From Deltaproteobacteria bacterium (GTDB lineage: Bacteria; Myxococcota_A; Polyangia; Fen-1088): 64,000 bases of DNA. Below the pieces are notes generated by a model. That model made no database searches, was not told the DNA's origin, and worked only from the letters and a program-made list of their open reading frames with translations. Location: NCBI GenBank assembly GCA_016935975.1, contig JAFGPX010000145.1, positions 1-64,000 on the forward strand. Direction: 5' to 3'. The translations under genes were made by a program, and so were the position numbers. Shown in pieces: positions 1 to 64,000 of this stretch (position 1 is the first letter of the stretch; each line of letters opens with the position of its first letter).

Positions 1-106
1 CCGCCCGCGGCGGCTCCGGCGGCTCCAGCGGCTACACTACCGCCCGCGGCGGCTCCGGCGGCTCCGGCGGCTACACTACCGCCCGCGGCGGCTCCGGCGG
101 CAAGCC
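1..106 (+). repeat. 39-bp in-frame tandem repeat (13 aa, ARGGSGG[S/G]SGYTT)
   Basis: ccgcccgcggcggctccggcggctccRgcggctacacta occurs twice plus a partial third copy; extends off the left edge. Confidence 0.9.
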
Positions 107-305
107 CGATGGCGGCAGTCTCAAGGGCGGCAGCGCCGGCGGCAATCTCGACGGGGGCGAAGGCATCACGACCGCGCGCTTGCGCCGTTCGGGCTGCACC
201 TGCGAGCTGGGAAACGCGCAGCAGGCAGGCTCGCCAGGCCCGATCTTGCCGTGGCTCGTAGCCGCAGCCACCCTGCTCGCGCGGGCGCGCCGGCGCAAAC
301 GCTGA
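1..305 (+). CDS. C-terminal part of a Gly/Ser-rich secreted protein with MYXO-CTERM-like sorting tail (5' end outside window)
   Basis: Frame 3 is open from the window edge to TGA 303-305: ARGGSGGSSGYTT repeats, then SGCTCELGNAQ...PGPILPWLVAAATLLARARRRKR (Cys motif, hydrophobic helix, Arg-rich end). Confidence 0.7.
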   Translation, partial: ARGGSGGSSGYTTARGGSGGSGGYTTARGGSGGKPDGGSLKGGSAGGNLDGGEGITTARLRRSGCTCELGNAQQAGSPGPILPWLVAAATLLARARRRKR

Positions 306-426
306 CACAGCCTTCTATTCAAGGCGGCACAGATCAGTTATGGTCCGCTTTGCCAACGGCTCGTTCTCGTTCCGGGGGTTCTTCCCCGTGGGGCGCGGGA
401 TGGGCATCAATCAAGAGTGAGGCATC

Positions 427-1143
427 GTGAAAACGCCTAGAGAGAACTACCATCCCATTCGTCGCCGTTACTGCGGGCCGGTTTCGGTCGTGGTCCTGCA
501 GACTTTCCTCGCGGCGGCCGTCTTGGGACCCGTGCTTTCCTACACGAACGCAGCCGAGGCGGCGAAGAAACGCATCGACAAGCGGGAAATCGAGGCGCGG
601 CAGGCTTTCGCGGCCGGGCGCTACCAGGAGGCACTCGACCTCTACGCCGAGCTCTACGCCGACAAGGTGCACCCGACCTATCTGCGCAACGTCGGACGCT
701 GCTACCAGAACCTCAAGCAGCCCGACAAGGCCATCAACGCCTTCCGGGACTATCTGCGCCAGGCGAAAAAGCTGACGGCGAGCGAGCGTACGGAGGTGGA
801 AGGCTACATCGCCGAGATGGAAGCCCTCGAGAAGCAGCAAGAAGAGGAAGCGGCGGCCGCCCAGGCAGCCGCCGCCCAGAAGGCCGCGGCCGAACAGGCG
901 GCGGCGCAGCAGGAAGCCGAACGAGCGGCCGCCGCCCAAGCTGCCGCTCGAGCGCAGGCGGCACAACTGACCAGCCGGCCCGCCGAGCCCCTCGCCCCCG
1001 AGCCCACGCCTCTGTACAAGAAGGGCTGGTTCTGGGGTGTCGTCGGCGTCGTCGTGGTTGCGGGTGTGGTGGGCGGGCTCTACGCCGGCGGGGTTTTCTC
1101 CGACTCGTCCATTGCCTGCACCGCCGCGAGCGGCTGCTTCTAG
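427..1143 (+). CDS. TPR-type exported/membrane protein with Ala/Glu-rich coiled coil and C-terminal TM helix
   Basis: GTG start; ARQAFAAGRYQEALDLYAELYADKVHPTYLRNVGRCYQNLKQPDKAINAFRDYL is TPR-like; EEEAAAAQAAAAQKAAAEQ coiled coil; hydrophobic GWFWGVVGVVVVAGVVGGLYAGG. Confidence 0.8.
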   Translation: MKTPRENYHPIRRRYCGPVSVVVLQTFLAAAVLGPVLSYTNAAEAAKKRIDKREIEARQAFAAGRYQEALDLYAELYADKVHPTYLRNVGRCYQNLKQPDKAINAFRDYLRQAKKLTASERTEVEGYIAEMEALEKQQEEEAAAAQAAAAQKAAAEQAAAQQEAERAAAAQAAARAQAAQLTSRPAEPLAPEPTPLYKKGWFWGVVGVVVVAGVVGGLYAGGVFSDSSIACTAASGCF

Positions 1144-1163
1144 GCCAGGAAGGTACCTTCACC

Positions 1164-3149
1164 ATGAAACGTCATTCTGCATCTGCAAAGCTCGTCCTTG
1201 CCTTGGCCACCACGCTGCTGGCGGCGTGTTCGACCAGCGACGATCGTTCGCTCGTCCTGCTCGATGTGCAACTGGCGGCCGACGCCCCCACCCCCGAAAC
1301 CATCCGCCTGACGGTGTCGGCCGGCACCGTCGTCAAGACCGCGGATGTGCCCTGGGCCAAGGCGGTCAACGGCGTCCTCCAGGTCGGGCTCTTCGTTCCC
1401 GAAGGCGTCGCCGGTCCCGTCACCGTCGTGGCCCAGGGGTTGGTCGGTGGAGCGGTGGTGGCCGAAGGCACGCACGGCCCCGTGGCCTTGAAGACTGGCG
1501 GCAGCGTGGGCCCATTCCCCCTCGTGCTGTACGTTCCGGTGGCGCCCCCGCCGGGCGGCGATGCCGGCGCAGAGGTCGGGGCCGACGCCGGCGTGACCGA
1601 GGACGCGCCGCCGGGCGAAGCCGGCGGCATCGATGCGACAGGGCCGTCGCCGGGCCGCGACGCCACCCCGTCCGAAGCGCGCCCGTCCGACCTATTGCCC
1701 GTGGACGGCGGCCAGCCCGACGCACCGGCCGACGTGCCGCTCTCGCCGGACGGCCCCGTGGACTACCCCGCGACGGAAATCGACGGCGGCGCCGACGCCA
1801 CCCCGCCCCCGGTCGACAGTGGGCTCGAAAGCGAAGCCGGTCAGGCGCCGACCTGGCATCCCGCCGAGAATGTCGAGAACGACCTGCTCAGCCGGTCGTT
1901 CTACCCATCCCTGGCGGTCGACCCCGTAAGCGAGCACGTCTATGTCGCCTGGGAGGAAAGCACCGCGATCAAGGTGAAGCGCTGGAACCGCGGCACCGCG
2001 ACCTGGGAGAAGACCTTCACCATCGACAACCGAGGCAGCCCCGCCGGGGCCACGCTGGGCGCGGACGGCAAGGGCAACGTGATTCTGGCCTGGCTGCAAG
2101 AGGCCATGGGCGGCGATACGACTCTCCACGGCGTCTGGGTCTCGCAGACCGCAGACGGTCTCTCCTGGACTTCCCCGGTTCACGTTGCCTCCGGGAAGAT
2201 CTACGGCGACCCGCAGCTCGCGGTGGCGCGCAACGGCACCGCTCGCCTGGTCTATGGCCGGCAGACCGAAACCAACATCATGCCTCTGTTCACGGCCTAC
2301 TACGACGGCGTCGCGTGGACCGAAAACCCGGACATCATCGATCCGGTAGACCACAGCTCCGGGCAAGATCCACGCCTGGCCATCGATGCCTCGGGCAACG
2401 CCATCCTGGTCTTCGACAAGGAAGACGGCGACGGGAAGGACAGCGTTGCCGCGGTCACCATGACCGGCCAGACCTTCAGCGACCCGGTCATCCTCGACGC
2501 CAACACCGTGCACTACGTCTACCTCGACCAGCGCAGCGTGGCCATGAACCGCAAGGGCGAAGGCGTCGTGGTGTGGTCCGAGTACACGAACACGACCAGC
2601 TACGACATGGTCATGTACGCCCGAAGCTACAACCCGTCCGTGGGTTGGAGTTCGCAGTCGCCGGCCATCGTTTCCTCGGGCGACATCTACGGGGTGAGAG
2701 CGGTCATGGACGAGCAGGGCGTCGTCACCATCGCTTGGCAGCAGACGATTGCCTCCGGCATGATGAACACCATGGCCATCCGGGGAACCCTGACCGGGAC
2801 ATGGAGCGACGTCGCCGTACTCGAAACCGACAACACCACGGGCTACTTGCTCACCGAGCTGGCGCGGCCGCAACTCGCCGTCGATGCCAGCGGCAACGTG
2901 CTCATCGTCTGGCGCAAGGAGATCGACACGGCCGAATTGGTCACCTACGGCGCCTATGCCAGCCGCTACGCCGACGGCGCATGGCTGCCGCAGTTCCGAC
3001 TCGGGCAGAAGACGGGATACAACGTCCTGACCCTCAGCCTCTCGGTCGCGGACTCCGGTCTCGGTGCCGCCGCGTTCGTCTACACCTCGAACACGGGGGA
3101 CGCATCGGATCCCGACTCGTACAACACGCACGTGGCGTTCTTCCGCTAG
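1164..3149 (+). CDS. Large lipoprotein with Asp/Pro-rich linker and propeller-like repeats
   Basis: Lipobox LLAACS; repeated 'LAVDASGNVLIVW..', 'LAIDASGNAILVF..' type blades. Confidence 0.8.
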   Translation: MKRHSASAKLVLALATTLLAACSTSDDRSLVLLDVQLAADAPTPETIRLTVSAGTVVKTADVPWAKAVNGVLQVGLFVPEGVAGPVTVVAQGLVGGAVVAEGTHGPVALKTGGSVGPFPLVLYVPVAPPPGGDAGAEVGADAGVTEDAPPGEAGGIDATGPSPGRDATPSEARPSDLLPVDGGQPDAPADVPLSPDGPVDYPATEIDGGADATPPPVDSGLESEAGQAPTWHPAENVENDLLSRSFYPSLAVDPVSEHVYVAWEESTAIKVKRWNRGTATWEKTFTIDNRGSPAGATLGADGKGNVILAWLQEAMGGDTTLHGVWVSQTADGLSWTSPVHVASGKIYGDPQLAVARNGTARLVYGRQTETNIMPLFTAYYDGVAWTENPDIIDPVDHSSGQDPRLAIDASGNAILVFDKEDGDGKDSVAAVTMTGQTFSDPVILDANTVHYVYLDQRSVAMNRKGEGVVVWSEYTNTTSYDMVMYARSYNPSVGWSSQSPAIVSSGDIYGVRAVMDEQGVVTIAWQQTIASGMMNTMAIRGTLTGTWSDVAVLETDNTTGYLLTELARPQLAVDASGNVLIVWRKEIDTAELVTYGAYASRYADGAWLPQFRLGQKTGYNVLTLSLSVADSGLGAAAFVYTSNTGDASDPDSYNTHVAFFR

Positions 3150-3157
3150 CCCTTCTG

Positions 3158-3193
3158 CCGGTCACCTGGAAGAAAACAGGGAGGTGACCGGCA
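3158..3193. terminator. Perfect 11-bp inverted repeat just after stop codon
   Basis: gccggtcacct-N14-aggtgaccggc immediately 3' of the 1164-3149 CDS; related to the repeat at ~5455-5475. Confidence 0.55.
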
Positions 3194-3279
3194 TTCCCGC
3201 TGGGCCGGGCTGCCGCGATAGCCAGCCGCGAGCAGGCGTTGCAGGGGCCGGAAGAAGGTGGGGCGCTTCGCGCACTCGG

Positions 3280-3966
3280 TCAGGTCGGGCCGACGCGCGA
3301 GCACGCGGTGGACCAGGCCGCAAAACAGGCAAACCGCGGCCATGCCGGCGCGGTCCAGTTGTAGTAGCGGCGGCTGTAGGGGCAGGCAATCGTGCAGTAC
3401 CGACAACCGATGCAGCGCTCCCAGATCTACCCGACGATTCCGTCGGCGGTGCGATAGGTCGCGCCGACCGGACAGACCTTCGCGCACGGGGGGCCTCATA
3501 GTGCATGCAAGGGATCGGCAGGGGACCGCGCGGCACCCCAAAAGCGGGCGCTTCTCCTTCGGCAGACAGCATGTCCATCCAGTGGATGGGCCGCGACTCG
3601 GCCGCAGCCGGCCGGCCGAGAGGCGCCACGTTGTTCTCGGCCGCACACGCCACCACGCAGGCCTGGCAGCCTACGCAGCGGTCGAGATCGATGGCCATGG
3701 CGAAGCGATGCCCGCCACCCGGGCTCGCCGCCGGCGCTCCCGGCCGTGCGCCTTCGTGCACATGCGCCCGCATCACCAGGCGCGCCGACGGCGATTCCAC
3801 GCCCACCCGGTCGCCGTCCGCGATTCCCGATTCGCGTGCATCCGAGACCGAGATCTCGATACGTGGCTGCCACGGATCCCGTCCGGCCAGCGGTAGCTCG
3901 GCCAGCCAGGGCGGATGGCGGATGCCACCTTCGCAATACCCCGGACCGCGGAATGGCACGAGGATG
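3280..3966 (-). pseudogene. Decayed molybdopterin oxidoreductase / [4Fe-4S] ferredoxin-domain gene (ActB-like C-terminal part)
   Basis: HPPWLAELPLAGRDPWQPRIEISVSDARESGIADGDRVGVESP...GHRFAMAIDLDRCVGCQACVVACAAENNV...PCMHYEAP, then frameshift (~3495) to [45 protein letters not shown] with an in-frame TAG (3427-3429). Confidence 0.85.
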
Positions 3967-4204
3967 AAGGCGGTAGGGCTTCAGAGTGTGGGGCGGCCCT
4001 TCTGTTCATCGTACTTCGTGCCAGAGGACTTCTATGCCCTCCGTGCTAGGTCGACCTACCCCCGGCCAACAGCCTTCGCTAGCCCTCGATGCGACGTTGA
4101 ACGAGATGTGACGACTTGGCTTCCGCCCAGGGAGCCGGAACCCTTCCCATCCGGTCTCTGCGTCCTCTGCCCTCTCTCTGCGCTTTCTGCGGTGAGAAGC
4201 ATTC

Positions 4205-5284
4205 CTACTTCCTGCCGGGCTTGACCGCCTTGCCTGGCGCGCAGGTCTCGAGGATCTCCTCGGACTTGGCCTTGGCCTGGCGCTTGACCGAGGGCAACGC
4301 CGCCAACTTGCCTTGCTCGGTCTTGGCCCCGGCGCAATCGCCGCGCGCCACGAGAATCTTGACGAGCTCGTAGTGGGCCAGCGCGTTTTGGCCGTCGAGC
4401 GCGACGGCACGACGGCATTGCGCTTCGGCCGTTTTGGCGCGCAGGTCCTTCTCCACCAGGGCGCGGCAGTAGTCGGCCGCCACCACGCTGTCCTTGGGCA
4501 GAAGCTTCGCCGCCTTGGCCAGGGCCTCCACCGCGGCCGCGACCTGTTTGCGCCGCAGCTCCACGCGACCGAGCCCGCTCCACGCGGGCGCAAACTTGGC
4601 GTCGAGCCCGGTCGCCTTGCGCAGCTTCTCGCGGGCCTGGTCGAGCTGGCCCTTGTCCGAGAGCAGCAGCCCCAAGTTGGTCAGAATGACCGCGCTCTCG
4701 GGCAGCAAGCGCGCGGCTTGGCGGCATTCGGCGAGAGCGCCGTCGAGATCCCCGTTCTTGCGCAGCACCGAGCACAGGTTGGCGCGGCAGGTGCCGTCGT
4801 CGGGCCCGCTCCGCAAGGCGCGCCGGTAGGCCGCGGCCGCCTCCCGCGGCCGGCCCTGTGCCTCGCGCAGAAGACCCAAGTTGAAAGCCGCGCTGCCGTT
4901 CTTGGGATCGCTCGACAGCGCCGCCTGGATTTCCTTTTCGGCCGCGGCCAGCTCGTTGCGGCCGAGCAGGATGGCGCCCAGGTTGTTGTGCGCGGGGGCG
5001 AAATCGCCGTCGCGGACCAAGGCCTGCCGATAGGCCTTCTCCGCGCCCGCCAGGTCGTTCTTCCTCTCCAGGACGACGCCGCGCAAATAGGGCGCGCGCG
5101 CGTCCTTGGGATCGCTCTTGGCAGCGCTATCGAACGCCCGCAGAGCGCCCGCCAGGTCGCCGGCCCGAAAGAGCTTCTGACCGCGTTCGAGATCGGCCGC
5201 TGCGCCCTTGGCGGGGGCCGCAGGCGGCGGCGCCGCGAGCAGCGCGAGTATGACCAGTCGGGTTGTCGCGAAGAGTATCATCAT
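4205..5284 (-). CDS. TPR-repeat protein with N-terminal signal peptide
   Basis: MMILFATTRLVILALLAAPPPAAPA signal; many TPR motifs (AGALRAFDSAAKSDPKDARAPYLRGVVLERKNDLAGAEKAYRQAL). Confidence 0.88.
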   Translation of the reverse strand: MMILFATTRLVILALLAAPPPAAPAKGAAADLERGQKLFRAGDLAGALRAFDSAAKSDPKDARAPYLRGVVLERKNDLAGAEKAYRQALVRDGDFAPAHNNLGAILLGRNELAAAEKEIQAALSSDPKNGSAAFNLGLLREAQGRPREAAAAYRRALRSGPDDGTCRANLCSVLRKNGDLDGALAECRQAARLLPESAVILTNLGLLLSDKGQLDQAREKLRKATGLDAKFAPAWSGLGRVELRRKQVAAAVEALAKAAKLLPKDSVVAADYCRALVEKDLRAKTAEAQCRRAVALDGQNALAHYELVKILVARGDCAGAKTEQGKLAALPSVKRQAKAKSEEILETCAPGKAVKPGRK

Positions 5285-5478
5285 GCCCAGAGGTTCCGAC
5301 GGACTTGCGGGCCGGGTCAAGGGCCAGCATCAGCCACCCAGGAAGGATGAACAGGGAGGACCAGAGGAACAGAGCCGGAGAACCACGGATTGCCCGGAGT
5401 TCGTGGACGCTCCGCCCTGCCTGTCCGCCTCTGTTCCTCCGTTCCTCTTTGTTTTCCCTCAAGTGACCGGCGTTGGGG

Positions 5479-6591
5479 CTACGATCCCGTGGTCTGGTAC
5501 AAGATTCGGATCTCGCCGGAAGGCAAGGCGCGGTCGTAGACCCGGAGCTCGTCGATTTCGGCATCCAGGTAGGGATCGTCCGTGAACTGCGACCTGCCGA
5601 GAAAGGCGTAGTCGATGGCGCCCAGATCCTCCGGTGTCGCGAGCGATTCCTGCGTGTCGACCGACGCACCGTCGATGTACAGGGTAGCTTTGCCGGCGCT
5701 CGATGTCACCGCCACGTGCTTCCAGGCGCCGGTGGGAATGGCGCTGCCCGGAGCCGCGACTTTGCGTGCGTTGCTGTAACCGTCCGTGGTGCTGCTGAAG
5801 CTATGCTCGTTGTTGCTGAAGGGGTCTCTCAACACAAAGGTCATATAGACCGTGCCCGTCTCCGTGTTCTGGGCGAGCTTGGCGTCGATACCGAGGTCGA
5901 AGATCCTCTGGAACGCCGTGAACGTCGTGACCTTGATCCAGACGGCAATCGTGAAGTCGGCAGCATCCTCGAACACCGCAACCGGAATCGAAACATAGCC
6001 GCTGCCCGCCTGGAATAACCGCAGACCGTTGCCGATCTTGCCGGCCGCGAAGCCGTGCCCCGCCGTGGGACTGCCACCGTCGGGCAATGGCCCAGTCAAA
6101 AGCGTGCCGTCATGGCCGTTGCCGGATTCGTCGGGCAAGGTGGTGCCGTTGGCCTCTTCGCACGGGTAGTAGACCACGAGCCCGTTTGACGGCGGCATGT
6201 CCGGGCCCGTATCCGCAGCGTCGGCTCCCGCCTCGGGAGCATCCGCACTCGTCGCGCCGCCCGTCCCCGCGTCGGGCCTGCCCCCGGCGCCGCCAAGGGG
6301 CACGTCGGGGCTGCCGCCCGTGCCACCCGCGGCCACGTCCACCGCGCCGCCCGTGCCACCCGCGGCCACGTCCACCGCGCCGCCTGCGCCGCCCGTCCCG
6401 GCATCGATCTCGCCACCGGCACCACCCATGGCCACATCGTTGTCCGCGTCCATCCCCGGCCCGTCGGTGCGAAGGCTGCCATCGACGGCGATCCGTCCCC
6501 CGGCGTCGAGGCCGCCGCCCGTGCCCATGATGCCGCCGCCGCTGCCCCCGGTTCCGGCCAGGCTCTCGGAGTCGACCGCAGCATCGGTCAC
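5479..6591 (-). CDS. LamG/ConA-like domain surface lipoprotein with Gly-rich repeat linker (true start upstream, unresolved)
   Basis: LVVYYPCEEANGTTLPDESGNGHDGTLL...DFTIAVWIKV...GAWKHVAVTSSAGKATLYIDG...AEIDELRVYDRAL is LamG. In-frame lipoprotein-like RPRWPRPLLALGLAAWLCPAC upstream of the ORF-caller start. Confidence 0.82.
   Translation of the reverse strand: MTDAAVDSESLAGTGGSGGGIMGTGGGLDAGGRIAVDGSLRTDGPGMDADNDVAMGGAGGEIDAGTGGAGGAVDVAAGGTGGAVDVAAGGTGGSPDVPLGGAGGRPDAGTGGATSADAPEAGADAADTGPDMPPSNGLVVYYPCEEANGTTLPDESGNGHDGTLLTGPLPDGGSPTAGHGFAAGKIGNGLRLFQAGSGYVSIPVAVFEDAADFTIAVWIKVTTFTAFQRIFDLGIDAKLAQNTETGTVYMTFVLRDPFSNNEHSFSSTTDGYSNARKVAAPGSAIPTGAWKHVAVTSSAGKATLYIDGASVDTQESLATPEDLGAIDYAFLGRSQFTDDPYLDAEIDELRVYDRALPSGEIRILYQTTGS
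6320..6385 (-). repeat. 33-bp in-frame tandem duplication (11 aa, GGAVDVAAGGT)
   Basis: gtgccacccgcggccacgtccaccgcgccgcc[c/t] twice back to back. Confidence 0.9.
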
Positions 6592-6832
6592 ATAGCCGCC
6601 GGTGCCGCCGCCAATCCCCCCCGTCCCCCTCTTCCAGGGCTCCTTGAGATCGACGCATGCCGGGCAGAGCCAGGCAGCCAGCCCCAGCGCGAGCAGAGGC
6701 CGCGGCCACCTCGGCCGCGATCAGGGAACCGGTCCGGATAGATGCCTTCTCACGAACACCTTCTCGGGCAAGCTTGCCGCGGCAGCGCACATCGCCGAGC
6801 CGCGTGCGGCCAAGTATGGCGCAGTGCTGGCC

Positions 6833-9562
6833 TCATCTGCTCCCCCTCGCTTCGAGCAGCGCCTGCTTGAGCGCTTCCGCGAGCCCGTCGATGCGTGCCT
6901 CGTCCGCGATCTTCTCGCCCGTGGCCTGGTCGCGCACGTAGAAGATGTCGGCCACGCGATCCGCGGCCACCCCCACGCGCGAGCGGTGGATGTCGAGCCC
7001 CTGCGCCGCGAGGGTGCGGGCAATGGTGTACAGCACGCCGGGCTCATCCTCGGTGAACACCTCGACGATGGTGAATCCCTTGCTGGTTTCGTTGTCCACG
7101 CCGACCTGGGTGGGCGGCACCTTGGGTCTGGCGCGCTCGAAAAGGGGAAGCTGTCGCCGCCGCTTGGCGACCAGCGACTCGACCGTGGTCTTGCCCGAGA
7201 GCACCGCCTCCAGGTCCCGTCGGATCGAATCGATGCGGTGCTCCTCGGTCACGGCCCCGTCGGGCTCTTTGCGGACCCTGAAGATGTCCAGCGCCTCGCC
7301 GAACTCGTCGCCGCGCGCCTCCCGTTCGCGCGAGTAGATGGCGGCATCCAGGATGTCGATACGATTGGCGTAGAGCACTCCGGTCACCTTGGACAGCAGG
7401 CCGGGCTGGTCGTCCGCCACCAGCACCAGATCCGAAAAGGTGCCGCGCTCGTTGTGCGTCACTTCGATGGCGCAACATCCCCTGCGCTGTCGCAGCAGAC
7501 GCACGTGCGCCGCGATTCTCTCCGCCTCCTGCTCGGCGAAATAGCGGTCGGGCAGGCCCGCGAACGCCTCCTGGACCGAGTCCGAACGCGAATCCTCCCG
7601 CAGAAGCGCCGCAGCCTGGCGCTGTCGCTCCTCCACCAGCTCGGCCCGTTCGGCAGCCAGCAGGTCGGGACCGCGGCGCATGAACTTGAGCGTGCGGTCG
7701 TAGAGATCGAAGAGCAACACGTACTTCCACCGGGTCATGTTCTTGGGCCCGGTAGAGGCCAGGTCACAGAAGGTCAGCAGGAAGAGCTGGCGCAGCTTCT
7801 CCTCGGTACCGCACAGGCGCGCGAAGAAGTCGAGAAGCCCCGGATCCTGCAGATCGCGGCGCTGCGAGTTGTGGCCCATTTCGAGGTGCTCGCGCACCAG
7901 GAACTCGACCAGCTCGACCTCCTCGGCCGGCAGCCCGAGGCGCTCGGCGATGGCCCTGGCGAGCTCGGCGCCCTTGCCGGCGTGGTTCGAGCCGAGCGGC
8001 TTGCCCACGTCGTGCAGGAGCAGGCCCACGAAGAGGGCCCGCCTCGAGACGACCTCGGGGAAGACGTCGCAGACCTCGGGATACTCCTCGCGCAGCTCCC
8101 CGCGGGCGATGGCCTTGAGCGTGGCAACCGCGTACAGGGTGTGCTGGTCCACGGTGTACACGTGGTAGATGTCGTGCTGCACGCGTCCGCTGATTGGCAG
8201 CCACTCGGGCAGCAGAGCGGCGATGAGGCCCGTGTCCTGCATCTGCTCCAGGCGGGAAGGCGTGGCGGCATCGTTCAGGTCGGTCAGGACATCGAGGAAG
8301 CGAGCCGCCGAGTCGGGATCGCGCCGCAGAGACTCGGCGTGATTTGCGACGATCTCGGCAAGGCTGTCCAGCGTGGCCAGAGCGATGCCCGCATCCAGCT
8401 GTTGTGCAACATGGAATAATCTAATCATTTCGGAAGGATGCCTCTCAAGAATCAAGCTATCCTTCACCTCGAGCTCGGGCCCGCGCAGGTGGAAGCTCGC
8501 GTCCGCTCGCGCGCCGGAGGGGCCCGCCACGGGCCGCAGCCTTGCGCGCGCGGAAGGTCGCTCGCATATGCGCTGCATTAGACGCGCGGTCGTGTGCTGG
8601 ATGGTGCGCGCGTGGGTCTGGAAGTCGTGCATCAAGGCCTCGACCGCGGGCGTGACCGCGGGCTCGTCTTTCTCGTCCACCGGGCCGAATTCCGGGTGGA
8701 ACATGGGCGCGATCTTCTCCTGCAAATCGAAGCGTAGCTGGTCTTGCCGGCGCCCGGCCGAAAGCTGCAGTGCCGCGCGCAGCCCGAGCATGAAATCGAT
8801 GGCCCGCGCCATCGCTTCGGCCTGCCGAGGCGACATCTCGCCCAGCGCGGCCAGCTCTTCTGGAGCCGAGACCCGAAAGCGCGCCTGGGCCGCCCAGCGG
8901 CCAACGCACAGATCGCGGATCCCGCCAGGTCCGTTCTTGAGGTCCGGCTCGAGCATGAAGATGGTGTCGCCGAAGCGCGAATGGCGGTCTTCCTGCTCCT
9001 TGCGCAGCCGCGCCACCAGGCTGTCCGGCGTGGTGCGCGCCACACGCGCCTCGTAGCGCGTGATGAAATCGTCGGCCAACCCCCGATCACCGATCAGGAA
9101 GCGAGCGTCGAGCAACGCGGTGGCGGCCGCAAGATCCTTTTGGGGCAGGCCCAGTCCGTCGCGCACCGAACGCACGGCCTGCCCGGCATCGACCTTGGCG
9201 TCCCACAGGGGCACCAGAATCGCGTGGGCCAAGGCCTCGACGCGAGCGTCGGGCTCCCCCGCGCACAGAAAGAGCAAATCCAAGTCGGAATAGGGGGCAA
9301 TCTCGCGGCGGCCGAAGCTCCCGGTCGCCAGCACGGCCACCCCCGAGGAGCCGCCGATCCCGGCCTCGGCGAAGTGGAAAGCCAGCATGTGGCGGACGGT
9401 GTCCTCGACCGCCGTCGCCAGGGCGCGCGCGATGGCCAGCCCACCTTCCCCTGCCGCCACGGCGCAGCCGGCCGCGTCGCGGGCGGCCCGCATGCGAGCA
9501 GCGATCCAGGGGGCGTCTGGGCGGGGGCGCTTCTGCATGTCTGTCAGGGCATGCATACCCAT
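6833..9562 (-). CDS. glnD: [Protein-PII] uridylyltransferase / bifunctional nitrogen sensor GlnD
   Basis: NT motif GSFGRREIAPYSDLDLLF; HD domain LLLHDVGKPLGSNHAGKGAELARAIAERLGL; two C-terminal ACT domains; ~900 aa. Confidence 0.93.
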   Translation of the reverse strand: MGMHALTDMQKRPRPDAPWIAARMRAARDAAGCAVAAGEGGLAIARALATAVEDTVRHMLAFHFAEAGIGGSSGVAVLATGSFGRREIAPYSDLDLLFLCAGEPDARVEALAHAILVPLWDAKVDAGQAVRSVRDGLGLPQKDLAAATALLDARFLIGDRGLADDFITRYEARVARTTPDSLVARLRKEQEDRHSRFGDTIFMLEPDLKNGPGGIRDLCVGRWAAQARFRVSAPEELAALGEMSPRQAEAMARAIDFMLGLRAALQLSAGRRQDQLRFDLQEKIAPMFHPEFGPVDEKDEPAVTPAVEALMHDFQTHARTIQHTTARLMQRICERPSARARLRPVAGPSGARADASFHLRGPELEVKDSLILERHPSEMIRLFHVAQQLDAGIALATLDSLAEIVANHAESLRRDPDSAARFLDVLTDLNDAATPSRLEQMQDTGLIAALLPEWLPISGRVQHDIYHVYTVDQHTLYAVATLKAIARGELREEYPEVCDVFPEVVSRRALFVGLLLHDVGKPLGSNHAGKGAELARAIAERLGLPAEEVELVEFLVREHLEMGHNSQRRDLQDPGLLDFFARLCGTEEKLRQLFLLTFCDLASTGPKNMTRWKYVLLFDLYDRTLKFMRRGPDLLAAERAELVEERQRQAAALLREDSRSDSVQEAFAGLPDRYFAEQEAERIAAHVRLLRQRRGCCAIEVTHNERGTFSDLVLVADDQPGLLSKVTGVLYANRIDILDAAIYSREREARGDEFGEALDIFRVRKEPDGAVTEEHRIDSIRRDLEAVLSGKTTVESLVAKRRRQLPLFERARPKVPPTQVGVDNETSKGFTIVEVFTEDEPGVLYTIARTLAAQGLDIHRSRVGVAADRVADIFYVRDQATGEKIADEARIDGLAEALKQALLEARGSR

Positions 9563-9662
9563 TCGGCGACAAGAAGTCGAATAGGCGTGTCAAGCCGTCA
9601 GACAAACAAAAGGTCTCTCGCCGGCGTTGACGGCGTGCTCGGGCTGCGGCACCGTATGGATC

Positions 9663-10133
9663 ATGTCGGCAATCGAACTGGCCCCACTTTCGGATCGACT
9701 GGACGAGGACGAGGTCAAATCGCTGCGCAAGCTCCTGGAGCAGGTTGGCGCCAAGCTGCCCCACATGGAAGAGCACACCACCCAGACCTTCGCCAAGCGC
9801 CTCAGCGAAGAGGCCATGACCGAGTTCATCGACCGCCTGGATGCCCACGACGTCGCCGCGGACATCTACCTGCCGCTCGAGTTCGACGGCCCCCTGACCG
9901 TGGGCGACTTCCGCGTGGCGTCCGCCTACGCTTTGCAGGAGACATTGGAAGAGATGAAGGAAGAGCTGGCCATCGAAGACGACGACTACGACGAGGACGA
10001 CGAAGAAGACGACGAGGAAGAGATGGATGAAGGCAGCGTGATCGAGGCGCAGATGCGCAACATCTGGCAGCTGGTCACCGACGCCTGCGGCGAGTCCATC
10101 GAGAAGAACTTCCCCCTCCACCTGCGCGTGTGA
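9663..10133 (+). CDS. Conserved hypothetical protein with hyperacidic segment
   Basis: Clean ORF MSAIELAPLSDRLDEDEVKSL...EDDDYDEDDEEDDEEEMDEG.... Confidence 0.75.
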   Translation: MSAIELAPLSDRLDEDEVKSLRKLLEQVGAKLPHMEEHTTQTFAKRLSEEAMTEFIDRLDAHDVAADIYLPLEFDGPLTVGDFRVASAYALQETLEEMKEELAIEDDDYDEDDEEDDEEEMDEGSVIEAQMRNIWQLVTDACGESIEKNFPLHLRV

Positions 10134-10145
10134 GCCCGGCCCGCC

Positions 10146-10697
10146 GTGACCGACCTCGTGCTCACCCTCATCGGCCCCGACCGCCCCGGCCTGGTGGAGG
10201 CGGTTGCCGAGGTCGTGGCCCGGCACGGCGGCAACTGGCTGCAAAGCCGTATGGCGCGACTGGCCGGCAAGTTCGCGGGGATCCTGCGCGTCGAGATCGC
10301 CGAGGACAAGGCGCAGGCGCTCCTCGCGGCGCTGGCCGAGCTGGCGGCGCGCGGCCTCAAGATCACGGCCGAGCCCAGCAACGAGGCCGGCCTGCCGGCC
10401 AGTGGGCGCACCCTGGAATTGGAGCTGGTCGGCCTCGACCGCCCCGGCATCGTGCGCGAGATCTCCCAGCTCTTCGCCAGCAGCGGCGCCAACGTCGAAG
10501 AGCTGGCCACCGACCGCAGCAGCGCCCCGATGTCGGGCGAGATGCTGTTCTCCGCCAAGGCGCGGATGCACCTGCCCAAGGACGCCGACCTAGGCGAGCT
10601 GCGCGCCGCTCTCGAACGCCTGGCCAGCGACCTCGTGGTCGAGATCCGCCTGGTCGAGACCGCTCTCGAAACCAAGCCGCAGCGGGCGCCGCGGTAG
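10146..10697 (+). CDS. Double ACT-domain regulatory protein, GcvR-like
   Basis: MTDLVLTLIGPDRPGLVEAVAEVVARHGGNWLQSRMARLAGKFAGILRVEI plus second ACT LELELVGLDRPGIVREISQLFASSGANVEEL. Confidence 0.85.
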   Translation: MTDLVLTLIGPDRPGLVEAVAEVVARHGGNWLQSRMARLAGKFAGILRVEIAEDKAQALLAALAELAARGLKITAEPSNEAGLPASGRTLELELVGLDRPGIVREISQLFASSGANVEELATDRSSAPMSGEMLFSAKARMHLPKDADLGELRAALERLASDLVVEIRLVETALETKPQRAPR

Positions 10698-10761
10698 GAA
10701 AGCGCGGGAGCGCGCAGGGCAATGCGCAAATAGTGCCCGGCTACCGCGCCTGGACTATCAT

Positions 10762-12474
10762 GTGCGCGTGTCTTCGCTTGGCCGCATCGCTGGGTACGAT
10801 CTCAGAGAGCTGCTCGGCTCGTCGGGCCTGACCGAGACCTATCGGGCCCGCGCGCCGCACACGGCTTCCGTGCGCTCGGTCGCCCTCAAGCTTCTCCGCC
10901 TCGACTGGCTGCCCGAAGAGGCCCGCGAGGCCGCCGCGGTCAAGTTCCTGGCCGCCGGCCATCGCGCGCTGGCGGCAACGGTCGGCGGCATGGGCCGCAT
11001 CGTCGAGGTTTCCGATGATCCGGCACAACCCTTCGTGGCCACCGAGCTGGTACCCGGGGTCGACATGCAAGGGCTGGTTCAGCTCGCGCGCCGGCGCGAC
11101 GAGACGGCTGTGGGCCTCGCGGCGCCGCTGGTCGAGGCGCTGTGCGGGCAAGTGGCGCGCATCCTCACCTCGGCGCACGAGGCGAACCCGCCGCTTCCGC
11201 ACCTCGGGCTCCGCCCGAGCAGCGTTCGCGTTACGCCTGCGGCCGGGGTCGTGGTCGTGGACTTCGGGGTGGCCGCCTCGCTGCGCGGCCTGGGCGAACA
11301 GAGAATCTCGAGCTGGTACTTCCTGCCGCCCGAGCTGCTGGTGGCCGAAGAGCCGAGCGCCGGCGCCCATGCCGGTCAGACCGCGGATCTCTATTCCCTT
11401 GGCGCCCTGCTCTTCTTTCTGCTTTCCGGACGACCGCCGCTCGAGGCAAGCACCCTGGCCCAGCTCGTCGAGCAGGCCTGGGAACCGCTCCCTGCCTTGC
11501 CCTCGATGCCCGAGCACCTGACGGGCGCCATGCGTAGGCTGATGGCGCCCGATCCGGGAAAACGGCCGGCCTCGGCCCGCGAGGCCGCGGAGCTGCTGAC
11601 GAGCGGCACCCTGTCCGCGCAGGAGCGGCGCGACATCATCGCGGGAGCCGTGCGCGCGCTGGGCATCACGGCGCGGCCCAAGAAGACGACCGGGCCTGCG
11701 GCCGCGCCCGCCGCCGTGCCGCCACCTCCCTTCGCCAAGCCAGCCCCAGCCAAGCGCAGCGCCCGCCGCAGCCAATGGCGATGGCGCCTCAGCCTGGCCG
11801 GGGTCACCCTCGTTGGACTGGCTGCGGGCTTTGGCGGGCTCTGGGCCTACCGCGCGCGCGTTCCGGTGGACTTCGTCGAGAAGGAGAGCGCCCCAGGCGC
11901 GCGCGTGGAATCGGCTCAACCGCTCAATACGATGGAGATCCCTCCCACCTCGGAGCTGGGCGCGAGAACGAACCTCGACGCGGACGTGCCTTCCGACCGC
12001 GTCTACGTGCCCGCGCCCAAGCGCAAGTTGCCGCGGGTCCCCGGCCACCTGGACATCGACACGGTCCCGACCGGCGCCGATGTGTGGGTGGACGGGGTGC
12101 TGCGCGGCACGACCCCCGTTGATTTGACCCTGGGCCCGGGCGGACACCGCGTCGTTCTGCTCAAGGAAGGCTTCCGCATGCACAAGGACGTGTATGACAC
12201 CACCGATGGCGAATGGATCAGGCCGCACCTGCGGGCCGTGGTCGAGCCACCGTCCAGCGGCGCCTTCGTGAACGTGTACTGTCGTGGCACCAGCCGCTTG
12301 CCGATCTTCGTCGACGAAGAAGACACCGGCCATCTCTGCCCGGTCAAGATGCTGCCGGTCCTTCCCGGACAGCGAAAGATCGCGGTCTTCGTGCCGGCGC
12401 GCAGGGACTTCGTGTCCAACGAGGTGCTCGTACGCTCGGGCCCCAAACCGCAGTCCGTGACCTTGCAGGATTGA
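10762..12474 (+). CDS. Ser/Thr kinase-fold protein (probable pseudokinase) with TM helix and PEGA domain
   Basis: G-loop GSSGLTETY, VALK Lys, DFG (VVDFGVA); catalytic loop is HLGLRPSSVRV instead of HRDxKxxN; TM LAGVTLVGLAAGFGGLWAY; PEGA GHLDIDTVPTGADVWVDGVLRGTTPVDLTLGPGGHRVVL. Confidence 0.87.
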   Translation: MRVSSLGRIAGYDLRELLGSSGLTETYRARAPHTASVRSVALKLLRLDWLPEEAREAAAVKFLAAGHRALAATVGGMGRIVEVSDDPAQPFVATELVPGVDMQGLVQLARRRDETAVGLAAPLVEALCGQVARILTSAHEANPPLPHLGLRPSSVRVTPAAGVVVVDFGVAASLRGLGEQRISSWYFLPPELLVAEEPSAGAHAGQTADLYSLGALLFFLLSGRPPLEASTLAQLVEQAWEPLPALPSMPEHLTGAMRRLMAPDPGKRPASAREAAELLTSGTLSAQERRDIIAGAVRALGITARPKKTTGPAAAPAAVPPPPFAKPAPAKRSARRSQWRWRLSLAGVTLVGLAAGFGGLWAYRARVPVDFVEKESAPGARVESAQPLNTMEIPPTSELGARTNLDADVPSDRVYVPAPKRKLPRVPGHLDIDTVPTGADVWVDGVLRGTTPVDLTLGPGGHRVVLLKEGFRMHKDVYDTTDGEWIRPHLRAVVEPPSSGAFVNVYCRGTSRLPIFVDEEDTGHLCPVKMLPVLPGQRKIAVFVPARRDFVSNEVLVRSGPKPQSVTLQD

Positions 12475-15400
12475 CTATTCCAGCAACTCGGTCCAGTTGA
12501 GGCGGTTGTACTGGCCGGTGCCCGTGGCCGGCGGCAGCGCCAGGCCCGCAACCACGCCATCCGGCGAAACCCCGGTGACGTTGTAGGGGCCGCCGGCGCC
12601 GAAGATCATGATCTGACCGCGCATCACGACCGGAGAGGTCACCGGCTCGCTCGCCACCATGGCGCCGACCCGCTGCTCGACATCGCCGCTCGACATCTCG
12701 TGGACGGTGAAGAAGGTCTCGCCCTTGGTGCAGCCGTCGGGCGCCGGGGCATACCACATGGTGTAGACCTGGAAGCCGCTGGCGTCCCGCTTGAGAACCC
12801 CGAGCGGCGTGGCCGTCGGCCGGGCGTTGAGTGGCATCGACTGCGAGCAGGTGATGACTCCGTTCGCGTCCATGGCGGTCACGCCGCAGATCTCGGCGTC
12901 GTTGCCGACCGTCAACTCTATCTTGCCGCCGTTGCCCCACTCGGTGTCCCTGACGACGGCGGTGATGTTGCCGTTCACGTCGGTCTCGGCCTTCTCCTTC
13001 CAGAAGATCAACTTCGAAGGCGGCAAGTCGGTCGTGTCGAAATCCAAGTTCGAGTTGGTCACCTGCACGGGGTAGATCTCGTGCGCGTGGTTGGTGACCA
13101 GCGAGTCGCGATCAATCTGCGCCACGGTCGGGCAGAAGTGCAGCGGATGGTCGCAGCCGAAGTCGAGCGCTGCAACTGGATTGCCACCCAGGAGATAGCG
13201 CCACATGCGCCCCGCGGTGTCGCCGAAGTAGGCCGCGATGATCTTGCTGTCCTGATTCTTGGCGAAGTCGCGCGCCGTCGCCACGTCGGTCAGGTTGGTG
13301 TACTCCTGCGCGCAGCTCGCGGCCGGGGCCAGGCTCTTGTTGGTCACGATGGTGCCGTCACGCGCCGCCGAGGTGAGCAGGGCGCGCCCTTGCGTGGTGC
13401 TGCCCGTGGTCACGGGATACCCCGAGGTCATGATGATGCGGTAGTCGTCGAGCGACGAGGTCTTGTTCATCAGGAAGGCCGGCAGCGATATGGTGTTGCC
13501 CAGCGCATCGTCGTAGGCGGTCTTCTGGGCGCCGTAGCCCGAGTGCCACTGCACCCTGAAGGGCGGCTCGGCCAGGCCGTTGCTGCCGAACGGGTCGGTC
13601 ACGTCCAGCATGAAGATCTCGCTGCCGCCGTAGCCCTCGGGCATGAGCAGCAGGGTCTTCCACACAGCCGTCTCGGCGTCGGCGCAGTTGGCAATGCACA
13701 GCGATTTGGCCTTGGGCGAGTCGGCGAGACCGAAGATGTGGTCATAGGGGCTCGGCCGCTGGCCGCCTTGCGTGTACTGCCGGCGAATGACCGGCAACAT
13801 TTCGGGCGGCGCGAAGGCGAAGGCCTCGGTGCCGGCCGAATAGGTCGTCGTACCGATGGTCGTGTCCTCCAGGAAGAAGGCGTGCAGCATGGCATCGGAC
13901 GAGCCCACGTAGACCAGGTGCGGCCGGTTCATGTAGCGCTGGAAGAAGGCGTGCCCGCCCGGCAGCGGGATGTCGCCCGGGCTGGCGATGTCGAGAGGCG
14001 TGGAGTTGACGATGGCGCCCAGTCGCGCACGGTTCCCGAAGGTCGGATCGCCGATGGCCCAGCGTGCCACGCGTTCGGCTTCCTCGGGACTGGCGCCCAG
14101 GCCCAGGGCCGCCAGAGCGGCCTTGTTGGTGATGCTACCGTCGGCCGCGATCTGGAACTTGACCATGTCTGTGCCGTCCCAGGTGTAGATGCGGCGGGCT
14201 CGCCAGTCCATGGCCTCCAGCTTGGTGTAGGCGTCCCACACGATATCGGGACACATCATGTTTTCGTCGTTCACACAAGGGGTGTTCAAGCTCATCAGGT
14301 CGTAGCTCAGCAGGTGCCCCTTCCACTCCGGGAAGTCCATGCGCGAGTCGAGCGCATAGCGGCCCTCGGCCACCGTGGTGGCCTGCTGCGTGCCGGCCGA
14401 GCTGCTGGTCGGCGCCGTGGAGTAGCTGCCCCTGACCGCGTCCAGCACGGCCAGCTCGATGGCGTCGTTGAGCTCGTCCTCCCGCTGCGCCAGGAGGGCG
14501 AAGGGGGCGACCCCGTCGCCATCGGCGTCGGTACGGCCGGCGCGCGCGATGTTGTCGTTGATGACGAGCGGCGGCCCCGCGGCGACGTCGCCCGAGAAGC
14601 CGATGACGTAGGTCCTGACCCCGAGGTCCTTCCACAGACGGTAGGCGGCCAGCACCGAACGGCAAAGGCACCCCGCGGCCTCGGGATCGGGCGCGGCGCA
14701 CTCGGCCTTGTCGCACAGCGAGAGTCCGCTGGCGTCGATGTCGCCCGGCCCGTTGGCCGCGCCGTCGGTGATGAGGAGCACGTAGTTCGAGCGACAGGCC
14801 ACGGGATCGACCGGAATGCCGCGAGCCGCGTCGCCGGTCTGGAGCGCGCTCATGTAGTGGTAGACGCTGTTGTCGGGGTTGGCGCTCACGCTGTCGTTTC
14901 TCAAGGTGCAACCGGTGGGCGTGCTCCAGTACGCCATCAGACCGCCGTAGGACGCGTACTCCAGCCGCTTGCCGATGGTCTGGACCTGGCTTTGGGCCAG
15001 ACTCATGTTGTCGTCGTGGGCGGTGTCGATGTACGGCGCGATGGCGCGGCCGCCGCACTGGGCGCCGCACACGCCGGTGGTTTCACAGTCGGTGAAGGAA
15101 AACGGCGGCGGCAGGCCTCCGTTGTAGTAGTTGCTGAGCGCCTGGTAGTAGGTGAAGTTCTTGGCGTCGTGGACGATGTTCTTGCCGGTGTAGCTCGGCA
15201 TCACAACCATGGACGTGGCGTTCCCGCCCACTACCCCGTCGTACTGATAGAAGCTGCCCTGGTACTCGCCCGTGCCCACTCCTTTGACCTCGCAAATCTC
15301 CCCGCAGAAATTCTGCTCCGCGTCCACATAGCTATCGGGGCCCGTGCGCACGGTGTAGCGGCTGTTCTGCATCAGGCGCAGGGTCATGGGCGTGCCCGAG

Positions 15401-16827
15401 ATCACGCAGTTGGGACTGGCGCCCCAGGCCGTTTCGAAACAGCCCGCGTTGATCAGCTTGTCCTTGGACTCGAACTCGGTCACCGTGCCCGTGGTGCCCC
15501 CACCGGTCATCTCGTAGTACGGGAAGTAGCCGTCCTGGTAGTAAGTCATGAGCCCGAAGTTGACCACGTCGTAGTTCGACGAGATGACGTTGTTGATGGC
15601 CCGTTTGGCGATCACCATGCGCGAGGTGGCGGGGCCGCAGGAATCGCCGCTGGCGCAGTCCTTGTTCGAGGCACAGACCGTTAGGGACGCGCGGCACATG
15701 CGGATCGGCCCGGGCAAGGCCTTCTTTTCGGTCGACGGGCCGCAGATGTCGCTCGGCACCGCGGGCGGGATGCACGTGCTGGGCGTGGCCGGCACGCAGG
15801 TATTCGGCACAAGCTGGCAGGTGTTGGTCTGCTGCCGGCAATACGTGGAATTGCTGGGGCAGAGCTCGCACGGAGTGAACCCCTTCTCGCAAGGATTCGG
15901 CGGGCCCACGCAGGCGTTGGTCCAGTAGATGCACGTTTCTCCCGGGTTGCACTGGTTGTTGCTGTTGCAGGTGTTGCCGTTGAGCGAGCAACGGCCCTTC
16001 TTGGTGCCCGGGCACTCGACGGTCGTGCGGCAGGTCTCGTCCGTGCCCTGGCACTTCTGTTTGGTGGGACAGTCCGCGTGATCGCTGCAGCCCGAGGGCG
16101 GCGTGCCGCCGTTCGCGCAGTTGCCCGACGCCTTCTGCGGGCAGACCGCGTCCGTCTCGCAGACCTTGCTCGGGTCTTCTTGGCAATTCCCCGTGGTGCC
16201 GCACTTGTCGTCGAAGTTGGTGCACGAGGTGCTTCCGCACGGCGTGTCTCCGTCCATGCACCGGCCGATGGCCGCGCAGCCGCCCTCCGTCGTGCAGGAC
16301 AGCCCGCTGTAGCTGCACTTGCCGGACACGGCCGGACAATCGGCGTCGGTCGTACAAGCCGTCTTGCTGACCGAGCAGACCTTGGCCGACGGCATGCACT
16401 CTATGTCCGAGCCGCAGCTCTGGCTCGCGTCGGCCGAGCAGGTGCCGCGCCGGCAGTCTTCGTCCGAGTAGCACGACTTGCCCGAGGCCACGCAGTTGCC
16501 CATCAGGCCCGCCTGCCGGCAGTTGTAGCCGTTGTCGCAGTCCACGCCCGCCTCGGCCTTGTAGTAGAAGGTGCCGCCCGGCACGCCGGTCATGGAGCCC
16601 GAGGTGTCGAGCACGATGAGCATGTTGGCCTTGTGGATCTGGCGCTGGATGATGACCAGGGGGTTGACGCGCGCGTCGGCCCCCGGTACCAGGGCGAGGC
16701 TGCCGACTGCGGCCAAGGCGGCCGTCGCCCAGAAATGCATGCGCAACCGCGGGCTTGCCGGGCCGCGCGCCCTCCTGGAAGCGGTCTTCTTCACGTGTCG
16801 GACCATCGGCGGATTGACGCTTGCCAT
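12475..16827 (-). CDS. pilY1: PilY1/PilC-like protein with N-terminal VWA domain and Cys-rich insertion
   Basis: VWA MIDAS MLIVLDTSGSM; about 30 Cys in CxxDADCP-type repeats; C-terminal propeller ARLGAIVNSTPLDIASPG...HLVYVGSSDAMLHAFF. Alternative start Met at 16806. Confidence 0.85.
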   Translation of the reverse strand: MASVNPPMVRHVKKTASRRARGPASPRLRMHFWATAALAAVGSLALVPGADARVNPLVIIQRQIHKANMLIVLDTSGSMTGVPGGTFYYKAEAGVDCDNGYNCRQAGLMGNCVASGKSCYSDEDCRRGTCSADASQSCGSDIECMPSAKVCSVSKTACTTDADCPAVSGKCSYSGLSCTTEGGCAAIGRCMDGDTPCGSTSCTNFDDKCGTTGNCQEDPSKVCETDAVCPQKASGNCANGGTPPSGCSDHADCPTKQKCQGTDETCRTTVECPGTKKGRCSLNGNTCNSNNQCNPGETCIYWTNACVGPPNPCEKGFTPCELCPSNSTYCRQQTNTCQLVPNTCVPATPSTCIPPAVPSDICGPSTEKKALPGPIRMCRASLTVCASNKDCASGDSCGPATSRMVIAKRAINNVISSNYDVVNFGLMTYYQDGYFPYYEMTGGGTTGTVTEFESKDKLINAGCFETAWGASPNCVISGTPMTLRLMQNSRYTVRTGPDSYVDAEQNFCGEICEVKGVGTGEYQGSFYQYDGVVGGNATSMVVMPSYTGKNIVHDAKNFTYYQALSNYYNGGLPPPFSFTDCETTGVCGAQCGGRAIAPYIDTAHDDNMSLAQSQVQTIGKRLEYASYGGLMAYWSTPTGCTLRNDSVSANPDNSVYHYMSALQTGDAARGIPVDPVACRSNYVLLITDGAANGPGDIDASGLSLCDKAECAAPDPEAAGCLCRSVLAAYRLWKDLGVRTYVIGFSGDVAAGPPLVINDNIARAGRTDADGDGVAPFALLAQREDELNDAIELAVLDAVRGSYSTAPTSSSAGTQQATTVAEGRYALDSRMDFPEWKGHLLSYDLMSLNTPCVNDENMMCPDIVWDAYTKLEAMDWRARRIYTWDGTDMVKFQIAADGSITNKAALAALGLGASPEEAERVARWAIGDPTFGNRARLGAIVNSTPLDIASPGDIPLPGGHAFFQRYMNRPHLVYVGSSDAMLHAFFLEDTTIGTTTYSAGTEAFAFAPPEMLPVIRRQYTQGGQRPSPYDHIFGLADSPKAKSLCIANCADAETAVWKTLLLMPEGYGGSEIFMLDVTDPFGSNGLAEPPFRVQWHSGYGAQKTAYDDALGNTISLPAFLMNKTSSLDDYRIIMTSGYPVTTGSTTQGRALLTSAARDGTIVTNKSLAPAASCAQEYTNLTDVATARDFAKNQDSKIIAAYFGDTAGRMWRYLLGGNPVAALDFGCDHPLHFCPTVAQIDRDSLVTNHAHEIYPVQVTNSNLDFDTTDLPPSKLIFWKEKAETDVNGNITAVVRDTEWGNGGKIELTVGNDAEICGVTAMDANGVITCSQSMPLNARPTATPLGVLKRDASGFQVYTMWYAPAPDGCTKGETFFTVHEMSSGDVEQRVGAMVASEPVTSPVVMRGQIMIFGAGGPYNVTGVSPDGVVAGLALPPATGTGQYNRLNWTELLE

Positions 16828-17088
16828 TGAGGCGAACTCCCTCTCAACATTGCAGCTTTTGCGAACCAGGAACTTTTTTCACCATATAAGTAGTATGTTG
16901 GCTTACCTTCTTAATTGAGCATCAAAGCAACTCTGCTGTTCCTGCGGGGATCGCGCGACCGGCTCAGGACTCTTTGCCCCTGCTGTCCGCGCACGGGTTC
17001 CAGAGCCAAACCGCAGCAACAACCGGACCAGAACTCGTGTAGTCCCCTTCCCCACCCGTGTCGCTTTTTCGGCGGACCAAAGCCCGCT

Positions 17089-17850
17089 ATGGTTGCCCAG
17101 ATGCCCCGTCCCGCTCCCGCCCCAACCGCCGCCATCATCGTCATCGGCGACGAGGTGCTTTCGGGCAAGGTCGAGGAGCAGAACGCCCGCTTTCTGGTGC
17201 GCGAGTTGCGCGCGCTCGGCGTCGCCGTGCGCCGCATCGAGGTCGTTCCGGACGTCGAGGACGAGATAGCATCCGTCGTGCGCGCGGCGGCCGCGGCCCA
17301 CGATCATGTCTTCACCAGCGGCGGCGTCGGCCCCACGCATGACGACGTGACCGTCGCGGGAATCGCCGCTGCCTTCGGAGTGCCCGTGGTGCGCGATCGG
17401 TATCTGGCGGACCTCATCCGAGAGGTCGGAGGCGACCGCTTCTTCGAGCGCGACTTGCGAGGGGCCGACGTGCCCGAGGGCGCGGTGCTGCTCCGAGGCG
17501 ACGGCAGCCCGCAGGCGCGCTGGCCCGTGGTGGCCATGCGCAACGTCTACGTGCTGCCCGGCGTGCCCTCCATCCTGCAGCGCAAGTTCGCCACGATTCG
17601 CGAGCGCTTCCGAGCGGCGCCCTTCGTGAGCCGCCAGCTCTACTCGCGGGAGTGCGAGGGCGCCATCGCCGATGCGCTCGACAAGGCCGCGGCCGACTTT
17701 CCCGGCGTGGCCATCGGCTCGTACCCGCACCTGGACGCGCCCGACCACAGGGTGCTGGTCACCCTCGACGGCCGCGACCGAGCCGCGGTCGAAGGCGCCT
17801 GCGCCCAGCTACTCGCGGCCCTAGGGCCGGCCATCGTGCGCGTCGAGTAG
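17089..17850 (+). CDS. Molybdopterin-binding (MoaB/CinA N-terminal type) protein
   Basis: TAAIIVIGDEVLSGKVEEQNARFLVREL...VFTSGGVGPTHDDVTVAGIAAAFG...NVYVLPGVPSILQRKF. Alternative start 17101. Confidence 0.88.
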   Translation: MVAQMPRPAPAPTAAIIVIGDEVLSGKVEEQNARFLVRELRALGVAVRRIEVVPDVEDEIASVVRAAAAAHDHVFTSGGVGPTHDDVTVAGIAAAFGVPVVRDRYLADLIREVGGDRFFERDLRGADVPEGAVLLRGDGSPQARWPVVAMRNVYVLPGVPSILQRKFATIRERFRAAPFVSRQLYSRECEGAIADALDKAAADFPGVAIGSYPHLDAPDHRVLVTLDGRDRAAVEGACAQLLAALGPAIVRVE

Positions 17851-17854
17851 GCTT

Positions 17855-17933
17855 TGCCCTCACCCGCCCGGCTGCGCCGGGCGACCTCTCCCCGCTGTCG
17901 CGGGGCGAGGTGACATGGCCGCTGCGCGGCCGC
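17855..17933. repeat. REP-like palindrome cluster
   Basis: gcccggctgcgccgggc, cctctccccgctgtcgcggggcgagg and ggccgctgcgcggcc hairpins in the cinA-like/hisS gap; similar units at 58571-58692 and 60525-60570. Confidence 0.75.
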
Positions 17934-17965
17934 TGCACCGAGGCAGATGGTGCTATAACGCGGCC

Positions 17966-19240
17966 GTGGCCGAGCTACCCCAGAACGTCAAGGGAATGAA
18001 CGACATCCTGCCGCCCGAGGTCGCGAAGTGGCAGTTCGTCGAGGAGAAGGCGCGCCAGATCCTCGACGCCTTCGCCTACCGCGAGCTGCGCACGCCGATT
18101 CTCGAGTACACGCCGCTTTTCCAGCGCACGGTCGGCGAAACGACCGAGGTGGTGGAGAAGCAGATGTACACCTTCCCCGACCGCGACGGCAGCAGCGTCA
18201 GCATGCGCCCCGAGGGCACCGCCTCCGCGGTACGGGCCTACATCGCCCGCTCGCAATGGAATCGCGAGCCGGTCACCCGCTGGTACTACCTGGGGCCCAT
18301 GTTCCGCCACGAGCGCGCCCAGCGCGGCCGCCTGCGCCAGTTCCACCAGATCGGGGCCGAGGTCTTCGGGATCCCTGGGCCGTCCGTCGACGCCGAGATG
18401 ATCGCCATGCTGGTGGCGCTGCTGCTCGACCTGGGGCTGGCGGCGGTCGACCTGGAAGTGGCGGTCAACAGCCTGGGCGATCCGGACGAACGCGCCACCT
18501 ACCGCGAGGCGCTGCGCGCGTACTTCTCGGCCCACGCCGACAAGCTGGACGATTTCTCCCGGCGGCGGTTGGAGAGCAATCCCCTGCGCATCCTCGATTC
18601 CAAGGATCCCCGGGTGCAGGCCCTGGCGGCGAGCGCCCCCATCCTGCTCGACACGCTCGGCGAGAGATCCCGGCAGCACTTGGCGGCCGTGCGCGGCCAC
18701 CTCGCCGATCTGGGCGTCGCGAGCCAGGTCGATCCGCGGCTCGTGCGCGGGCTCGACTACTACACCGGCACCACCTTCGAGATCAAAGCCAAGGTCGGCG
18801 GGTTGGGCGCGCAGAACACCCTGGCGGGCGGCGGACGCTACGACCGGCTGGTATCCTCGCTGGGCGGCCCCGAGATTCCGGCCATCGGCTTCGCCTTGGG
18901 TGTCGAGCGCGTGCTTCTGGCCATGAGCCAACCGGCCGAGAGCTTCGAATCCGGCCTCACTCTTTACGTCGCCGTGCTCGGCGAGAAGGCGCGCGCATTC
19001 GCCCTGCCGCTGGCCCATCGCCTGCGCCTAGGCGGGATCCGCACCGAAATCGAGCACCGCGAGATCGGGCTCAAGGCTCAGCTCAAGCGCGCCGACGCCC
19101 TGCGCACGCGGTTGGCCCTCATGATTGGCGACAACGAGCTCGCCGCCGGCAAGTTCGTGCTGCGCGATCTCGTCAAGCGCGAGCAGAGCGAGGTGCGCGC
19201 GGACGAGATTGAGCCGCGCATACGCCAGGCGATGGACTAG
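17966..19240 (+). CDS. hisS: Histidyl-tRNA synthetase
   Basis: GMNDILPPEVAKWQFVEEKARQIL; motif 2 YYLGPMFRHERAQRGRLRQFHQIGAEVFG; LVRGLDYYTGTTFEI. GTG start. Confidence 0.95.
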   Translation: MAELPQNVKGMNDILPPEVAKWQFVEEKARQILDAFAYRELRTPILEYTPLFQRTVGETTEVVEKQMYTFPDRDGSSVSMRPEGTASAVRAYIARSQWNREPVTRWYYLGPMFRHERAQRGRLRQFHQIGAEVFGIPGPSVDAEMIAMLVALLLDLGLAAVDLEVAVNSLGDPDERATYREALRAYFSAHADKLDDFSRRRLESNPLRILDSKDPRVQALAASAPILLDTLGERSRQHLAAVRGHLADLGVASQVDPRLVRGLDYYTGTTFEIKAKVGGLGAQNTLAGGGRYDRLVSSLGGPEIPAIGFALGVERVLLAMSQPAESFESGLTLYVAVLGEKARAFALPLAHRLRLGGIRTEIEHREIGLKAQLKRADALRTRLALMIGDNELAAGKFVLRDLVKREQSEVRADEIEPRIRQAMD

Positions 19241-19364
19241 GGGCTGCCCGCCAAGGGCGCGATGGAGTGCGCCCTGGTTGCCCAGATGACGTTGGCGGAG
19301 GCGGGCCTTGATGGGCGGAGCCAGAGTGGGTCGGGGTCTGGGAACCCTCCCAGGGCCCCCGTCA

Positions 19365-20246
19365 CTACGACCTGCGGATCCGCGACGCCAGCTCGAGGAC
19401 CGCGCGACCGTGGCGAAAGACGCGCACCGTGCCCGTGGTCTGCGACACCACCACGGCGATGGCCTCGGTCTCGTGCGTGATGCCGGCGGCGGCCATGTGG
19501 CGCGAGCCCAGCCCGAGCGGGATGCGCACCTCCTTCTCCTCGAAGTTGAGGTAGCGGCCCGCCGCCAGCACCACGCCGTCCTCGCGCAGCACGAAGGCGC
19601 CGTCGAGCACGGCGAAGGCGCGCAGGGCGCGCTTGACCTCGGGCGAGAGCATGTTGCGCTCGTCCTCGGAGTAGCCCTGAAACGGGTTCAAGCTGAGCGG
19701 CCGCGACTGCTCCATGACTCGGCTCGAGTCGCCGATGACGAACAGCGTCCCCACCGGCCGCCCCTCCCAGCCTTCCACGCCGACGGTGACCGCGAGATCG
19801 ATGAGCGCCTCGAGGATCTCGGCCGATACGCCCTCGCTGCGCAAGAACCCGAAGCCCACGTCCTCGTCGTCCGGGCCCACGTCGACCACCAGGATGGAGT
19901 CCGGCTTGCCCACCGTCCGCGCCGACAGCAGGGCCACCACCACCTCACCCTCGGCGTAGAGGCCGCGAGCGATGCCACCGATCAGGGCCAGCTTCAGCTT
20001 CTCGGTCCGTCCGAGGTCGTACTGGGGCAGCGGAATGACCCGGACGCCCGAGGCCTCGACCACCGCGCGCTGGGCCGGGCTGACCACGGCCTGCACCAGC
20101 TTCTTGCGCGCCGTGGCCTTGCCGCGGAAGACCTCCTCGGGCAGGAGCAGATCGCCGACGTAGAGCAGGTGATCGAACGACCGCTTCGAGGCCAGGGCAA
20201 CGGCCGACTTGATGACCTCGATGTGGGTGGCGCGCGTCTTGGCCAT
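19365..20246 (-). CDS. Diadenylate cyclase (DisA_N/DacZ-type DAC domain)
   Basis: DGAFVLREDGVVLAAGRYL...LGLGSRHMAAAGITHETEAIAVVVSQTTGTVRVFRHGRAV; N-terminal region resembles the pyruvate-kinase-like domain of DacZ-type proteins (SFDHLLYVGDLLL). Confidence 0.82.
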   Translation of the reverse strand: MAKTRATHIEVIKSAVALASKRSFDHLLYVGDLLLPEEVFRGKATARKKLVQAVVSPAQRAVVEASGVRVIPLPQYDLGRTEKLKLALIGGIARGLYAEGEVVVALLSARTVGKPDSILVVDVGPDDEDVGFGFLRSEGVSAEILEALIDLAVTVGVEGWEGRPVGTLFVIGDSSRVMEQSRPLSLNPFQGYSEDERNMLSPEVKRALRAFAVLDGAFVLREDGVVLAAGRYLNFEEKEVRIPLGLGSRHMAAAGITHETEAIAVVVSQTTGTVRVFRHGRAVLELASRIRRS

Positions 20247-20323
20247 GGCGGGCTCCGAGGGGCTTCATGTTACGCGATGGTTCCGTCGGCGCAAAGCCAG
20301 GATCGCAACTGGATTCAAGCCAT

Positions 20324-21931
20324 CTACGGAGCCCGGTGGTACTCCTGAGTCCTGTCCTGCCAACCGTACGCATCCCCCTGGCGGACGAGGCGGATGATGC
20401 GCAGATCGGGCAGGCGCGTCAGGACCTCGTCGAGATCGGGGGCCTCCTCGCGCCGCGCCTGGCCCACGATGCGTTCGCCGCCGAAACGATACGCCCCGGC
20501 CGGCGGCAGCGGCGGCTCGGCCAGAAGAAAGCGGAGGCGCTCGGCCAGGCCGGTCGGCAGCCACACGAACGACGCGGGGACGTCGGCGAGCACGACGTGC
20601 TCCGGGCGCGGCTCGCGCTTGTTGGCGAGGAGCTTGATGGCCAAGTCCAGATCCTTGACCCCGCCGCGCACGAGGAAGAGTCGGTGTCCGCGGCGAAGCC
20701 CGTCGTTGACGGCTGCGTCGGCCGCGGCCACGGCCTGGCGGTACAGACGGATCTCGCCGGCGCGATGGTGCCCCGACAGAATACCGAGACAAAGAAGGAA
20801 TGCCACGGCCGCTCCGACCACGAGACGGCTGGCGGCCCCAAGCGCGATGGCCGCGAGCAGGAACAGCCCGGCCGCCGGCAGGTAGAAGTAGCGCGCGCCC
20901 ACCACCCAACCGGCCGCCGGCAGCGGCAGCAACGCGAGCCCGGCGAAGATCGCGGCGAAACGAGACAAGGGGTGTCGCCGCCACGCGACCGCGGTCGTGG
21001 CCGCCAGCAGCGCCACCCCCGCCGCCCACGCTGCCCACTCGGGCAAGGGCGCGTACGCGGTCACGGCATGCACCAATCCCGAGGCGAGCTGTATTCCCCG
21101 CCCGAACCACGGCGCGGAAGGATCGTCGGTCCCCCCTAGCCCGCCCAGGATCACAAAGCGTGCGACAAGAAACACGGCCAGCGCGCCCAAGTGTGGCGCC
21201 AGCGAGAGGAGCACGGCCTTGCCCGGCGACGATCCCCCTTGCTGCCTGACGCGGAACCAACCCCCGGCGAAGAGCAGCGCCGGCAGCACGAGGGCCGTCT
21301 CCTTGCAGAAAAAGGCCAGCGCCGCCAGCAGCACGGAGAGGGCACGCGCCCGCCGGCCGGACCCCAGGAAAGCCACCATCGCCCCCAGCATCGCGCTCGC
21401 GGCCAGCAAATCGGTGCTGGCCGAGAACCACAGCGCGGCTTGCCGCTGCGCCGGCGCGACGAAAAAGAGAACTCCGGCAAGAAGCGCCGTGCGCTTCGCG
21501 AGCCCAAGCCGAAGCCCCAAGTTGACGAGCAGAACGGCGCACAGCAGGTGGAGCAAGAAGGACACGAGCGCGAAGGCCCAGGCCCGCCCGTCCGCGAGCC
21601 GTTCGAGGACCCACCAAAGCAGCATGGGCAGAGGCCGGTAGTACTCCCCGCCGTGCTTGTCGGAAACGAAAGCGGCAAGTGGATTGTCTTCCAGTCTGCC
21701 GTACAGGCGGAAGATGTAGTCGTCGCTCAAGAAGGTGGTCGCCGCCGCGAAGTCCCAGCCGACCAGCGCCAGCAAGGCGACGGCAGCGAGCGGCCAGAGA
21801 ATCTGTTTCCCACGCAACTGCAATCGGCTGGAATCTAGTCGAATTCCCGGGCCAGCGACGCAGAAGAAACCACCGAGGCGCACAGACCATGGAGACATCC
21901 GTCCGGCGACCACAACAAGGACATCGGCCAT
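20324..21931 (-). CDS. Polytopic membrane glycosyltransferase-like protein (PMT/GT39-like topology)
   Basis: Early DDYIF motif and about 10 hydrophobic segments, FCKETALVLPALLF. Start uncertain. Confidence 0.65.
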   Translation of the reverse strand: MADVLVVVAGRMSPWSVRLGGFFCVAGPGIRLDSSRLQLRGKQILWPLAAVALLALVGWDFAAATTFLSDDYIFRLYGRLEDNPLAAFVSDKHGGEYYRPLPMLLWWVLERLADGRAWAFALVSFLLHLLCAVLLVNLGLRLGLAKRTALLAGVLFFVAPAQRQAALWFSASTDLLAASAMLGAMVAFLGSGRRARALSVLLAALAFFCKETALVLPALLFAGGWFRVRQQGGSSPGKAVLLSLAPHLGALAVFLVARFVILGGLGGTDDPSAPWFGRGIQLASGLVHAVTAYAPLPEWAAWAAGVALLAATTAVAWRRHPLSRFAAIFAGLALLPLPAAGWVVGARYFYLPAAGLFLLAAIALGAASRLVVGAAVAFLLCLGILSGHHRAGEIRLYRQAVAAADAAVNDGLRRGHRLFLVRGGVKDLDLAIKLLANKREPRPEHVVLADVPASFVWLPTGLAERLRFLLAEPPLPPAGAYRFGGERIVGQARREEAPDLDEVLTRLPDLRIIRLVRQGDAYGWQDRTQEYHRAP

Positions 21932-21956
21932 CCGCAGCGCGTCGGCAGGAGATGGG

Positions 21957-22067
21957 TTGAACCACAGAGAACACGGAGGACACAGAGCCCGGAGACGGCA
22001 TGAGGTTTTCGGATTGAGGCTTCTCAAACCCGTCCGTCCTCTGTGCTCTCTGTGGTGAGTGGTTTTG
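21957..22067. repeat. Dispersed 'CCACAGAGAACACGGAGGACACAGAG' inverted-repeat element
   Basis: Left arm gaaccacagagaacacggaggacacagagcccgga, right arm ccgtcctctgtgctctctgtggtgagtggtt. Confidence 0.8.
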
Positions 22068-22083
22068 TGCGAAACTCGCCTGC

Positions 22084-23473
<1,390 letters not shown>

Positions 23474-23487
<14 letters not shown>

Positions 23488-24682
23488 TCTCGTCCACGCG
23501 CGCCGCCGCGGCGACAGCCTAGTGGTCGTGTCGCTTCCGCATGCCCAGCGCCCACGCGCGCTCGAGCTGGCCGGCACGGCGCTTTCCTTGGTGCGCGCGC
23601 ACCTGGGGCTGCCGCGCGGAGCGCTGCTCGAGGCGTGGAGCCAGGTGGCCATCGCGCCCGCCGAGCAGCGCTTGGCGCGCGGTCTCTTCAAGCTGGCGCT
23701 CGACGCCTGCGAGTTCGAGGAGGGCGCGACGCTCGCGCCCGTCGAGCTACGCCGCGAGATCTTCACGGCGGCCGCTGCCGCGCGTGCTTCGGGCCGCGAC
23801 TTCGACCGCGCCGCCATACTGGCCGGCGTCGCGCGGGCTCACGGCGTGGAGGCGGATGTGATCGAGGAGGCCCTGTACTCCGACCTGCCGAGCGCGCACG
23901 TCCTGCGCAAGGCCGACCTGCCTTCGCCCGAGGGCCTGCTCGCCCTGCACGACCTGGCCTCGCACCAGGCGGTATTGCTGCGCGCCGTGCGCGTGCAAGC
24001 GCGGGTGTTCTGCGCCGGCGCCCTCGACTATCGCGCTCTCTTTCGCACGCTGAAGTTCCACCGCCTGCTCTACGAGATCAGCCGTCAAGACGGGGACAGA
24101 GGCTATGCCATCGACCTCGACGGGCCCATGAGCCTCTTCGAGCAGACCACCAAATACGGCCTCAACCTGGCGCTGGCCCTGCCCGCCATCATGGCCTGCG
24201 CTGCCTGGGAGGTGCGCGCCGACGTACGCTGGGGCAAGGACCGCCGTCCGCTGCGCTACCACCTCAAGGGCAGGAAGGCTTCTGCGCCCATCGACCACGC
24301 CGCCGAGCTTCCCGACGAGGTCGCGGCCCTGCTCGCCGACTTGCCCCGCCTGCAGTCTCCCTGGCAGGCCGCGCCCTCGGAAGCGATCCTGAGCCTGCCC
24401 GGCATCGGCGTGTGCGTTCCCGACCTCGAATTCGTCCACCGCGAGAGCGGCCAGCGCGTCTTCCTGGAGGTGCTCGGCTTCTGGAGCCGCGACGCCGTGT
24501 GGAAGCGCATCGAGATGGCCAAGGCCGGCCTGCCCTTCCCGGTCGTCTTTGCCGTCGGCAAGCACTTGCGCGTGAGCGAGGAAGCCTTGCCCGCCGAGGC
24601 CTCCGCCACCCTCTACGTCTACGCCCGCACCCCGCAGGCCCGCACGGTTCTCGAACGCGTGCAGGCCGTAGCCCGACGGTAG
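23474..24682 (+). CDS. DUF790 / Bax1-like nuclease (XPB partner)
   Basis: MLTADLVHARRRGDSLVV...; KYGLNLALALPAIM; PDLEFVHRESGQRVFLEVLGFWSRDAVWKRIEMAK; overlaps the XPB-like gene by 14 nt. Confidence 0.82.
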
Positions 24683-24705
24683 CTCGGAATGCGGGATCGT
24701 CTACG

Positions 24706-24917
24706 GGAAGAACCGCAGAGGACACGGAGAACACGGAGGATGGGATAGTCCAGATCTGTGTTCGGGATCCCTCACCTCCACCACCACACGTGGCTTGGGT
24801 AGCGACAAGACGGCTCCGCATGGTCCTGGGCACGGCAACGCCGCCAGCATCTCGCACCGGGATCCGAACCCCTTCCCCTCCGGCTCTGTGTTCTCCGTGT
24901 CCTCTGTGGTGAATCCC
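24706..24917. repeat. Second copy of the CACAGAGGACACGGAGAACACGGAG inverted-repeat element
   Basis: Left arm aaccgcagaggacacggagaacacggagga, right arm ctctgtgttctccgtgtcctctgtggtgaatc, ~135-bp spacer. Confidence 0.85.
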
Positions 24918-24924
24918 TACCGGC

Positions 24925-27900
24925 CTACTTCGGCGTCGAGGCCAGCGCCTGTTTGAGGGCCTCGTTCCTCGGATCGGTCTCCAGGCCACGCTCGAACATG
25001 TTGCGCGCCTTGGCGTTCTCGCCGGCCTCGCGATGCAGGTTGCCGAGCGCCAGGTAGACCTCGGCCTTGGTGATACCCGCGGCCTTCTCGTCGAAGCTCT
25101 GCAGGAGCAGGGTACGCAGGTACCGGCGCGCCGACTCGGCATCGCTCTGGCGCAGCGACAGGCGCGCCAGCGCGCCGAGCACGCGCGCCTGGGTCGGATC
25201 GATCTGGTAGGCGGCGACGTACCACTGCTTGGCCGCGGCCAGATCCCCGCGCTCTTCGGCGAAGCCGCCCAGCATGCCTTGAACGCGTGCGACGTCCTTC
25301 TGCCGCCTGGCCTTGCCCATCTGCTCGACGAGCTGGCCCAGGACGACCTCGCCCTCGTCGACACGGCCCGAGGCGATGAGAGCGCGGCCCAGGTTCTCTT
25401 GCACCGCGAGATCGCCGGGGCAGAGCTTGACCAGCTGTTCGAGCGGCGCCACCGCCTCGCCCGGTTTGCCGAGCGGGCCGAGGTAGAGCGACGCCACCTC
25501 GGAGAGAATCGACTTCCGCTTGGCCGGATCCTTCTCCAGCGCCAAGCGGGCCAGTAGCTGCACCACGAGCTGGGCGTGGTCGCCGGTCTTGCGCGCCAGC
25601 GCCTCCAGTGCGACGACCGCCGGCAACCAAACCGGATCGTTGGCCAGCGCCAAGCGATACAGAGCCGCGACGTCCTCGGGGCTGCCGCCCGTCGCCGCGG
25701 CCACGGCCGCGCGCCGGCAGAAGACATCGGCCTTCTCCTGCACGGTGGCGGCGGCATCCGAGGCCTTCGCCAACGCCTCGCTGGCCTCTGGCCAGCGCTC
25801 CTGGCTCTCGTGAATGCGGGCCACGGCCAGAAGCGACGGGAAATGCTGCGGGTCGCGCGCCAGCACGGCGCCCAGCGCCTCGAGCGCGCTGTCCTCGGCA
25901 CCAAGCTTCTCGCCCCAGATCGCCGCCACTTTCACCCGGCACGCCAGCTCCTCCTCGCGGTTGCCGCGTTCGGCCTCGGCGTCGGCCCGGCGTTCGAGCA
26001 TCTCGATGAGCTCGTGCCAGCGTTCGAGCGACGTGAGCAATCGCTCCGTCTCGGCGAACGCCGCCGCGTTCTGCGGATCCGCCGCCAGGATCTGCTGCAA
26101 GTAGACAAGAGCGCGGTCGCCGTCGTTCAGGTGCTCGGCTGCGTTGCCGGCCAGCTTGGCCAGCACCGCAAGCTGTGCGGCTCCGGTCAGCGCCGAGGCT
26201 TGGCGCAGCAGGGCCTCCTCCAGCGCCGCGAAATCGCCCCGGCGCTCTTCCAGCTCGACCAGCGCTTCCAACGCCTCCGGGTTGTCGCTGTCGGCGTCCA
26301 GCGCCTCCTTGATCGCGTTCACCGCTCCGTCCACGTCGCCGAGCGGTCCGGCCGTGATCGCGACGACCTGCATGAGCACGGCGCATCGCTGTTGACCATC
26401 GTCGAGCATGCGCGCCTTCTCGCGCAGGATCTGCACCTGCTCTTCGCGCTCGCCCGCTGCTTCGTAGAGGCGGGCCAGCTCGTCGATGGCGGTCTGGTCG
26501 GTCTCGTCGCCTTCGCGGCCCAAGCGCCAAGCCGCAATCGCGGCCGCCAAGTTGCCACTGCCCTCGTGCAGACCTGCCGCCTCGCCGTAGAGGGCCAGCC
26601 GTCTCGCCGGATCGAGCTCCAAGGCGCCTCGACGTTCGAGGATCTCGGCCAAGCGCAGAGGATCGCCGCGGCGGCGGTACAGCCCGTCCAACGCCTCCAG
26701 GGCCGCCACGTTCTCGCTATCGGCCTCCAGCACGCGCGCGTAGAGCTGCAGGGCCGCTTCCTCGCTCGCCGGCTCCGCCGATTGCAGGCGCAACCGAGCT
26801 GCCCGCATGGCCATCTCGGCGAACATCATGGGCTCGACGGCGTCGAGCACGGCCTCGATGTGCTGGGCTGCAAGAGCGAGAGCGCCGCCCGCCTCGGCCA
26901 CGCGCTCTAGGTTGGTGACGGTTTCGTGCGAGCTCGGCTCGGCCACGAGCGCCCGCCCCAGCACCTCGAGGGTGCGCGGCAGGTCGGCGAGCTTGCTTTC
27001 GCAGATCTCCGCAATGCGACGCAACAACGCCGCCCTGTCGCTGGCGTCTTCGAGGATGGCCAGCCGGGCCTCGAGCAGCGTCACCAGCCCGACGAAGTCG
27101 CTCTCCTCCTCGGCCAAGGGCTCGAGAATGTCCAGCGCCTCGACGGGCGGCTCCGGACCCAGGGCCAGCGTGCGCAGAGCCGTCACGGCCTGCGCGTGCT
27201 TCGGCACGGCATCGAGCGCCGAGCGAAACGCGGAGATAGCGCCATCACGCTCGCCGAGCAGCCCCAGACGCAGCTCGCCGAGGGCCGCCCAGAAGTCCGC
27301 CTGTTGCGCCGGCTGGGTGGCCACCTCGGCCTCGCGCGCCAGCACGTCGGCCAATTCCTGGTGGCGGCCGAGCTGCCGCAGTATCACCTCCTGACGCGAA
27401 AGCGCCAGGCTCTCGCCGCCGGGCAGTGTTTCGACTTCCCGCCACAGCTCGACGGCCCGCTCGGGCTTCGCCAAGGTGTGTTCGTAGAGATCGGCCAGGC
27501 GGCTTCCCAACTTGACTTGCAGCTCGCTGTCGTAAACCGACTTCAGGCGCTCTTCGTAGACCTCGGCCAGGCCGACGAAATTGCCGGTCTCACCCGCCAG
27601 TCGTTCGAGAGCGGTCATGGCCTCGGCACTGGTCGAGTCCTCGGCCAGCGCGCGCGCCCAGGTGGCGAAGGCCGCCGCCCGGTCGCCGAGCGCGACTTCC
27701 TCTACCTGCGCCAGATCGGCCAGGACTTCGAGCCGCTCGGCGGGCAGGTCGAGGACGGAAAGGCGGAGGCTCAGGCACTCGCGCAGCGCTTGCCATTCCT
27801 GCCCCAGACGCAGCAGCGGCTCCAACGCTTCGAGGGCCGGCAAGCGGCAGTCTTCACCGCGCGCCAGCGCCCACAGCGCCGCGCGCGATTCGCCATGGCT

Positions 27901-30900
27901 AGGATTGCCGTCGAGGATCCCCCGATAGCGCGTGATGGCATCGCGCGGGTCGAGCAGCTCGTGCTCGGTGACGTGCGCCGCCTGGTAAAGGAGCGTGTCG
28001 CGTTCCACCCCGGTGCCCGTGAGACGGGCGCGCCGGTCGAGAACGTCGACCAGCTCCGCGTGCCGTTTCTCGCGCAGGTAGACGCTGGCCAGCATGTCGA
28101 GGGCATCCATGTCCTCGGGCGCCACGTCGATGATTTGCCGCAGGTGCTCGGCGGCGTCGGACAGCTGTCCCAGTTTCTCGTCGAGCAGCTCGGCCGCCTG
28201 GAAGTGCAGCGCGCGCAACAGGCGCGCATCCGTGCTGCTCTCGATCTTGTGTTGCAGCGTCTCCACCAGGTTCTGCCAGTCCTCCGTCGCAGCGTAGAGG
28301 CGCGCCAGAGCGTCCAGTGCCTCCACATTCATCTGGTCGAGCTCGAGCACCGCGCGCCAAGCCGTGATGGCCTTGGGCAGGTCGGCCAGCGGCGCTTCGC
28401 ACAAACCGGCCACCCGCCGGATGAGGGCTTCGCGCCGGGGCGCTTCCACTACGGCCTCGGCATGCTTCTCCAGCGTTTCGCACAGCTCGACCGTGCGCCC
28501 CGCGTCCTCGAGCAGACGCTCGAGCGCCACGAAGGCGTCCTCGTAGTCCGGCCGCGAGGCGAGGGCCGCGCGCCACGCCTCGATGGCGCGCTCGGGATCC
28601 TTGATGCGGGCGTCGAGGATGTTGGCCTTGTGCGCGCACAGATCCGCGCTCAAGTCGGGATCCACCGCCAAGGCGATGCCCTTGTCGAGAATCCCCACGA
28701 ACGCCTCGAACTCGCCCAAGCCCGCGGCCTGCGAGTCCACTTCGACCAGGGTTTCCGCGTTGGTGACGTCTTCGAGCCAGGCGCGGCCACGCGCCGCCAG
28801 CGACTCGCGTTGCCGCCCCAGGTGCATTTCGAGAGTCGCGATCTCGCGCAAGGCCTCGATACGACGCTCGGTATCCTCGACGCTCTCCAGACGGATCTCG
28901 AGTATGTCCGCAAGCCTGCGCAGGTCGCGGATGGTGCGCAGGGCCGGTTCGAGCAGCTCGGCCACGCGTGGGCGCAGCTCGCTTTCGGTCAGCAGCGCCT
29001 CGAGGGCGGCGACGGCTTCGACATTGCCCGGCGTGCGCAGCAAGACCTCGCCGTAGTGGTCCACTGCCGTGGCGGCGTTGCCCAGATGCTCGGCCTCGAC
29101 TCGCGCCAGACGAATGGTCAGCTCGTCCTTGCCATGCGCATCCTCGGCGCTCGCGATCATCCACACCAGGTGGTCGCGCAGATCGTCCCAGCGCGCCTCG
29201 CGCTCCAACAGGTCGGCCAGCGCGGCGGCGGCACGCGCGTCGGACGGATCGAGATCGAGAATGGTACGCAAAGCGTCGATGGCGGCCAGCGGCTCGCCGA
29301 GCTTCTCGTCGCTCAAGTGGGCGCTGCGATGCAGAAGCGCCACCTTCTGTGGCACGGCCTCCACGATGCGGGATTGCTCGTCGAGCAGGTCGCGCAGCTC
29401 GCGCCACGCCTCCCAGCGCGTGAGCGCTTCCTCGTAGATCTCGCTGGCCGCGCGCTCGCCGGGCAGGGCTTCGAGGTAGCGACGGTAGTAGCGTCGCGCG
29501 TTGTCGTGATCCCCGAGCTCCTGGTCGTAGACGCGAATCGCGATCCGCACCACGGCCAGAACCTCGTCGGAGTTGCCCGCTTCTTCGTCGAGGTACTGGT
29601 CGAGCAGGCGACCCAGGTCACGCCAGCGGTTCTGCTTGGGCGCCAGCCGCACGAGCTGCTCCTGGGCCTCGGGGTCGGTGGGCCGTTCCTGGAAGACCCG
29701 GCCGTACCAGTTGAAGGCCTCGTCGAGATCTTCGATCTGCTCTTCGTAGACCTGCGCGATCCGCTGCGTCCAGGCCAGGCGCAGCGTCGGATCCTCGCTG
29801 AACTTCAGGCGCAGGCTGTCGATGCCGACCAGGTCCTTCCAGGCGTTGCGCTTGATGTAGACCGCTTCGAGCAGATTGGCCGCCTCGACGGCCACCTCGG
29901 GGTCCGAAAGCATGCCCTCGAGAATGGCGATGGTCCCGGCGTGCTCGGGCTCGCCCGCCAGCACCGCGCCCAGGTATTCCAGGGCGCGGTAGCGGTTGGC
30001 CAGTTGCTGCAAATGGATCTCGGCCAAGCGGAAACGCAGATCGATGGCCATCCCCGCCGACACGCCCTGTTCCAGCCGGCGTTCGAGCAGACCGGCCAAA
30101 TCCTCCCAGCGGCCAAGCTCGGTGTACAGGTCCTCGAGCGCCGCCACCGCTTCGCCATTGGTGCTCTGGATGGACCACACGCGCTCCCAAGCGATAATGG
30201 CCTCCTCGTGGCGACCGAGCTTGCGCGCCAGCAGCGCGGCCCGCCGCCGCAGGGCCAGCTCGGCCTTTTCGCTGCCAGCCAGCTCGGCCCGCCGCAACAG
30301 CACGTCGAAGAGATGTTCGTCATCCCCTTGCTGCTCGTAGATGCGCTCCAAGGCTTCCAGCGCGTGGTCGTCGTCGGGCCGGCGTTCGACGATGCGGCTG
30401 TAGTAGTCCGTGGCCAGGGATAGGTCGCCCAATTTGATGGCCAGCTTGGCGACGGTCTGCTGCACCCGCATGCGGATGGTTTCCGCGAGGATGTCGGGCT
30501 CGATGGCGCGATAGAGATCGATGATGTCGAGAATGGTGTCCTCGCCCAGCGCCGCCGCCACCCGCTCATAGGCGTCCAGGAGGCGGTCCAGCTCCGGATC
30601 GCTGGTCGCGTCCTTGATGGCCGCGGCCCAGGTGACGAACGCGGCCTTCTTGTCCTTGAGCTGGCTCTCCTCGATGCCAGCCAACCGGGTGCGGTAGCCG
30701 ACGCGCGAATGGCCATCCTCGGCCAGGGAGATCTGCACGCGCAGGATGGCCGCCAGCTTGGCGTGCTCGCCCGCCTTGGCGTAGATGGGCTCCAGGGTCT
30801 CGGCCGCGGCGAAGCGCAGACTGACGTCCTCCGCGCCGAGCAGCGCATCCACCTCGGCCTGGGCGGCTTCGTCCCTGGGCTGCAAGCGCAGGATCTCGCG

Positions 30901-33900
30901 CCAGCGGTCCAAGGCCTCGGCCGCTCGGCCGAGCGGCCCCTTGAGCAAGCCGGCGATCTGGCGCAACAGATCGATGCGCTCGCCGTCGTTGCCCGCCAGG
31001 GCCAACAGGCGTTCGAGGATCTCCAGGTGCTCGGCCGGCAGGGCTTGCGCCTGGTACAGCCGGACGAGCGTCGCGAGCGCCTCGCGATCCTCGGGCATCT
31101 CGTCGAGAATGGGCCGCACCGTGGACACGGCCTCGTCCAGATCTCCAAGCTCTTTCTCGGCCAGGCCGGAGATGAGGAAACGCATGTTGCGGCGGGCCGG
31201 CAGGTCGAGGTGATCCAGCCAGCGCTTGAGCAACTCCACGCGCTCGCGGGTTTGCTTCGTCCTCTGGAATATGCGGTCCAGGTTCTCGAAGGCGCGCGTG
31301 ACCGCCTCGCCTTCGCCGTCGAGCAAGCCGCGATAGGTTGCCACCGCCGCGTCGAGATCTTCGAGACGATTCTCCTGTAGATCGGCGACGCGCAGGAGCA
31401 GTCGCCCGCGTTCGTCGGCGTCGCCCGGCCATTCGGCGCGAGTGCGCAGCACGTGCACCAGGCCCGCGATGTCGCCGGCGTCGGTGTAGAGGCTCTCCAG
31501 CGCCTCCGCCGCCGGACCGCCGGTCTGGGCATTGCCCGGGTCCAGGTCCAGCACGCGGCGCCAAGCCGCGATCGCGGCTTGGCGATCCACTAGATACGCC
31601 ATGCTCAGGCGAGCCGCGCGCGAGAGCAGATCGGCAATGCCGGCCACGTCGGAGGGATCCCGCTTGTCGGCCAGGGTCTGGTAGAGAACGATGAGATCGC
31701 CGTAGCGGCCAAGCGAGCCGCCCAGCCGCTCCGCCTCCGCCAGCGCGCGCTCCGCATGCGGGTCGAGATCGAGCACGGCCCGCCACGTGTCGAGAGCCTG
31801 CGCCGACGACGACAGCTTGTCTTCCTGCAGCTCGGCCTTGCGCTCAAGCAGGCGGATGACCCCGGCTTCCGTGGCCGTCTCTTTCTCGATGTCCAGGATC
31901 TCCACCAGCCGCTGCCAATTGCCGCTCGCCCGATAGAGCCCGTCCAGCATCTCGGCGGCGCGTGGCCGCTCCGCCTTCGCCGCGAGCATGCGCTCGAGCA
32001 GAGGCACGGCCTGACCGTGGGCGGGCACCAGGTCGAGGATTTCGGCCACCAGATGCAAGGCTCCGGCGGCGGCGTCGAAATGCGACAGCGCGAGATCGGC
32101 CCGTCGGGCTTTGATGTCCGCAACATCGCCGCGCGGCACCAGCGCGGTTTCGGTCACGAGCAAGTTGTCGAGCTCGCGCCACTTCCCGGCCTCGGCGTAG
32201 TGGCGTTCGAGAATGCGGTAGGCTTTGAGGTCGTTGCGATCCAGCTCGATGATCTTGCCGAGAACCGCCGTGGCGTGCTCGCGATCGTAAAGCAGACCTT
32301 CGTCGATCTCGATGATCTGCCAGAGCAGCTCGATCCGCTGCCGGACGTCGGGGAGATGCCGCTCGCGAGCCGCGATGGTGTCGCGCAAGGCTCCCCAGCG
32401 CTCGGCGTCCTTGCAGATGCGGCACAGGGTCCGGTACGCGCCCATGTGCAGCGGATCGATCTTGAGCACTTCGCGCAGCGCCGCCTCCGCGTCGGAGAGC
32501 CGTTCGGGCTGGCGCTCTTCCACGTCGGCCACGAGCATGAAGAGCTCCTGGCGCAGCCCCGGCTCCTCCGTGATTTCCAGCACGCGCCGGGCGCTCTCGG
32601 CGATCTCGGGCAGCTTGCCCACCAGCTCCGCGAGCTGCACCAGGCGCTCGCGCACGGCCAGATTTCCCGGTTCCAGTTCGAAGATGCGGCGCACGGCGCC
32701 GTAGGCGGCCACCGAGTCGCCGAGCGGACCGGCATAGAGATCGGCGAGCATCTCCAAATGCGCCTTGCGCTGCCCATCGTCCTTGGCCACGCGGGCGAGC
32801 GATTCGAGCGCGTCCGCCCACTTGGCGTAGTTCTCGGTCAGCTCGTAGTAGGGCGCCAGACGCGAGGCCACGGCGGCGACGTCGTCCTCGCAGATGGCGC
32901 CGGCCGCGAACATGCGCTCGAGCCCCTCCACCGCGCCGCTGGCGATGTTGTCGAGCTCGAGGGCTTGCAGGAAGGCCTGGGTCGCCTGCTTGTGCTCGCC
33001 CAGCTCCTGCTCGCACACCTGCCCGAGGTGCACCAGGGCCGCGGCACGGGCCGCCTCGTCGCCCAGGCTCGCCTGCCGCATCAACACGATGGCCAGGCTG
33101 CGGAAATCCTGCTGCGCTTCGAGCAGACGCGCCAGCTCGCGCAGGGCACGCAGGTTCTCCGGCTCGACCTCGACCGCCTCTTGCAGGCTGCGCGTGGCGG
33201 CCTTGCGATCGCCGAGCTTGTCTTCTTCCAGCCGGGCGATGCGCAGCAGGGCCTCGGCGCGCAGCAACGGGTCGGTCATGCGGCGCTGCCGCACCTGCTG
33301 CAGTTGGACCAGCTCCGCCCAGCGCTCCTTCTCGGTGAAGAGCTTGATGAGCGCCAGCTCGGCTTCGGGATCCCCGGGCACCTCCGCCAGAATGGTCTCC
33401 GCGAAACGCTGCAGGTCGGTCGGCCGGTCCACGTGCGAAACCAGCAAGTCGAGACAGCGGCGCAAAAGGTAGAGGCGCTCCTCCGGATCCGGCCCCTGCC
33501 TGTCCCCCATGCCCTGACGCTCGATGAAGAGCGCCAGCAGCATCTCCCATTCCTCGGCCTCGCCGCCCAGGCGCTCGAGCTCGGCCCGCACCTCGAGGTC
33601 GGTGGGGGCCAGCCGATAGGCGCGCGCGCACCACTTGAAGGCCAGCGCCTTGGCCTGCAGCTTGTGCTCGCAGACGGCGCGCGCCCGCGCGAGGATGGGC
33701 AGACTCTCGTCCGCCGACAGCGCCGGCGCGGATTCGGGACCGAGGATGATCTCGAAGGTCGCCACCAAGCGGCCCCAGCGCTCGGTCTTCTCGTAGATCT
33801 CCGCGGCCTGCCTGGCCACGGCGCGGTTCTCGGGCTCGGTGGCCAGAATGCCTTCGTAGGCCTTGATGACTCTCTCGTTCTGGCCCAGCCGGTTGCGCGC

Positions 33901-36150
33901 GATGTCGGCCACGCGCTCGAAGGCGCGCACGCGCAGGCGCATGTCCGGGGTGCGCTCGGCCAGACCCGAGAGCACGTCGCACAGATCGTCCCAGGCGTTG
34001 CGGCTCGCGTAGATCGCCTCCAGGGAGTCGATATCGCCGACCTGCGAATAGGCCTCGCGCAGGGCGCGCAAGACCCGCGGGTTCTCGGGCTGCGCCGCAT
34101 GCACGCGGCGCAAGGTATCCAGCGCGGCACGACCGGCGCCCAACTTCTCGAGCAGGATGAGCCCGCGCTTCTCGAGCAACGCGCAGCCCTCGGTGCTCCC
34201 CTCGCCGCCCGTGGACTCGGCCAGACGGCCGAGGATCTCGGTCAGGGCCGGCCAGCGCTTCTCGCGCTCGTAGAGCCCGACCAGGGCGGTGGTCGCGCCA
34301 CGGTCGCCCGGCACGATCTCCAACACCTCGTTCCACAGCCCGATGGCCTGACGCAAATCGGCCAAGCGCTCGGCGGCGAGCACGGCCATCTCGGCCAAAT
34401 GGTCGCGCCGGGCGCCCGCCGCGAGGTAGGGCAGCTCGCGCCGCAGGAGATCCAGCAGGGCGCGCCAAGAGCGGCCGCGCGTATAGATCTCGCGCAGGGT
34501 GGTGCGCGCTTTGTGGTCCTGCGGATCCGCCTCGAGGATCCTTTCCAGCGCGGCAATGGCGTTGTGGTGGTTGCCGAATTTCTCGATCCACAGGGCGGCG
34601 ATGCGGTGATAGAGCGCAACCCTTTGCGCGACGTCCGCCGTGGCCTGCGCTTGACGGGCCAGCACGCCGGCCAGGTCGCCCCACCGCGACTGCGCCTCGT
34701 AGCGCTCGGCCAGGGCCAAGAGCGCCTCTTGGTGATCGGGGCGCAGGGCCAAGATCGCCGCGTAGGTGTTGATGACCATGGTTTCCAGCTTCAGGCGATC
34801 CCGGTAGATGGGGACCATGTCGAGATAGCAGCCGACCTTGCCGTCGACGTCGCTGGCCGGCAGCGATTCGCACTGTTCCTTCAGGAGCTCGAGCAGCTGG
34901 TTCCACTTCTCGGCCTTGGTGTACAGGCGTCGCAGAGCCGTGACCGCCTCGGGCAGCCCGGGACGGATGCGCACCAGAAGCTTCCAGGCATCGATGGCCT
35001 TTTCCACGAGCTGCGGCCGCCGTTCGGCCGCCGTGGCCATCTCGATGCCGAAGCGAATGCGCGCCTCGGGATCGGTTTCGTTCTTCTGCGCCTGGCCGAG
35101 TAGGGCGAGCAACTGCTGGATGTCGTCCTTGGCCAGGTAGTAGGCGCGGTAGAAATCGATGACCAGCGGGTGGAAGGGCTGCACTTTCCTGACCCGACGG
35201 AAGCACTGCTCGGCCTCTTCCATCTTGGACAGGCGCTTCCAGTAGATTTCGCCGAGCGCCAGGGCGGGCGCCACCTCGGCGGGGCCGCGCTTCGCGGCCT
35301 TGAGCGCCGCCTCGTAGGTCTTGACCAGCGTATCGACGTCGGCGCCCGCCAGCGACTTCTCCAGGGCGCGCTGGGCCCGCTCGTCTGCCGGGCAGGCGGC
35401 CAAGGCCCGGCGGTAGTGCTCCTGCGCCTCCGCCGGCTGTCCGATCTTCTCGGCCAGCCGTCCGGCCTCGACCTCGGCCGCGGCCTTCTCTTCCGGCGTG
35501 GTGGCGTTGGCGATCCGCCGCGCCAGATGCTCGGCCAACTCGGGGTGCCGGCCCGCCGCGGCCAGCACCCGTTCGAGGGCCCGATCGGCGCGGCGATTGT
35601 GCGGGTCGAGCTCCAGGCCGCGGCGCAGAAGCGCCTCGGCTTCGGCCGTGACATTGCGGTGACGCAAGAGAAGCTCGGCCTCGGCCACGAAGAGAGACGC
35701 GGCCTCCGGGCCGTCCCCCGCCGCCGCGGCCTTTTCGGAGAGCGCCTCCGCTTGCTCTTGCCAGGCGGCTCCCTCGGCGTCCAGCTCTCCTTGCAGGGCC
35801 TGCGCCTCCGCATGTTCGGGCTCGATCTGCAAGGCCTCCTTGAGCGCATCGCGCGCCGCTTCGAACTGCCACAGATCGCCCCAGCAGAGTCGGGCCTTCT
35901 CCAGCAGGAGCTGCACATGCTCGGCCGGGGCCCGCGCGAGCCCAAGCTCGGCATCGACCAGATACAGGCACAGGCCGGGATGGTTGGCCGCCGCGTGGAA
36001 GGCGCGCTCGGCCGCGAGGGTCTTGGCCAGTTCCTCGGCCGCCGCGCTTGCGGACTCGGAGGCACCTATCCCGGAAAGGGCCTCCCGTGCGCTCGCGTCC
36101 TCGGGGTCCAGTCGCAAAGTTTCAAGGGCAATGGAAAGGTCGTTGGTCAT
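24925..36150 (-). CDS. Giant TPR-repeat protein (~3,742 aa)
   Basis: Single uninterrupted ORF; 34-aa TPR-like units throughout (e.g. AIAALERILEADPQDHKARTTLREIYTRGRSWRALLDLLRREL). Start MTNDLSIALETLRLDPEDASAREAL. Confidence 0.9.
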   Translation of the reverse strand: MTNDLSIALETLRLDPEDASAREALSGIGASESASAAAEELAKTLAAERAFHAAANHPGLCLYLVDAELGLARAPAEHVQLLLEKARLCWGDLWQFEAARDALKEALQIEPEHAEAQALQGELDAEGAAWQEQAEALSEKAAAAGDGPEAASLFVAEAELLLRHRNVTAEAEALLRRGLELDPHNRRADRALERVLAAAGRHPELAEHLARRIANATTPEEKAAAEVEAGRLAEKIGQPAEAQEHYRRALAACPADERAQRALEKSLAGADVDTLVKTYEAALKAAKRGPAEVAPALALGEIYWKRLSKMEEAEQCFRRVRKVQPFHPLVIDFYRAYYLAKDDIQQLLALLGQAQKNETDPEARIRFGIEMATAAERRPQLVEKAIDAWKLLVRIRPGLPEAVTALRRLYTKAEKWNQLLELLKEQCESLPASDVDGKVGCYLDMVPIYRDRLKLETMVINTYAAILALRPDHQEALLALAERYEAQSRWGDLAGVLARQAQATADVAQRVALYHRIAALWIEKFGNHHNAIAALERILEADPQDHKARTTLREIYTRGRSWRALLDLLRRELPYLAAGARRDHLAEMAVLAAERLADLRQAIGLWNEVLEIVPGDRGATTALVGLYEREKRWPALTEILGRLAESTGGEGSTEGCALLEKRGLILLEKLGAGRAALDTLRRVHAAQPENPRVLRALREAYSQVGDIDSLEAIYASRNAWDDLCDVLSGLAERTPDMRLRVRAFERVADIARNRLGQNERVIKAYEGILATEPENRAVARQAAEIYEKTERWGRLVATFEIILGPESAPALSADESLPILARARAVCEHKLQAKALAFKWCARAYRLAPTDLEVRAELERLGGEAEEWEMLLALFIERQGMGDRQGPDPEERLYLLRRCLDLLVSHVDRPTDLQRFAETILAEVPGDPEAELALIKLFTEKERWAELVQLQQVRQRRMTDPLLRAEALLRIARLEEDKLGDRKAATRSLQEAVEVEPENLRALRELARLLEAQQDFRSLAIVLMRQASLGDEAARAAALVHLGQVCEQELGEHKQATQAFLQALELDNIASGAVEGLERMFAAGAICEDDVAAVASRLAPYYELTENYAKWADALESLARVAKDDGQRKAHLEMLADLYAGPLGDSVAAYGAVRRIFELEPGNLAVRERLVQLAELVGKLPEIAESARRVLEITEEPGLRQELFMLVADVEERQPERLSDAEAALREVLKIDPLHMGAYRTLCRICKDAERWGALRDTIAARERHLPDVRQRIELLWQIIEIDEGLLYDREHATAVLGKIIELDRNDLKAYRILERHYAEAGKWRELDNLLVTETALVPRGDVADIKARRADLALSHFDAAAGALHLVAEILDLVPAHGQAVPLLERMLAAKAERPRAAEMLDGLYRASGNWQRLVEILDIEKETATEAGVIRLLERKAELQEDKLSSSAQALDTWRAVLDLDPHAERALAEAERLGGSLGRYGDLIVLYQTLADKRDPSDVAGIADLLSRAARLSMAYLVDRQAAIAAWRRVLDLDPGNAQTGGPAAEALESLYTDAGDIAGLVHVLRTRAEWPGDADERGRLLLRVADLQENRLEDLDAAVATYRGLLDGEGEAVTRAFENLDRIFQRTKQTRERVELLKRWLDHLDLPARRNMRFLISGLAEKELGDLDEAVSTVRPILDEMPEDREALATLVRLYQAQALPAEHLEILERLLALAGNDGERIDLLRQIAGLLKGPLGRAAEALDRWREILRLQPRDEAAQAEVDALLGAEDVSLRFAAAETLEPIYAKAGEHAKLAAILRVQISLAEDGHSRVGYRTRLAGIEESQLKDKKAAFVTWAAAIKDATSDPELDRLLDAYERVAAALGEDTILDIIDLYRAIEPDILAETIRMRVQQTVAKLAIKLGDLSLATDYYSRIVERRPDDDHALEALERIYEQQGDDEHLFDVLLRRAELAGSEKAELALRRRAALLARKLGRHEEAIIAWERVWSIQSTNGEAVAALEDLYTELGRWEDLAGLLERRLEQGVSAGMAIDLRFRLAEIHLQQLANRYRALEYLGAVLAGEPEHAGTIAILEGMLSDPEVAVEAANLLEAVYIKRNAWKDLVGIDSLRLKFSEDPTLRLAWTQRIAQVYEEQIEDLDEAFNWYGRVFQERPTDPEAQEQLVRLAPKQNRWRDLGRLLDQYLDEEAGNSDEVLAVVRIAIRVYDQELGDHDNARRYYRRYLEALPGERAASEIYEEALTRWEAWRELRDLLDEQSRIVEAVPQKVALLHRSAHLSDEKLGEPLAAIDALRTILDLDPSDARAAAALADLLEREARWDDLRDHLVWMIASAEDAHGKDELTIRLARVEAEHLGNAATAVDHYGEVLLRTPGNVEAVAALEALLTESELRPRVAELLEPALRTIRDLRRLADILEIRLESVEDTERRIEALREIATLEMHLGRQRESLAARGRAWLEDVTNAETLVEVDSQAAGLGEFEAFVGILDKGIALAVDPDLSADLCAHKANILDARIKDPERAIEAWRAALASRPDYEDAFVALERLLEDAGRTVELCETLEKHAEAVVEAPRREALIRRVAGLCEAPLADLPKAITAWRAVLELDQMNVEALDALARLYAATEDWQNLVETLQHKIESSTDARLLRALHFQAAELLDEKLGQLSDAAEHLRQIIDVAPEDMDALDMLASVYLREKRHAELVDVLDRRARLTGTGVERDTLLYQAAHVTEHELLDPRDAITRYRGILDGNPSHGESRAALWALARGEDCRLPALEALEPLLRLGQEWQALRECLSLRLSVLDLPAERLEVLADLAQVEEVALGDRAAAFATWARALAEDSTSAEAMTALERLAGETGNFVGLAEVYEERLKSVYDSELQVKLGSRLADLYEHTLAKPERAVELWREVETLPGGESLALSRQEVILRQLGRHQELADVLAREAEVATQPAQQADFWAALGELRLGLLGERDGAISAFRSALDAVPKHAQAVTALRTLALGPEPPVEALDILEPLAEEESDFVGLVTLLEARLAILEDASDRAALLRRIAEICESKLADLPRTLEVLGRALVAEPSSHETVTNLERVAEAGGALALAAQHIEAVLDAVEPMMFAEMAMRAARLRLQSAEPASEEAALQLYARVLEADSENVAALEALDGLYRRRGDPLRLAEILERRGALELDPARRLALYGEAAGLHEGSGNLAAAIAAWRLGREGDETDQTAIDELARLYEAAGEREEQVQILREKARMLDDGQQRCAVLMQVVAITAGPLGDVDGAVNAIKEALDADSDNPEALEALVELEERRGDFAALEEALLRQASALTGAAQLAVLAKLAGNAAEHLNDGDRALVYLQQILAADPQNAAAFAETERLLTSLERWHELIEMLERRADAEAERGNREEELACRVKVAAIWGEKLGAEDSALEALGAVLARDPQHFPSLLAVARIHESQERWPEASEALAKASDAAATVQEKADVFCRRAAVAAATGGSPEDVAALYRLALANDPVWLPAVVALEALARKTGDHAQLVVQLLARLALEKDPAKRKSILSEVASLYLGPLGKPGEAVAPLEQLVKLCPGDLAVQENLGRALIASGRVDEGEVVLGQLVEQMGKARRQKDVARVQGMLGGFAEERGDLAAAKQWYVAAYQIDPTQARVLGALARLSLRQSDAESARRYLRTLLLQSFDEKAAGITKAEVYLALGNLHREAGENAKARNMFERGLETDPRNEALKQALASTPK

Positions 36151-36378
36151 GTGGGGAATCCAAGCCTCCGCGCCGGTCAGGTAGCCTCGGGACAGGTTCC
36201 TGACTATAGCGCCGAACGCCCCCGCCCGTATCGGTAAACCCGCGCCCAAGAAACGCTTTTGCCGGCGGGGGCTCGGCTGGCGTTGCCCCGCCGGTCAAGC
36301 GTCCTTTCGCGGTTCCCGACCGGCCCGCCTGTGTGTATGCTGCCCGATGCTGCAACTCCCCCCAACCGGAGGCCCACC

Positions 36379-37419
36379 ATGAAAACAGGGATGACCGGGA
36401 AGCCATCTACCACACTGCTGATCCTCGCCGCGGCGCTCGCAGGGACCGCCTGCAAGCAGGAAGCCGAGGGCCCGCCGCCGTGCTGCAAGCAGATCGACAT
36501 ACCGCCGGGCGTGCCAAAATTCATCATCGTCGCCGACGACGTGTCGGGGCCCTCGGACGGGCTGAAGGTCATGATCCGGGCGGGCATGCTCCAGCCGGTC
36601 AAGCGCGACCAGATCTACGCGCCGATGAAACTGCTCTACGCGAACGTCATGAAACGCACCATCCTCGAGCCCATCCATTTCGAGGGCTGGTTCTACGCGT
36701 CGGAGGCCGAGGCCCGAAGCGGTGGCGAAGGCAAACTCATCGCCAAGGTCGTGCGCGAACAGACCGATCGCGCCCCCAAGTGCGAGAACAACCTCAAGTA
36801 CGACTTCGCGGAGCAGATCGAGCGGGCCTTCATCCACAGCACGCGCGGCGAGCAGGAGCTGCAGGAGGATCTCAACGACACCTGCCATATCGCCGAAAAG
36901 AAGAAGGTGGAACGCTACGACGAGAAGTTCCGGCTCAAGACCAGCTACAAGGTCGATGTCGGCAACCAGGCCGTCGAGATCAACTACCCCTACGTCGAAA
37001 TGGGCAAGGACGAATACGTGGCCAACCTCAAGATCAACTCGGCGATGGCGGCCTGGGCCGAATACATGACCTCCATGTTCGCGAAGGCCGAAGAACTCAA
37101 GTCCCTGACCTTCGTCGGCATGTGGAACGACGAGCCGGTCGTCAAGATCTCGGTGTCGCGCGAGCAGTTCAACAACATCCTGTCCCGCCTGCAGGAAACC
37201 GTCGCCGCGCACGCCGCCATCACCTTCCAGAGCATCGGCATGGGCGCCAAGAGCTCCGAGGCGGCCGAAAAGGAGCAGGAGCAGTTCAAGAGCAAGACCT
37301 ACAAAGACGCTCTCGCCAGGCTACCCAAGGAGCAGGTCAGCGTCTCGCCCAAGCTCAAGTGGGTGGGTGGCTGGAGGCCGGAGAAGAAGTGGGGCGGGAA
37401 GAAGAAAGGCCGGAGGTAG
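36379..37419 (+). CDS. Lipoprotein of unknown function
   Basis: MKTGMTGKPSTTLLILAAALAGTAC lipobox; no recognised domain. Confidence 0.8.
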   Translation: MKTGMTGKPSTTLLILAAALAGTACKQEAEGPPPCCKQIDIPPGVPKFIIVADDVSGPSDGLKVMIRAGMLQPVKRDQIYAPMKLLYANVMKRTILEPIHFEGWFYASEAEARSGGEGKLIAKVVREQTDRAPKCENNLKYDFAEQIERAFIHSTRGEQELQEDLNDTCHIAEKKKVERYDEKFRLKTSYKVDVGNQAVEINYPYVEMGKDEYVANLKINSAMAAWAEYMTSMFAKAEELKSLTFVGMWNDEPVVKISVSREQFNNILSRLQETVAAHAAITFQSIGMGAKSSEAAEKEQEQFKSKTYKDALARLPKEQVSVSPKLKWVGGWRPEKKWGGKKKGRR

Positions 37420-37447
37420 AGAGCGCAGAGGAAGACGAGAGCGCAGA

Positions 37448-37476
37448 GGGGTTCGGCCTTGGGCCGAGCCCCTTTT
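37448..37476 (+). terminator. Rho-independent terminator
   Basis: ggggttcggcc-ttg-ggccgagcccc-tttt: 11-bp stem with one G.T pair, 3-nt loop, T run, 29 bp after the lipoprotein stop. Confidence 0.75.
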
Positions 37477-37819
37477 CTTGTGCCGGCTCGCAGGCTGCGC
37501 GAGGCGCGGCCTGCGAAGCGCGGCTCGCGGGTCCCGTGGGGGTGGACGTGGGCGTCAGCGAGTTCGCGGGCGGTACGCGGGGAGCGCGGGCCACGAACGT
37601 ACGCTGCAAAACGCGCCCGCCAACCACGACCCGCGGGCCGAACACGCTCACGCTACCGCTCGCGGGCACACGGTGCGGACACCTGGCCGGCTTGCGTGGC
37701 TCCTGCAACAGCCGCTCTCGAGATGATGGGAAGGGCGAGCCAGAAGAGAAGGGCCCGGACTTCCGTCCGAGCCCCGGTTTCTGTTCCCTCCCTACCCTCT
37801 GCGCCCTCCGTTGTCGCTG

Positions 37820-39007
37820 CTACTGGTACAGGACGACGATCTCGACCCGGTGGTTGGCGGCGCGGCCCGCGGCGGTACGGCCGTCGGCGATGGGGTCGGC
37901 GCCGCCTTGCCCGTTGGTCATCATGCGCCTGGCCTCCACGCCGCGGGTGACCAAGGCGTTGTACACCGTCTGGGCGCGCGCCGCTGACAAGGCCAGGTTG
38001 GACGATGCCCTGCCGCGGCTGTCGGTGTGACCGATGACCTGCACCGGGAAGCTCGCGTACTCCGGCTTCTTGAGCAGCTCGCCGATGGGATTCAGCACCA
38101 TGTCCTTGCCCGCTCCAATCACGGTCTGTCGCTTGATGAAGAGCAGGGTGGCGGGCACGGAGATGACCACGCGCTGCAGCGAGCCCTTGATATCGCGGCG
38201 AACGTTGACGCCGGGTAGGCGCAAAGCGTCCGCGTGGAAAGCGTCGGCCTTCTTGCGAATCGCCTCGGCCGCCGCATCACGTTCGTAGCTCGGCTTGGCC
38301 GCAGCCGCCGCGTCCTGGGCCGTCTTCTTGGCGATGCCGGCGCTGGCCTGGGCCTGTTCCATCTGCCCGGCCTGGAACTCCGCCTGGGCCTTGGCCAGAA
38401 TCTGGGACGCCGACTTGTAGAGCTCGGGCGCGTACTTCTCGGCGTCCACGGTGTCCGCGGTCTTGAGGGCCAGCTCGGCGTCGGCGATGCGGTCGCCGGT
38501 GTCCGCACGCAGCTTCTCCTGCGCCAGTTTCTCTTCGTTGGCCTTCTTGTCCGCGGCCATCTGCGCCGCCAGCGACTTCATCTCCTCGCTCTGTTGCGCC
38601 GCCTTGTTGAGCAGGCCGATCTTCTCCTTCTCGTCGTCGAGATCCTTCTGCACCGCCTTCTGCTCTTCCTCGATCACCGCCAGGGCGTCCTCGGCCTCGG
38701 CGATGCGGGCATTCGACTTGTCCTGATCGGCCAGCGCCAGGGCGTGCCGGTAGAAGATCTGCCCGAGCAGGGCGTGGTTGACCGACTCGCCCAGATCGTT
38801 GCTCTGCCACTTGTCGGTCGCCGCTGCGAGCGCCTTGTCGGCCTTCTTGCACAGGTCGGGCGCCCGTTTCCGCGCCGCCGACAAGCCGGGATCGGCGCGC
38901 AGCTCTTCGAGCGCGTCCAGCTCGCGGGGTTTGGGCGGCGTCGCGCACCCGACGACAAGCGTGGTCACGAGCAAAGACAGGAAACAAGAACGAAGCATGG
39001 TGGACAT
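37820..39007 (-). CDS. OmpA-family lipoprotein with coiled-coil region
   Basis: LLVTTLVVGCATPP lipobox; Glu/Lys/Ala coiled coil; C-terminal VIGHTDSRGRASSNLALSAARAQTVYNALVTRGVEARRM...NHRVEIVV. Confidence 0.9.
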   Translation of the reverse strand: MSTMLRSCFLSLLVTTLVVGCATPPKPRELDALEELRADPGLSAARKRAPDLCKKADKALAAATDKWQSNDLGESVNHALLGQIFYRHALALADQDKSNARIAEAEDALAVIEEEQKAVQKDLDDEKEKIGLLNKAAQQSEEMKSLAAQMAADKKANEEKLAQEKLRADTGDRIADAELALKTADTVDAEKYAPELYKSASQILAKAQAEFQAGQMEQAQASAGIAKKTAQDAAAAAKPSYERDAAAEAIRKKADAFHADALRLPGVNVRRDIKGSLQRVVISVPATLLFIKRQTVIGAGKDMVLNPIGELLKKPEYASFPVQVIGHTDSRGRASSNLALSAARAQTVYNALVTRGVEARRMMTNGQGGADPIADGRTAAGRAANHRVEIVVLYQ

Positions 39008-39033
39008 AGCGATTCTCCCAGTCTCTGCGGTCT

Positions 39034-39453
39034 TCATACCTTGCCCTCCAGTCGCGCCTTCTCCAGTTTGGCCTTCTCGAGCGCCTTCTTGGTTCGCGCG
39101 AGCTGGCTCCTCGCTCGCTTGACCTCGTTCTCCTTGGCCACGACCTGGGCCGCCAACTTGGCGGCCACCAGCCGCTGGCGAACCATGTTGGCCTGCGCAT
39201 TGCAGCGATCGAGCACGATGCGTACTTCCTCGTACTTCTCTTGCGAGCGCAGGGTCCAGGCGTTGTCCAGCCACGACCGCATGAAGGTGATATCGGTGTT
39301 CACCGTCTTCTGGTCATCCTGCCGCTCGAGATCGTTGGTGGTCTGCTTGAGATAGTCGATCTGCCGCTGCAGATCGTCGGCCTCGCCGGCCCGCGCCGCC
39401 AGCGGTACGGCCAGGAAGGCCAAGAACAGGAAGATGGTTGCGTATCTCGTCAT
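39034..39453 (-). CDS. Small exported coiled-coil protein, probable operon with OmpA-like gene
   Basis: MTRYATIFLFLAFLAVPLAARA signal peptide, then DDLQRQIDYLKQTTNDLERQ... heptad-rich. Confidence 0.8.
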   Translation of the reverse strand: MTRYATIFLFLAFLAVPLAARAGEADDLQRQIDYLKQTTNDLERQDDQKTVNTDITFMRSWLDNAWTLRSQEKYEEVRIVLDRCNAQANMVRQRLVAAKLAAQVVAKENEVKRARSQLARTKKALEKAKLEKARLEGKV

Positions 39454-39606
39454 GTTTTCCTCGTCAGGTTGCGCTCCGCAGATATGTTCATGGCTAGGCG
39501 CTTGCCACGTCAACCTTAAAAATCGAATGCGCCGGAATCCCGCTCCGCCCTCTTGACGAGGCCACCACGCTCGCGGCATACATTGGCGTCCTCGCAACTG
39601 CTTCTG

Positions 39607-39678
39607 GTGGGCGTAGCTCAATGGTAGAGCATCGGACTGTGGCTCCGAGGGCTGGGGGTTCGAAACCCCTCGCCCACC
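39607..39678 (+). tRNA. tRNA-His(GTG)
   Basis: GTGGGCG TA GCTC AATGGTA GAGC A TCGGA CTGTGGC TCCGA GGGCT GGGGG TTCGAAA CCCCT CGCCCAC C; anticodon GTG; G precedes position 1 (39606) as expected for G-1. Confidence 0.95.
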
Positions 39679-40048
39679 CAGGAAATGCCCGTTGGGGCGT
39701 GACGTGGCCAACTGGAAGTCGAGCGCGGCCGCCGGCACGACGCCGTCATCGCGGATCCGCCGACCGCGTCCGCCGCGCGCCCCTCGCGGTGTCCGACGAA
39801 GCGCCCCCCAAGCTCATCGCCGTGGCGGCCGAGCCGCCGCCACGGGCCATCGGAGTCCTCCGGATCTCCGCCAGTAGCCGCCGCGGTCCCGCCCTGCGAC
39901 GCCATGTCGAGGAAGGCATTCGCGTGTCCGGACGGCGCGGTGCGCTCCCGAGAATAGGCGGGCTGCCGCCCGATTCCCCCGCTCCGCCTGGCTGGCCGGA
40001 GTCACCCTGTCTGGAAATCCACCGGCTTTTCGGCCACGAGCGAGTAAC

Positions 40049-41185
40049 ATGTTCCGCGGCATGAGAAGACTTCTGCCCGCCGTGCTGATGACCGCCGCCT
40101 GCGGCACGAACGAGTCGCTCGTGCTCGACGCGGCCGCCGAGCACTTCGCCAGCGACTTGCCCGCGCCGGCGGGCGATGCGCCGATTTCCCTCATCGTGGA
40201 TTTCGCCGTCGAGAACTGCCCGGATTTCGATCCCGTCAAACGCACCTGCACCGGCAAGGTTCCACTGGCCGTTCGTTTCGTGCCGCTGGCCACCACCACC
40301 ATCACCAACTACTTCTGGTATTTCGGCGACGCCCCGGACTACAACACCGAAACCGCGCCCAACCACGTCTACGCCGCGCCCGGCGTCTACCACGTCACGA
40401 TGGTCGCCATGGGCACGAGCGGGGCCGTGGTGACCAAGACCCACGCCGACTTCATCGTGGCCCAGGCCAACACCGTGGGCGATCCATGCGAAGACAACGC
40501 GCAGTGCGAGCCAGGGACTTTCTGCCTGTGCCCGCCCGGCGCCGCCTGCACCGGCGGCCCAGCGCGCGGCATGTGCACCACCGAGTGCTCCGCCACGGGC
40601 CTGTGCGGCGAAGGCCAAGTCTGTGCCGGCCTGCGAACCAGCACGCCGCAGTCACCGGAACCCTGGCAGACCTCCCTGTGCCTGCCCGCATGCACGACGG
40701 ACGCGGACTGCGGCGCGGGGCTGCGCTGTCGGCCCCTGCCGCCGGGGCCGGCCGGCATTTCCTGGGTGCGCGGCTGTTTCTCCGAGATACCGCGCGACGT
40801 CGGCGACCCGTGCATGGACGGCAACGGCGACCGACGCGATGACCTGTGTGCGAGCGGGATGTGCGCCGACATCGGCGCCTTGGGCATGTGCACCGCGACA
40901 TGCCAATACGACTCCTGTCCGCCCGGCTCGGACTGCGCCATGCTGGGCGACGGACGAAAACTGTGCCTCCGCCCGTGCATCGGCAGCTACACCTGCGCCA
41001 GGGATCCGCTGCTCACCTGTGTCGTGCCCGGCTCGGGCGATCTCGGCTACCGCGTGCCCAGCGGGGGCGGCGCCAGTTCTGCCTCGGTCTACTGCGCGCC
41101 CAAGCCCTGCACCGCGAACGACGACTGCCTGCCGACGGGAACCTGCGTAGTCGCGGCCGGCGGCGGCCATTGCGTGCGCCGGTGA
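40049..41185 (+). CDS. PKD-domain, Cys-rich lipoprotein
   Basis: LMTAACG lipobox; PKD core NYFWYFGDAPDYNTETAPNHVYAAPGVYHVTMVA; Cys-rich GDPCEDNAQCEPGTFCLCPPGAAC..CTTDADCGAGLRC. Confidence 0.83.
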   Translation: MFRGMRRLLPAVLMTAACGTNESLVLDAAAEHFASDLPAPAGDAPISLIVDFAVENCPDFDPVKRTCTGKVPLAVRFVPLATTTITNYFWYFGDAPDYNTETAPNHVYAAPGVYHVTMVAMGTSGAVVTKTHADFIVAQANTVGDPCEDNAQCEPGTFCLCPPGAACTGGPARGMCTTECSATGLCGEGQVCAGLRTSTPQSPEPWQTSLCLPACTTDADCGAGLRCRPLPPGPAGISWVRGCFSEIPRDVGDPCMDGNGDRRDDLCASGMCADIGALGMCTATCQYDSCPPGSDCAMLGDGRKLCLRPCIGSYTCARDPLLTCVVPGSGDLGYRVPSGGGASSASVYCAPKPCTANDDCLPTGTCVVAAGGGHCVRR

Positions 41186-41304
41186 CCGCCTTCCCCGGCC
41201 TTCGAGTCGGTAGCGACCCGCGGGTCTGGCTGCGTTGCGGGTGAACACGCCCGCGAGGATGAGCCATGCGGCGGCCAGCGGCCGAGCGCGAGGGAAGACG
41301 TGCC

Positions 41305-42597
41305 CTACTTGCCGCTCGGGGCGGCCAGCGCCTTGCGCACGGCCACGAACAGATCCTCGGAGTCGAACGGCTTCTGCAGGAAGTGCTCGTTTCCCCCCGG
41401 TGGCCTGCGTCGGGCCAGGGTGGCCCGGTCGTACCCGGAGATGAACAGCACCGGCAGGGCGGGCCGCAGCTCGCGCACGCGGGCAACCAGCTGTTCGCCG
41501 CTCATCTCGGGCATCACCACGTCGCTGATGAGCAGGTGGAACGGCTCATCGAGCCGGGCGAGAGCTTCGAGACAACGTTCCCCGCTCTCCACGCTGGTCA
41601 CCTGATATCCCGCGGAGCGCAGGGTCACTTCGATCGACCGACGCACCATCGCGTTGTCTTCGACCACGAGCACGCAGTATCCCGCCGCGTCCGTCCCCGG
41701 CGACGCGATCGCGGTTCCCATGGCCGGCGTGAAATCGCGCGGATGCGTCTCGGTGATGTGACAGGGCAAGTACACGGAGACCGCCGTCCCCACCCCGGGC
41801 CGAGACTCGATGTCGAGGCGCCCCCCGTGCTGCCGCACGGTGGCGTGAACCACGGACAACCCCAGCCCGAGCCCGCCGCCCGGGACCTTGGTGGTCACGA
41901 AGGGCATGCACGCGTGCTTGAGCAGCGCGGGCTCCATGCCGCACCCGCCGTCTGCCAAACGCACCCGCACCCAGCGGCCAGCAGGCAACTCGCCAGCCCT
42001 ACCTTCACTTTCCACCCTGGCGACATCGACGTGCAAGACGCCACCAGCCGGCATGGCGTCCTGAGCATTGAGCGCCAGCTCCACCATCGCCTGCTCGAGC
42101 AGCCGGCGATCCACACGCACGGTTTCGCTGGCGCCGGCGGGCCCCATCTCGACCGTGATGTCCGGACGCAGCCGTGCGCGTAGCGCGGACAGCCACTCGC
42201 GAGCCAACTCGCCGATTTCGGCCCGGTGCAGTGCAAGCTGGCGTTGCGGATCGAGCAGGGCCAACCGCTGCGCGAAGGCGCGCGCCGCCGCCGCCGCCTG
42301 CTGCAGGCTCTCCAGGCGCGTTCGCAGCACGTGCCCTTGCGGCAGCTCCTCGCCGAGCAGCGTGACGCCGCCGAGCACCGGCGCCAGCAGGCTCGCGAAG
42401 TCGGCGGCGATGCGGGCCGCGAGTGCCTCCATCCCCTGCAACCCGGGGCCAGGCGCCAAGCTCAGCCGAGTGCTCGGGCCGGACGCCGGCTGGCGCCCTT
42501 TCACATCGCCGTCTCTCCCAAACGGAATCACCGCACGCGCAGAATACCACCCTCTGGCCGCTTGCCAATGCCGCCATGCCGGGCTGGGCGTGGACAA
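41305..42597 (-). CDS. Degenerate histidine kinase (HATPase)-receiver hybrid
   Basis: HATPase boxes MVELALNAQDAMPAGG, VRLADGGCGM, GGGLGLGLSVVHATVRQHGG; REC LISDVVMPEMSG...FLQKPFDSEDL; dimerisation box reads AADFASLLAPVLGG without His. Confidence 0.87.
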   Translation of the reverse strand: MSTPSPAWRHWQAARGWYSARAVIPFGRDGDVKGRQPASGPSTRLSLAPGPGLQGMEALAARIAADFASLLAPVLGGVTLLGEELPQGHVLRTRLESLQQAAAAARAFAQRLALLDPQRQLALHRAEIGELAREWLSALRARLRPDITVEMGPAGASETVRVDRRLLEQAMVELALNAQDAMPAGGVLHVDVARVESEGRAGELPAGRWVRVRLADGGCGMEPALLKHACMPFVTTKVPGGGLGLGLSVVHATVRQHGGRLDIESRPGVGTAVSVYLPCHITETHPRDFTPAMGTAIASPGTDAAGYCVLVVEDNAMVRRSIEVTLRSAGYQVTSVESGERCLEALARLDEPFHLLISDVVMPEMSGEQLVARVRELRPALPVLFISGYDRATLARRRPPGGNEHFLQKPFDSEDLFVAVRKALAAPSGK

Positions 42598-42626
42598 CTC
42601 GGCGCTGCCACCGTAGGTTCTGCGCC

Positions 42627-43823
42627 ATGGCGGAATCCGTCTTCGACGTCGCGATCCTCGGCGCCGGCATCAGCGGGCTTTCCTTCGCGCACCACGCGGC
42701 GCGCGCCGGCTTGCGCTGCCTGCTGCTGGAGGAAGCCCCGAGCCCGGGCGGGTGCATCCACACGGCGCGCACGGGCGACGGCTTCTGGTTCGAGCTGGGG
42801 GCGCACACCCTTTACAACTCCTACGGCGCCCTCCTCGACATCATGGCCGCGTGTGGGCTACTCGACGCCATCCAGGGCCGCAGCAAGGCCCCCTACCGAC
42901 TGCTGGTCGACGGCGAGGTGCGCTCGGTGCCGTCGCAACTCGCCCTGGGCGAGCTGTTCGCCTCGGCCTGGCGCGCCTTCACCTTGCGCAAGCCCGGCCG
43001 CACCGTCGGCGACTACTACGGACGGCTGGTCGGTCGGCGCAACTGGCGGCGCGTGTTCTCGGCCCTGCTTGCGGCCGTGCCGTCGCAACCCGCGGACGAC
43101 TTCCCCGCCGAGATGCTCTTCAAGCGCCGGCCGCGACGCAAGGAATTCCCCCGCACGTTCACCCTCGACGGCGGCCTTTCCACTTTGGTCGAGCGTCTGG
43201 CGCGCCAAGAACGCCTCACCTTGCGCACGAGCGCCGGCGCCGTGGCCCTGGAGCGCGTGCCCCCGGAATTCCGCGTGAGCTGCGCCGACGGCAGCAGCGC
43301 GCTCGCCCGCCATCTCGCTCTGGCGCTGCCGCCGGACCGCGGCGCGCGCCTACTCGCTTCCGTGTTGCCCGCCACCGCCGCCGCCCTGCAACGCGTGCGC
43401 ACCACCAACATCGACTCGACGGGCGTTGTCATGGCCAGAGTCGACTTGCCCTTCCCGCGCCTGGCCGGGCTGGTCCCTCTGGACGACGTCTTCTTCTCCG
43501 CGGTCAGCCGCGACGTCGTGCCCGACGCTCGCCGGCGTGCCCTGACCTTCCATTTCCGCAGCGGTCTCGGACTTGACGATCGCTTGGCGCGCATCGCGCG
43601 GGTCACGGGCGCCAGGCGCGACCGCTTCGCCGAGACCGCGGAGCACCGGACCTGCCTGCCCTCCCCCGCTCTCGGCCACACCGACATCGTGCGGGCCATC
43701 GACGAGAGCATCGCGGCCAGCCGCGTCTACGTCACAGGCAACTTCTTCGGCGGCTTGGCCATCGAAGATTGCGTGCTGCGCTCCGCCGCCGAGGCGCAGC
43801 GCCTTGTCCGCGAGTCTGGCTAG
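42627..43823 (+). CDS. FAD-dependent oxidoreductase, protoporphyrinogen oxidase (HemY)-like
   Basis: FDVAILGAGISGLSFAHHAARAGLRCLLLEEAPSPGGCIHTARTGDGFWFELGAHTLYNSYGAL; TLDGGLSTLVERLA; VYVTGNFFGGLAIEDCVLRS. Confidence 0.85.
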   Translation: MAESVFDVAILGAGISGLSFAHHAARAGLRCLLLEEAPSPGGCIHTARTGDGFWFELGAHTLYNSYGALLDIMAACGLLDAIQGRSKAPYRLLVDGEVRSVPSQLALGELFASAWRAFTLRKPGRTVGDYYGRLVGRRNWRRVFSALLAAVPSQPADDFPAEMLFKRRPRRKEFPRTFTLDGGLSTLVERLARQERLTLRTSAGAVALERVPPEFRVSCADGSSALARHLALALPPDRGARLLASVLPATAAALQRVRTTNIDSTGVVMARVDLPFPRLAGLVPLDDVFFSAVSRDVVPDARRRALTFHFRSGLGLDDRLARIARVTGARRDRFAETAEHRTCLPSPALGHTDIVRAIDESIAASRVYVTGNFFGGLAIEDCVLRSAAEAQRLVRESG

Positions 43824-44956
43824 CGCGAGTAGATGAGGATCTCGCGGTTGCCATCCGCGTTCTTGCGCGACACCGCGATCTTGTTGCCCCCGGCGGACCA
43901 AGGGTAGGTCTGCTTGTCGGGCAGCCCGATCTCGCCGATGACGGACACCTTGCCGCTCCCGGGATCCAGGCTGAAAAAGCCGAGCGCGAAGCGGGCTTCT
44001 TCGTCCATGTCGCCCTGCTTGCGGCCCGGCCGATCGGCGAGCAGGGAGAAGACGATCTTGTTGCCCACTTGGTGTTGTTGGAGCGAGGTCGGGTCGTAGT
44101 CCCTCACCGGCACCGTGAGGTCGAGGGGACGTACCTTCTCGCCGGGGCCGACCAGCTCGTACCCCTTCTGGCCCTCGGCCAACACGATGACGGCGGACTG
44201 GTCGGGCTTTTCGCCGCGCTTGTGCACGTACTCGAGGAAATTGGCGAGCTTGGGTGGCGTCCTGCCCGGCCCGGCCTTGCCGCTCTTGACATTCCACAGC
44301 GCGAACTGCGGCGGCCGGCGCACGTCGGTCTTGCGGTCGTACGCGCCCGGCTTCTCCACCATGGCCGCGAAGTGACTGTTGGTGAATCCCAGAAACGTCG
44401 CCCCGCCGCCGCCCACGATGGTGCCGTTGCTCTCGACGACCACGTCTTTGAGCATGAGCGTCGAACCATTGGGCTTGTAGGCCTGGATGGTGAAGCGCCG
44501 GCTGCCCGAGGGCTCGTTCGTCTCCGATACCGCGACGAAGGCCTTGGGCGACATGGAGAGCTCGCAATCGTCGAAGCTCTGCGTGGTCCGGCGGATGCGC
44601 CCGTTGCCATCGACGATCGCCGCCCGCCGGCGGCCTTCGTTCGAAACCACGAACCAGTAGCCGGAAAGCCCCAGGATCTTCTCGGGCGTGGCCGTGAAAC
44701 TCGAGATGTCGGTCGCCCGCGCCTTGCCGCCCGGCGGACCGATCAATATCTGCACCGCTCCCTTGGCCGTGAAGCGAATCGTGGCCAGTCGGCGGCCGCT
44801 CTCGTCGAACGCGAAGGCATCGTGAAGCATGCCCTCGCCGGCGGTGACCTTGCCCGAGGGCTTGAGCTGCTTGGGCGCGGCAAGAGCGGACGCAGCCTGG
44901 AACGAGGCAACCAGGAGCACGGAGAACCCAAACGAGGTACGCATCATGGGGCGCAT
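43820..44956 (-). CDS. Exported protein of unknown function, probable beta-propeller
   Basis: Signal FGFSVLLVASFQAASALA; repeated strand-rich segments; clean ORF. Confidence 0.75.
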   Translation of the reverse strand: MRPMMRTSFGFSVLLVASFQAASALAAPKQLKPSGKVTAGEGMLHDAFAFDESGRRLATIRFTAKGAVQILIGPPGGKARATDISSFTATPEKILGLSGYWFVVSNEGRRRAAIVDGNGRIRRTTQSFDDCELSMSPKAFVAVSETNEPSGSRRFTIQAYKPNGSTLMLKDVVVESNGTIVGGGGATFLGFTNSHFAAMVEKPGAYDRKTDVRRPPQFALWNVKSGKAGPGRTPPKLANFLEYVHKRGEKPDQSAVIVLAEGQKGYELVGPGEKVRPLDLTVPVRDYDPTSLQQHQVGNKIVFSLLADRPGRKQGDMDEEARFALGFFSLDPGSGKVSVIGEIGLPDKQTYPWSAGGNKIAVSRKNADGNREILIYSR

Positions 44957-44967
44957 CCTACTTCAAG

Positions 44968-45030
44968 ATGGGAACCCTGGGAGGGTTCCCAAACCCTCCC
45001 GCGCTCTGGCTCCGCCGGGCCAAGCCCGGC
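44968..45030. repeat. Dispersed GGGAACCCTGGGAGGGTTCCC...CTCTGGCTCCGCC element
   Basis: Related inverted copy at 19312-19358 and shorter relative at 60430-60462. Confidence 0.6.
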
Positions 45031-45109
45031 TTCGCCTACGCGCTCGATGCGAACCCCGGTAGGGTTGGCGCGAAGGTCCCGAGGGCCAGCCGGGTCCGCA
45101 CGCGATACA

Positions 45110-46159
45110 ATGCTCGCCGTGCACGCGTCCCTTCTCTTCGCGCTGGCGCAAGCCGCGCTCGTCACCGTGACTCCGGGCCCGGCCGATCGGTGCCCCTCCT
45201 CGGCCCAGGTCAAGGCGGCGCTCGAGCTGCACGCGCCGAAGCTGGTCGCGCCGCGCCTCGACGACGACCCCGCGAAACAGCTGTCGCTGACCTTGTCTGG
45301 CTCTCCCGGCAACGACCTCGGCGTCACCCTCCTCGACAACAAGGGCCGCGTGCGCTTGTACCGCATTCTGCCTGCGCCGTCCGCGGACCGGGCGCGCGAC
45401 TGCGCCGCCCTCGCCGACACCATCGCCTTCATCGTCGAGCGCTACTTCGAGGAAGTCGAGTTGCCCTCGCTTCCCGAGAAAAAGCCGCCGCCACCGACTC
45501 CGCCGCCGCCGCCACCACCACCACCACCTCCTCCTCCCTCGCCCCCACCCGCGCCACCGACTCCGCCGATCCCCGAGGAATCCTTCGCGCCCAGCATCGA
45601 GTCCCCCACCTTCGCCCTCTCGGCCAACGGGGGCAGGCGCTTTCCGGGCAGCTTCGAAGACCTTGGGGGGTGGGAGTTCAAGCTGGGGTTCGGCCTGGAA
45701 TTGGCCGCGCTCGGCGAGGGCGGCTGGCCGCTTTGGACCGAGCTCACCAGCGGCATCGTCGGCATCGTCACCCGGCCTTGGGACTACGAAGGCAACAAAG
45801 GAAGCTCGGCCGGCAACGCCACGGTGGTCCGCTCGGGAGCGGATCTGGCCATTCTCCTCGGCCGGCCGACCTGGAAAGGCAAGCTCTACGCCGGCCCGCT
45901 GGCCGCCATCGAGCTTGTTTGGCTCGACGCGACGTCGAACGACCAGATCCAGCACGAGATCCGCACCGGCGCCGCGGCCGGTGTGCGAGCCGGGTACCAG
46001 TACTTCTGGAAAGAGCGCTTCTTCGCCCGACTTGACGCGACTGGCTGTCTGGCCATCGTGCGACAGAGGATCGCAACCGTGAGTCACCAGGACGTCGTTC
46101 TTTTCGCGACACCACCGGCCTATTTCACGGTTTCGGCCGGGGTCGGCATCTGGTTTTGA
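45110..46159 (+). CDS. Outer-membrane beta-barrel-like protein with polyproline linker
   Basis: Signal peptide MLAVHASLLFALAQAALV; PPPPTPPPPPPPPPPPPPSPPPAPPTPPIP linker; terminal aromatic residue, alternating strands. Confidence 0.78.
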   Translation: MLAVHASLLFALAQAALVTVTPGPADRCPSSAQVKAALELHAPKLVAPRLDDDPAKQLSLTLSGSPGNDLGVTLLDNKGRVRLYRILPAPSADRARDCAALADTIAFIVERYFEEVELPSLPEKKPPPPTPPPPPPPPPPPPPSPPPAPPTPPIPEESFAPSIESPTFALSANGGRRFPGSFEDLGGWEFKLGFGLELAALGEGGWPLWTELTSGIVGIVTRPWDYEGNKGSSAGNATVVRSGADLAILLGRPTWKGKLYAGPLAAIELVWLDATSNDQIQHEIRTGAAAGVRAGYQYFWKERFFARLDATGCLAIVRQRIATVSHQDVVLFATPPAYFTVSAGVGIWF

Positions 46160-46188
46160 GGTGGGAAGTTGACGAACGCCGTAGCACA

Positions 46189-46794
46189 ATGCCTCTAACG
46201 GACGGGAAGGCGAGTATGGCTTCGAACCAGTTCACGAGAACGCCGCTGCCGAACCAGGCAGTCCTGGCCGACGCGGAGCTGGTGAGGGCTTGCCGAGCCG
46301 GAGACATGACGGCGTGGCGCGGGCTCTACGACCGCTACGCGCCGCTGGTGCATCGTTTCTCCGCGGCGCTTGGCGTCCCCGTGGAAGAGCGGGAAGACGC
46401 GGCACAGGACATCTTCATCGCGGTCTTCCGCAGCCTCAGGCATTTCCGTGGCGAAGCGCAGCTCTCCACCTGGATCTATCGTATCGCCGCGCGCCATGCC
46501 ATTCGCCTGGGTCGCCGGCGTCGGGCCAGGGATCTGATGCGCCTCACGATGCTCAAGGAGAAGCCCCCCATCGCCATCGATCCCTCCGAGCATTCGACGC
46601 ATGTGGCGTTGTTGGATCGGATGCTGGCAAAGCTGCCGGCCAAGAAGCGAACCGTTCTGGTGCTTTTCGAGATCGAAGGACTCTCCGCCAAGGAGATCTC
46701 GGAGGTCGTGGGTTGCCCCGAGAATACCGTGTGGTCGCGGCTGCATCACGCGCGGGCCGAAATGGTGAAGGCGGCAAGGAGGATGGTGTCATGA
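46189..46794 (+). CDS. RNA polymerase ECF-type sigma factor
   Basis: Sigma2 DAAQDIFIAVFRSLRHFRGEAQLSTWIYRIAARHAI; sigma4 LPAKKRTVLVLFEIEGLSAKEISEVVGCPENTVWSRLHHAR. Confidence 0.92.
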   Translation: MPLTDGKASMASNQFTRTPLPNQAVLADAELVRACRAGDMTAWRGLYDRYAPLVHRFSAALGVPVEEREDAAQDIFIAVFRSLRHFRGEAQLSTWIYRIAARHAIRLGRRRRARDLMRLTMLKEKPPIAIDPSEHSTHVALLDRMLAKLPAKKRTVLVLFEIEGLSAKEISEVVGCPENTVWSRLHHARAEMVKAARRMVS

Positions 46795-48014
46795 AGTGGC
46801 TTGAGACGCCGCATGACGAGGGCGAGCACCTGTTGCGAGAGGGCCTGGAGCAAGCCAGAAGGCGAACCGGCGACGAGATCATGCACCGCCGGGTGTGGGG
46901 CAAGGTCAACGACGCACTGGCCCGGCCCAAGCTACGTTTCTCGGGTCGCCTCGCGCTGGCGAGCGCCGCCCTGGTGCTGCTGTTCGCCGGCGGCTTGTTC
47001 GGTTTTCCGCGCCTGGCCGCGTACGTTGCCTCGCCCGACACGACCGTGGCGACCGCCCCCGAGGTTCCCGCTTCTCCGGCGCCGCCCGCCACGTCGGCGC
47101 GCACGGCTCCGGCTTTCGCCGAGCCGCAGTCCGCCACGGCCGAACAAGCCGCGCTCCTCGAAACGGAACGGGTTCCGGGCCATGTCGTGCGCACGCGCGG
47201 CGGCGAGAGAGCGCGGGTCGCCCTCGGCGGCGGTGCCGAGGCCGAGCTGGCCGAGAACTCGGTCATCACGTGGGACCGCCAGCGCCGTCCGTCGATCGAA
47301 CAAGGCAACGCGCGCCTGTCGGTTCCCCGTCAGCCGCCGGGCTGGCGTTTCTCGCTCACGGCCGGACCCTACGTCGTGACCGTGGTGGGCACGAAATTCG
47401 AGGTCCATGTCGCCAACCGCACCGTCGGCATCGGGGTCACGGAAGGCGTGGTCGAGGTCTGGCGAGGCGGGCGCTCCACGCGGCTCGTGGCCGGCGATTC
47501 CTGGACCGGCCCGCTCTATCCCGACGAGGCGCGTGCCGCGAGCTTCGCGCCTTCCGTGCGGCCACGTTTGCATGCGCCGCCGCTTGCCAAGCCAGCGGCG
47601 TCCGCCAAGGCCGCGCCGTCGGCGAGCCGTGGTCCGCAGAACGCACGAGCCGCATTGCAGAGCGGCGACACCGGCAAAGCCGTCGAGATTCTCACGCGCA
47701 CCGCCCAGGGCAGCGGGCCGGCGGCGGAGAACGCGGCCTACGAGCTTGGCCGTATCGCACGCTACCATCTCAACCGGCCGCGCCAGGCGGTTGCCCTTTG
47801 GGACAAGTACCGCATCCGCTTCCCGTCCGGACTGCTGCGCACGGAAGCCGACCTCTCGATTGTCGACACGCTGTCGAGCCTGGGGGACGTGCGCGCGGCC
47901 TTGACCGAAGCCCAGGCCTTCCTTTTGCGCCACCCATCGAGCGAGCGCCGTGCCGATGTGCAGAAGCTGGTCGAACGCCTGCGCGCCACGGAGTCCGCGG
48001 CCGGACAACGGTGA
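46791..48014 (+). CDS. FecR-domain membrane protein, probable sigma-factor regulator
   Basis: ATGA overlap with sigma gene; TM LALASAALVLLFAGGLFGF; FecR-type core AELAENSVITWDRQRR...YVVTVVGTKFEVHVANRTVGIGVTEGVVEVWRGG. Confidence 0.87.
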   Translation: MKWLETPHDEGEHLLREGLEQARRRTGDEIMHRRVWGKVNDALARPKLRFSGRLALASAALVLLFAGGLFGFPRLAAYVASPDTTVATAPEVPASPAPPATSARTAPAFAEPQSATAEQAALLETERVPGHVVRTRGGERARVALGGGAEAELAENSVITWDRQRRPSIEQGNARLSVPRQPPGWRFSLTAGPYVVTVVGTKFEVHVANRTVGIGVTEGVVEVWRGGRSTRLVAGDSWTGPLYPDEARAASFAPSVRPRLHAPPLAKPAASAKAAPSASRGPQNARAALQSGDTGKAVEILTRTAQGSGPAAENAAYELGRIARYHLNRPRQAVALWDKYRIRFPSGLLRTEADLSIVDTLSSLGDVRAALTEAQAFLLRHPSSERRADVQKLVERLRATESAAGQR

Positions 48015-48019
48015 GCGCC

Positions 48020-49126
48020 ATGCTCCCGCGCGCCCTGGTGGCCGGCCTTGCGTTCGCGCTGGCCGCCTGCACTGACCAGGTCCTGCTCAACGACCTGTGG
48101 GAGGACGCCGGCCCGGATCTCGCCAACAACAAGGACGTCGGCGCCACCTCGCAAGGGGATGCCAGCTGCGTCACCAAGTACATCCAGGTCACCTACTGGC
48201 CGCGCTCCGCCAAGCTGCTGATCCTGTTCGATCGTTCGACCGCGATGCAGTCCTCTCTGGGCAGCACCAGTCGCGAAGACGCGACCGAGTCGGCCCTGAT
48301 GAGCGCCATCGCCAGCTATCAAGGCAAGGTCATGTTCGGCTTCGAGCAGTTTCCACCCGATAGTAGCGACAAGGCCTACGCCGATTGCGAGGACAACGAC
48401 TGCTGCGCCGGCTCCGTGGTCGTCGAGCCGCAGTACAACGCCTACAAACGCATCAACGGCTCCCTGCGATGCGGAGATGCGCAGGGCTCGCCCTGCCCGA
48501 CGCCCAGCTACCAGTCGGCCTCGAGCGCGGCGCTGGTGCAAGCGCGGGACTGGTTCTGGTCGAAGAAGAAGTACGCCTCCGCGAACGAAGATTGGTACAC
48601 CCTGCTGGTCACCGCCTCGGAGCCCGGCTGCTCGCCCGCCGGAGACACCCGCGAACCCTGCAGCAGCGCCAAGAGCGCCGCCACCGACCTGAGCAACTTG
48701 GGCGTTCGCGTCGTCGTGCTCAGCGTGGGCTATGCTCTCGGCTCGAATTCCTGTCTGACCCGCATCAGCGAAACCGGATCGCCGGGGCTGCTGCCGGCCG
48801 GCATGAACACCCTGTACACGCCCTCGAGCGGCAGCGGGCTCTCGACCTCCGTAACCGACTTCGTATCGGCGGTGGCCAAGACCAGTTGCACCCTGAACCT
48901 GGACCTCAACAACGTGCCGCCGCCCGAACAGGCCCAGCTGGAGATGTACATGGGCACGACCTCCATCCCGCAGAACGACGCCAACGGCTGGTCGTTCGCC
49001 GATGCCGGCACCTCTACCATCCTCCTATCGGGCTCGGCCTGCGATCAGTTCGCGGCCTCGCAGGTCTTTCTTCTCGCGGGTGGCTACACCTGTTCGACTT
49101 GCGGCGATAGCAACGCCTGCCCGTAG
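48020..49126 (+). CDS. VWA-like lipoprotein coupled to the FecR gene
   Basis: LAFALAACTDQ lipobox; KLLILFDRSTAM MIDAS-like; possible GTG start at 48011 overlaps the previous stop. Confidence 0.8.
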   Translation: MLPRALVAGLAFALAACTDQVLLNDLWEDAGPDLANNKDVGATSQGDASCVTKYIQVTYWPRSAKLLILFDRSTAMQSSLGSTSREDATESALMSAIASYQGKVMFGFEQFPPDSSDKAYADCEDNDCCAGSVVVEPQYNAYKRINGSLRCGDAQGSPCPTPSYQSASSAALVQARDWFWSKKKYASANEDWYTLLVTASEPGCSPAGDTREPCSSAKSAATDLSNLGVRVVVLSVGYALGSNSCLTRISETGSPGLLPAGMNTLYTPSSGSGLSTSVTDFVSAVAKTSCTLNLDLNNVPPPEQAQLEMYMGTTSIPQNDANGWSFADAGTSTILLSGSACDQFAASQVFLLAGGYTCSTCGDSNACP

Positions 49127-49174
49127 CTTCCGTCTGTCGGTGAACTCGGATCCTCGACCGCCTGTGCGCCATGG

Positions 49175-50227
49175 CTACCAGGCTTCGATGGCGCCGATCG
49201 AGGGGATGGACGAGGTCAGGGGGATGGTGTCGATGCCCCGCGCGCCCATGACCGCCAGCTCGTAGCGCACCCGGGCCAGCGGCAGCTTGCTGTTGGCCGT
49301 GTCCACCTCGACGCTGTACTGGGCGTAGGCCTCGCCGCTGATGCGGCTCGGCTCGTCGGCAAAAAGGCTGTTCCGCGCCAGGTAGGCCTCGACCTCGGCG
49401 GCCTTCTCCACCGGCACGTTGAAGAGCAGGAGCACCTTGTTCTCGGCGTTGATGGCGCCGTACAGGTTGAGCAGGAACATGCGGAGTAGCTGCAGCTTCG
49501 CCGCCTCGCCGCGTATCTTGGGGTTCACCCAGATCGACGTGCCCGAATCCATGATCTCGTCGATCACGCGCAGGCCGTAGTTCCGAATGGCGCTGCCGCT
49601 CTGGCTGATCTCGAGCCCCACGTCGGCGCCGCCGTTTAGCACCTTGGCCTCGGTCTTGCCCCAGGTTTCGTAGATGAGCACCCCGCGGTCGATCTTGGGC
49701 GGAGTCGAGTATTTCTGCACCGAGAACTGGCCGAACGACGCCGCCACGCCGGCTTCGTCGAGACGGCCCATGATCCATTCGAGCGCGAGGTAGGGCAGCT
49801 CGGCCACGGCCGTGACGAGCGGCTTGCGGGCGGCCAGATCCTTGAAGAACTCGACCGCGCCGCCCGGCTCTTGGTCGGGCCTGGCGATGCCGACCAGACG
49901 CACGCTACCCCGTCGCAGCGACAACACGCGCCGCAGCTCGATGTCCTGCCGGTATTCGTACTTGAGCTCGAGCACGCGCTCGCGAATCCAGTCGTCGCCC
50001 GCGATGGCCACGTCGAGCTCGCCGATACCGAGCTGGGTGGCGAACTCTTGCGGCCGGCCGTCCCAGCCGTAGAGGAAGGGCACGGTCACGAACTTGCTGG
50101 GCCCCCCCGACTGATAGCCGGCGGTGCGAAAGCCCGCCTGCTCCAGAAGCTCCACCAGGTTGCCGCCCCGGTTGGGATCCGCGAGCGAGCCCGCGGGCAT
50201 GCCGATACGAAGGACGTCGTCACTCAT
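49175..50227 (-). CDS. Divergent ATP phosphoribosyltransferase (HisG-like)
   Basis: LRIGMPAGSLADPNRGGNLVELLEQAGF; RPQEFATQLGIGELDVAIAGDDWIRE; GADVGLEISQSGSAIRNYGLRVIDEIMDS. Confidence 0.72.
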   Translation of the reverse strand: MSDDVLRIGMPAGSLADPNRGGNLVELLEQAGFRTAGYQSGGPSKFVTVPFLYGWDGRPQEFATQLGIGELDVAIAGDDWIRERVLELKYEYRQDIELRRVLSLRRGSVRLVGIARPDQEPGGAVEFFKDLAARKPLVTAVAELPYLALEWIMGRLDEAGVAASFGQFSVQKYSTPPKIDRGVLIYETWGKTEAKVLNGGADVGLEISQSGSAIRNYGLRVIDEIMDSGTSIWVNPKIRGEAAKLQLLRMFLLNLYGAINAENKVLLLFNVPVEKAAEVEAYLARNSLFADEPSRISGEAYAQYSVEVDTANSKLPLARVRYELAVMGARGIDTIPLTSSIPSIGAIEAW

Positions 50228-50315
50228 GAGGGCGCCAATCCTGCCCCGCAATCCGGCTGCTGTCACGTCTTCATGGAACGAACGACCGTGGCGACCGCAT
50301 CACGCTGCTGTTAGA

Positions 50316-51290
50316 GTGAAACCCGTGCGTCGTGTCTCGGTCGCTATGCTGGTCGTGCTGCTCGGCGCCGCGGGCCGCGCCCGGGCCGAGGACAAGCCGG
50401 CGGCGACGGCTGGCGTGCTCGCCAATCCGGCCACATCTCCGCTGCCCGCCGCCGAGGCGACGCCGCCAGCGCCGGAGCAAACCCCATCCGCTCTGCCGCC
50501 GGCTGGCGGCTCGCCCCCGACTGGCTATCCGCCGGCCCAGCCCTTCGGCTATCCACCGGGCTACGGCTATCCGCCGCCCGCGTATCCTCAGGGCTACCCT
50601 GCCTATCCCTACGCCTACCCGCCTGCGCAGCCGCAGAGCCCGCCGGATGCCGGCCCCCCTGCCCCGCCGACGCCCGAACCGCCCGCGCCCCTGCCCACGG
50701 GCCGCTGGCGGCTGGGCGGCTCCCTGGTGCTGTTCCCGCAAGGCTACCTGTCGTTCGACCATCGGCTCGGCGGGGAATCGATCGACAACTACGCCCGGTC
50801 GACCATTTCGAGCCCCGGCATCGCCGGCTTCGCCGAGGTCGATCTCGTTCGGTACCTCTATCTGGGCCTCGCCGCGCAGTTTCTGCCCTGGGTCGAGTGG
50901 ACGCAGCCCGAAGGCTCGAGTGCGCGAGGCTCGACCTGGGGTGGCAGCGCCCGCGAATTCGATCTGCTGCCGCACATCGGTTTGGCCTTCGCCACCTCGC
51001 CGCGCCTGCGCATCTTCGGCTACCTGGGCGCCGGCTATTCGCTTCTTGACGCCTCCGCCGTCACGGGCCCCCAGTACATCGAGCTCGAAACCATGCACGG
51101 CTTCGTCGTGCAGACCGGAGGCGGCGCGCGCTTCGCGGTCGGCGAGCACGGCTTCTTCGCGGTTCGCGGGTCGTACCAGCGGGGCTATCACGGCCAGGAG
51201 GAGCGGAGTCCAACCACCGGCCTATCGAGCGAGGCCCGCCTGCGCTCCAGCTTCATCGGCTTGCACGGCTCGGCCGGCTACTGGTTCTGA
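50316..51290 (+). CDS. Outer-membrane protein with Pro/Tyr-rich linker
   Basis: Signal MLVVLLGAAGRARA; FGYPPGYGYPPPAYPQGYPAYPYAYPPAQP; C-terminal beta-barrel ending in YWF. GTG start. Confidence 0.78.
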   Translation: MKPVRRVSVAMLVVLLGAAGRARAEDKPAATAGVLANPATSPLPAAEATPPAPEQTPSALPPAGGSPPTGYPPAQPFGYPPGYGYPPPAYPQGYPAYPYAYPPAQPQSPPDAGPPAPPTPEPPAPLPTGRWRLGGSLVLFPQGYLSFDHRLGGESIDNYARSTISSPGIAGFAEVDLVRYLYLGLAAQFLPWVEWTQPEGSSARGSTWGGSAREFDLLPHIGLAFATSPRLRIFGYLGAGYSLLDASAVTGPQYIELETMHGFVVQTGGGARFAVGEHGFFAVRGSYQRGYHGQEERSPTTGLSSEARLRSSFIGLHGSAGYWF

Positions 51291-51661
51291 CCGCCGAGAG
51301 CCCCGCCAACTGCTTGGCGAGATCGGGCCGCGACGAACCTACGATCGCATCGGGCCGCGCTACACGTGGACGACGTGCCCGCCGCCGCGGCCCGGTTCGG
51401 ACTGCACCCTGGAAGTGGGCAACTCGACGTCGTCCCGGTCAAGCCGGCCGACCGCAGAGTCAAACAGCGCTCGCGCGAGGAAGGCGGTCTGCGCCGCGTC
51501 TCCCCCAGGCGGATGGCCGCGGATCTGGGCGACGGCACGGCTTTCGCGGCCACGCTGCGCTGGCTGGCCAGGCACGAGGCGCAGTGGTGTCGTCCGATGC
51601 CCGAGCGCATTTCCCCGGGCACGACCGGAGCGCGGCGGAAAGCGCCGGCCCCGGCTCTCGC

Positions 51662-54136
51662 TCAGCTCGCCAGGACCGAAGCCAGCACCCGGCTCATCTC
51701 GGACAAGTCGTAGGGCTTGGCCAGGACTTCGCAGAAACCGTACTGCCGGTAGTTGGCCATGACCGGATCTTGGCTGTAGCCGCTCGACACCACCACCTTG
51801 GCGTTCGGATCCAAGGCCAGCAACTCGCGCACCGCCTCGCACCCCCCCATGCCTCCGAGCACCGTCAGATCCATGATGGCGAGTCCGAAGGGATTGCCCT
51901 CGTCCCGCGCCTGGCGCCATAGATCGACGGCCTGGCGGCCATCGCAGGCCAGCGTCACCCGGTAGCCCAGCGTCGAGCTGATGCGCGCGGCGATGTTCCG
52001 AACCCCCTCCTCGTCGTCCATGATGAGAATGCGACCGTGGCCTCCCCCGAGCGCGGGCGGGGGCCTGTCGCCGGCGGCCGGCACGGACGCGACCGCGGGC
52101 AGGAGCACGGTGAACACGCTGCCGCCCCCCGCACGCGGCGCGGCCCAGATGGCGCCTTGGTGGTTGCTCACGACGGAGTGGCTCACGGCCAGACCGAGGC
52201 CGCGCCCATCGGGCTTGGTCGTGAAATACGGATCGAAGATGCGCGAGCGATCCTCCTCGGAGATCCCCGGGCCCCGGTCGGCAACGCTGATCGCCACGTA
52301 GTCGCCGGGCGAAAGCCCGCGCACCTCCGCCTCGCGGAGATGGCGGTTCTGCGCCGTGATCGCGATCTTGCCGGTGCCTGCCATGGCCTGGCTGGCGTTG
52401 AGGACCAGATTGCGCACGACCTGGCCGATTTGCCCTTCGTCGCCGTCGATGGCCAGCAATCCGTCCGCGCAGTGGAGGTCGCACGCCGTGCCCCGGCCGC
52501 GCAACGCCAGGGACGCGCTCTCGCGCAACAGCCCGTCGGGCCGAAAAGCCCGGCGCACCGGCTCGCCGCCACGGGAGAAGGTCAGCAGTTGCTGCGTCAG
52601 GTCGCGGGCACGTAGGGAGGCCTGGATGATCTCCGCCACCGCCTCCAAGGCCGCCCCATCCGCGGCCAGGCTGGACCGCAAGAGCGAGGCGTTGCCCAGA
52701 ATGGCGGTGAGGATGTTGTTGAAGTCGTGGGCGATGCCGCCCGCGAGGATGCCCACCGAGCGCAGCTTCTCGGACTGCAGCCGCTCTTGCTCGAGGGACT
52801 TCCTGTCCGAGAGATCGCGAACGACGCTGAGGACTTGCTCGATCCCGTCCTTCTCGATGACCGAGGCGTTGATGAGCACCGGCACGGTGCTGCCATCCGA
52901 GCGAGCGTATTCGATCTCCAGATCCCGCAGCATGTTGCGCTCGGAGCAGGCCGCGATGGCACCGGCCTGGCGGGCGCGATCGCGCTCGACCGTCCATTCG
53001 GCCACCGCGCGTCCCCGGATCTCCTCGACCGTCCGGTGTCCCGAGATGCGCGCGTACTCGGCGTTCGCGTCCAGCACGCGCCCTTGCCGATCGACAATCA
53101 CGAAGCCGGTCGCCGTGGTTTCGACGAGCGCCTTGTACTTGCGCTCGCTCTCCAGCAGCGCCGCTTCGGCCCGATGCCGCATGATGGCGCCGACCAGAGC
53201 CTCGCCGACCAGCCACAGCAAGGCCATCTCGTCGTCGGTCCACGCGCGCGGCCGCCTGACAGCGTCGATCCCCACGAAGCCGCCCAGCGTGCCGCCATGG
53301 ACTATCGCCGCGCACACGAGCGAGCGAATACCAGCCTGCTCGAACTCGGCCCGCTCCGGACCGGCTTCGGCCGGCAGCGCCGCGACGTCGGGCACGGCCA
53401 CCACCTGGATGCGGCGCAACTCGCGCATGAACCATGGAAACCCCTCATCCGTGGGCAGGTTCTGCAGCCGCTCCCTCTGGGCGGAGATGCCCTCGGCGAC
53501 CCACTCGTGCGTATTGCTCATGGAGCGTCCGTCCGGCGAGAACAACAACACGTAGCTGCGATCCACCCGCATGAATCGGCCCAGCTCGCCCAACGCCTCG
53601 AGGATGCGCTCGTCGAACTGGCGCGGCGGCATGTCGGCGACCAGCCGGGACGAGATGCGCAGAATGATCTCCTCGAAAGAGGCCTTGCGCTGCAAGGCCT
53701 CCTCGGCGCGGACCCGTTCGGAGATGTCGACCACGTAGCCCTGCAGCCCGATGGGACGGCCGTCCTTGGTCAACACGCTGGCGTGCACCAGGCCGGGAAA
53801 GACGCTGCCGTCCTTGCGCAGGATCCGGTAGGTGAACCCCTCGGTGGTTCCCTCGGCCAACCGTCTGGCGAGGTTGGCCGCGAGACGCTGCCGATCCTCG
53901 GGCACGACCAGCTCGGTGGCCGAGACGCCCCGCTCGAAATCCGCAATGCCGTAGCCATAGCTTTCCATGCCGGCGCGATTGACGTAGGTCAGGTGGCCTT
54001 GCATGTCGGTCTCGAAAGCGACCAGCGGCAATCGGTCGAGCAGATCGCGGAACCTCGAATCCTCGCTGGCAACCGGCGCTTCGGGCGCCGGACTTCGTCC
54101 CCGCTGGTGCCCCATCGGTCCCCGCTTGTGCCCCAT
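51662..54136 (-). CDS. PAS-GAF-PAS sensor histidine kinase with C-terminal receiver domain
   Basis: PAS FRDLLDRLPLVAFETDMQGHLTYVNRAGMESYGY; H-box GGIAHDFNNILTAILGNASLL; HATPase DGRGLGLAVSHSVVSNHQG; REC LAIMDLTVLGGMGG. Confidence 0.92.
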   Translation of the reverse strand: MGHKRGPMGHQRGRSPAPEAPVASEDSRFRDLLDRLPLVAFETDMQGHLTYVNRAGMESYGYGIADFERGVSATELVVPEDRQRLAANLARRLAEGTTEGFTYRILRKDGSVFPGLVHASVLTKDGRPIGLQGYVVDISERVRAEEALQRKASFEEIILRISSRLVADMPPRQFDERILEALGELGRFMRVDRSYVLLFSPDGRSMSNTHEWVAEGISAQRERLQNLPTDEGFPWFMRELRRIQVVAVPDVAALPAEAGPERAEFEQAGIRSLVCAAIVHGGTLGGFVGIDAVRRPRAWTDDEMALLWLVGEALVGAIMRHRAEAALLESERKYKALVETTATGFVIVDRQGRVLDANAEYARISGHRTVEEIRGRAVAEWTVERDRARQAGAIAACSERNMLRDLEIEYARSDGSTVPVLINASVIEKDGIEQVLSVVRDLSDRKSLEQERLQSEKLRSVGILAGGIAHDFNNILTAILGNASLLRSSLAADGAALEAVAEIIQASLRARDLTQQLLTFSRGGEPVRRAFRPDGLLRESASLALRGRGTACDLHCADGLLAIDGDEGQIGQVVRNLVLNASQAMAGTGKIAITAQNRHLREAEVRGLSPGDYVAISVADRGPGISEEDRSRIFDPYFTTKPDGRGLGLAVSHSVVSNHQGAIWAAPRAGGGSVFTVLLPAVASVPAAGDRPPPALGGGHGRILIMDDEEGVRNIAARISSTLGYRVTLACDGRQAVDLWRQARDEGNPFGLAIMDLTVLGGMGGCEAVRELLALDPNAKVVVSSGYSQDPVMANYRQYGFCEVLAKPYDLSEMSRVLASVLAS

Positions 54137-54204
54137 CGCAAGAATACTACCGCACCTTGCCGCCTCCTCGCGATGATGGCGCGTCTCGCACCCGGCCTTG
54201 GCGG

Positions 54205-56361
54205 TCAGGCTCGTCGGAGATTGGCCAGCGCGGCCGCCGCGCACAGGGCCGCTCCCAGCCCGGCCACGGGAAGCAGCCCGAGCAGCGGGATGGCGAGCAT
54301 GGTCACGAGCAGAGCGGCCCCCGCGGCACCGGCCAGATCCCAGGCGTAGATGCGTGCGGCGGCATGGCCGCGCGCCGAGGCTTCGACCGCCAAGGGGTAG
54401 ACCGCGCCCGTGGTCGCGCCGACGAGCACGATGCCCAGCACGACGGCCGGTCCCGCGAGTGCGGGCAGGCTCTGCCCGATGATCAGAAGCCCTGCCGCGA
54501 GCGAGGCGACCGCCGCGGCGAGAGCGAGCGCGGCGGCGAGGGCGCGCTCGCGGTCGAGGAAGCGCGAGGCGAGCAGCGCCCCGGCGGCCATGCCGGCCAT
54601 GAAACCGGCGAGCATGCCGCCGAGCGCGTGGTAGAGGTGCCCAACCAGGGCTTGGAAGCCGAGAAGCAGCACGATCTCCAGCGACATGCCCGTGGCCCCG
54701 GCCGCGGCCGCCGCGAACCCGGGCGCCCGGCCGCCGCGCCGCAGGGCGAAGGCGAGGCCGGCCAGCGCCAAGATGGCGCCCGGGAAGAGCCATCCCACCC
54801 ACGGCCGGCGCACGAACCCGAGGGCGGCGCGGCCGAGCTTCGGCGAGATCCGCTCCAGTTGCTCGATGACGCCGAACAAGTAGATCACCGGACGAAAATC
54901 CCGGTTCTCGATCTGCGGGGCTGCGGCCAGGCCGCGCCGATACCATTGCACGTGCAGCGGCAGCAAGCGGTCGAATAGCCACGCCTGCCCGATGTGCAGC
55001 GGACGCAGGCCGCGCTCGCCGAGCCGTCGCACCAAGAGATCCGGGCGCGCCTCCACGGCCGCCGCGGAAGCCCAGAAAACCGTCTGCGCGCCCGGCGCCA
55101 CGCCGACCTCGGGAAACACCGCGGCCAGGGCCGTCAGCAAGGAGGCGTGCCGCTGCCGCGCGGCTGGATCCAAATAGGCGTCCCCGCCCGGCGTCACGAG
55201 GGCGAGGATGCCACCGGGGGCCAGCGCCCGGCGCGCGTCCGCGAGGCATTCGCGCGTCGACAAGCGGGCCACCAGCGCGTTCTGTGCCACGGGCAGGTTG
55301 ACGAGGACGACGTCGTAGCGCCCGGCGGCTGCGCGCAGGAGCGCGCGGCCATCCCGGCTAGCGGCAGCAACGCGCGCGTCGGCCAGGGCGGCCCGGGTGC
55401 GCTCGTCGGCATAGCGGCGCGCCAGCGCCAGGAGCGCCGGATCCATCTCCGCGTAGTCGAGCGCCTCGGGCCGATGCTCGAGGGCGAGCGCCAAGCCGCC
55501 GCCCAGCCCGCCGCCCGCCATCAGCACCCGGCGCGGGCGTGGATGCAGCAGCATGGGCAGGTGTGTGGTTTCCTCCGCGGCGATCGCGTCCTCGCTGGTG
55601 AAGAGCAGGACGCCGTCGTGGAAGAACACCCGCTGCTCGCCGCGCGCCACCACGGACAGAAGCCCGTAGCGCGAGGGCTGCACGGCGAGCACGCGCTCGC
55701 CGGGAAAGCGGGCACGGACGAGCGATCGCTCCACGGCCGGACAGGCCACCAGAGCGACGAGGGTCGCCGCCGCCGCCAGCCCGACGCCACGCTTGTGGGG
55801 CCACAGCACGGCTGCCCCCGCTGCCGCCGAGGCCGTGCCCGCGAGACACAGGATCCACCCGGCCGCCAAGTACTCGGCCAGCAGCGCGTGGAACAGCAAG
55901 CCCGCCACGGCCGCGCCCGCGGTTTCCGCGACGTAGATGGCCGTGGCCCGGCCCTCCCCCGCAAGCGCCGCCGCCCAGGCGAACGACAAGCCGCCCAGCG
56001 CGCAAGCCGGCAGCAGAGCCGTAAAGGACACGAGCAGGAGGAGCGTGAGGGACGGCGCCTGCCCCAACGCGCCCGTGCTCGCGAAGCGGGTGAGCCACAA
56101 GGAGCCCAGGAGCAGAAGCGGCGACAAGACGAGCAGATGCGCCAGCCGAACCGCGGGCCGCGCACCGGCGAACCTCGCCCCGAGCCCGCTCAGAAGGCCC
56201 GTGAGGCACAACCAAAGAAAGAGCACGAGCCCGAGCACCAGCTCGTTGCCCTGCGACAAGGCGAGGATCTCGCGCAACATAACCACCTGCGCCAGCAGCG
56301 CCGCGGCCCCCGCGGCCGCGATCGCCCGGCGGAGGGCGGCTTGGCTCGGAACTAGCTCCAT
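54205..56361 (-). CDS. Membrane-fused spermidine synthase-like protein
   Basis: N- and C-terminal multi-TM halves around a spermidine synthase-like core HDGVLLFTSEDAIAAEETTHLPMLLHPRPRRVLMAGGGLGGGLALALEH...LDYAEMDPALLALARRY. Confidence 0.85.
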   Translation of the reverse strand: MELVPSQAALRRAIAAAGAAALLAQVVMLREILALSQGNELVLGLVLFLWLCLTGLLSGLGARFAGARPAVRLAHLLVLSPLLLLGSLWLTRFASTGALGQAPSLTLLLLVSFTALLPACALGGLSFAWAAALAGEGRATAIYVAETAGAAVAGLLFHALLAEYLAAGWILCLAGTASAAAGAAVLWPHKRGVGLAAAATLVALVACPAVERSLVRARFPGERVLAVQPSRYGLLSVVARGEQRVFFHDGVLLFTSEDAIAAEETTHLPMLLHPRPRRVLMAGGGLGGGLALALEHRPEALDYAEMDPALLALARRYADERTRAALADARVAAASRDGRALLRAAAGRYDVVLVNLPVAQNALVARLSTRECLADARRALAPGGILALVTPGGDAYLDPAARQRHASLLTALAAVFPEVGVAPGAQTVFWASAAAVEARPDLLVRRLGERGLRPLHIGQAWLFDRLLPLHVQWYRRGLAAAPQIENRDFRPVIYLFGVIEQLERISPKLGRAALGFVRRPWVGWLFPGAILALAGLAFALRRGGRAPGFAAAAAGATGMSLEIVLLLGFQALVGHLYHALGGMLAGFMAGMAAGALLASRFLDRERALAAALALAAAVASLAAGLLIIGQSLPALAGPAVVLGIVLVGATTGAVYPLAVEASARGHAAARIYAWDLAGAAGAALLVTMLAIPLLGLLPVAGLGAALCAAAALANLRRA

Positions 56362-57461
56362 ACGCCGGGGATTCCAAACCCGCAGAACTCGCAGCGACCG
56401 TTCTTGATGTGCATGCCTTCGAGCTCGAAGCCCCGCCGCGCCACCACGGTCTTGCCGCAGCTCGGGCAGATGGTGTCTTCGCCGGACAGGCCCGGGACGT
56501 TGCCGGTGTAGACGAAGCGCAGGCCCTCGGCCATGCCGATCTCGCGACAGCGAATCAAGGTCGCGTTGGGCGTGGGCGGCACGTTCTTCATCTGGTATTC
56601 GGGATGGAAGCGCGTGAAGTGCAGCGGCACGTCCCGGCCCAGGTGGCCTTTCACCCAGCGGCACATGGCGCGGATCTCCTTCTCGCCGTCGTTCTGGCCG
56701 GGGATGCACAGGTGCACCAGCTCCAGCCACACGCCGCTTCTGGCGATCACCTCCAGGGTCTTGAGCACGGGCTTGAGCTCGCCCTTGCACAGCCGCCGGT
56801 AGTAGTCCTCGTCAAAGCCCTTGAGGTCGACCTTGATGGCGTCGAGGTGCTCGAGCACCTCTTGCATGGGCGCGGCCTCGCCCGAGCCGCCGGTGACCAT
56901 GGTTGCGGCCACGCCGGCCTTGTGCGCCGCCTTGGCCGTGTCGATGCAGTACTCGAGAAAGACGATGGGCTCGGAGTAGGTGAACGTCACGCAGGCGCCG
57001 TAGCCCTTGGCCATGGCCACGACCTCGTCGGGCGGCATGAAGTGGAAGTCCACGTCCTCCGGCCGGGACTGCGAGATGTCCCAATTCTGGCAGCACTTGC
57101 ATTCCATGTTGCAGCCCGCGGTGGCGATGGAGAAGGCGCGGCTGCCCGGCCGGAAATGGAAGAAGGGCTTCTTTTCGATGGGATCGACGTGCACGGCGCA
57201 GGGCTGGCCCCAGACGAGGGTGAAGTACTCGCCGCCGCGGTTTTCGCGCACGCCGCAGAAGCCGCGCTCGCGATCGTCGACCTGGCAGTGCTTCGGGCAA
57301 AGCTGGCATTCGACGCGCTTGCCGGGCAGCTTCTTCCAGAAGCGCGCCGGAAAGGCGCGCGGCGCGCCGCCGGCCAAGGCGCGACGGCCGCCCAAGGACC
57401 CCGCCGAGGCGGCCACGGCGCAGCCGCCGCAGGTCAGGAAGAAGCCACGTCGCGAGAGCAC
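56352..57461 (-). CDS. amrS: AmmeMemoRadiSam system radical SAM enzyme, with Tat-like signal
   Basis: CxxxCxxC in ATAGCNMECKCCQNWDISQ; KRVECQLCPKHCQVDDRERGFCGVREN; N-terminal SRRGFFLTCGGCAVAASAGSLGG. Confidence 0.92.
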   Translation of the reverse strand: MLSRRGFFLTCGGCAVAASAGSLGGRRALAGGAPRAFPARFWKKLPGKRVECQLCPKHCQVDDRERGFCGVRENRGGEYFTLVWGQPCAVHVDPIEKKPFFHFRPGSRAFSIATAGCNMECKCCQNWDISQSRPEDVDFHFMPPDEVVAMAKGYGACVTFTYSEPIVFLEYCIDTAKAAHKAGVAATMVTGGSGEAAPMQEVLEHLDAIKVDLKGFDEDYYRRLCKGELKPVLKTLEVIARSGVWLELVHLCIPGQNDGEKEIRAMCRWVKGHLGRDVPLHFTRFHPEYQMKNVPPTPNATLIRCREIGMAEGLRFVYTGNVPGLSGEDTICPSCGKTVVARRGFELEGMHIKNGRCEFCGFGIPGVWS

Positions 57462-57463
57462 GG

Positions 57464-58546
57464 TCAGACCTCGATTTCCACGATGTCGATGCGCGCGCGA
57501 TCGGCTTCGCCCAGGCCGAGCTTGCCGGCCGTCGCGAGATGGGTGGGGAAGAGGCCCTCCTTGTCGAGCGGCGGCAGGCGACGCTTGGCGCGCAGATCCT
57601 CGAGAATGCCGAGCCCCACGGTGTCGATCGCGACCAGGTCGGTGGCGAAGAGCAGCAGGTTGGCCACCTCGGCGGCGCCGGGCTGGTAGCTCGGGCCGCC
57701 CTCCACCACCGGACGGAGCGCGTCCATGATGACCAGCCGCTGCTTGTCGCGGATCGCGGGAATGGCATTGACCTCGGCGATGTACGGGTCGCACTTGTAA
57801 AGGTGCATCTTGTTGGGGTTGTGGATGCAGCCGAAGTTGTTCTTGAGCGCGCCGGTCATGCCCGAAAGCATGTGCTGCTTGAGCACGGGCAGGTTGATCA
57901 CGCCATCGACCTGACGAGTCAGCACGCGAGCCAGGCGCGACGCCGAAGACGGCATGAGCGCGATCTCCTCCTCGTGGCCGGCCTCGTCGTTGCCCACGCA
58001 CCGGTAGCCGTCGCGCCGATTCGCGCCAAACCCGGACTCGGTCAGGTCGCGCTTGAAGCGATCGAAGACGATCTGTTGGCGCGGCTCGATGTCCGCCTTG
58101 CCGAGCAGCGCGGACAGCTCGTCCACCAGCTCGAAATGCGTGGCCGCCTGTCGCGCCGCCAGGCCGTTGATCTTGAGCCCCACGCGCTCGCCGGCGCGCA
58201 CGTAGCTTGCGAGCGCCCGGGCCGCGTCCTTCTCGCCGGCAAGCGCCAGAAGACCGGCCTCGAGCATGGCCCCGAGCGCCCCGCGGTCGGCGTCATAGCC
58301 CTGGGTCAACGCCCGGCGCGCCTTGACCACCACGACGCGCGGCTTGCCGCCCGCGGCCACCACGCGCGCCGCCTCGGTTCGGGTCGCCGCCGTGGTCACG
58401 GACGACGTGGCCTGCCCGGTCGCCGGCGCGCTTTGCTGCGGCTGCTTGCCGGCGCAGGAAGAGCTGCACCCCGCGGCGGCGAATGCGCCCGCGCCCAGCG
58501 CCTGCAGGAAGCGGCGTCGTTCCGGACTGTTGCCGTCCCGATTCAC
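57464..58546 (-). CDS. DUF362-domain protein with Tat-like signal
   Basis: RRRFLQALGAGAFAAAGC; KINGLA...VDGVINLPVLKQHMLSGMTGALKNNFGCIHNPNKMH; LVIMDALRPVVEGGP. Confidence 0.88.
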   Translation of the reverse strand: MNRDGNSPERRRFLQALGAGAFAAAGCSSSCAGKQPQQSAPATGQATSSVTTAATRTEAARVVAAGGKPRVVVVKARRALTQGYDADRGALGAMLEAGLLALAGEKDAARALASYVRAGERVGLKINGLAARQAATHFELVDELSALLGKADIEPRQQIVFDRFKRDLTESGFGANRRDGYRCVGNDEAGHEEEIALMPSSASRLARVLTRQVDGVINLPVLKQHMLSGMTGALKNNFGCIHNPNKMHLYKCDPYIAEVNAIPAIRDKQRLVIMDALRPVVEGGPSYQPGAAEVANLLLFATDLVAIDTVGLGILEDLRAKRRLPPLDKEGLFPTHLATAGKLGLGEADRARIDIVEIEV

Positions 58547-58570
58547 GAAGCGAAGTATAGCGCCGGATCA

Positions 58571-58692
58571 TCACCTCGCCCCACGAAGTGGGGAGAGGTC
58601 GCCGAGCGCAGCGAGGCGGGTGAGGGGGGCTTCCGCGTCCGGCCTTGTCCCCTCACCCTCGCCCTCTCCCCGGCTGCGCCGGGGCGAGGGCA
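58571..58692. repeat. REP-like palindrome cluster (ccctcaccctcgccctctccccggctgcgccggggcgaggg)
   Basis: Nested hairpins between the DUF362 and AmrBA genes, related to 17855-17933 and 60525-60570. Confidence 0.8.
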
Positions 58693-58696
58693 TGGG

Positions 58697-60331
58697 CTAC
58701 CTATGCTCGTCTTCTCCGAAGACGATGGCCTCGTAGACCTTGTACTCGGCCTTCTTCCACGCGTCGGCGGGCAGGCCGGCCTTGCGCGCCAGGTGGCGCA
58801 GCGTCGTCTCGCGATCCCAGCCCTGCTCGGGCGCCACCTGCGGCAGGAAGGTGGCGCTGTTCCAGCCCACGCCCAGGATGATGCCGTGCTTGCCGATGAC
58901 GATCTCCTCGGGCCCCTTGACGGGCACAGGCGGGGTCAGCACCGAGATCTCGATGGTGACGAAGGGCAGCTCGGCCACGCCGACCGTGTGCGGAAAACGC
59001 GAGTCCTCCAGCGCCGCGCTGGCCGCCCGCCGGGCCACGGTGTCATATACGGAGTCGACCGGCTCGATCGTGCCGATGCACCCGCGCAGGTCGTCGCCGC
59101 GGGCCTGGCACCGGCTGTCCCCGCCCATCTTGCACTTCAAGGTCACGAAGGCGCCGGCCTTGCGCGAGAGAGACGGGACGATGGGAACCGCCTTCTTCAC
59201 CTCCGCGTCGAACGAGCCCTTGCGCACGGACATTTCCAGCGACGTGCGCGCCAGCTTAAGCAGCGTTGTCCTCTCCTCTTGGCTCAGTGGAAACATCTTC
59301 TCTCCCCCTGCCCGGGCGGCTTCCAGCCTCGAAGCCCGGGGCCATTTGCCGGTGAACGCGATATCGATGTAGCTCACGGTGCTCGACCAATCGCCGGTCA
59401 CGTCGCCCGAGGTGTAGCGACTCGTGACCTGGCCGCGCACGCCCGAGATCTTCCCGAGCAATTCCAAGAGCAGGCCAATCGGCCGCAGGCCGCAAATCGT
59501 CGTTCCCGTCTTCTCCGCGTGCGCGAGCAGACCGCGCCGGTCGAGCTTCAGGATCCGCTCGACCGAGGCATCGTCGACGCGCGCCAGGCGCTCCTGGACG
59601 CTGCCCTTGCCGGCAGGCACCTCGTAGCCGTAGTTGTCCCCGCGGTGGGTGAAGTCGCTCGAAGCCACGACCAGGGTCTGCTCGTCGACGATCTCGGCCA
59701 GCACCGAGGCCAGCTCGGCGTAGTCGGCCTCGCGCATATCGCCGACGAGCATGGGCACCAAGGTGAAGCTCGGCAATACGCGCTGGAGCAGCGGCAACTG
59801 GATCTCCAGCGAGTGCTCCTCGTCTTCGGCCCGCTCGACCGCGCCGACCAGAGCCGAACGCCGCAAGCGCGCCACCGCCGCCGCGTCGAGCGGAATCAGG
59901 CCGAGCGGCGTCTCGAAGTGCGTGACGTCGGGAATCGATGCTCCGCGTAGCGGAAAACGGTGGGGCACGGCCAGAACGATCACGCGACGGACGTCCTGCC
60001 CGCGCACGAGCGCGTATCCCGTGGCCGCGGCCTTGCCCGAGAACCGATAGCCCGCGTGCGGCGAAATGAGCGCCATGACCTTGCCGTCGAGCTTGGGCGG
60101 CTTGGTGTCGGCGAAGATCCGATCGAGATCCGCGGCCAGGCGCTTCCCGTCGCCCGGATACCACGAGCCCGCAACCTGCGCCCGGCGGATGCGCTTGGTC
60201 TCGGGCGCCGGAGCAGGCTTCGGCGCGGCCGCCGGCTTGGCCGCGGTCTTGGTCGACGCCGCCTGGCTGGCCGCCTGCTTCGTGCAAGCACACGCCGCGA
60301 AGGCGAGCCCGAGAGCAAGAAGGCGGGCCAC
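58697..60331 (-). CDS. AmmeMemoRadiSam system AmrB (Memo-like) fused to AmrA (AMMECR1), lipoprotein-like N terminus
   Basis: Memo-like AGSWYPGDGKRLAADLDRIF...ALISPHAGYRFSGKAAATGYALV...SSDFTHRGDNYGYEVP; AMMECR1 FVTLKCKMGGDSRCQARGDDLRGCIGTIEPVDSVYDTVARRAASAALEDSRF. GTG start proposed (VARLLALGLAFAACAC). Confidence 0.9.
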   Translation of the reverse strand: MARLLALGLAFAACACTKQAASQAASTKTAAKPAAAPKPAPAPETKRIRRAQVAGSWYPGDGKRLAADLDRIFADTKPPKLDGKVMALISPHAGYRFSGKAAATGYALVRGQDVRRVIVLAVPHRFPLRGASIPDVTHFETPLGLIPLDAAAVARLRRSALVGAVERAEDEEHSLEIQLPLLQRVLPSFTLVPMLVGDMREADYAELASVLAEIVDEQTLVVASSDFTHRGDNYGYEVPAGKGSVQERLARVDDASVERILKLDRRGLLAHAEKTGTTICGLRPIGLLLELLGKISGVRGQVTSRYTSGDVTGDWSSTVSYIDIAFTGKWPRASRLEAARAGGEKMFPLSQEERTTLLKLARTSLEMSVRKGSFDAEVKKAVPIVPSLSRKAGAFVTLKCKMGGDSRCQARGDDLRGCIGTIEPVDSVYDTVARRAASAALEDSRFPHTVGVAELPFVTIEISVLTPPVPVKGPEEIVIGKHGIILGVGWNSATFLPQVAPEQGWDRETTLRHLARKAGLPADAWKKAEYKVYEAIVFGEDEHR

Positions 60332-60524
60332 TCGCGTGGGGAGCCGCCGAGCTTCGCTCGGCGCGGACCATCGCGGGAGGGCATGGCGAGGCCGCGCGCA
60401 GCGCGGGGGTGGCAGGGCGGGAGGCGGGTGCCGAGGGAAAAGCGAACCATCCCAGGGTCCCCACAGCAATCGATGCATGCCCGCATGCTTGCGCCGGATG
60501 GTTGGAGTGTCAACCGTGAGCCTC

Positions 60525-60570
60525 CGTCCCCTTCTCCCCGCTTGCGGGGAGAAGGTTGGGATGAGGGGCG
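60525..60570. repeat. REP-like palindrome (ccccttctccccgcttgcggggagaaggttgggatgagggg)
   Basis: Hairpin tctccccgc-tt-gcggggaga; same family as 17855 and 58571. Confidence 0.75.
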
Positions 60571-60693
60571 CCCGCCGCATTGCTCGCCGAAGTTCGATTC
60601 GGTCAAGCCCCCTTCCGCCATCGAGGTTGAGATGGTCCCTGCGCGGGTTGTGGGAGCGACTGCATAGACGATCGTGCCAAGCATCATCTATGC

Positions 60694-60705
60694 TTGACCG
60701 GTCAA
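60694..60705. promoter_or_regulatory. Candidate operator: perfect palindrome TTGACCGGTCAA upstream of toxin-antitoxin pair
   Basis: 12-bp perfect palindrome 21 nt before the proposed ORF start, next to a second inverted repeat caagca-N7-tgcttg (60678-60696). Confidence 0.5.
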
Positions 60706-60725
60706 TTATGTGCTAGGGTAGTCTC

Positions 60726-61142
60726 GTGAAGAATGCAAACGCAGTTGCGCTCGGCCGACTCGGCGGCCTGCAGGGCGGGCCTAGCCGCGCCCGCAGTCTG
60801 AGCCAGGCGCGCCGGCGCGCAATCGGGCGTCGGGCTGCGGCGGCTCGCTGGCAGGGCACGCTTCCCGAGTTGCTCCGGCCGCTCTTCTGGCAGAACCGCA
60901 TCGAGGACATCAGCCTCGCCAAGCATGTCGATCACGTCGTGTTGCTGGTGCTCACGAACGGAAACGGGCGGCAGGTCAACTGGCTTCGGCGCCGCCTGGA
61001 CGACGACGGCATCCGCCGCTGGATCATCGAGCGCAAAGGCAGAGGGCTGACGCGTGCGCAGATGACGCGCTGGGTGTCGCGGCGCGCCACCACCCGCTGG
61101 CAGGCCGGCGACGCCTACGCCCGCATGTGGGAGGAGCGGTGA
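60726..61142 (+). CDS. DUF6922-like antitoxin-type protein
   Basis: N-terminal NANAVALGRLGGLQGGPSRARSLSQARRRAIGRRAAAARW; then LPELLRPLFWQNRIEDISLAKHVDHVVLLVLTNGNGRQVNWLRRRLDDDGIRRWI, a DUF6922-like pattern. Confidence 0.75.
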   Translation: MKNANAVALGRLGGLQGGPSRARSLSQARRRAIGRRAAAARWQGTLPELLRPLFWQNRIEDISLAKHVDHVVLLVLTNGNGRQVNWLRRRLDDDGIRRWIIERKGRGLTRAQMTRWVSRRATTRWQAGDAYARMWEER

Positions 61143-61783
61143 AGGCACGCGGGCTTCATCCCGAGGTGCTTACCGCGGCGCAACGCAGGGTCCTCAAGGC
61201 GTCGACCGTCCCGGTGCGGTCATGGGAAGCGTACCTGGCCGGCGGTGCTGCGGCTGGCCTGCACCTGGGCCATCGACGCTCGGATGACTTCGACTGGTTC
61301 ACGCCCGCCACCGTCAATCCGGGCCAACTCCTGCAACAGCTCGAGAGTACGAGACTCCACGTCCAGGTGACCCGGAATGAGGAGGGGACCTTCCTTGGCT
61401 TCGTCGACGACGTGAAGTTCAGTGTGTTCCGATATCGATATCCGCTCGTGGCTCCACTGGTTTCGATGGGTGGGGCGCAGATCGCTTCCCTGCCAGACAT
61501 CGCAGCCATGAAGCTGGTGGCGGTCGTACAACGCGCCGAGAAGCGAGACTACGTGGACATTCATGCCATCCTGCTCGCACGCGAGATGTCGTTGGCCGAA
61601 ATGTTCCGCGCCCTCGTCAAGAAGTCACCCCAACTCGATCCCAAGGTCGCCCAGCGGGCGCTCGGCCATTTCGCCGACGCCGAGAAGACCAAGATGCCGC
61701 AAATGCTCAACGCCACCACTTGGGAAAAGGTCAAGGCCGATCTCGCTCGTGAGCTGAGCAGCTACGTAACTCGGAGGAAGTAG
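61139..61783 (+). CDS. AbiEii/AbiGii-family nucleotidyltransferase toxin
   Basis: AYLAGGAAAGLHLGHRRSDDFDWFT (GG...RxSxDxD nucleotidyltransferase motif); GTGA overlap with the upstream gene. Confidence 0.85.
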   Translation: MKARGLHPEVLTAAQRRVLKASTVPVRSWEAYLAGGAAAGLHLGHRRSDDFDWFTPATVNPGQLLQQLESTRLHVQVTRNEEGTFLGFVDDVKFSVFRYRYPLVAPLVSMGGAQIASLPDIAAMKLVAVVQRAEKRDYVDIHAILLAREMSLAEMFRALVKKSPQLDPKVAQRALGHFADAEKTKMPQMLNATTWEKVKADLARELSSYVTRRK

Positions 61784-61843
61784 TCTCGCGTGGACCGCCT
61801 TGACCATGCACTTCCCAGGAACCACATTCGTGGCATCAAAGCC

Positions 61844-62133
61844 GTGGGCATCCGCGACCTCAAGCTCCACCTCAGCTCTTGTCTGCGCGACGTCGCGCGC
61901 GGCGACGTCATCCGAGCAACCGACCGCAGCCGGGTTGTCACCTAGCTGCGCCAGCCCGGTCGGGACAGCCGGGCGAGCCTGCCGCGCGAGGCTGTCCTGC
62001 GCGGACGCCTCGTGGAGCGCGGGTTGGTGAGGCAAAATCCACCGGTGGGCCGGGCACGCTGGAAATCCGCGCTCCCGCGGCTACTCAAGCAGGGCACCGC
62101 ACAGCAGCTCCTCGACGCCGACCGCGAGGGCAA
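61844..62133 (+). pseudogene. Phd/YefM-type antitoxin with in-frame stop
   Basis: VGIRDLKLHLSSCLRDVARGDVIRATDRSRVVT*LRQPG...RLVERGLVRQNPPVGRARWKSALPRLLKQGTAQQLLDADRE; TAG at 61943-61945 where Glu (GAG) is expected. Confidence 0.85.
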
Positions 62134-62447
62134 GTCGAGCCATCCGTCGCGCGCGGTCCGCGGGAAGACTGGACGCGGCCGGGGCGCAAGCTGCCCGCCG
62201 CCGGGTTTCGGAGTTCGAGAGCGGGGCCGAGATCGTGCCCGTGAACGAAGAGGTGCTGGCCCGCACGGGCGAGGATCTCCCCGTCGAGCCAGTCCGCACC
62301 CTCGACGCCATCCACCTCGCCACCCTGCAGATCCTGGCCGAGGTCCTGCCCGATCTGGACGTGGTTTCCGCCGACGAGCGCGTGCGCGCGAACGCGACGG
62401 CGCTGGGGTTCGGAGTAATGCCCCCCAGGCGAGTCACCGCAACATGA
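62134..62447 (+). pseudogene. VapC-like PIN-domain toxin, N-terminally truncated
   Basis: SRAIRRARSAGRLDAAGAQAARRRVSEFESGAEIVPVNEEVLARTGEDLPVEPVRTLDAIHLATLQILAEVLPDLDVVSADERVRANATALGFGVMPP; first ~45 aa including the first catalytic Asp absent. Confidence 0.85.
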
Positions 62448-62454
62448 CCTTGCG

Positions 62455-63594
62455 CTACTCGTCGTACTTCGCCGAAAGCGATGCCACGCGTTCGAAAGCC
62501 GATTGCCAATCGGCAAAATCATCGGGGAAATGCTCGGCAATCTCGGCAGCAATCTCGCGCAGGGTCCGACCTCCACTGAACCGATCCAGGATGGCCCGGT
62601 CCACCGTGCCCTGGTGGCCAAGTCGCGGGCGATGGGTGTCGGCTCGCCTGCGCAGCAGGCCAGCGGACAGCGGCGCGGCGAAAAAGGTGCTCTGGCGAAA
62701 GTCAGCGCCTACGGTGCCATCGGGCGACACCACACGGGTATTCCAGGACCAGACATAGTCGTCTCCCACAGGATCGGCACGCAGCTCGATGTCGGCGACA
62801 TCACCATGCCTTACAGGCACAGGAGCTATCAGCGGGAGGAAGGGGTGTCCGCAGATCGTCTTTGGATGGCTGGGACCGGTCGAGAAACCGACACCGTCCA
62901 CCAACTCCGCTTCGAACCAGAGAGACAATCCGTGCGCGACCCCCGTGCGGTTCGCCGTCAGCCTGGCCGTTCCCGCGAGCGCTCCCGCGCCGATCGTCAG
63001 ATAGTCCACGACGGCCCATTGTGCGGACTCGGTCAGCAGTTGGCTAGCCGTCACAGCCTGGTTCGTCATGTCGTTGACGATCGACCGATGGGCAGCTCTC
63101 AGGTCAAGCCCTGGGTAGGTCCACCTCCCTATGATTTCTTCATACCTGTCGGGCGCCTCTGCGAGTGCCAGCCGCAGGCGGTCCCGTTGCGGTATCAACG
63201 TACCCATGGGCTTGAGCAGCCGCTTCCGTGCGTCCGCCATACTTCTGAAGTTCCCATCGAACGCCGGCAAACGGCCACGCAGATCGGCCACCACGACGTC
63301 AGCTCGCTCGGACAGCGTGACTTCGGTGGACACCTGCGAATGAAACTGGATGCGATCGGCGAAACCGTTGTCCCGTGCGATCAAACGCGCCAGCTCGAGT
63401 ATCGGGCTGGGGTCGATGGCGTGCACCAGACGAGCGCCGAGTTGCAGAGCGATGAACGACATGATTCCCTGCCCGGCGCCGAGATCGACCACCACGCATC
63501 CCGGCCACACCGTCCGTCTGAGGGCTTCGTGGTATGCCTCCATACGAACGTGATCGGCGAGCATCTGACCATAGGCCGCAAGCGAGTAGGTCAC
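62455..63594 (-). CDS. PRMT-like SAM-dependent methyltransferase with C-terminal PqqD-like domain
   Basis: VVVDLGAGQGIMSFIALQLGARLVHAIDPSPILELAR; PRMT-like barrel region; C-terminal TVDRAILDRFSGGRTLREIAAEIAEHFPDDFADWQSAFERVASL. Confidence 0.77.
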   Translation of the reverse strand: MTYSLAAYGQMLADHVRMEAYHEALRRTVWPGCVVVDLGAGQGIMSFIALQLGARLVHAIDPSPILELARLIARDNGFADRIQFHSQVSTEVTLSERADVVVADLRGRLPAFDGNFRSMADARKRLLKPMGTLIPQRDRLRLALAEAPDRYEEIIGRWTYPGLDLRAAHRSIVNDMTNQAVTASQLLTESAQWAVVDYLTIGAGALAGTARLTANRTGVAHGLSLWFEAELVDGVGFSTGPSHPKTICGHPFLPLIAPVPVRHGDVADIELRADPVGDDYVWSWNTRVVSPDGTVGADFRQSTFFAAPLSAGLLRRRADTHRPRLGHQGTVDRAILDRFSGGRTLREIAAEIAEHFPDDFADWQSAFERVASLSAKYDE

Positions 63595-64000
63595 GAGCTT
63601 CCTCCGACTCCTGCGATATCAGCGACAAGAGTCTCGCACAAGGCCGGCGCGGCCGACAGATCCTCCGGGAGAGATACTTGGCGCACGGGAACGGTGCGCA
63701 CGAGCCGACCGAGCACGCCAAATTCCCGGGCACGCATCCCTTGGTCGAGGAGATACGAGGTGTAGCTGTTGGCCAGGAGAACCAGGAGAGCCTCTCTCTG
63801 GCCAAGGCCGCGGATGCTGGGTGCCTCCCCTGGAATCCGCTCGGCAAGCACATACACGACCGCGAGGCCAGCAGGTTCGGCATGAAAGCGCGCACCGGTT
63901 CCGCTGGCATGCAGGGGCAAATAGCGTTTCTGCCAGTTGGGTGTGATGGCGGGAAGCGCCTCGCTCGAGCCGCACAGCACTTGCGCCATATCGGGCCACA
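63591..64000 (-). CDS. HprK-like serine kinase family protein, C-terminal part (5' end outside window)
   Basis: QKRYLPLHASGTGARFHAEPAGLAVVYVLAERIPGEAPSIRGLGQREALLVLLANSYTSYLLDQGMRAREFGVLGRLVRTVPVRQVSLPEDLSAAPALCETLVADI; open to the window edge; ATGA overlap with the methyltransferase. Confidence 0.7.
   Translation of the reverse strand, partial: WPDMAQVLCGSSEALPAITPNWQKRYLPLHASGTGARFHAEPAGLAVVYVLAERIPGEAPSIRGLGQREALLVLLANSYTSYLLDQGMRAREFGVLGRLVRTVPVRQVSLPEDLSAAPALCETLVADIAGVGGSS

Follow-up and report, generated by a model that had tools for sequence, protein, structure and literature searches.

Four minus-strand genes of the 64,000-nt window, i.e. the whole stretch of DNA that we analysed, on balance probably represent a paralogous AmmeMemoRadiSam (AMR) set located in the envelope, apart from the canonical cytosolic set and fed with electrons across the membrane. 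They code for a fusion of AmrB (Memo) and AmrA (AMMECR1), a DUF362 protein, the radical SAM enzyme AmrS and a membrane protein that we call SpdMem. A fuller version, in which a radical SAM pathway operates outside the membrane, with AmrS, AmrB-AmrA and DUF362 in the envelope, SpdMem providing or handling SAM or product at the outer side, and a transmembrane Fe-S/flavin chain as electron source, is plausible, if somewhat short of probable. The features of the locus are as follows.

60331 to 58697, minus strand, GTG start: AmrB (Memo)-AmrA (AMMECR1) fusion, predicted lipoprotein (TIGR04336, TIGR04335 and leader)
60290..60331, minus strand: lipoprotein-type signal of AmrB-AmrA, VARLLALGLAFAAC (from the sequence)
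58546 to 57464, minus strand, GTG start: DUF362 protein with a LarA-like fold and its own Tat/lipobox leader (PF04015, 75.8 bits)
58466..58546, minus strand: twin-arginine and lipobox leader of DUF362, ERRRFLQALGAGAFAAAGC (from the sequence)
57461 to 56352, minus strand, GTG start: AmrS radical SAM enzyme with a Tat leader (TIGR04337, 378 bits)
57348..57461, minus strand: Tat leader of AmrS, VLSRRGFFLTCGGCAVAASAGSLGGRRALAGGAPRA... (from the sequence)
57090..57113, minus strand: CX3CX2C [4Fe-4S]/SAM cysteine motif of AmrS, C119/C123/C126 (conservation and 3c8f alignment)
56361 to 54205, minus strand, ATG start: SpdMem, a 14-helix membrane protein with a spermidine-synthase-like domain in its centre (PF01564)
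54793..55731, minus strand: central aminopropyltransferase-like domain of SpdMem, residues 211-523, placed outside the cytosol by topology prediction

The gene order and the 10-nt overlap between the end of AmrS and the ATG of SpdMem, both given in a preliminary description of this DNA, were confirmed, and 2 nt separate the DUF362 stop from the AmrS start. In profile searches, the three AmmeMemoRadiSam families all lie above their curated cut-offs within one locus, with 220 bits against 26 for AmrB (TIGR04336), 138 against 99 for AmrA (TIGR04335) and 378 against 220 for AmrS (TIGR04337). DUF362 and SpdMem also exceed theirs (75.8 bits against 24 for PF04015, and 46.5 against 22.9 for PF01564). 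As in known AmmeMemoRadiSam systems, the AmrS cysteines and the Memo metal-site motifs of AmrB (SPHAG, SSDFTH and CG) are retained. Nevertheless, canonical sets are leaderless and cytosolic, whereas AmrS and AmrB-AmrA of the window carry predicted export signals; DUF362 and SpdMem are added, and AmrS belongs to a clade of its own with group-specific residues. The leaderless, cytosolic state is a habit of the known members rather than part of the family models. Because of the leaders, we consider the window's set a variant and not a plain member. It is a paralogous second system, since the same genome also holds a canonical, leaderless AmrS-AmrB pair.

The N-terminus of AmrS harbours an SRRGFF motif followed by a hydrophobic stretch, as expected of Tat substrates, and a TatC gene is found in the window's genome. 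A Tat-type leader precedes the core in 82 of the 87 members of the clade to which the window's AmrS belongs and in none of 74 AmrS proteins outside it. The same test was positive for 34 of 1111 and 48 of 3333 control pieces, i.e. 1.4-3%, so the leader is not a chance occurrence. AmrS is thus a predicted Tat substrate. The source is a draft metagenome assembly, and the GTG starts have no obvious strong ribosome sites, which could suggest wrongly placed starts or a fortuitous RR motif in front of an ordinary cytosolic AMR set. We rejected this reading as most improbable, given the conservation of the leaders across phyla, directly before the core, and the control rates. Starts located downstream of the signals, which would have spoken against the proposal of an exported AmrS, are unlikely, since conservation of the RRxFLK motif extends to its distance from the core, which is similar throughout.

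In the AmrS tree, the leader label changes once. The Tat clade and a leaderless sister clade form one joint clade (SH-aLRT 99). The closest solved relative by sequence is the pyruvate formate-lyase activating enzyme (3c8f), with which AmrS shares the CX3CX2C core; AmrS differs from it by its predicted export and by additional cysteine clusters at both termini. Next to AmrS, no glycyl-radical enzyme was seen. The CX3CX2C cysteines are 100% conserved in the Tat, sister and canonical groups, and together with C54/C57/C61/C71 at the N-terminal end and C334/C337/C359/C362 at the C-terminal end they are kept at 99-100%. E166, D214 and K216, which align with SAM-site positions of the activating enzyme, are kept at or near 100%; group-specific changes are N212 to K and D to E at position 166. 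AmrS thus has both the cluster motif and the SAM-site residues of radical SAM enzymes. We know of no radical SAM chemistry outside the inner membrane, nor of SAM in the periplasm. The problem of supplying SAM beyond the cell membrane, as well as the electron-transfer genes close by, would fit an exported AmrS that has given up radical SAM catalysis to serve as a Fe-S electron-transfer or structural protein of an envelope redox complex. The near-complete retention of the motif cysteines and of E166, D214 and K216 argues against such a loss, which we regard as very unlikely.

A hydrophobic, Sec/lipoprotein-type leader is found on 29 of 31 AmrB proteins of the Tat group and on 9 of 9 of the sister clade, but on none of 27 canonical AmrB. 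Some genomes have no adjacent AmrB-AmrA gene; for 13 of 14 such loci retrieved, the genome held an unlinked fusion with a signal-type leader. AmrB-AmrA is therefore a predicted Sec/lipoprotein substrate. The suggestion that both AmrS and AmrB-AmrA are exported thus holds as a prediction, the leaders recurring across phyla and being absent from canonical paralogues, the one in the same genome included.

In the sister clade, leaderless AmrS enzymes are found beside lipoprotein-type AmrB-AmrA, and in one draft genome (G132, 89% complete) this is the only combination present. Thus, the radical step need not take place outside. AmrS might convert a precursor of the cytosol or the membrane into a product that SpdMem would move or flip, the exported AmrB-AmrA would finish the reaction outside, and AmrS export in the Tat clade would be a later refinement. 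The fusion of SpdMem to an extracytosolic-type FMN_bind domain in the sister clade also fits this scheme. Nevertheless, such a relay needs no AmrS export, yet essentially every AmrS of the Tat clade is tagged, and G132 is a draft; we consider it rather unlikely.

The AlphaFold model of the window's DUF362 protein (pLDDT 94.5) has a LarA-type fold, with malate racemase 7s91 as best PDB match (E 4.7e-6, TM 0.52), whereas sequence searches against the PDB gave no match. DUF362 is included in the LarA clan (Pfam CL0471; PMC11770544). LarC, a gene for the nickel-pincer cofactor, turned up in 19 of the 25 genomes that carry the leader-bearing set and not in the other 6, several of which are incomplete; a strict dependence of DUF362 on this cofactor is not supported. 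The export of DUF362 proposed earlier is consistent with the Tat/lipobox leader in the window, but it does not generalize: about 20 of 61 relatives have their own signal, i.e. about a third, and export everywhere was thus rejected. Since Tat moves folded, cofactor-loaded complexes, signal-less DUF362 proteins could be passengers. On this basis, AmrS might complete its radical reaction inside the cell, its target being a cofactor or a folded partner protein that is then co-exported by Tat, and the leader would only tether or ship the complex. We find this improbable: the window's DUF362 has its own Tat signal, and AmrB-AmrA, with its Sec-type leader, would cross unfolded, so that AmrS could not act on its folded form beforehand.

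SpdMem is predicted to have 14 helices (model pLDDT 90), and its central domain has an aminopropyltransferase fold (PDB match 1uir), as in spermidine synthases and fused MFS-spermidine synthases (PF01564, NF037959). Following the positive-inside rule, this domain is predicted outside in 30 of 30 homologues, with a mean of 15.1 Lys and Arg in the 'in' loops versus 4.4 in the 'out' loops. Its motifs speak against a functional spermidine synthase. SpdMem is far below the curated equivalog cut-offs (95/472, 76/260 and 57/250 bits), and NLPEP...NRFYT replaces the acidic catalytic motif; a true spermidine synthase was therefore rejected. The glycine-rich nucleotide-motif pattern is failed by about a quarter of the Tat-clade homologues and by 7 of 7 sister-clade homologues.

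We compared 80 loci of Myxococcota, Acidobacteriota, Aminicenantes, Zixibacteria, Armatimonadota and others, and in most of them the leader-bearing AmrS gene adjoins a DUF362 and/or a SpdMem gene. DUF362-AmrS-SpdMem is a conserved operon, and the set is not confined to the window's genome. A second DUF362 and/or a polyferredoxin is encoded near 11 leader-bearing Amr loci. In the sister clade, an FMN_bind and Fer4_5 protein is fused to SpdMem or encoded beside AmrS, reminiscent of NosR and flavinylated extracytosolic electron transfer (PMC8238504); unlike in those relatives, no FMN_bind protein or NosR-like conduit was found in the window's own genome. The main texts of PMC8238504 and PMC11334425 make no mention of AMR-linked flavinylated members. 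The recurrence of electron-transfer membrane proteins and the predicted outside location of the SpdMem soluble domain support a module acting at the membrane, as first proposed. In weighing the envelope placement, we counted for it the AmrS and AmrB-AmrA leaders, the AmrS tree, the kept cysteines, the operon, the SpdMem topology, the electron-transfer genes of relatives, the canonical second copy and TatC; SAM not being known in the periplasm, the leaderless AmrS of the sister clade, the SpdMem nucleotide-motif failures, the lack of FMN_bind in the window's genome and the gaps in DUF362 signals were counted against it.

In the envelope pathway that we favour, the [4Fe-4S] cluster would be loaded into folded AmrS inside the cell before Tat export. 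AmrS would then dock with SpdMem, whose aminopropyltransferase-like domain would face the same outer side, and with membrane-anchored AmrB-AmrA. Membrane Fe-S/flavin carriers would bring electrons, in relatives possibly the NosR-like FMN/4Fe-4S protein or the polyferredoxin-DUF362 pair. AmrS might take up its SAM while still inside, or SpdMem might deliver and handle it. With this SAM, AmrS would act by radical chemistry on a substrate in the envelope, assumed to be a small metabolite, a lipid or a protein cofactor, and metal-binding AmrB together with AmrA would carry out the next step. DUF362 probably leaves by its own signal here and may be an AmrS passenger in those lineages whose DUF362 lacks a signal.

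The conservation of AMMECR1 and Memo extends from archaea to humans; to our knowledge, neither has an agreed biochemical function. In the literature available to us, a search yielded nothing useful on what AMR does in bacteria or on radical SAM enzymes that are exported. An AMR core placed in the envelope with a membrane protein and electron carriers would narrow the location of the substrate and make the pathway more accessible to tests. Should AmrS work outside, radical SAM chemistry could no longer be assumed to be purely cytosolic, and SAM and low-potential electrons would be required across the membrane. The idea of an undescribed pathway is a well-grounded prediction; its weaker points include the patchy signals of DUF362 and the motifs of SpdMem, which are not those of a working spermidine synthase. 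Lastly, one 2026 study (PMC13386939) lists AMMECR1 as the Pfam marker of anaerobes with the highest weight.

The preliminary description had proposed an exported AmmeMemoRadiSam (AMR) operon of four genes, the last two overlapping by 10 nt. This set was recovered in full:

60331 to 58697 (GTG start), - strand: fusion of AmrB (Memo) and AmrA (AMMECR1), first gene of the four
58546-57464, - strand: DUF362 gene, after a 150-nt gap
57461 to 56352 (GTG start), - strand: AmrS, the radical SAM enzyme, starting 2 nt past the DUF362 stop
56361-54205, - strand: SpdMem, a large membrane protein containing a domain similar to spermidine synthase; its ATG overlaps the AmrS end by 10 nt

In profile searches, AmrB, AmrA, AmrS, DUF362 and the spermidine-synthase domain all scored above curated cut-offs. 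The window lies in a draft genome of 5.4 Mb (341 contigs, 94% completeness) whose nearest named relatives are Myxococcales bacteria, assemblies from fen samples. This genome harbours, on contig C121, a second, canonical AmrS (590 bits) adjoining a leaderless AmrB. The set in the window is therefore a paralogous second system.

AmrS cores were collected from 80 related loci and from roughly 80 additional AmrS of the same phylum. We grouped them by core similarity without using the leader, and inspected only the segment preceding the core for an RRx[FLIVMYW] motif with a hydrophobic, charge-free run behind it. This Tat-leader test was positive for 82 of the 87 AmrS in the window's group and for 0 of the 74 in other groups, against a background in the same loci of 34/1111 open frames and 48/3333 random pieces of unrelated frames. 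At the sequence level, these counts argue for the Tat-like signal proposed for AmrS. Among the remaining five, a twin-arginine motif is visible by eye in L080, L088 and L094, and the starts of L067 and L079 are ambiguous. The AmrS of another locus (L181:3019-4302), leaderless by the test, does have a twin-arginine leader, which is longer, with a CAACH segment inserted between leader and core, at which heme might be attached covalently to a radical SAM protein. On the maximum-likelihood AmrS tree, one change suffices to explain the Tat label. The Tat clade groups with a leaderless sister clade, apart from canonical AmrS (SH-aLRT 99). The tree comes from a quick search, and support for the branch beneath the labelled Tat rows by themselves is only 78.

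The AmrB proteins of the Tat group are almost always fused to AmrA. A hydrophobic signal-type leader precedes 29 of 31 of them and 9/9 in the sister clade vs 0/27 canonical AmrB, consistent with the lipoprotein-type signal predicted for the fusion. Memo metal-site motifs are retained in most AmrB. In Aminicenantes and Zixibacteria loci, AmrB-AmrA is often not next to AmrS. AmrB is nevertheless present in all 18 searched genomes whose AmrS locus has no adjoining AmrB-AmrA, and of the 14 second AmrB loci fetched, located elsewhere in these genomes, 13 code for an AmrB-AmrA fusion preceded by a signal-type leader. In the family to which the window belongs, genomes with the Tat AmrS also have a strong second AmrB in a long frame of fusion size; the exceptions are G001 (74% complete, with the operon cut off at a contig end) and G013 (split by contigs). 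Genomes without AmrS have at most weak AmrB matches (<90 bits).

The Tat-type signal attributed to DUF362 holds for the window but not as a general trait. A Tat or lipobox leader of its own was scored by the test in 18 of 61 DUF362 proteins, and two more were recognised by eye; they include the window's DUF362, those of its close relatives and those of many Acidobacteria and Armatimonadota. Those of Aminicenantes and Zixibacteria start right at the core and may be cytosolic, or exported together with AmrS. The DUF362 model (pLDDT 94.5) matches LarA-family malate/lactate racemases, as expected because DUF362 belongs to Pfam clan CL0471 (PMC11770544). The window's draft genome alone contains twelve DUF362 matches. 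The nickel-pincer cofactor requires LarC. Of 25 genomes carrying the exported set, 19 gave a LarC match, the window's among them; none was found in the other six, some of which are incomplete. A nickel-pincer role of DUF362 is possible, but not general.

In the AlphaFold model of SpdMem (pLDDT 90), a soluble domain is flanked by seven helices on either side. In 30/30 homologues, both termini are predicted to be inside and the soluble domain outside (positive charges, mean 15.1 in inner vs 4.4 in outer loops). The soluble part resembles polyamine aminopropyltransferases (1uir, TM 0.73-0.74 to target), with NLPEP...NRFYT in place of the usual acidic catalytic motif, and the protein scores far under the spermidine-synthase equivalog cut-offs. 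A glycine-motif pattern is missed by one in four Tat-clade homologues and by 7/7 from the sister clade. Judging from sequence, spermidine production by SpdMem is unlikely.

In exported AmrS, C119/C123/C126 (CX3CX2C), C54/C57/C61/C71 and C334/C337/C359/C362 are kept at 99-100%, as in canonical AmrS, and E166, D214 and K216, aligned to pyruvate formate-lyase activating enzyme residues, are retained. At position 212, the N of canonical sequences (100%) gives way to K in the Tat group (100%); at position 166, canonical sequences mostly have D (81%) and Tat sequences have E throughout (100%). These switches suggest a different substrate, with the radical machinery retained.

Taken across genomes, the comparison supports an AMR module that is conserved, paralogous and tagged for export, and whose membrane partner is predicted to face outward. 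AmrS would be catalytic outside, and SpdMem would handle SAM or the product. Caution over AmrS catalysis outside comes mainly from the sister clade, which combines leaderless AmrS with exported AmrB-AmrA: there, the radical step may occur inside and the product then cross the membrane. The cleanest case is G132, whose sole AmrS is leaderless and whose sole AmrB-AmrA is of the lipoprotein type, but this genome is 89% complete. The AMR protein families are already known, yet uncharacterised. Searches of open-access journal papers revealed neither a function for the bacterial AMR system nor an exported radical SAM enzyme; none of the characterised radical SAM enzymes is known to act outside the cytosol.

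For the exported module, membrane carriers would supply the electrons. In four sister-clade loci (L175, L177, L179, L185), SpdMem is C-terminally fused to an FMN_bind domain and a Fer4_5 membrane module; these frames code for single proteins of ~1200 aa, with a 14-helix, spermidine-synthase-like part, FMN_bind and a NosR-like 4Fe-4S membrane module. Two others (L165, L168) encode a separate FMN_bind/Fer4_5 protein next to AmrS. Proteins of this type carry out extracytosolic electron transfer via ApbE-attached flavins (PMC8238504). Near the exported set of 11 Acidobacteria/Zixibacteria loci lie a second Tat-type DUF362 and/or a polyferredoxin (560-590 aa), and a pair of this kind is encoded on a different contig of the window's genome (C245, L139). 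That two unrelated membrane electron carriers occur close to one module is the strongest hint at its chemistry, although FMN_bind had no match in the window's own genome. The pairing of a Tat-type DUF362 with a polyferredoxin membrane protein (560-620 aa) recurs at L139/L140 (G000:C245), L052, L083, L099, L103 and L104.

About 30 loci, Aminicenantes among them, have a divergently oriented DUF6599 gene upstream of the exported Amr operon; one example is L040:5778-6716. In the window, the operon is immediately preceded, on the + strand (60726-61783), by a small DUF6922-like gene and an AbiEii-type nucleotidyltransferase gene, likely a toxin-antitoxin pair. Similar short G+C-rich inverted repeats, resembling dispersed palindromic repeats, are found at 58560-58690, in the gap between the AmrB-AmrA and DUF362 genes, and at 60500-60585, upstream of the fusion.
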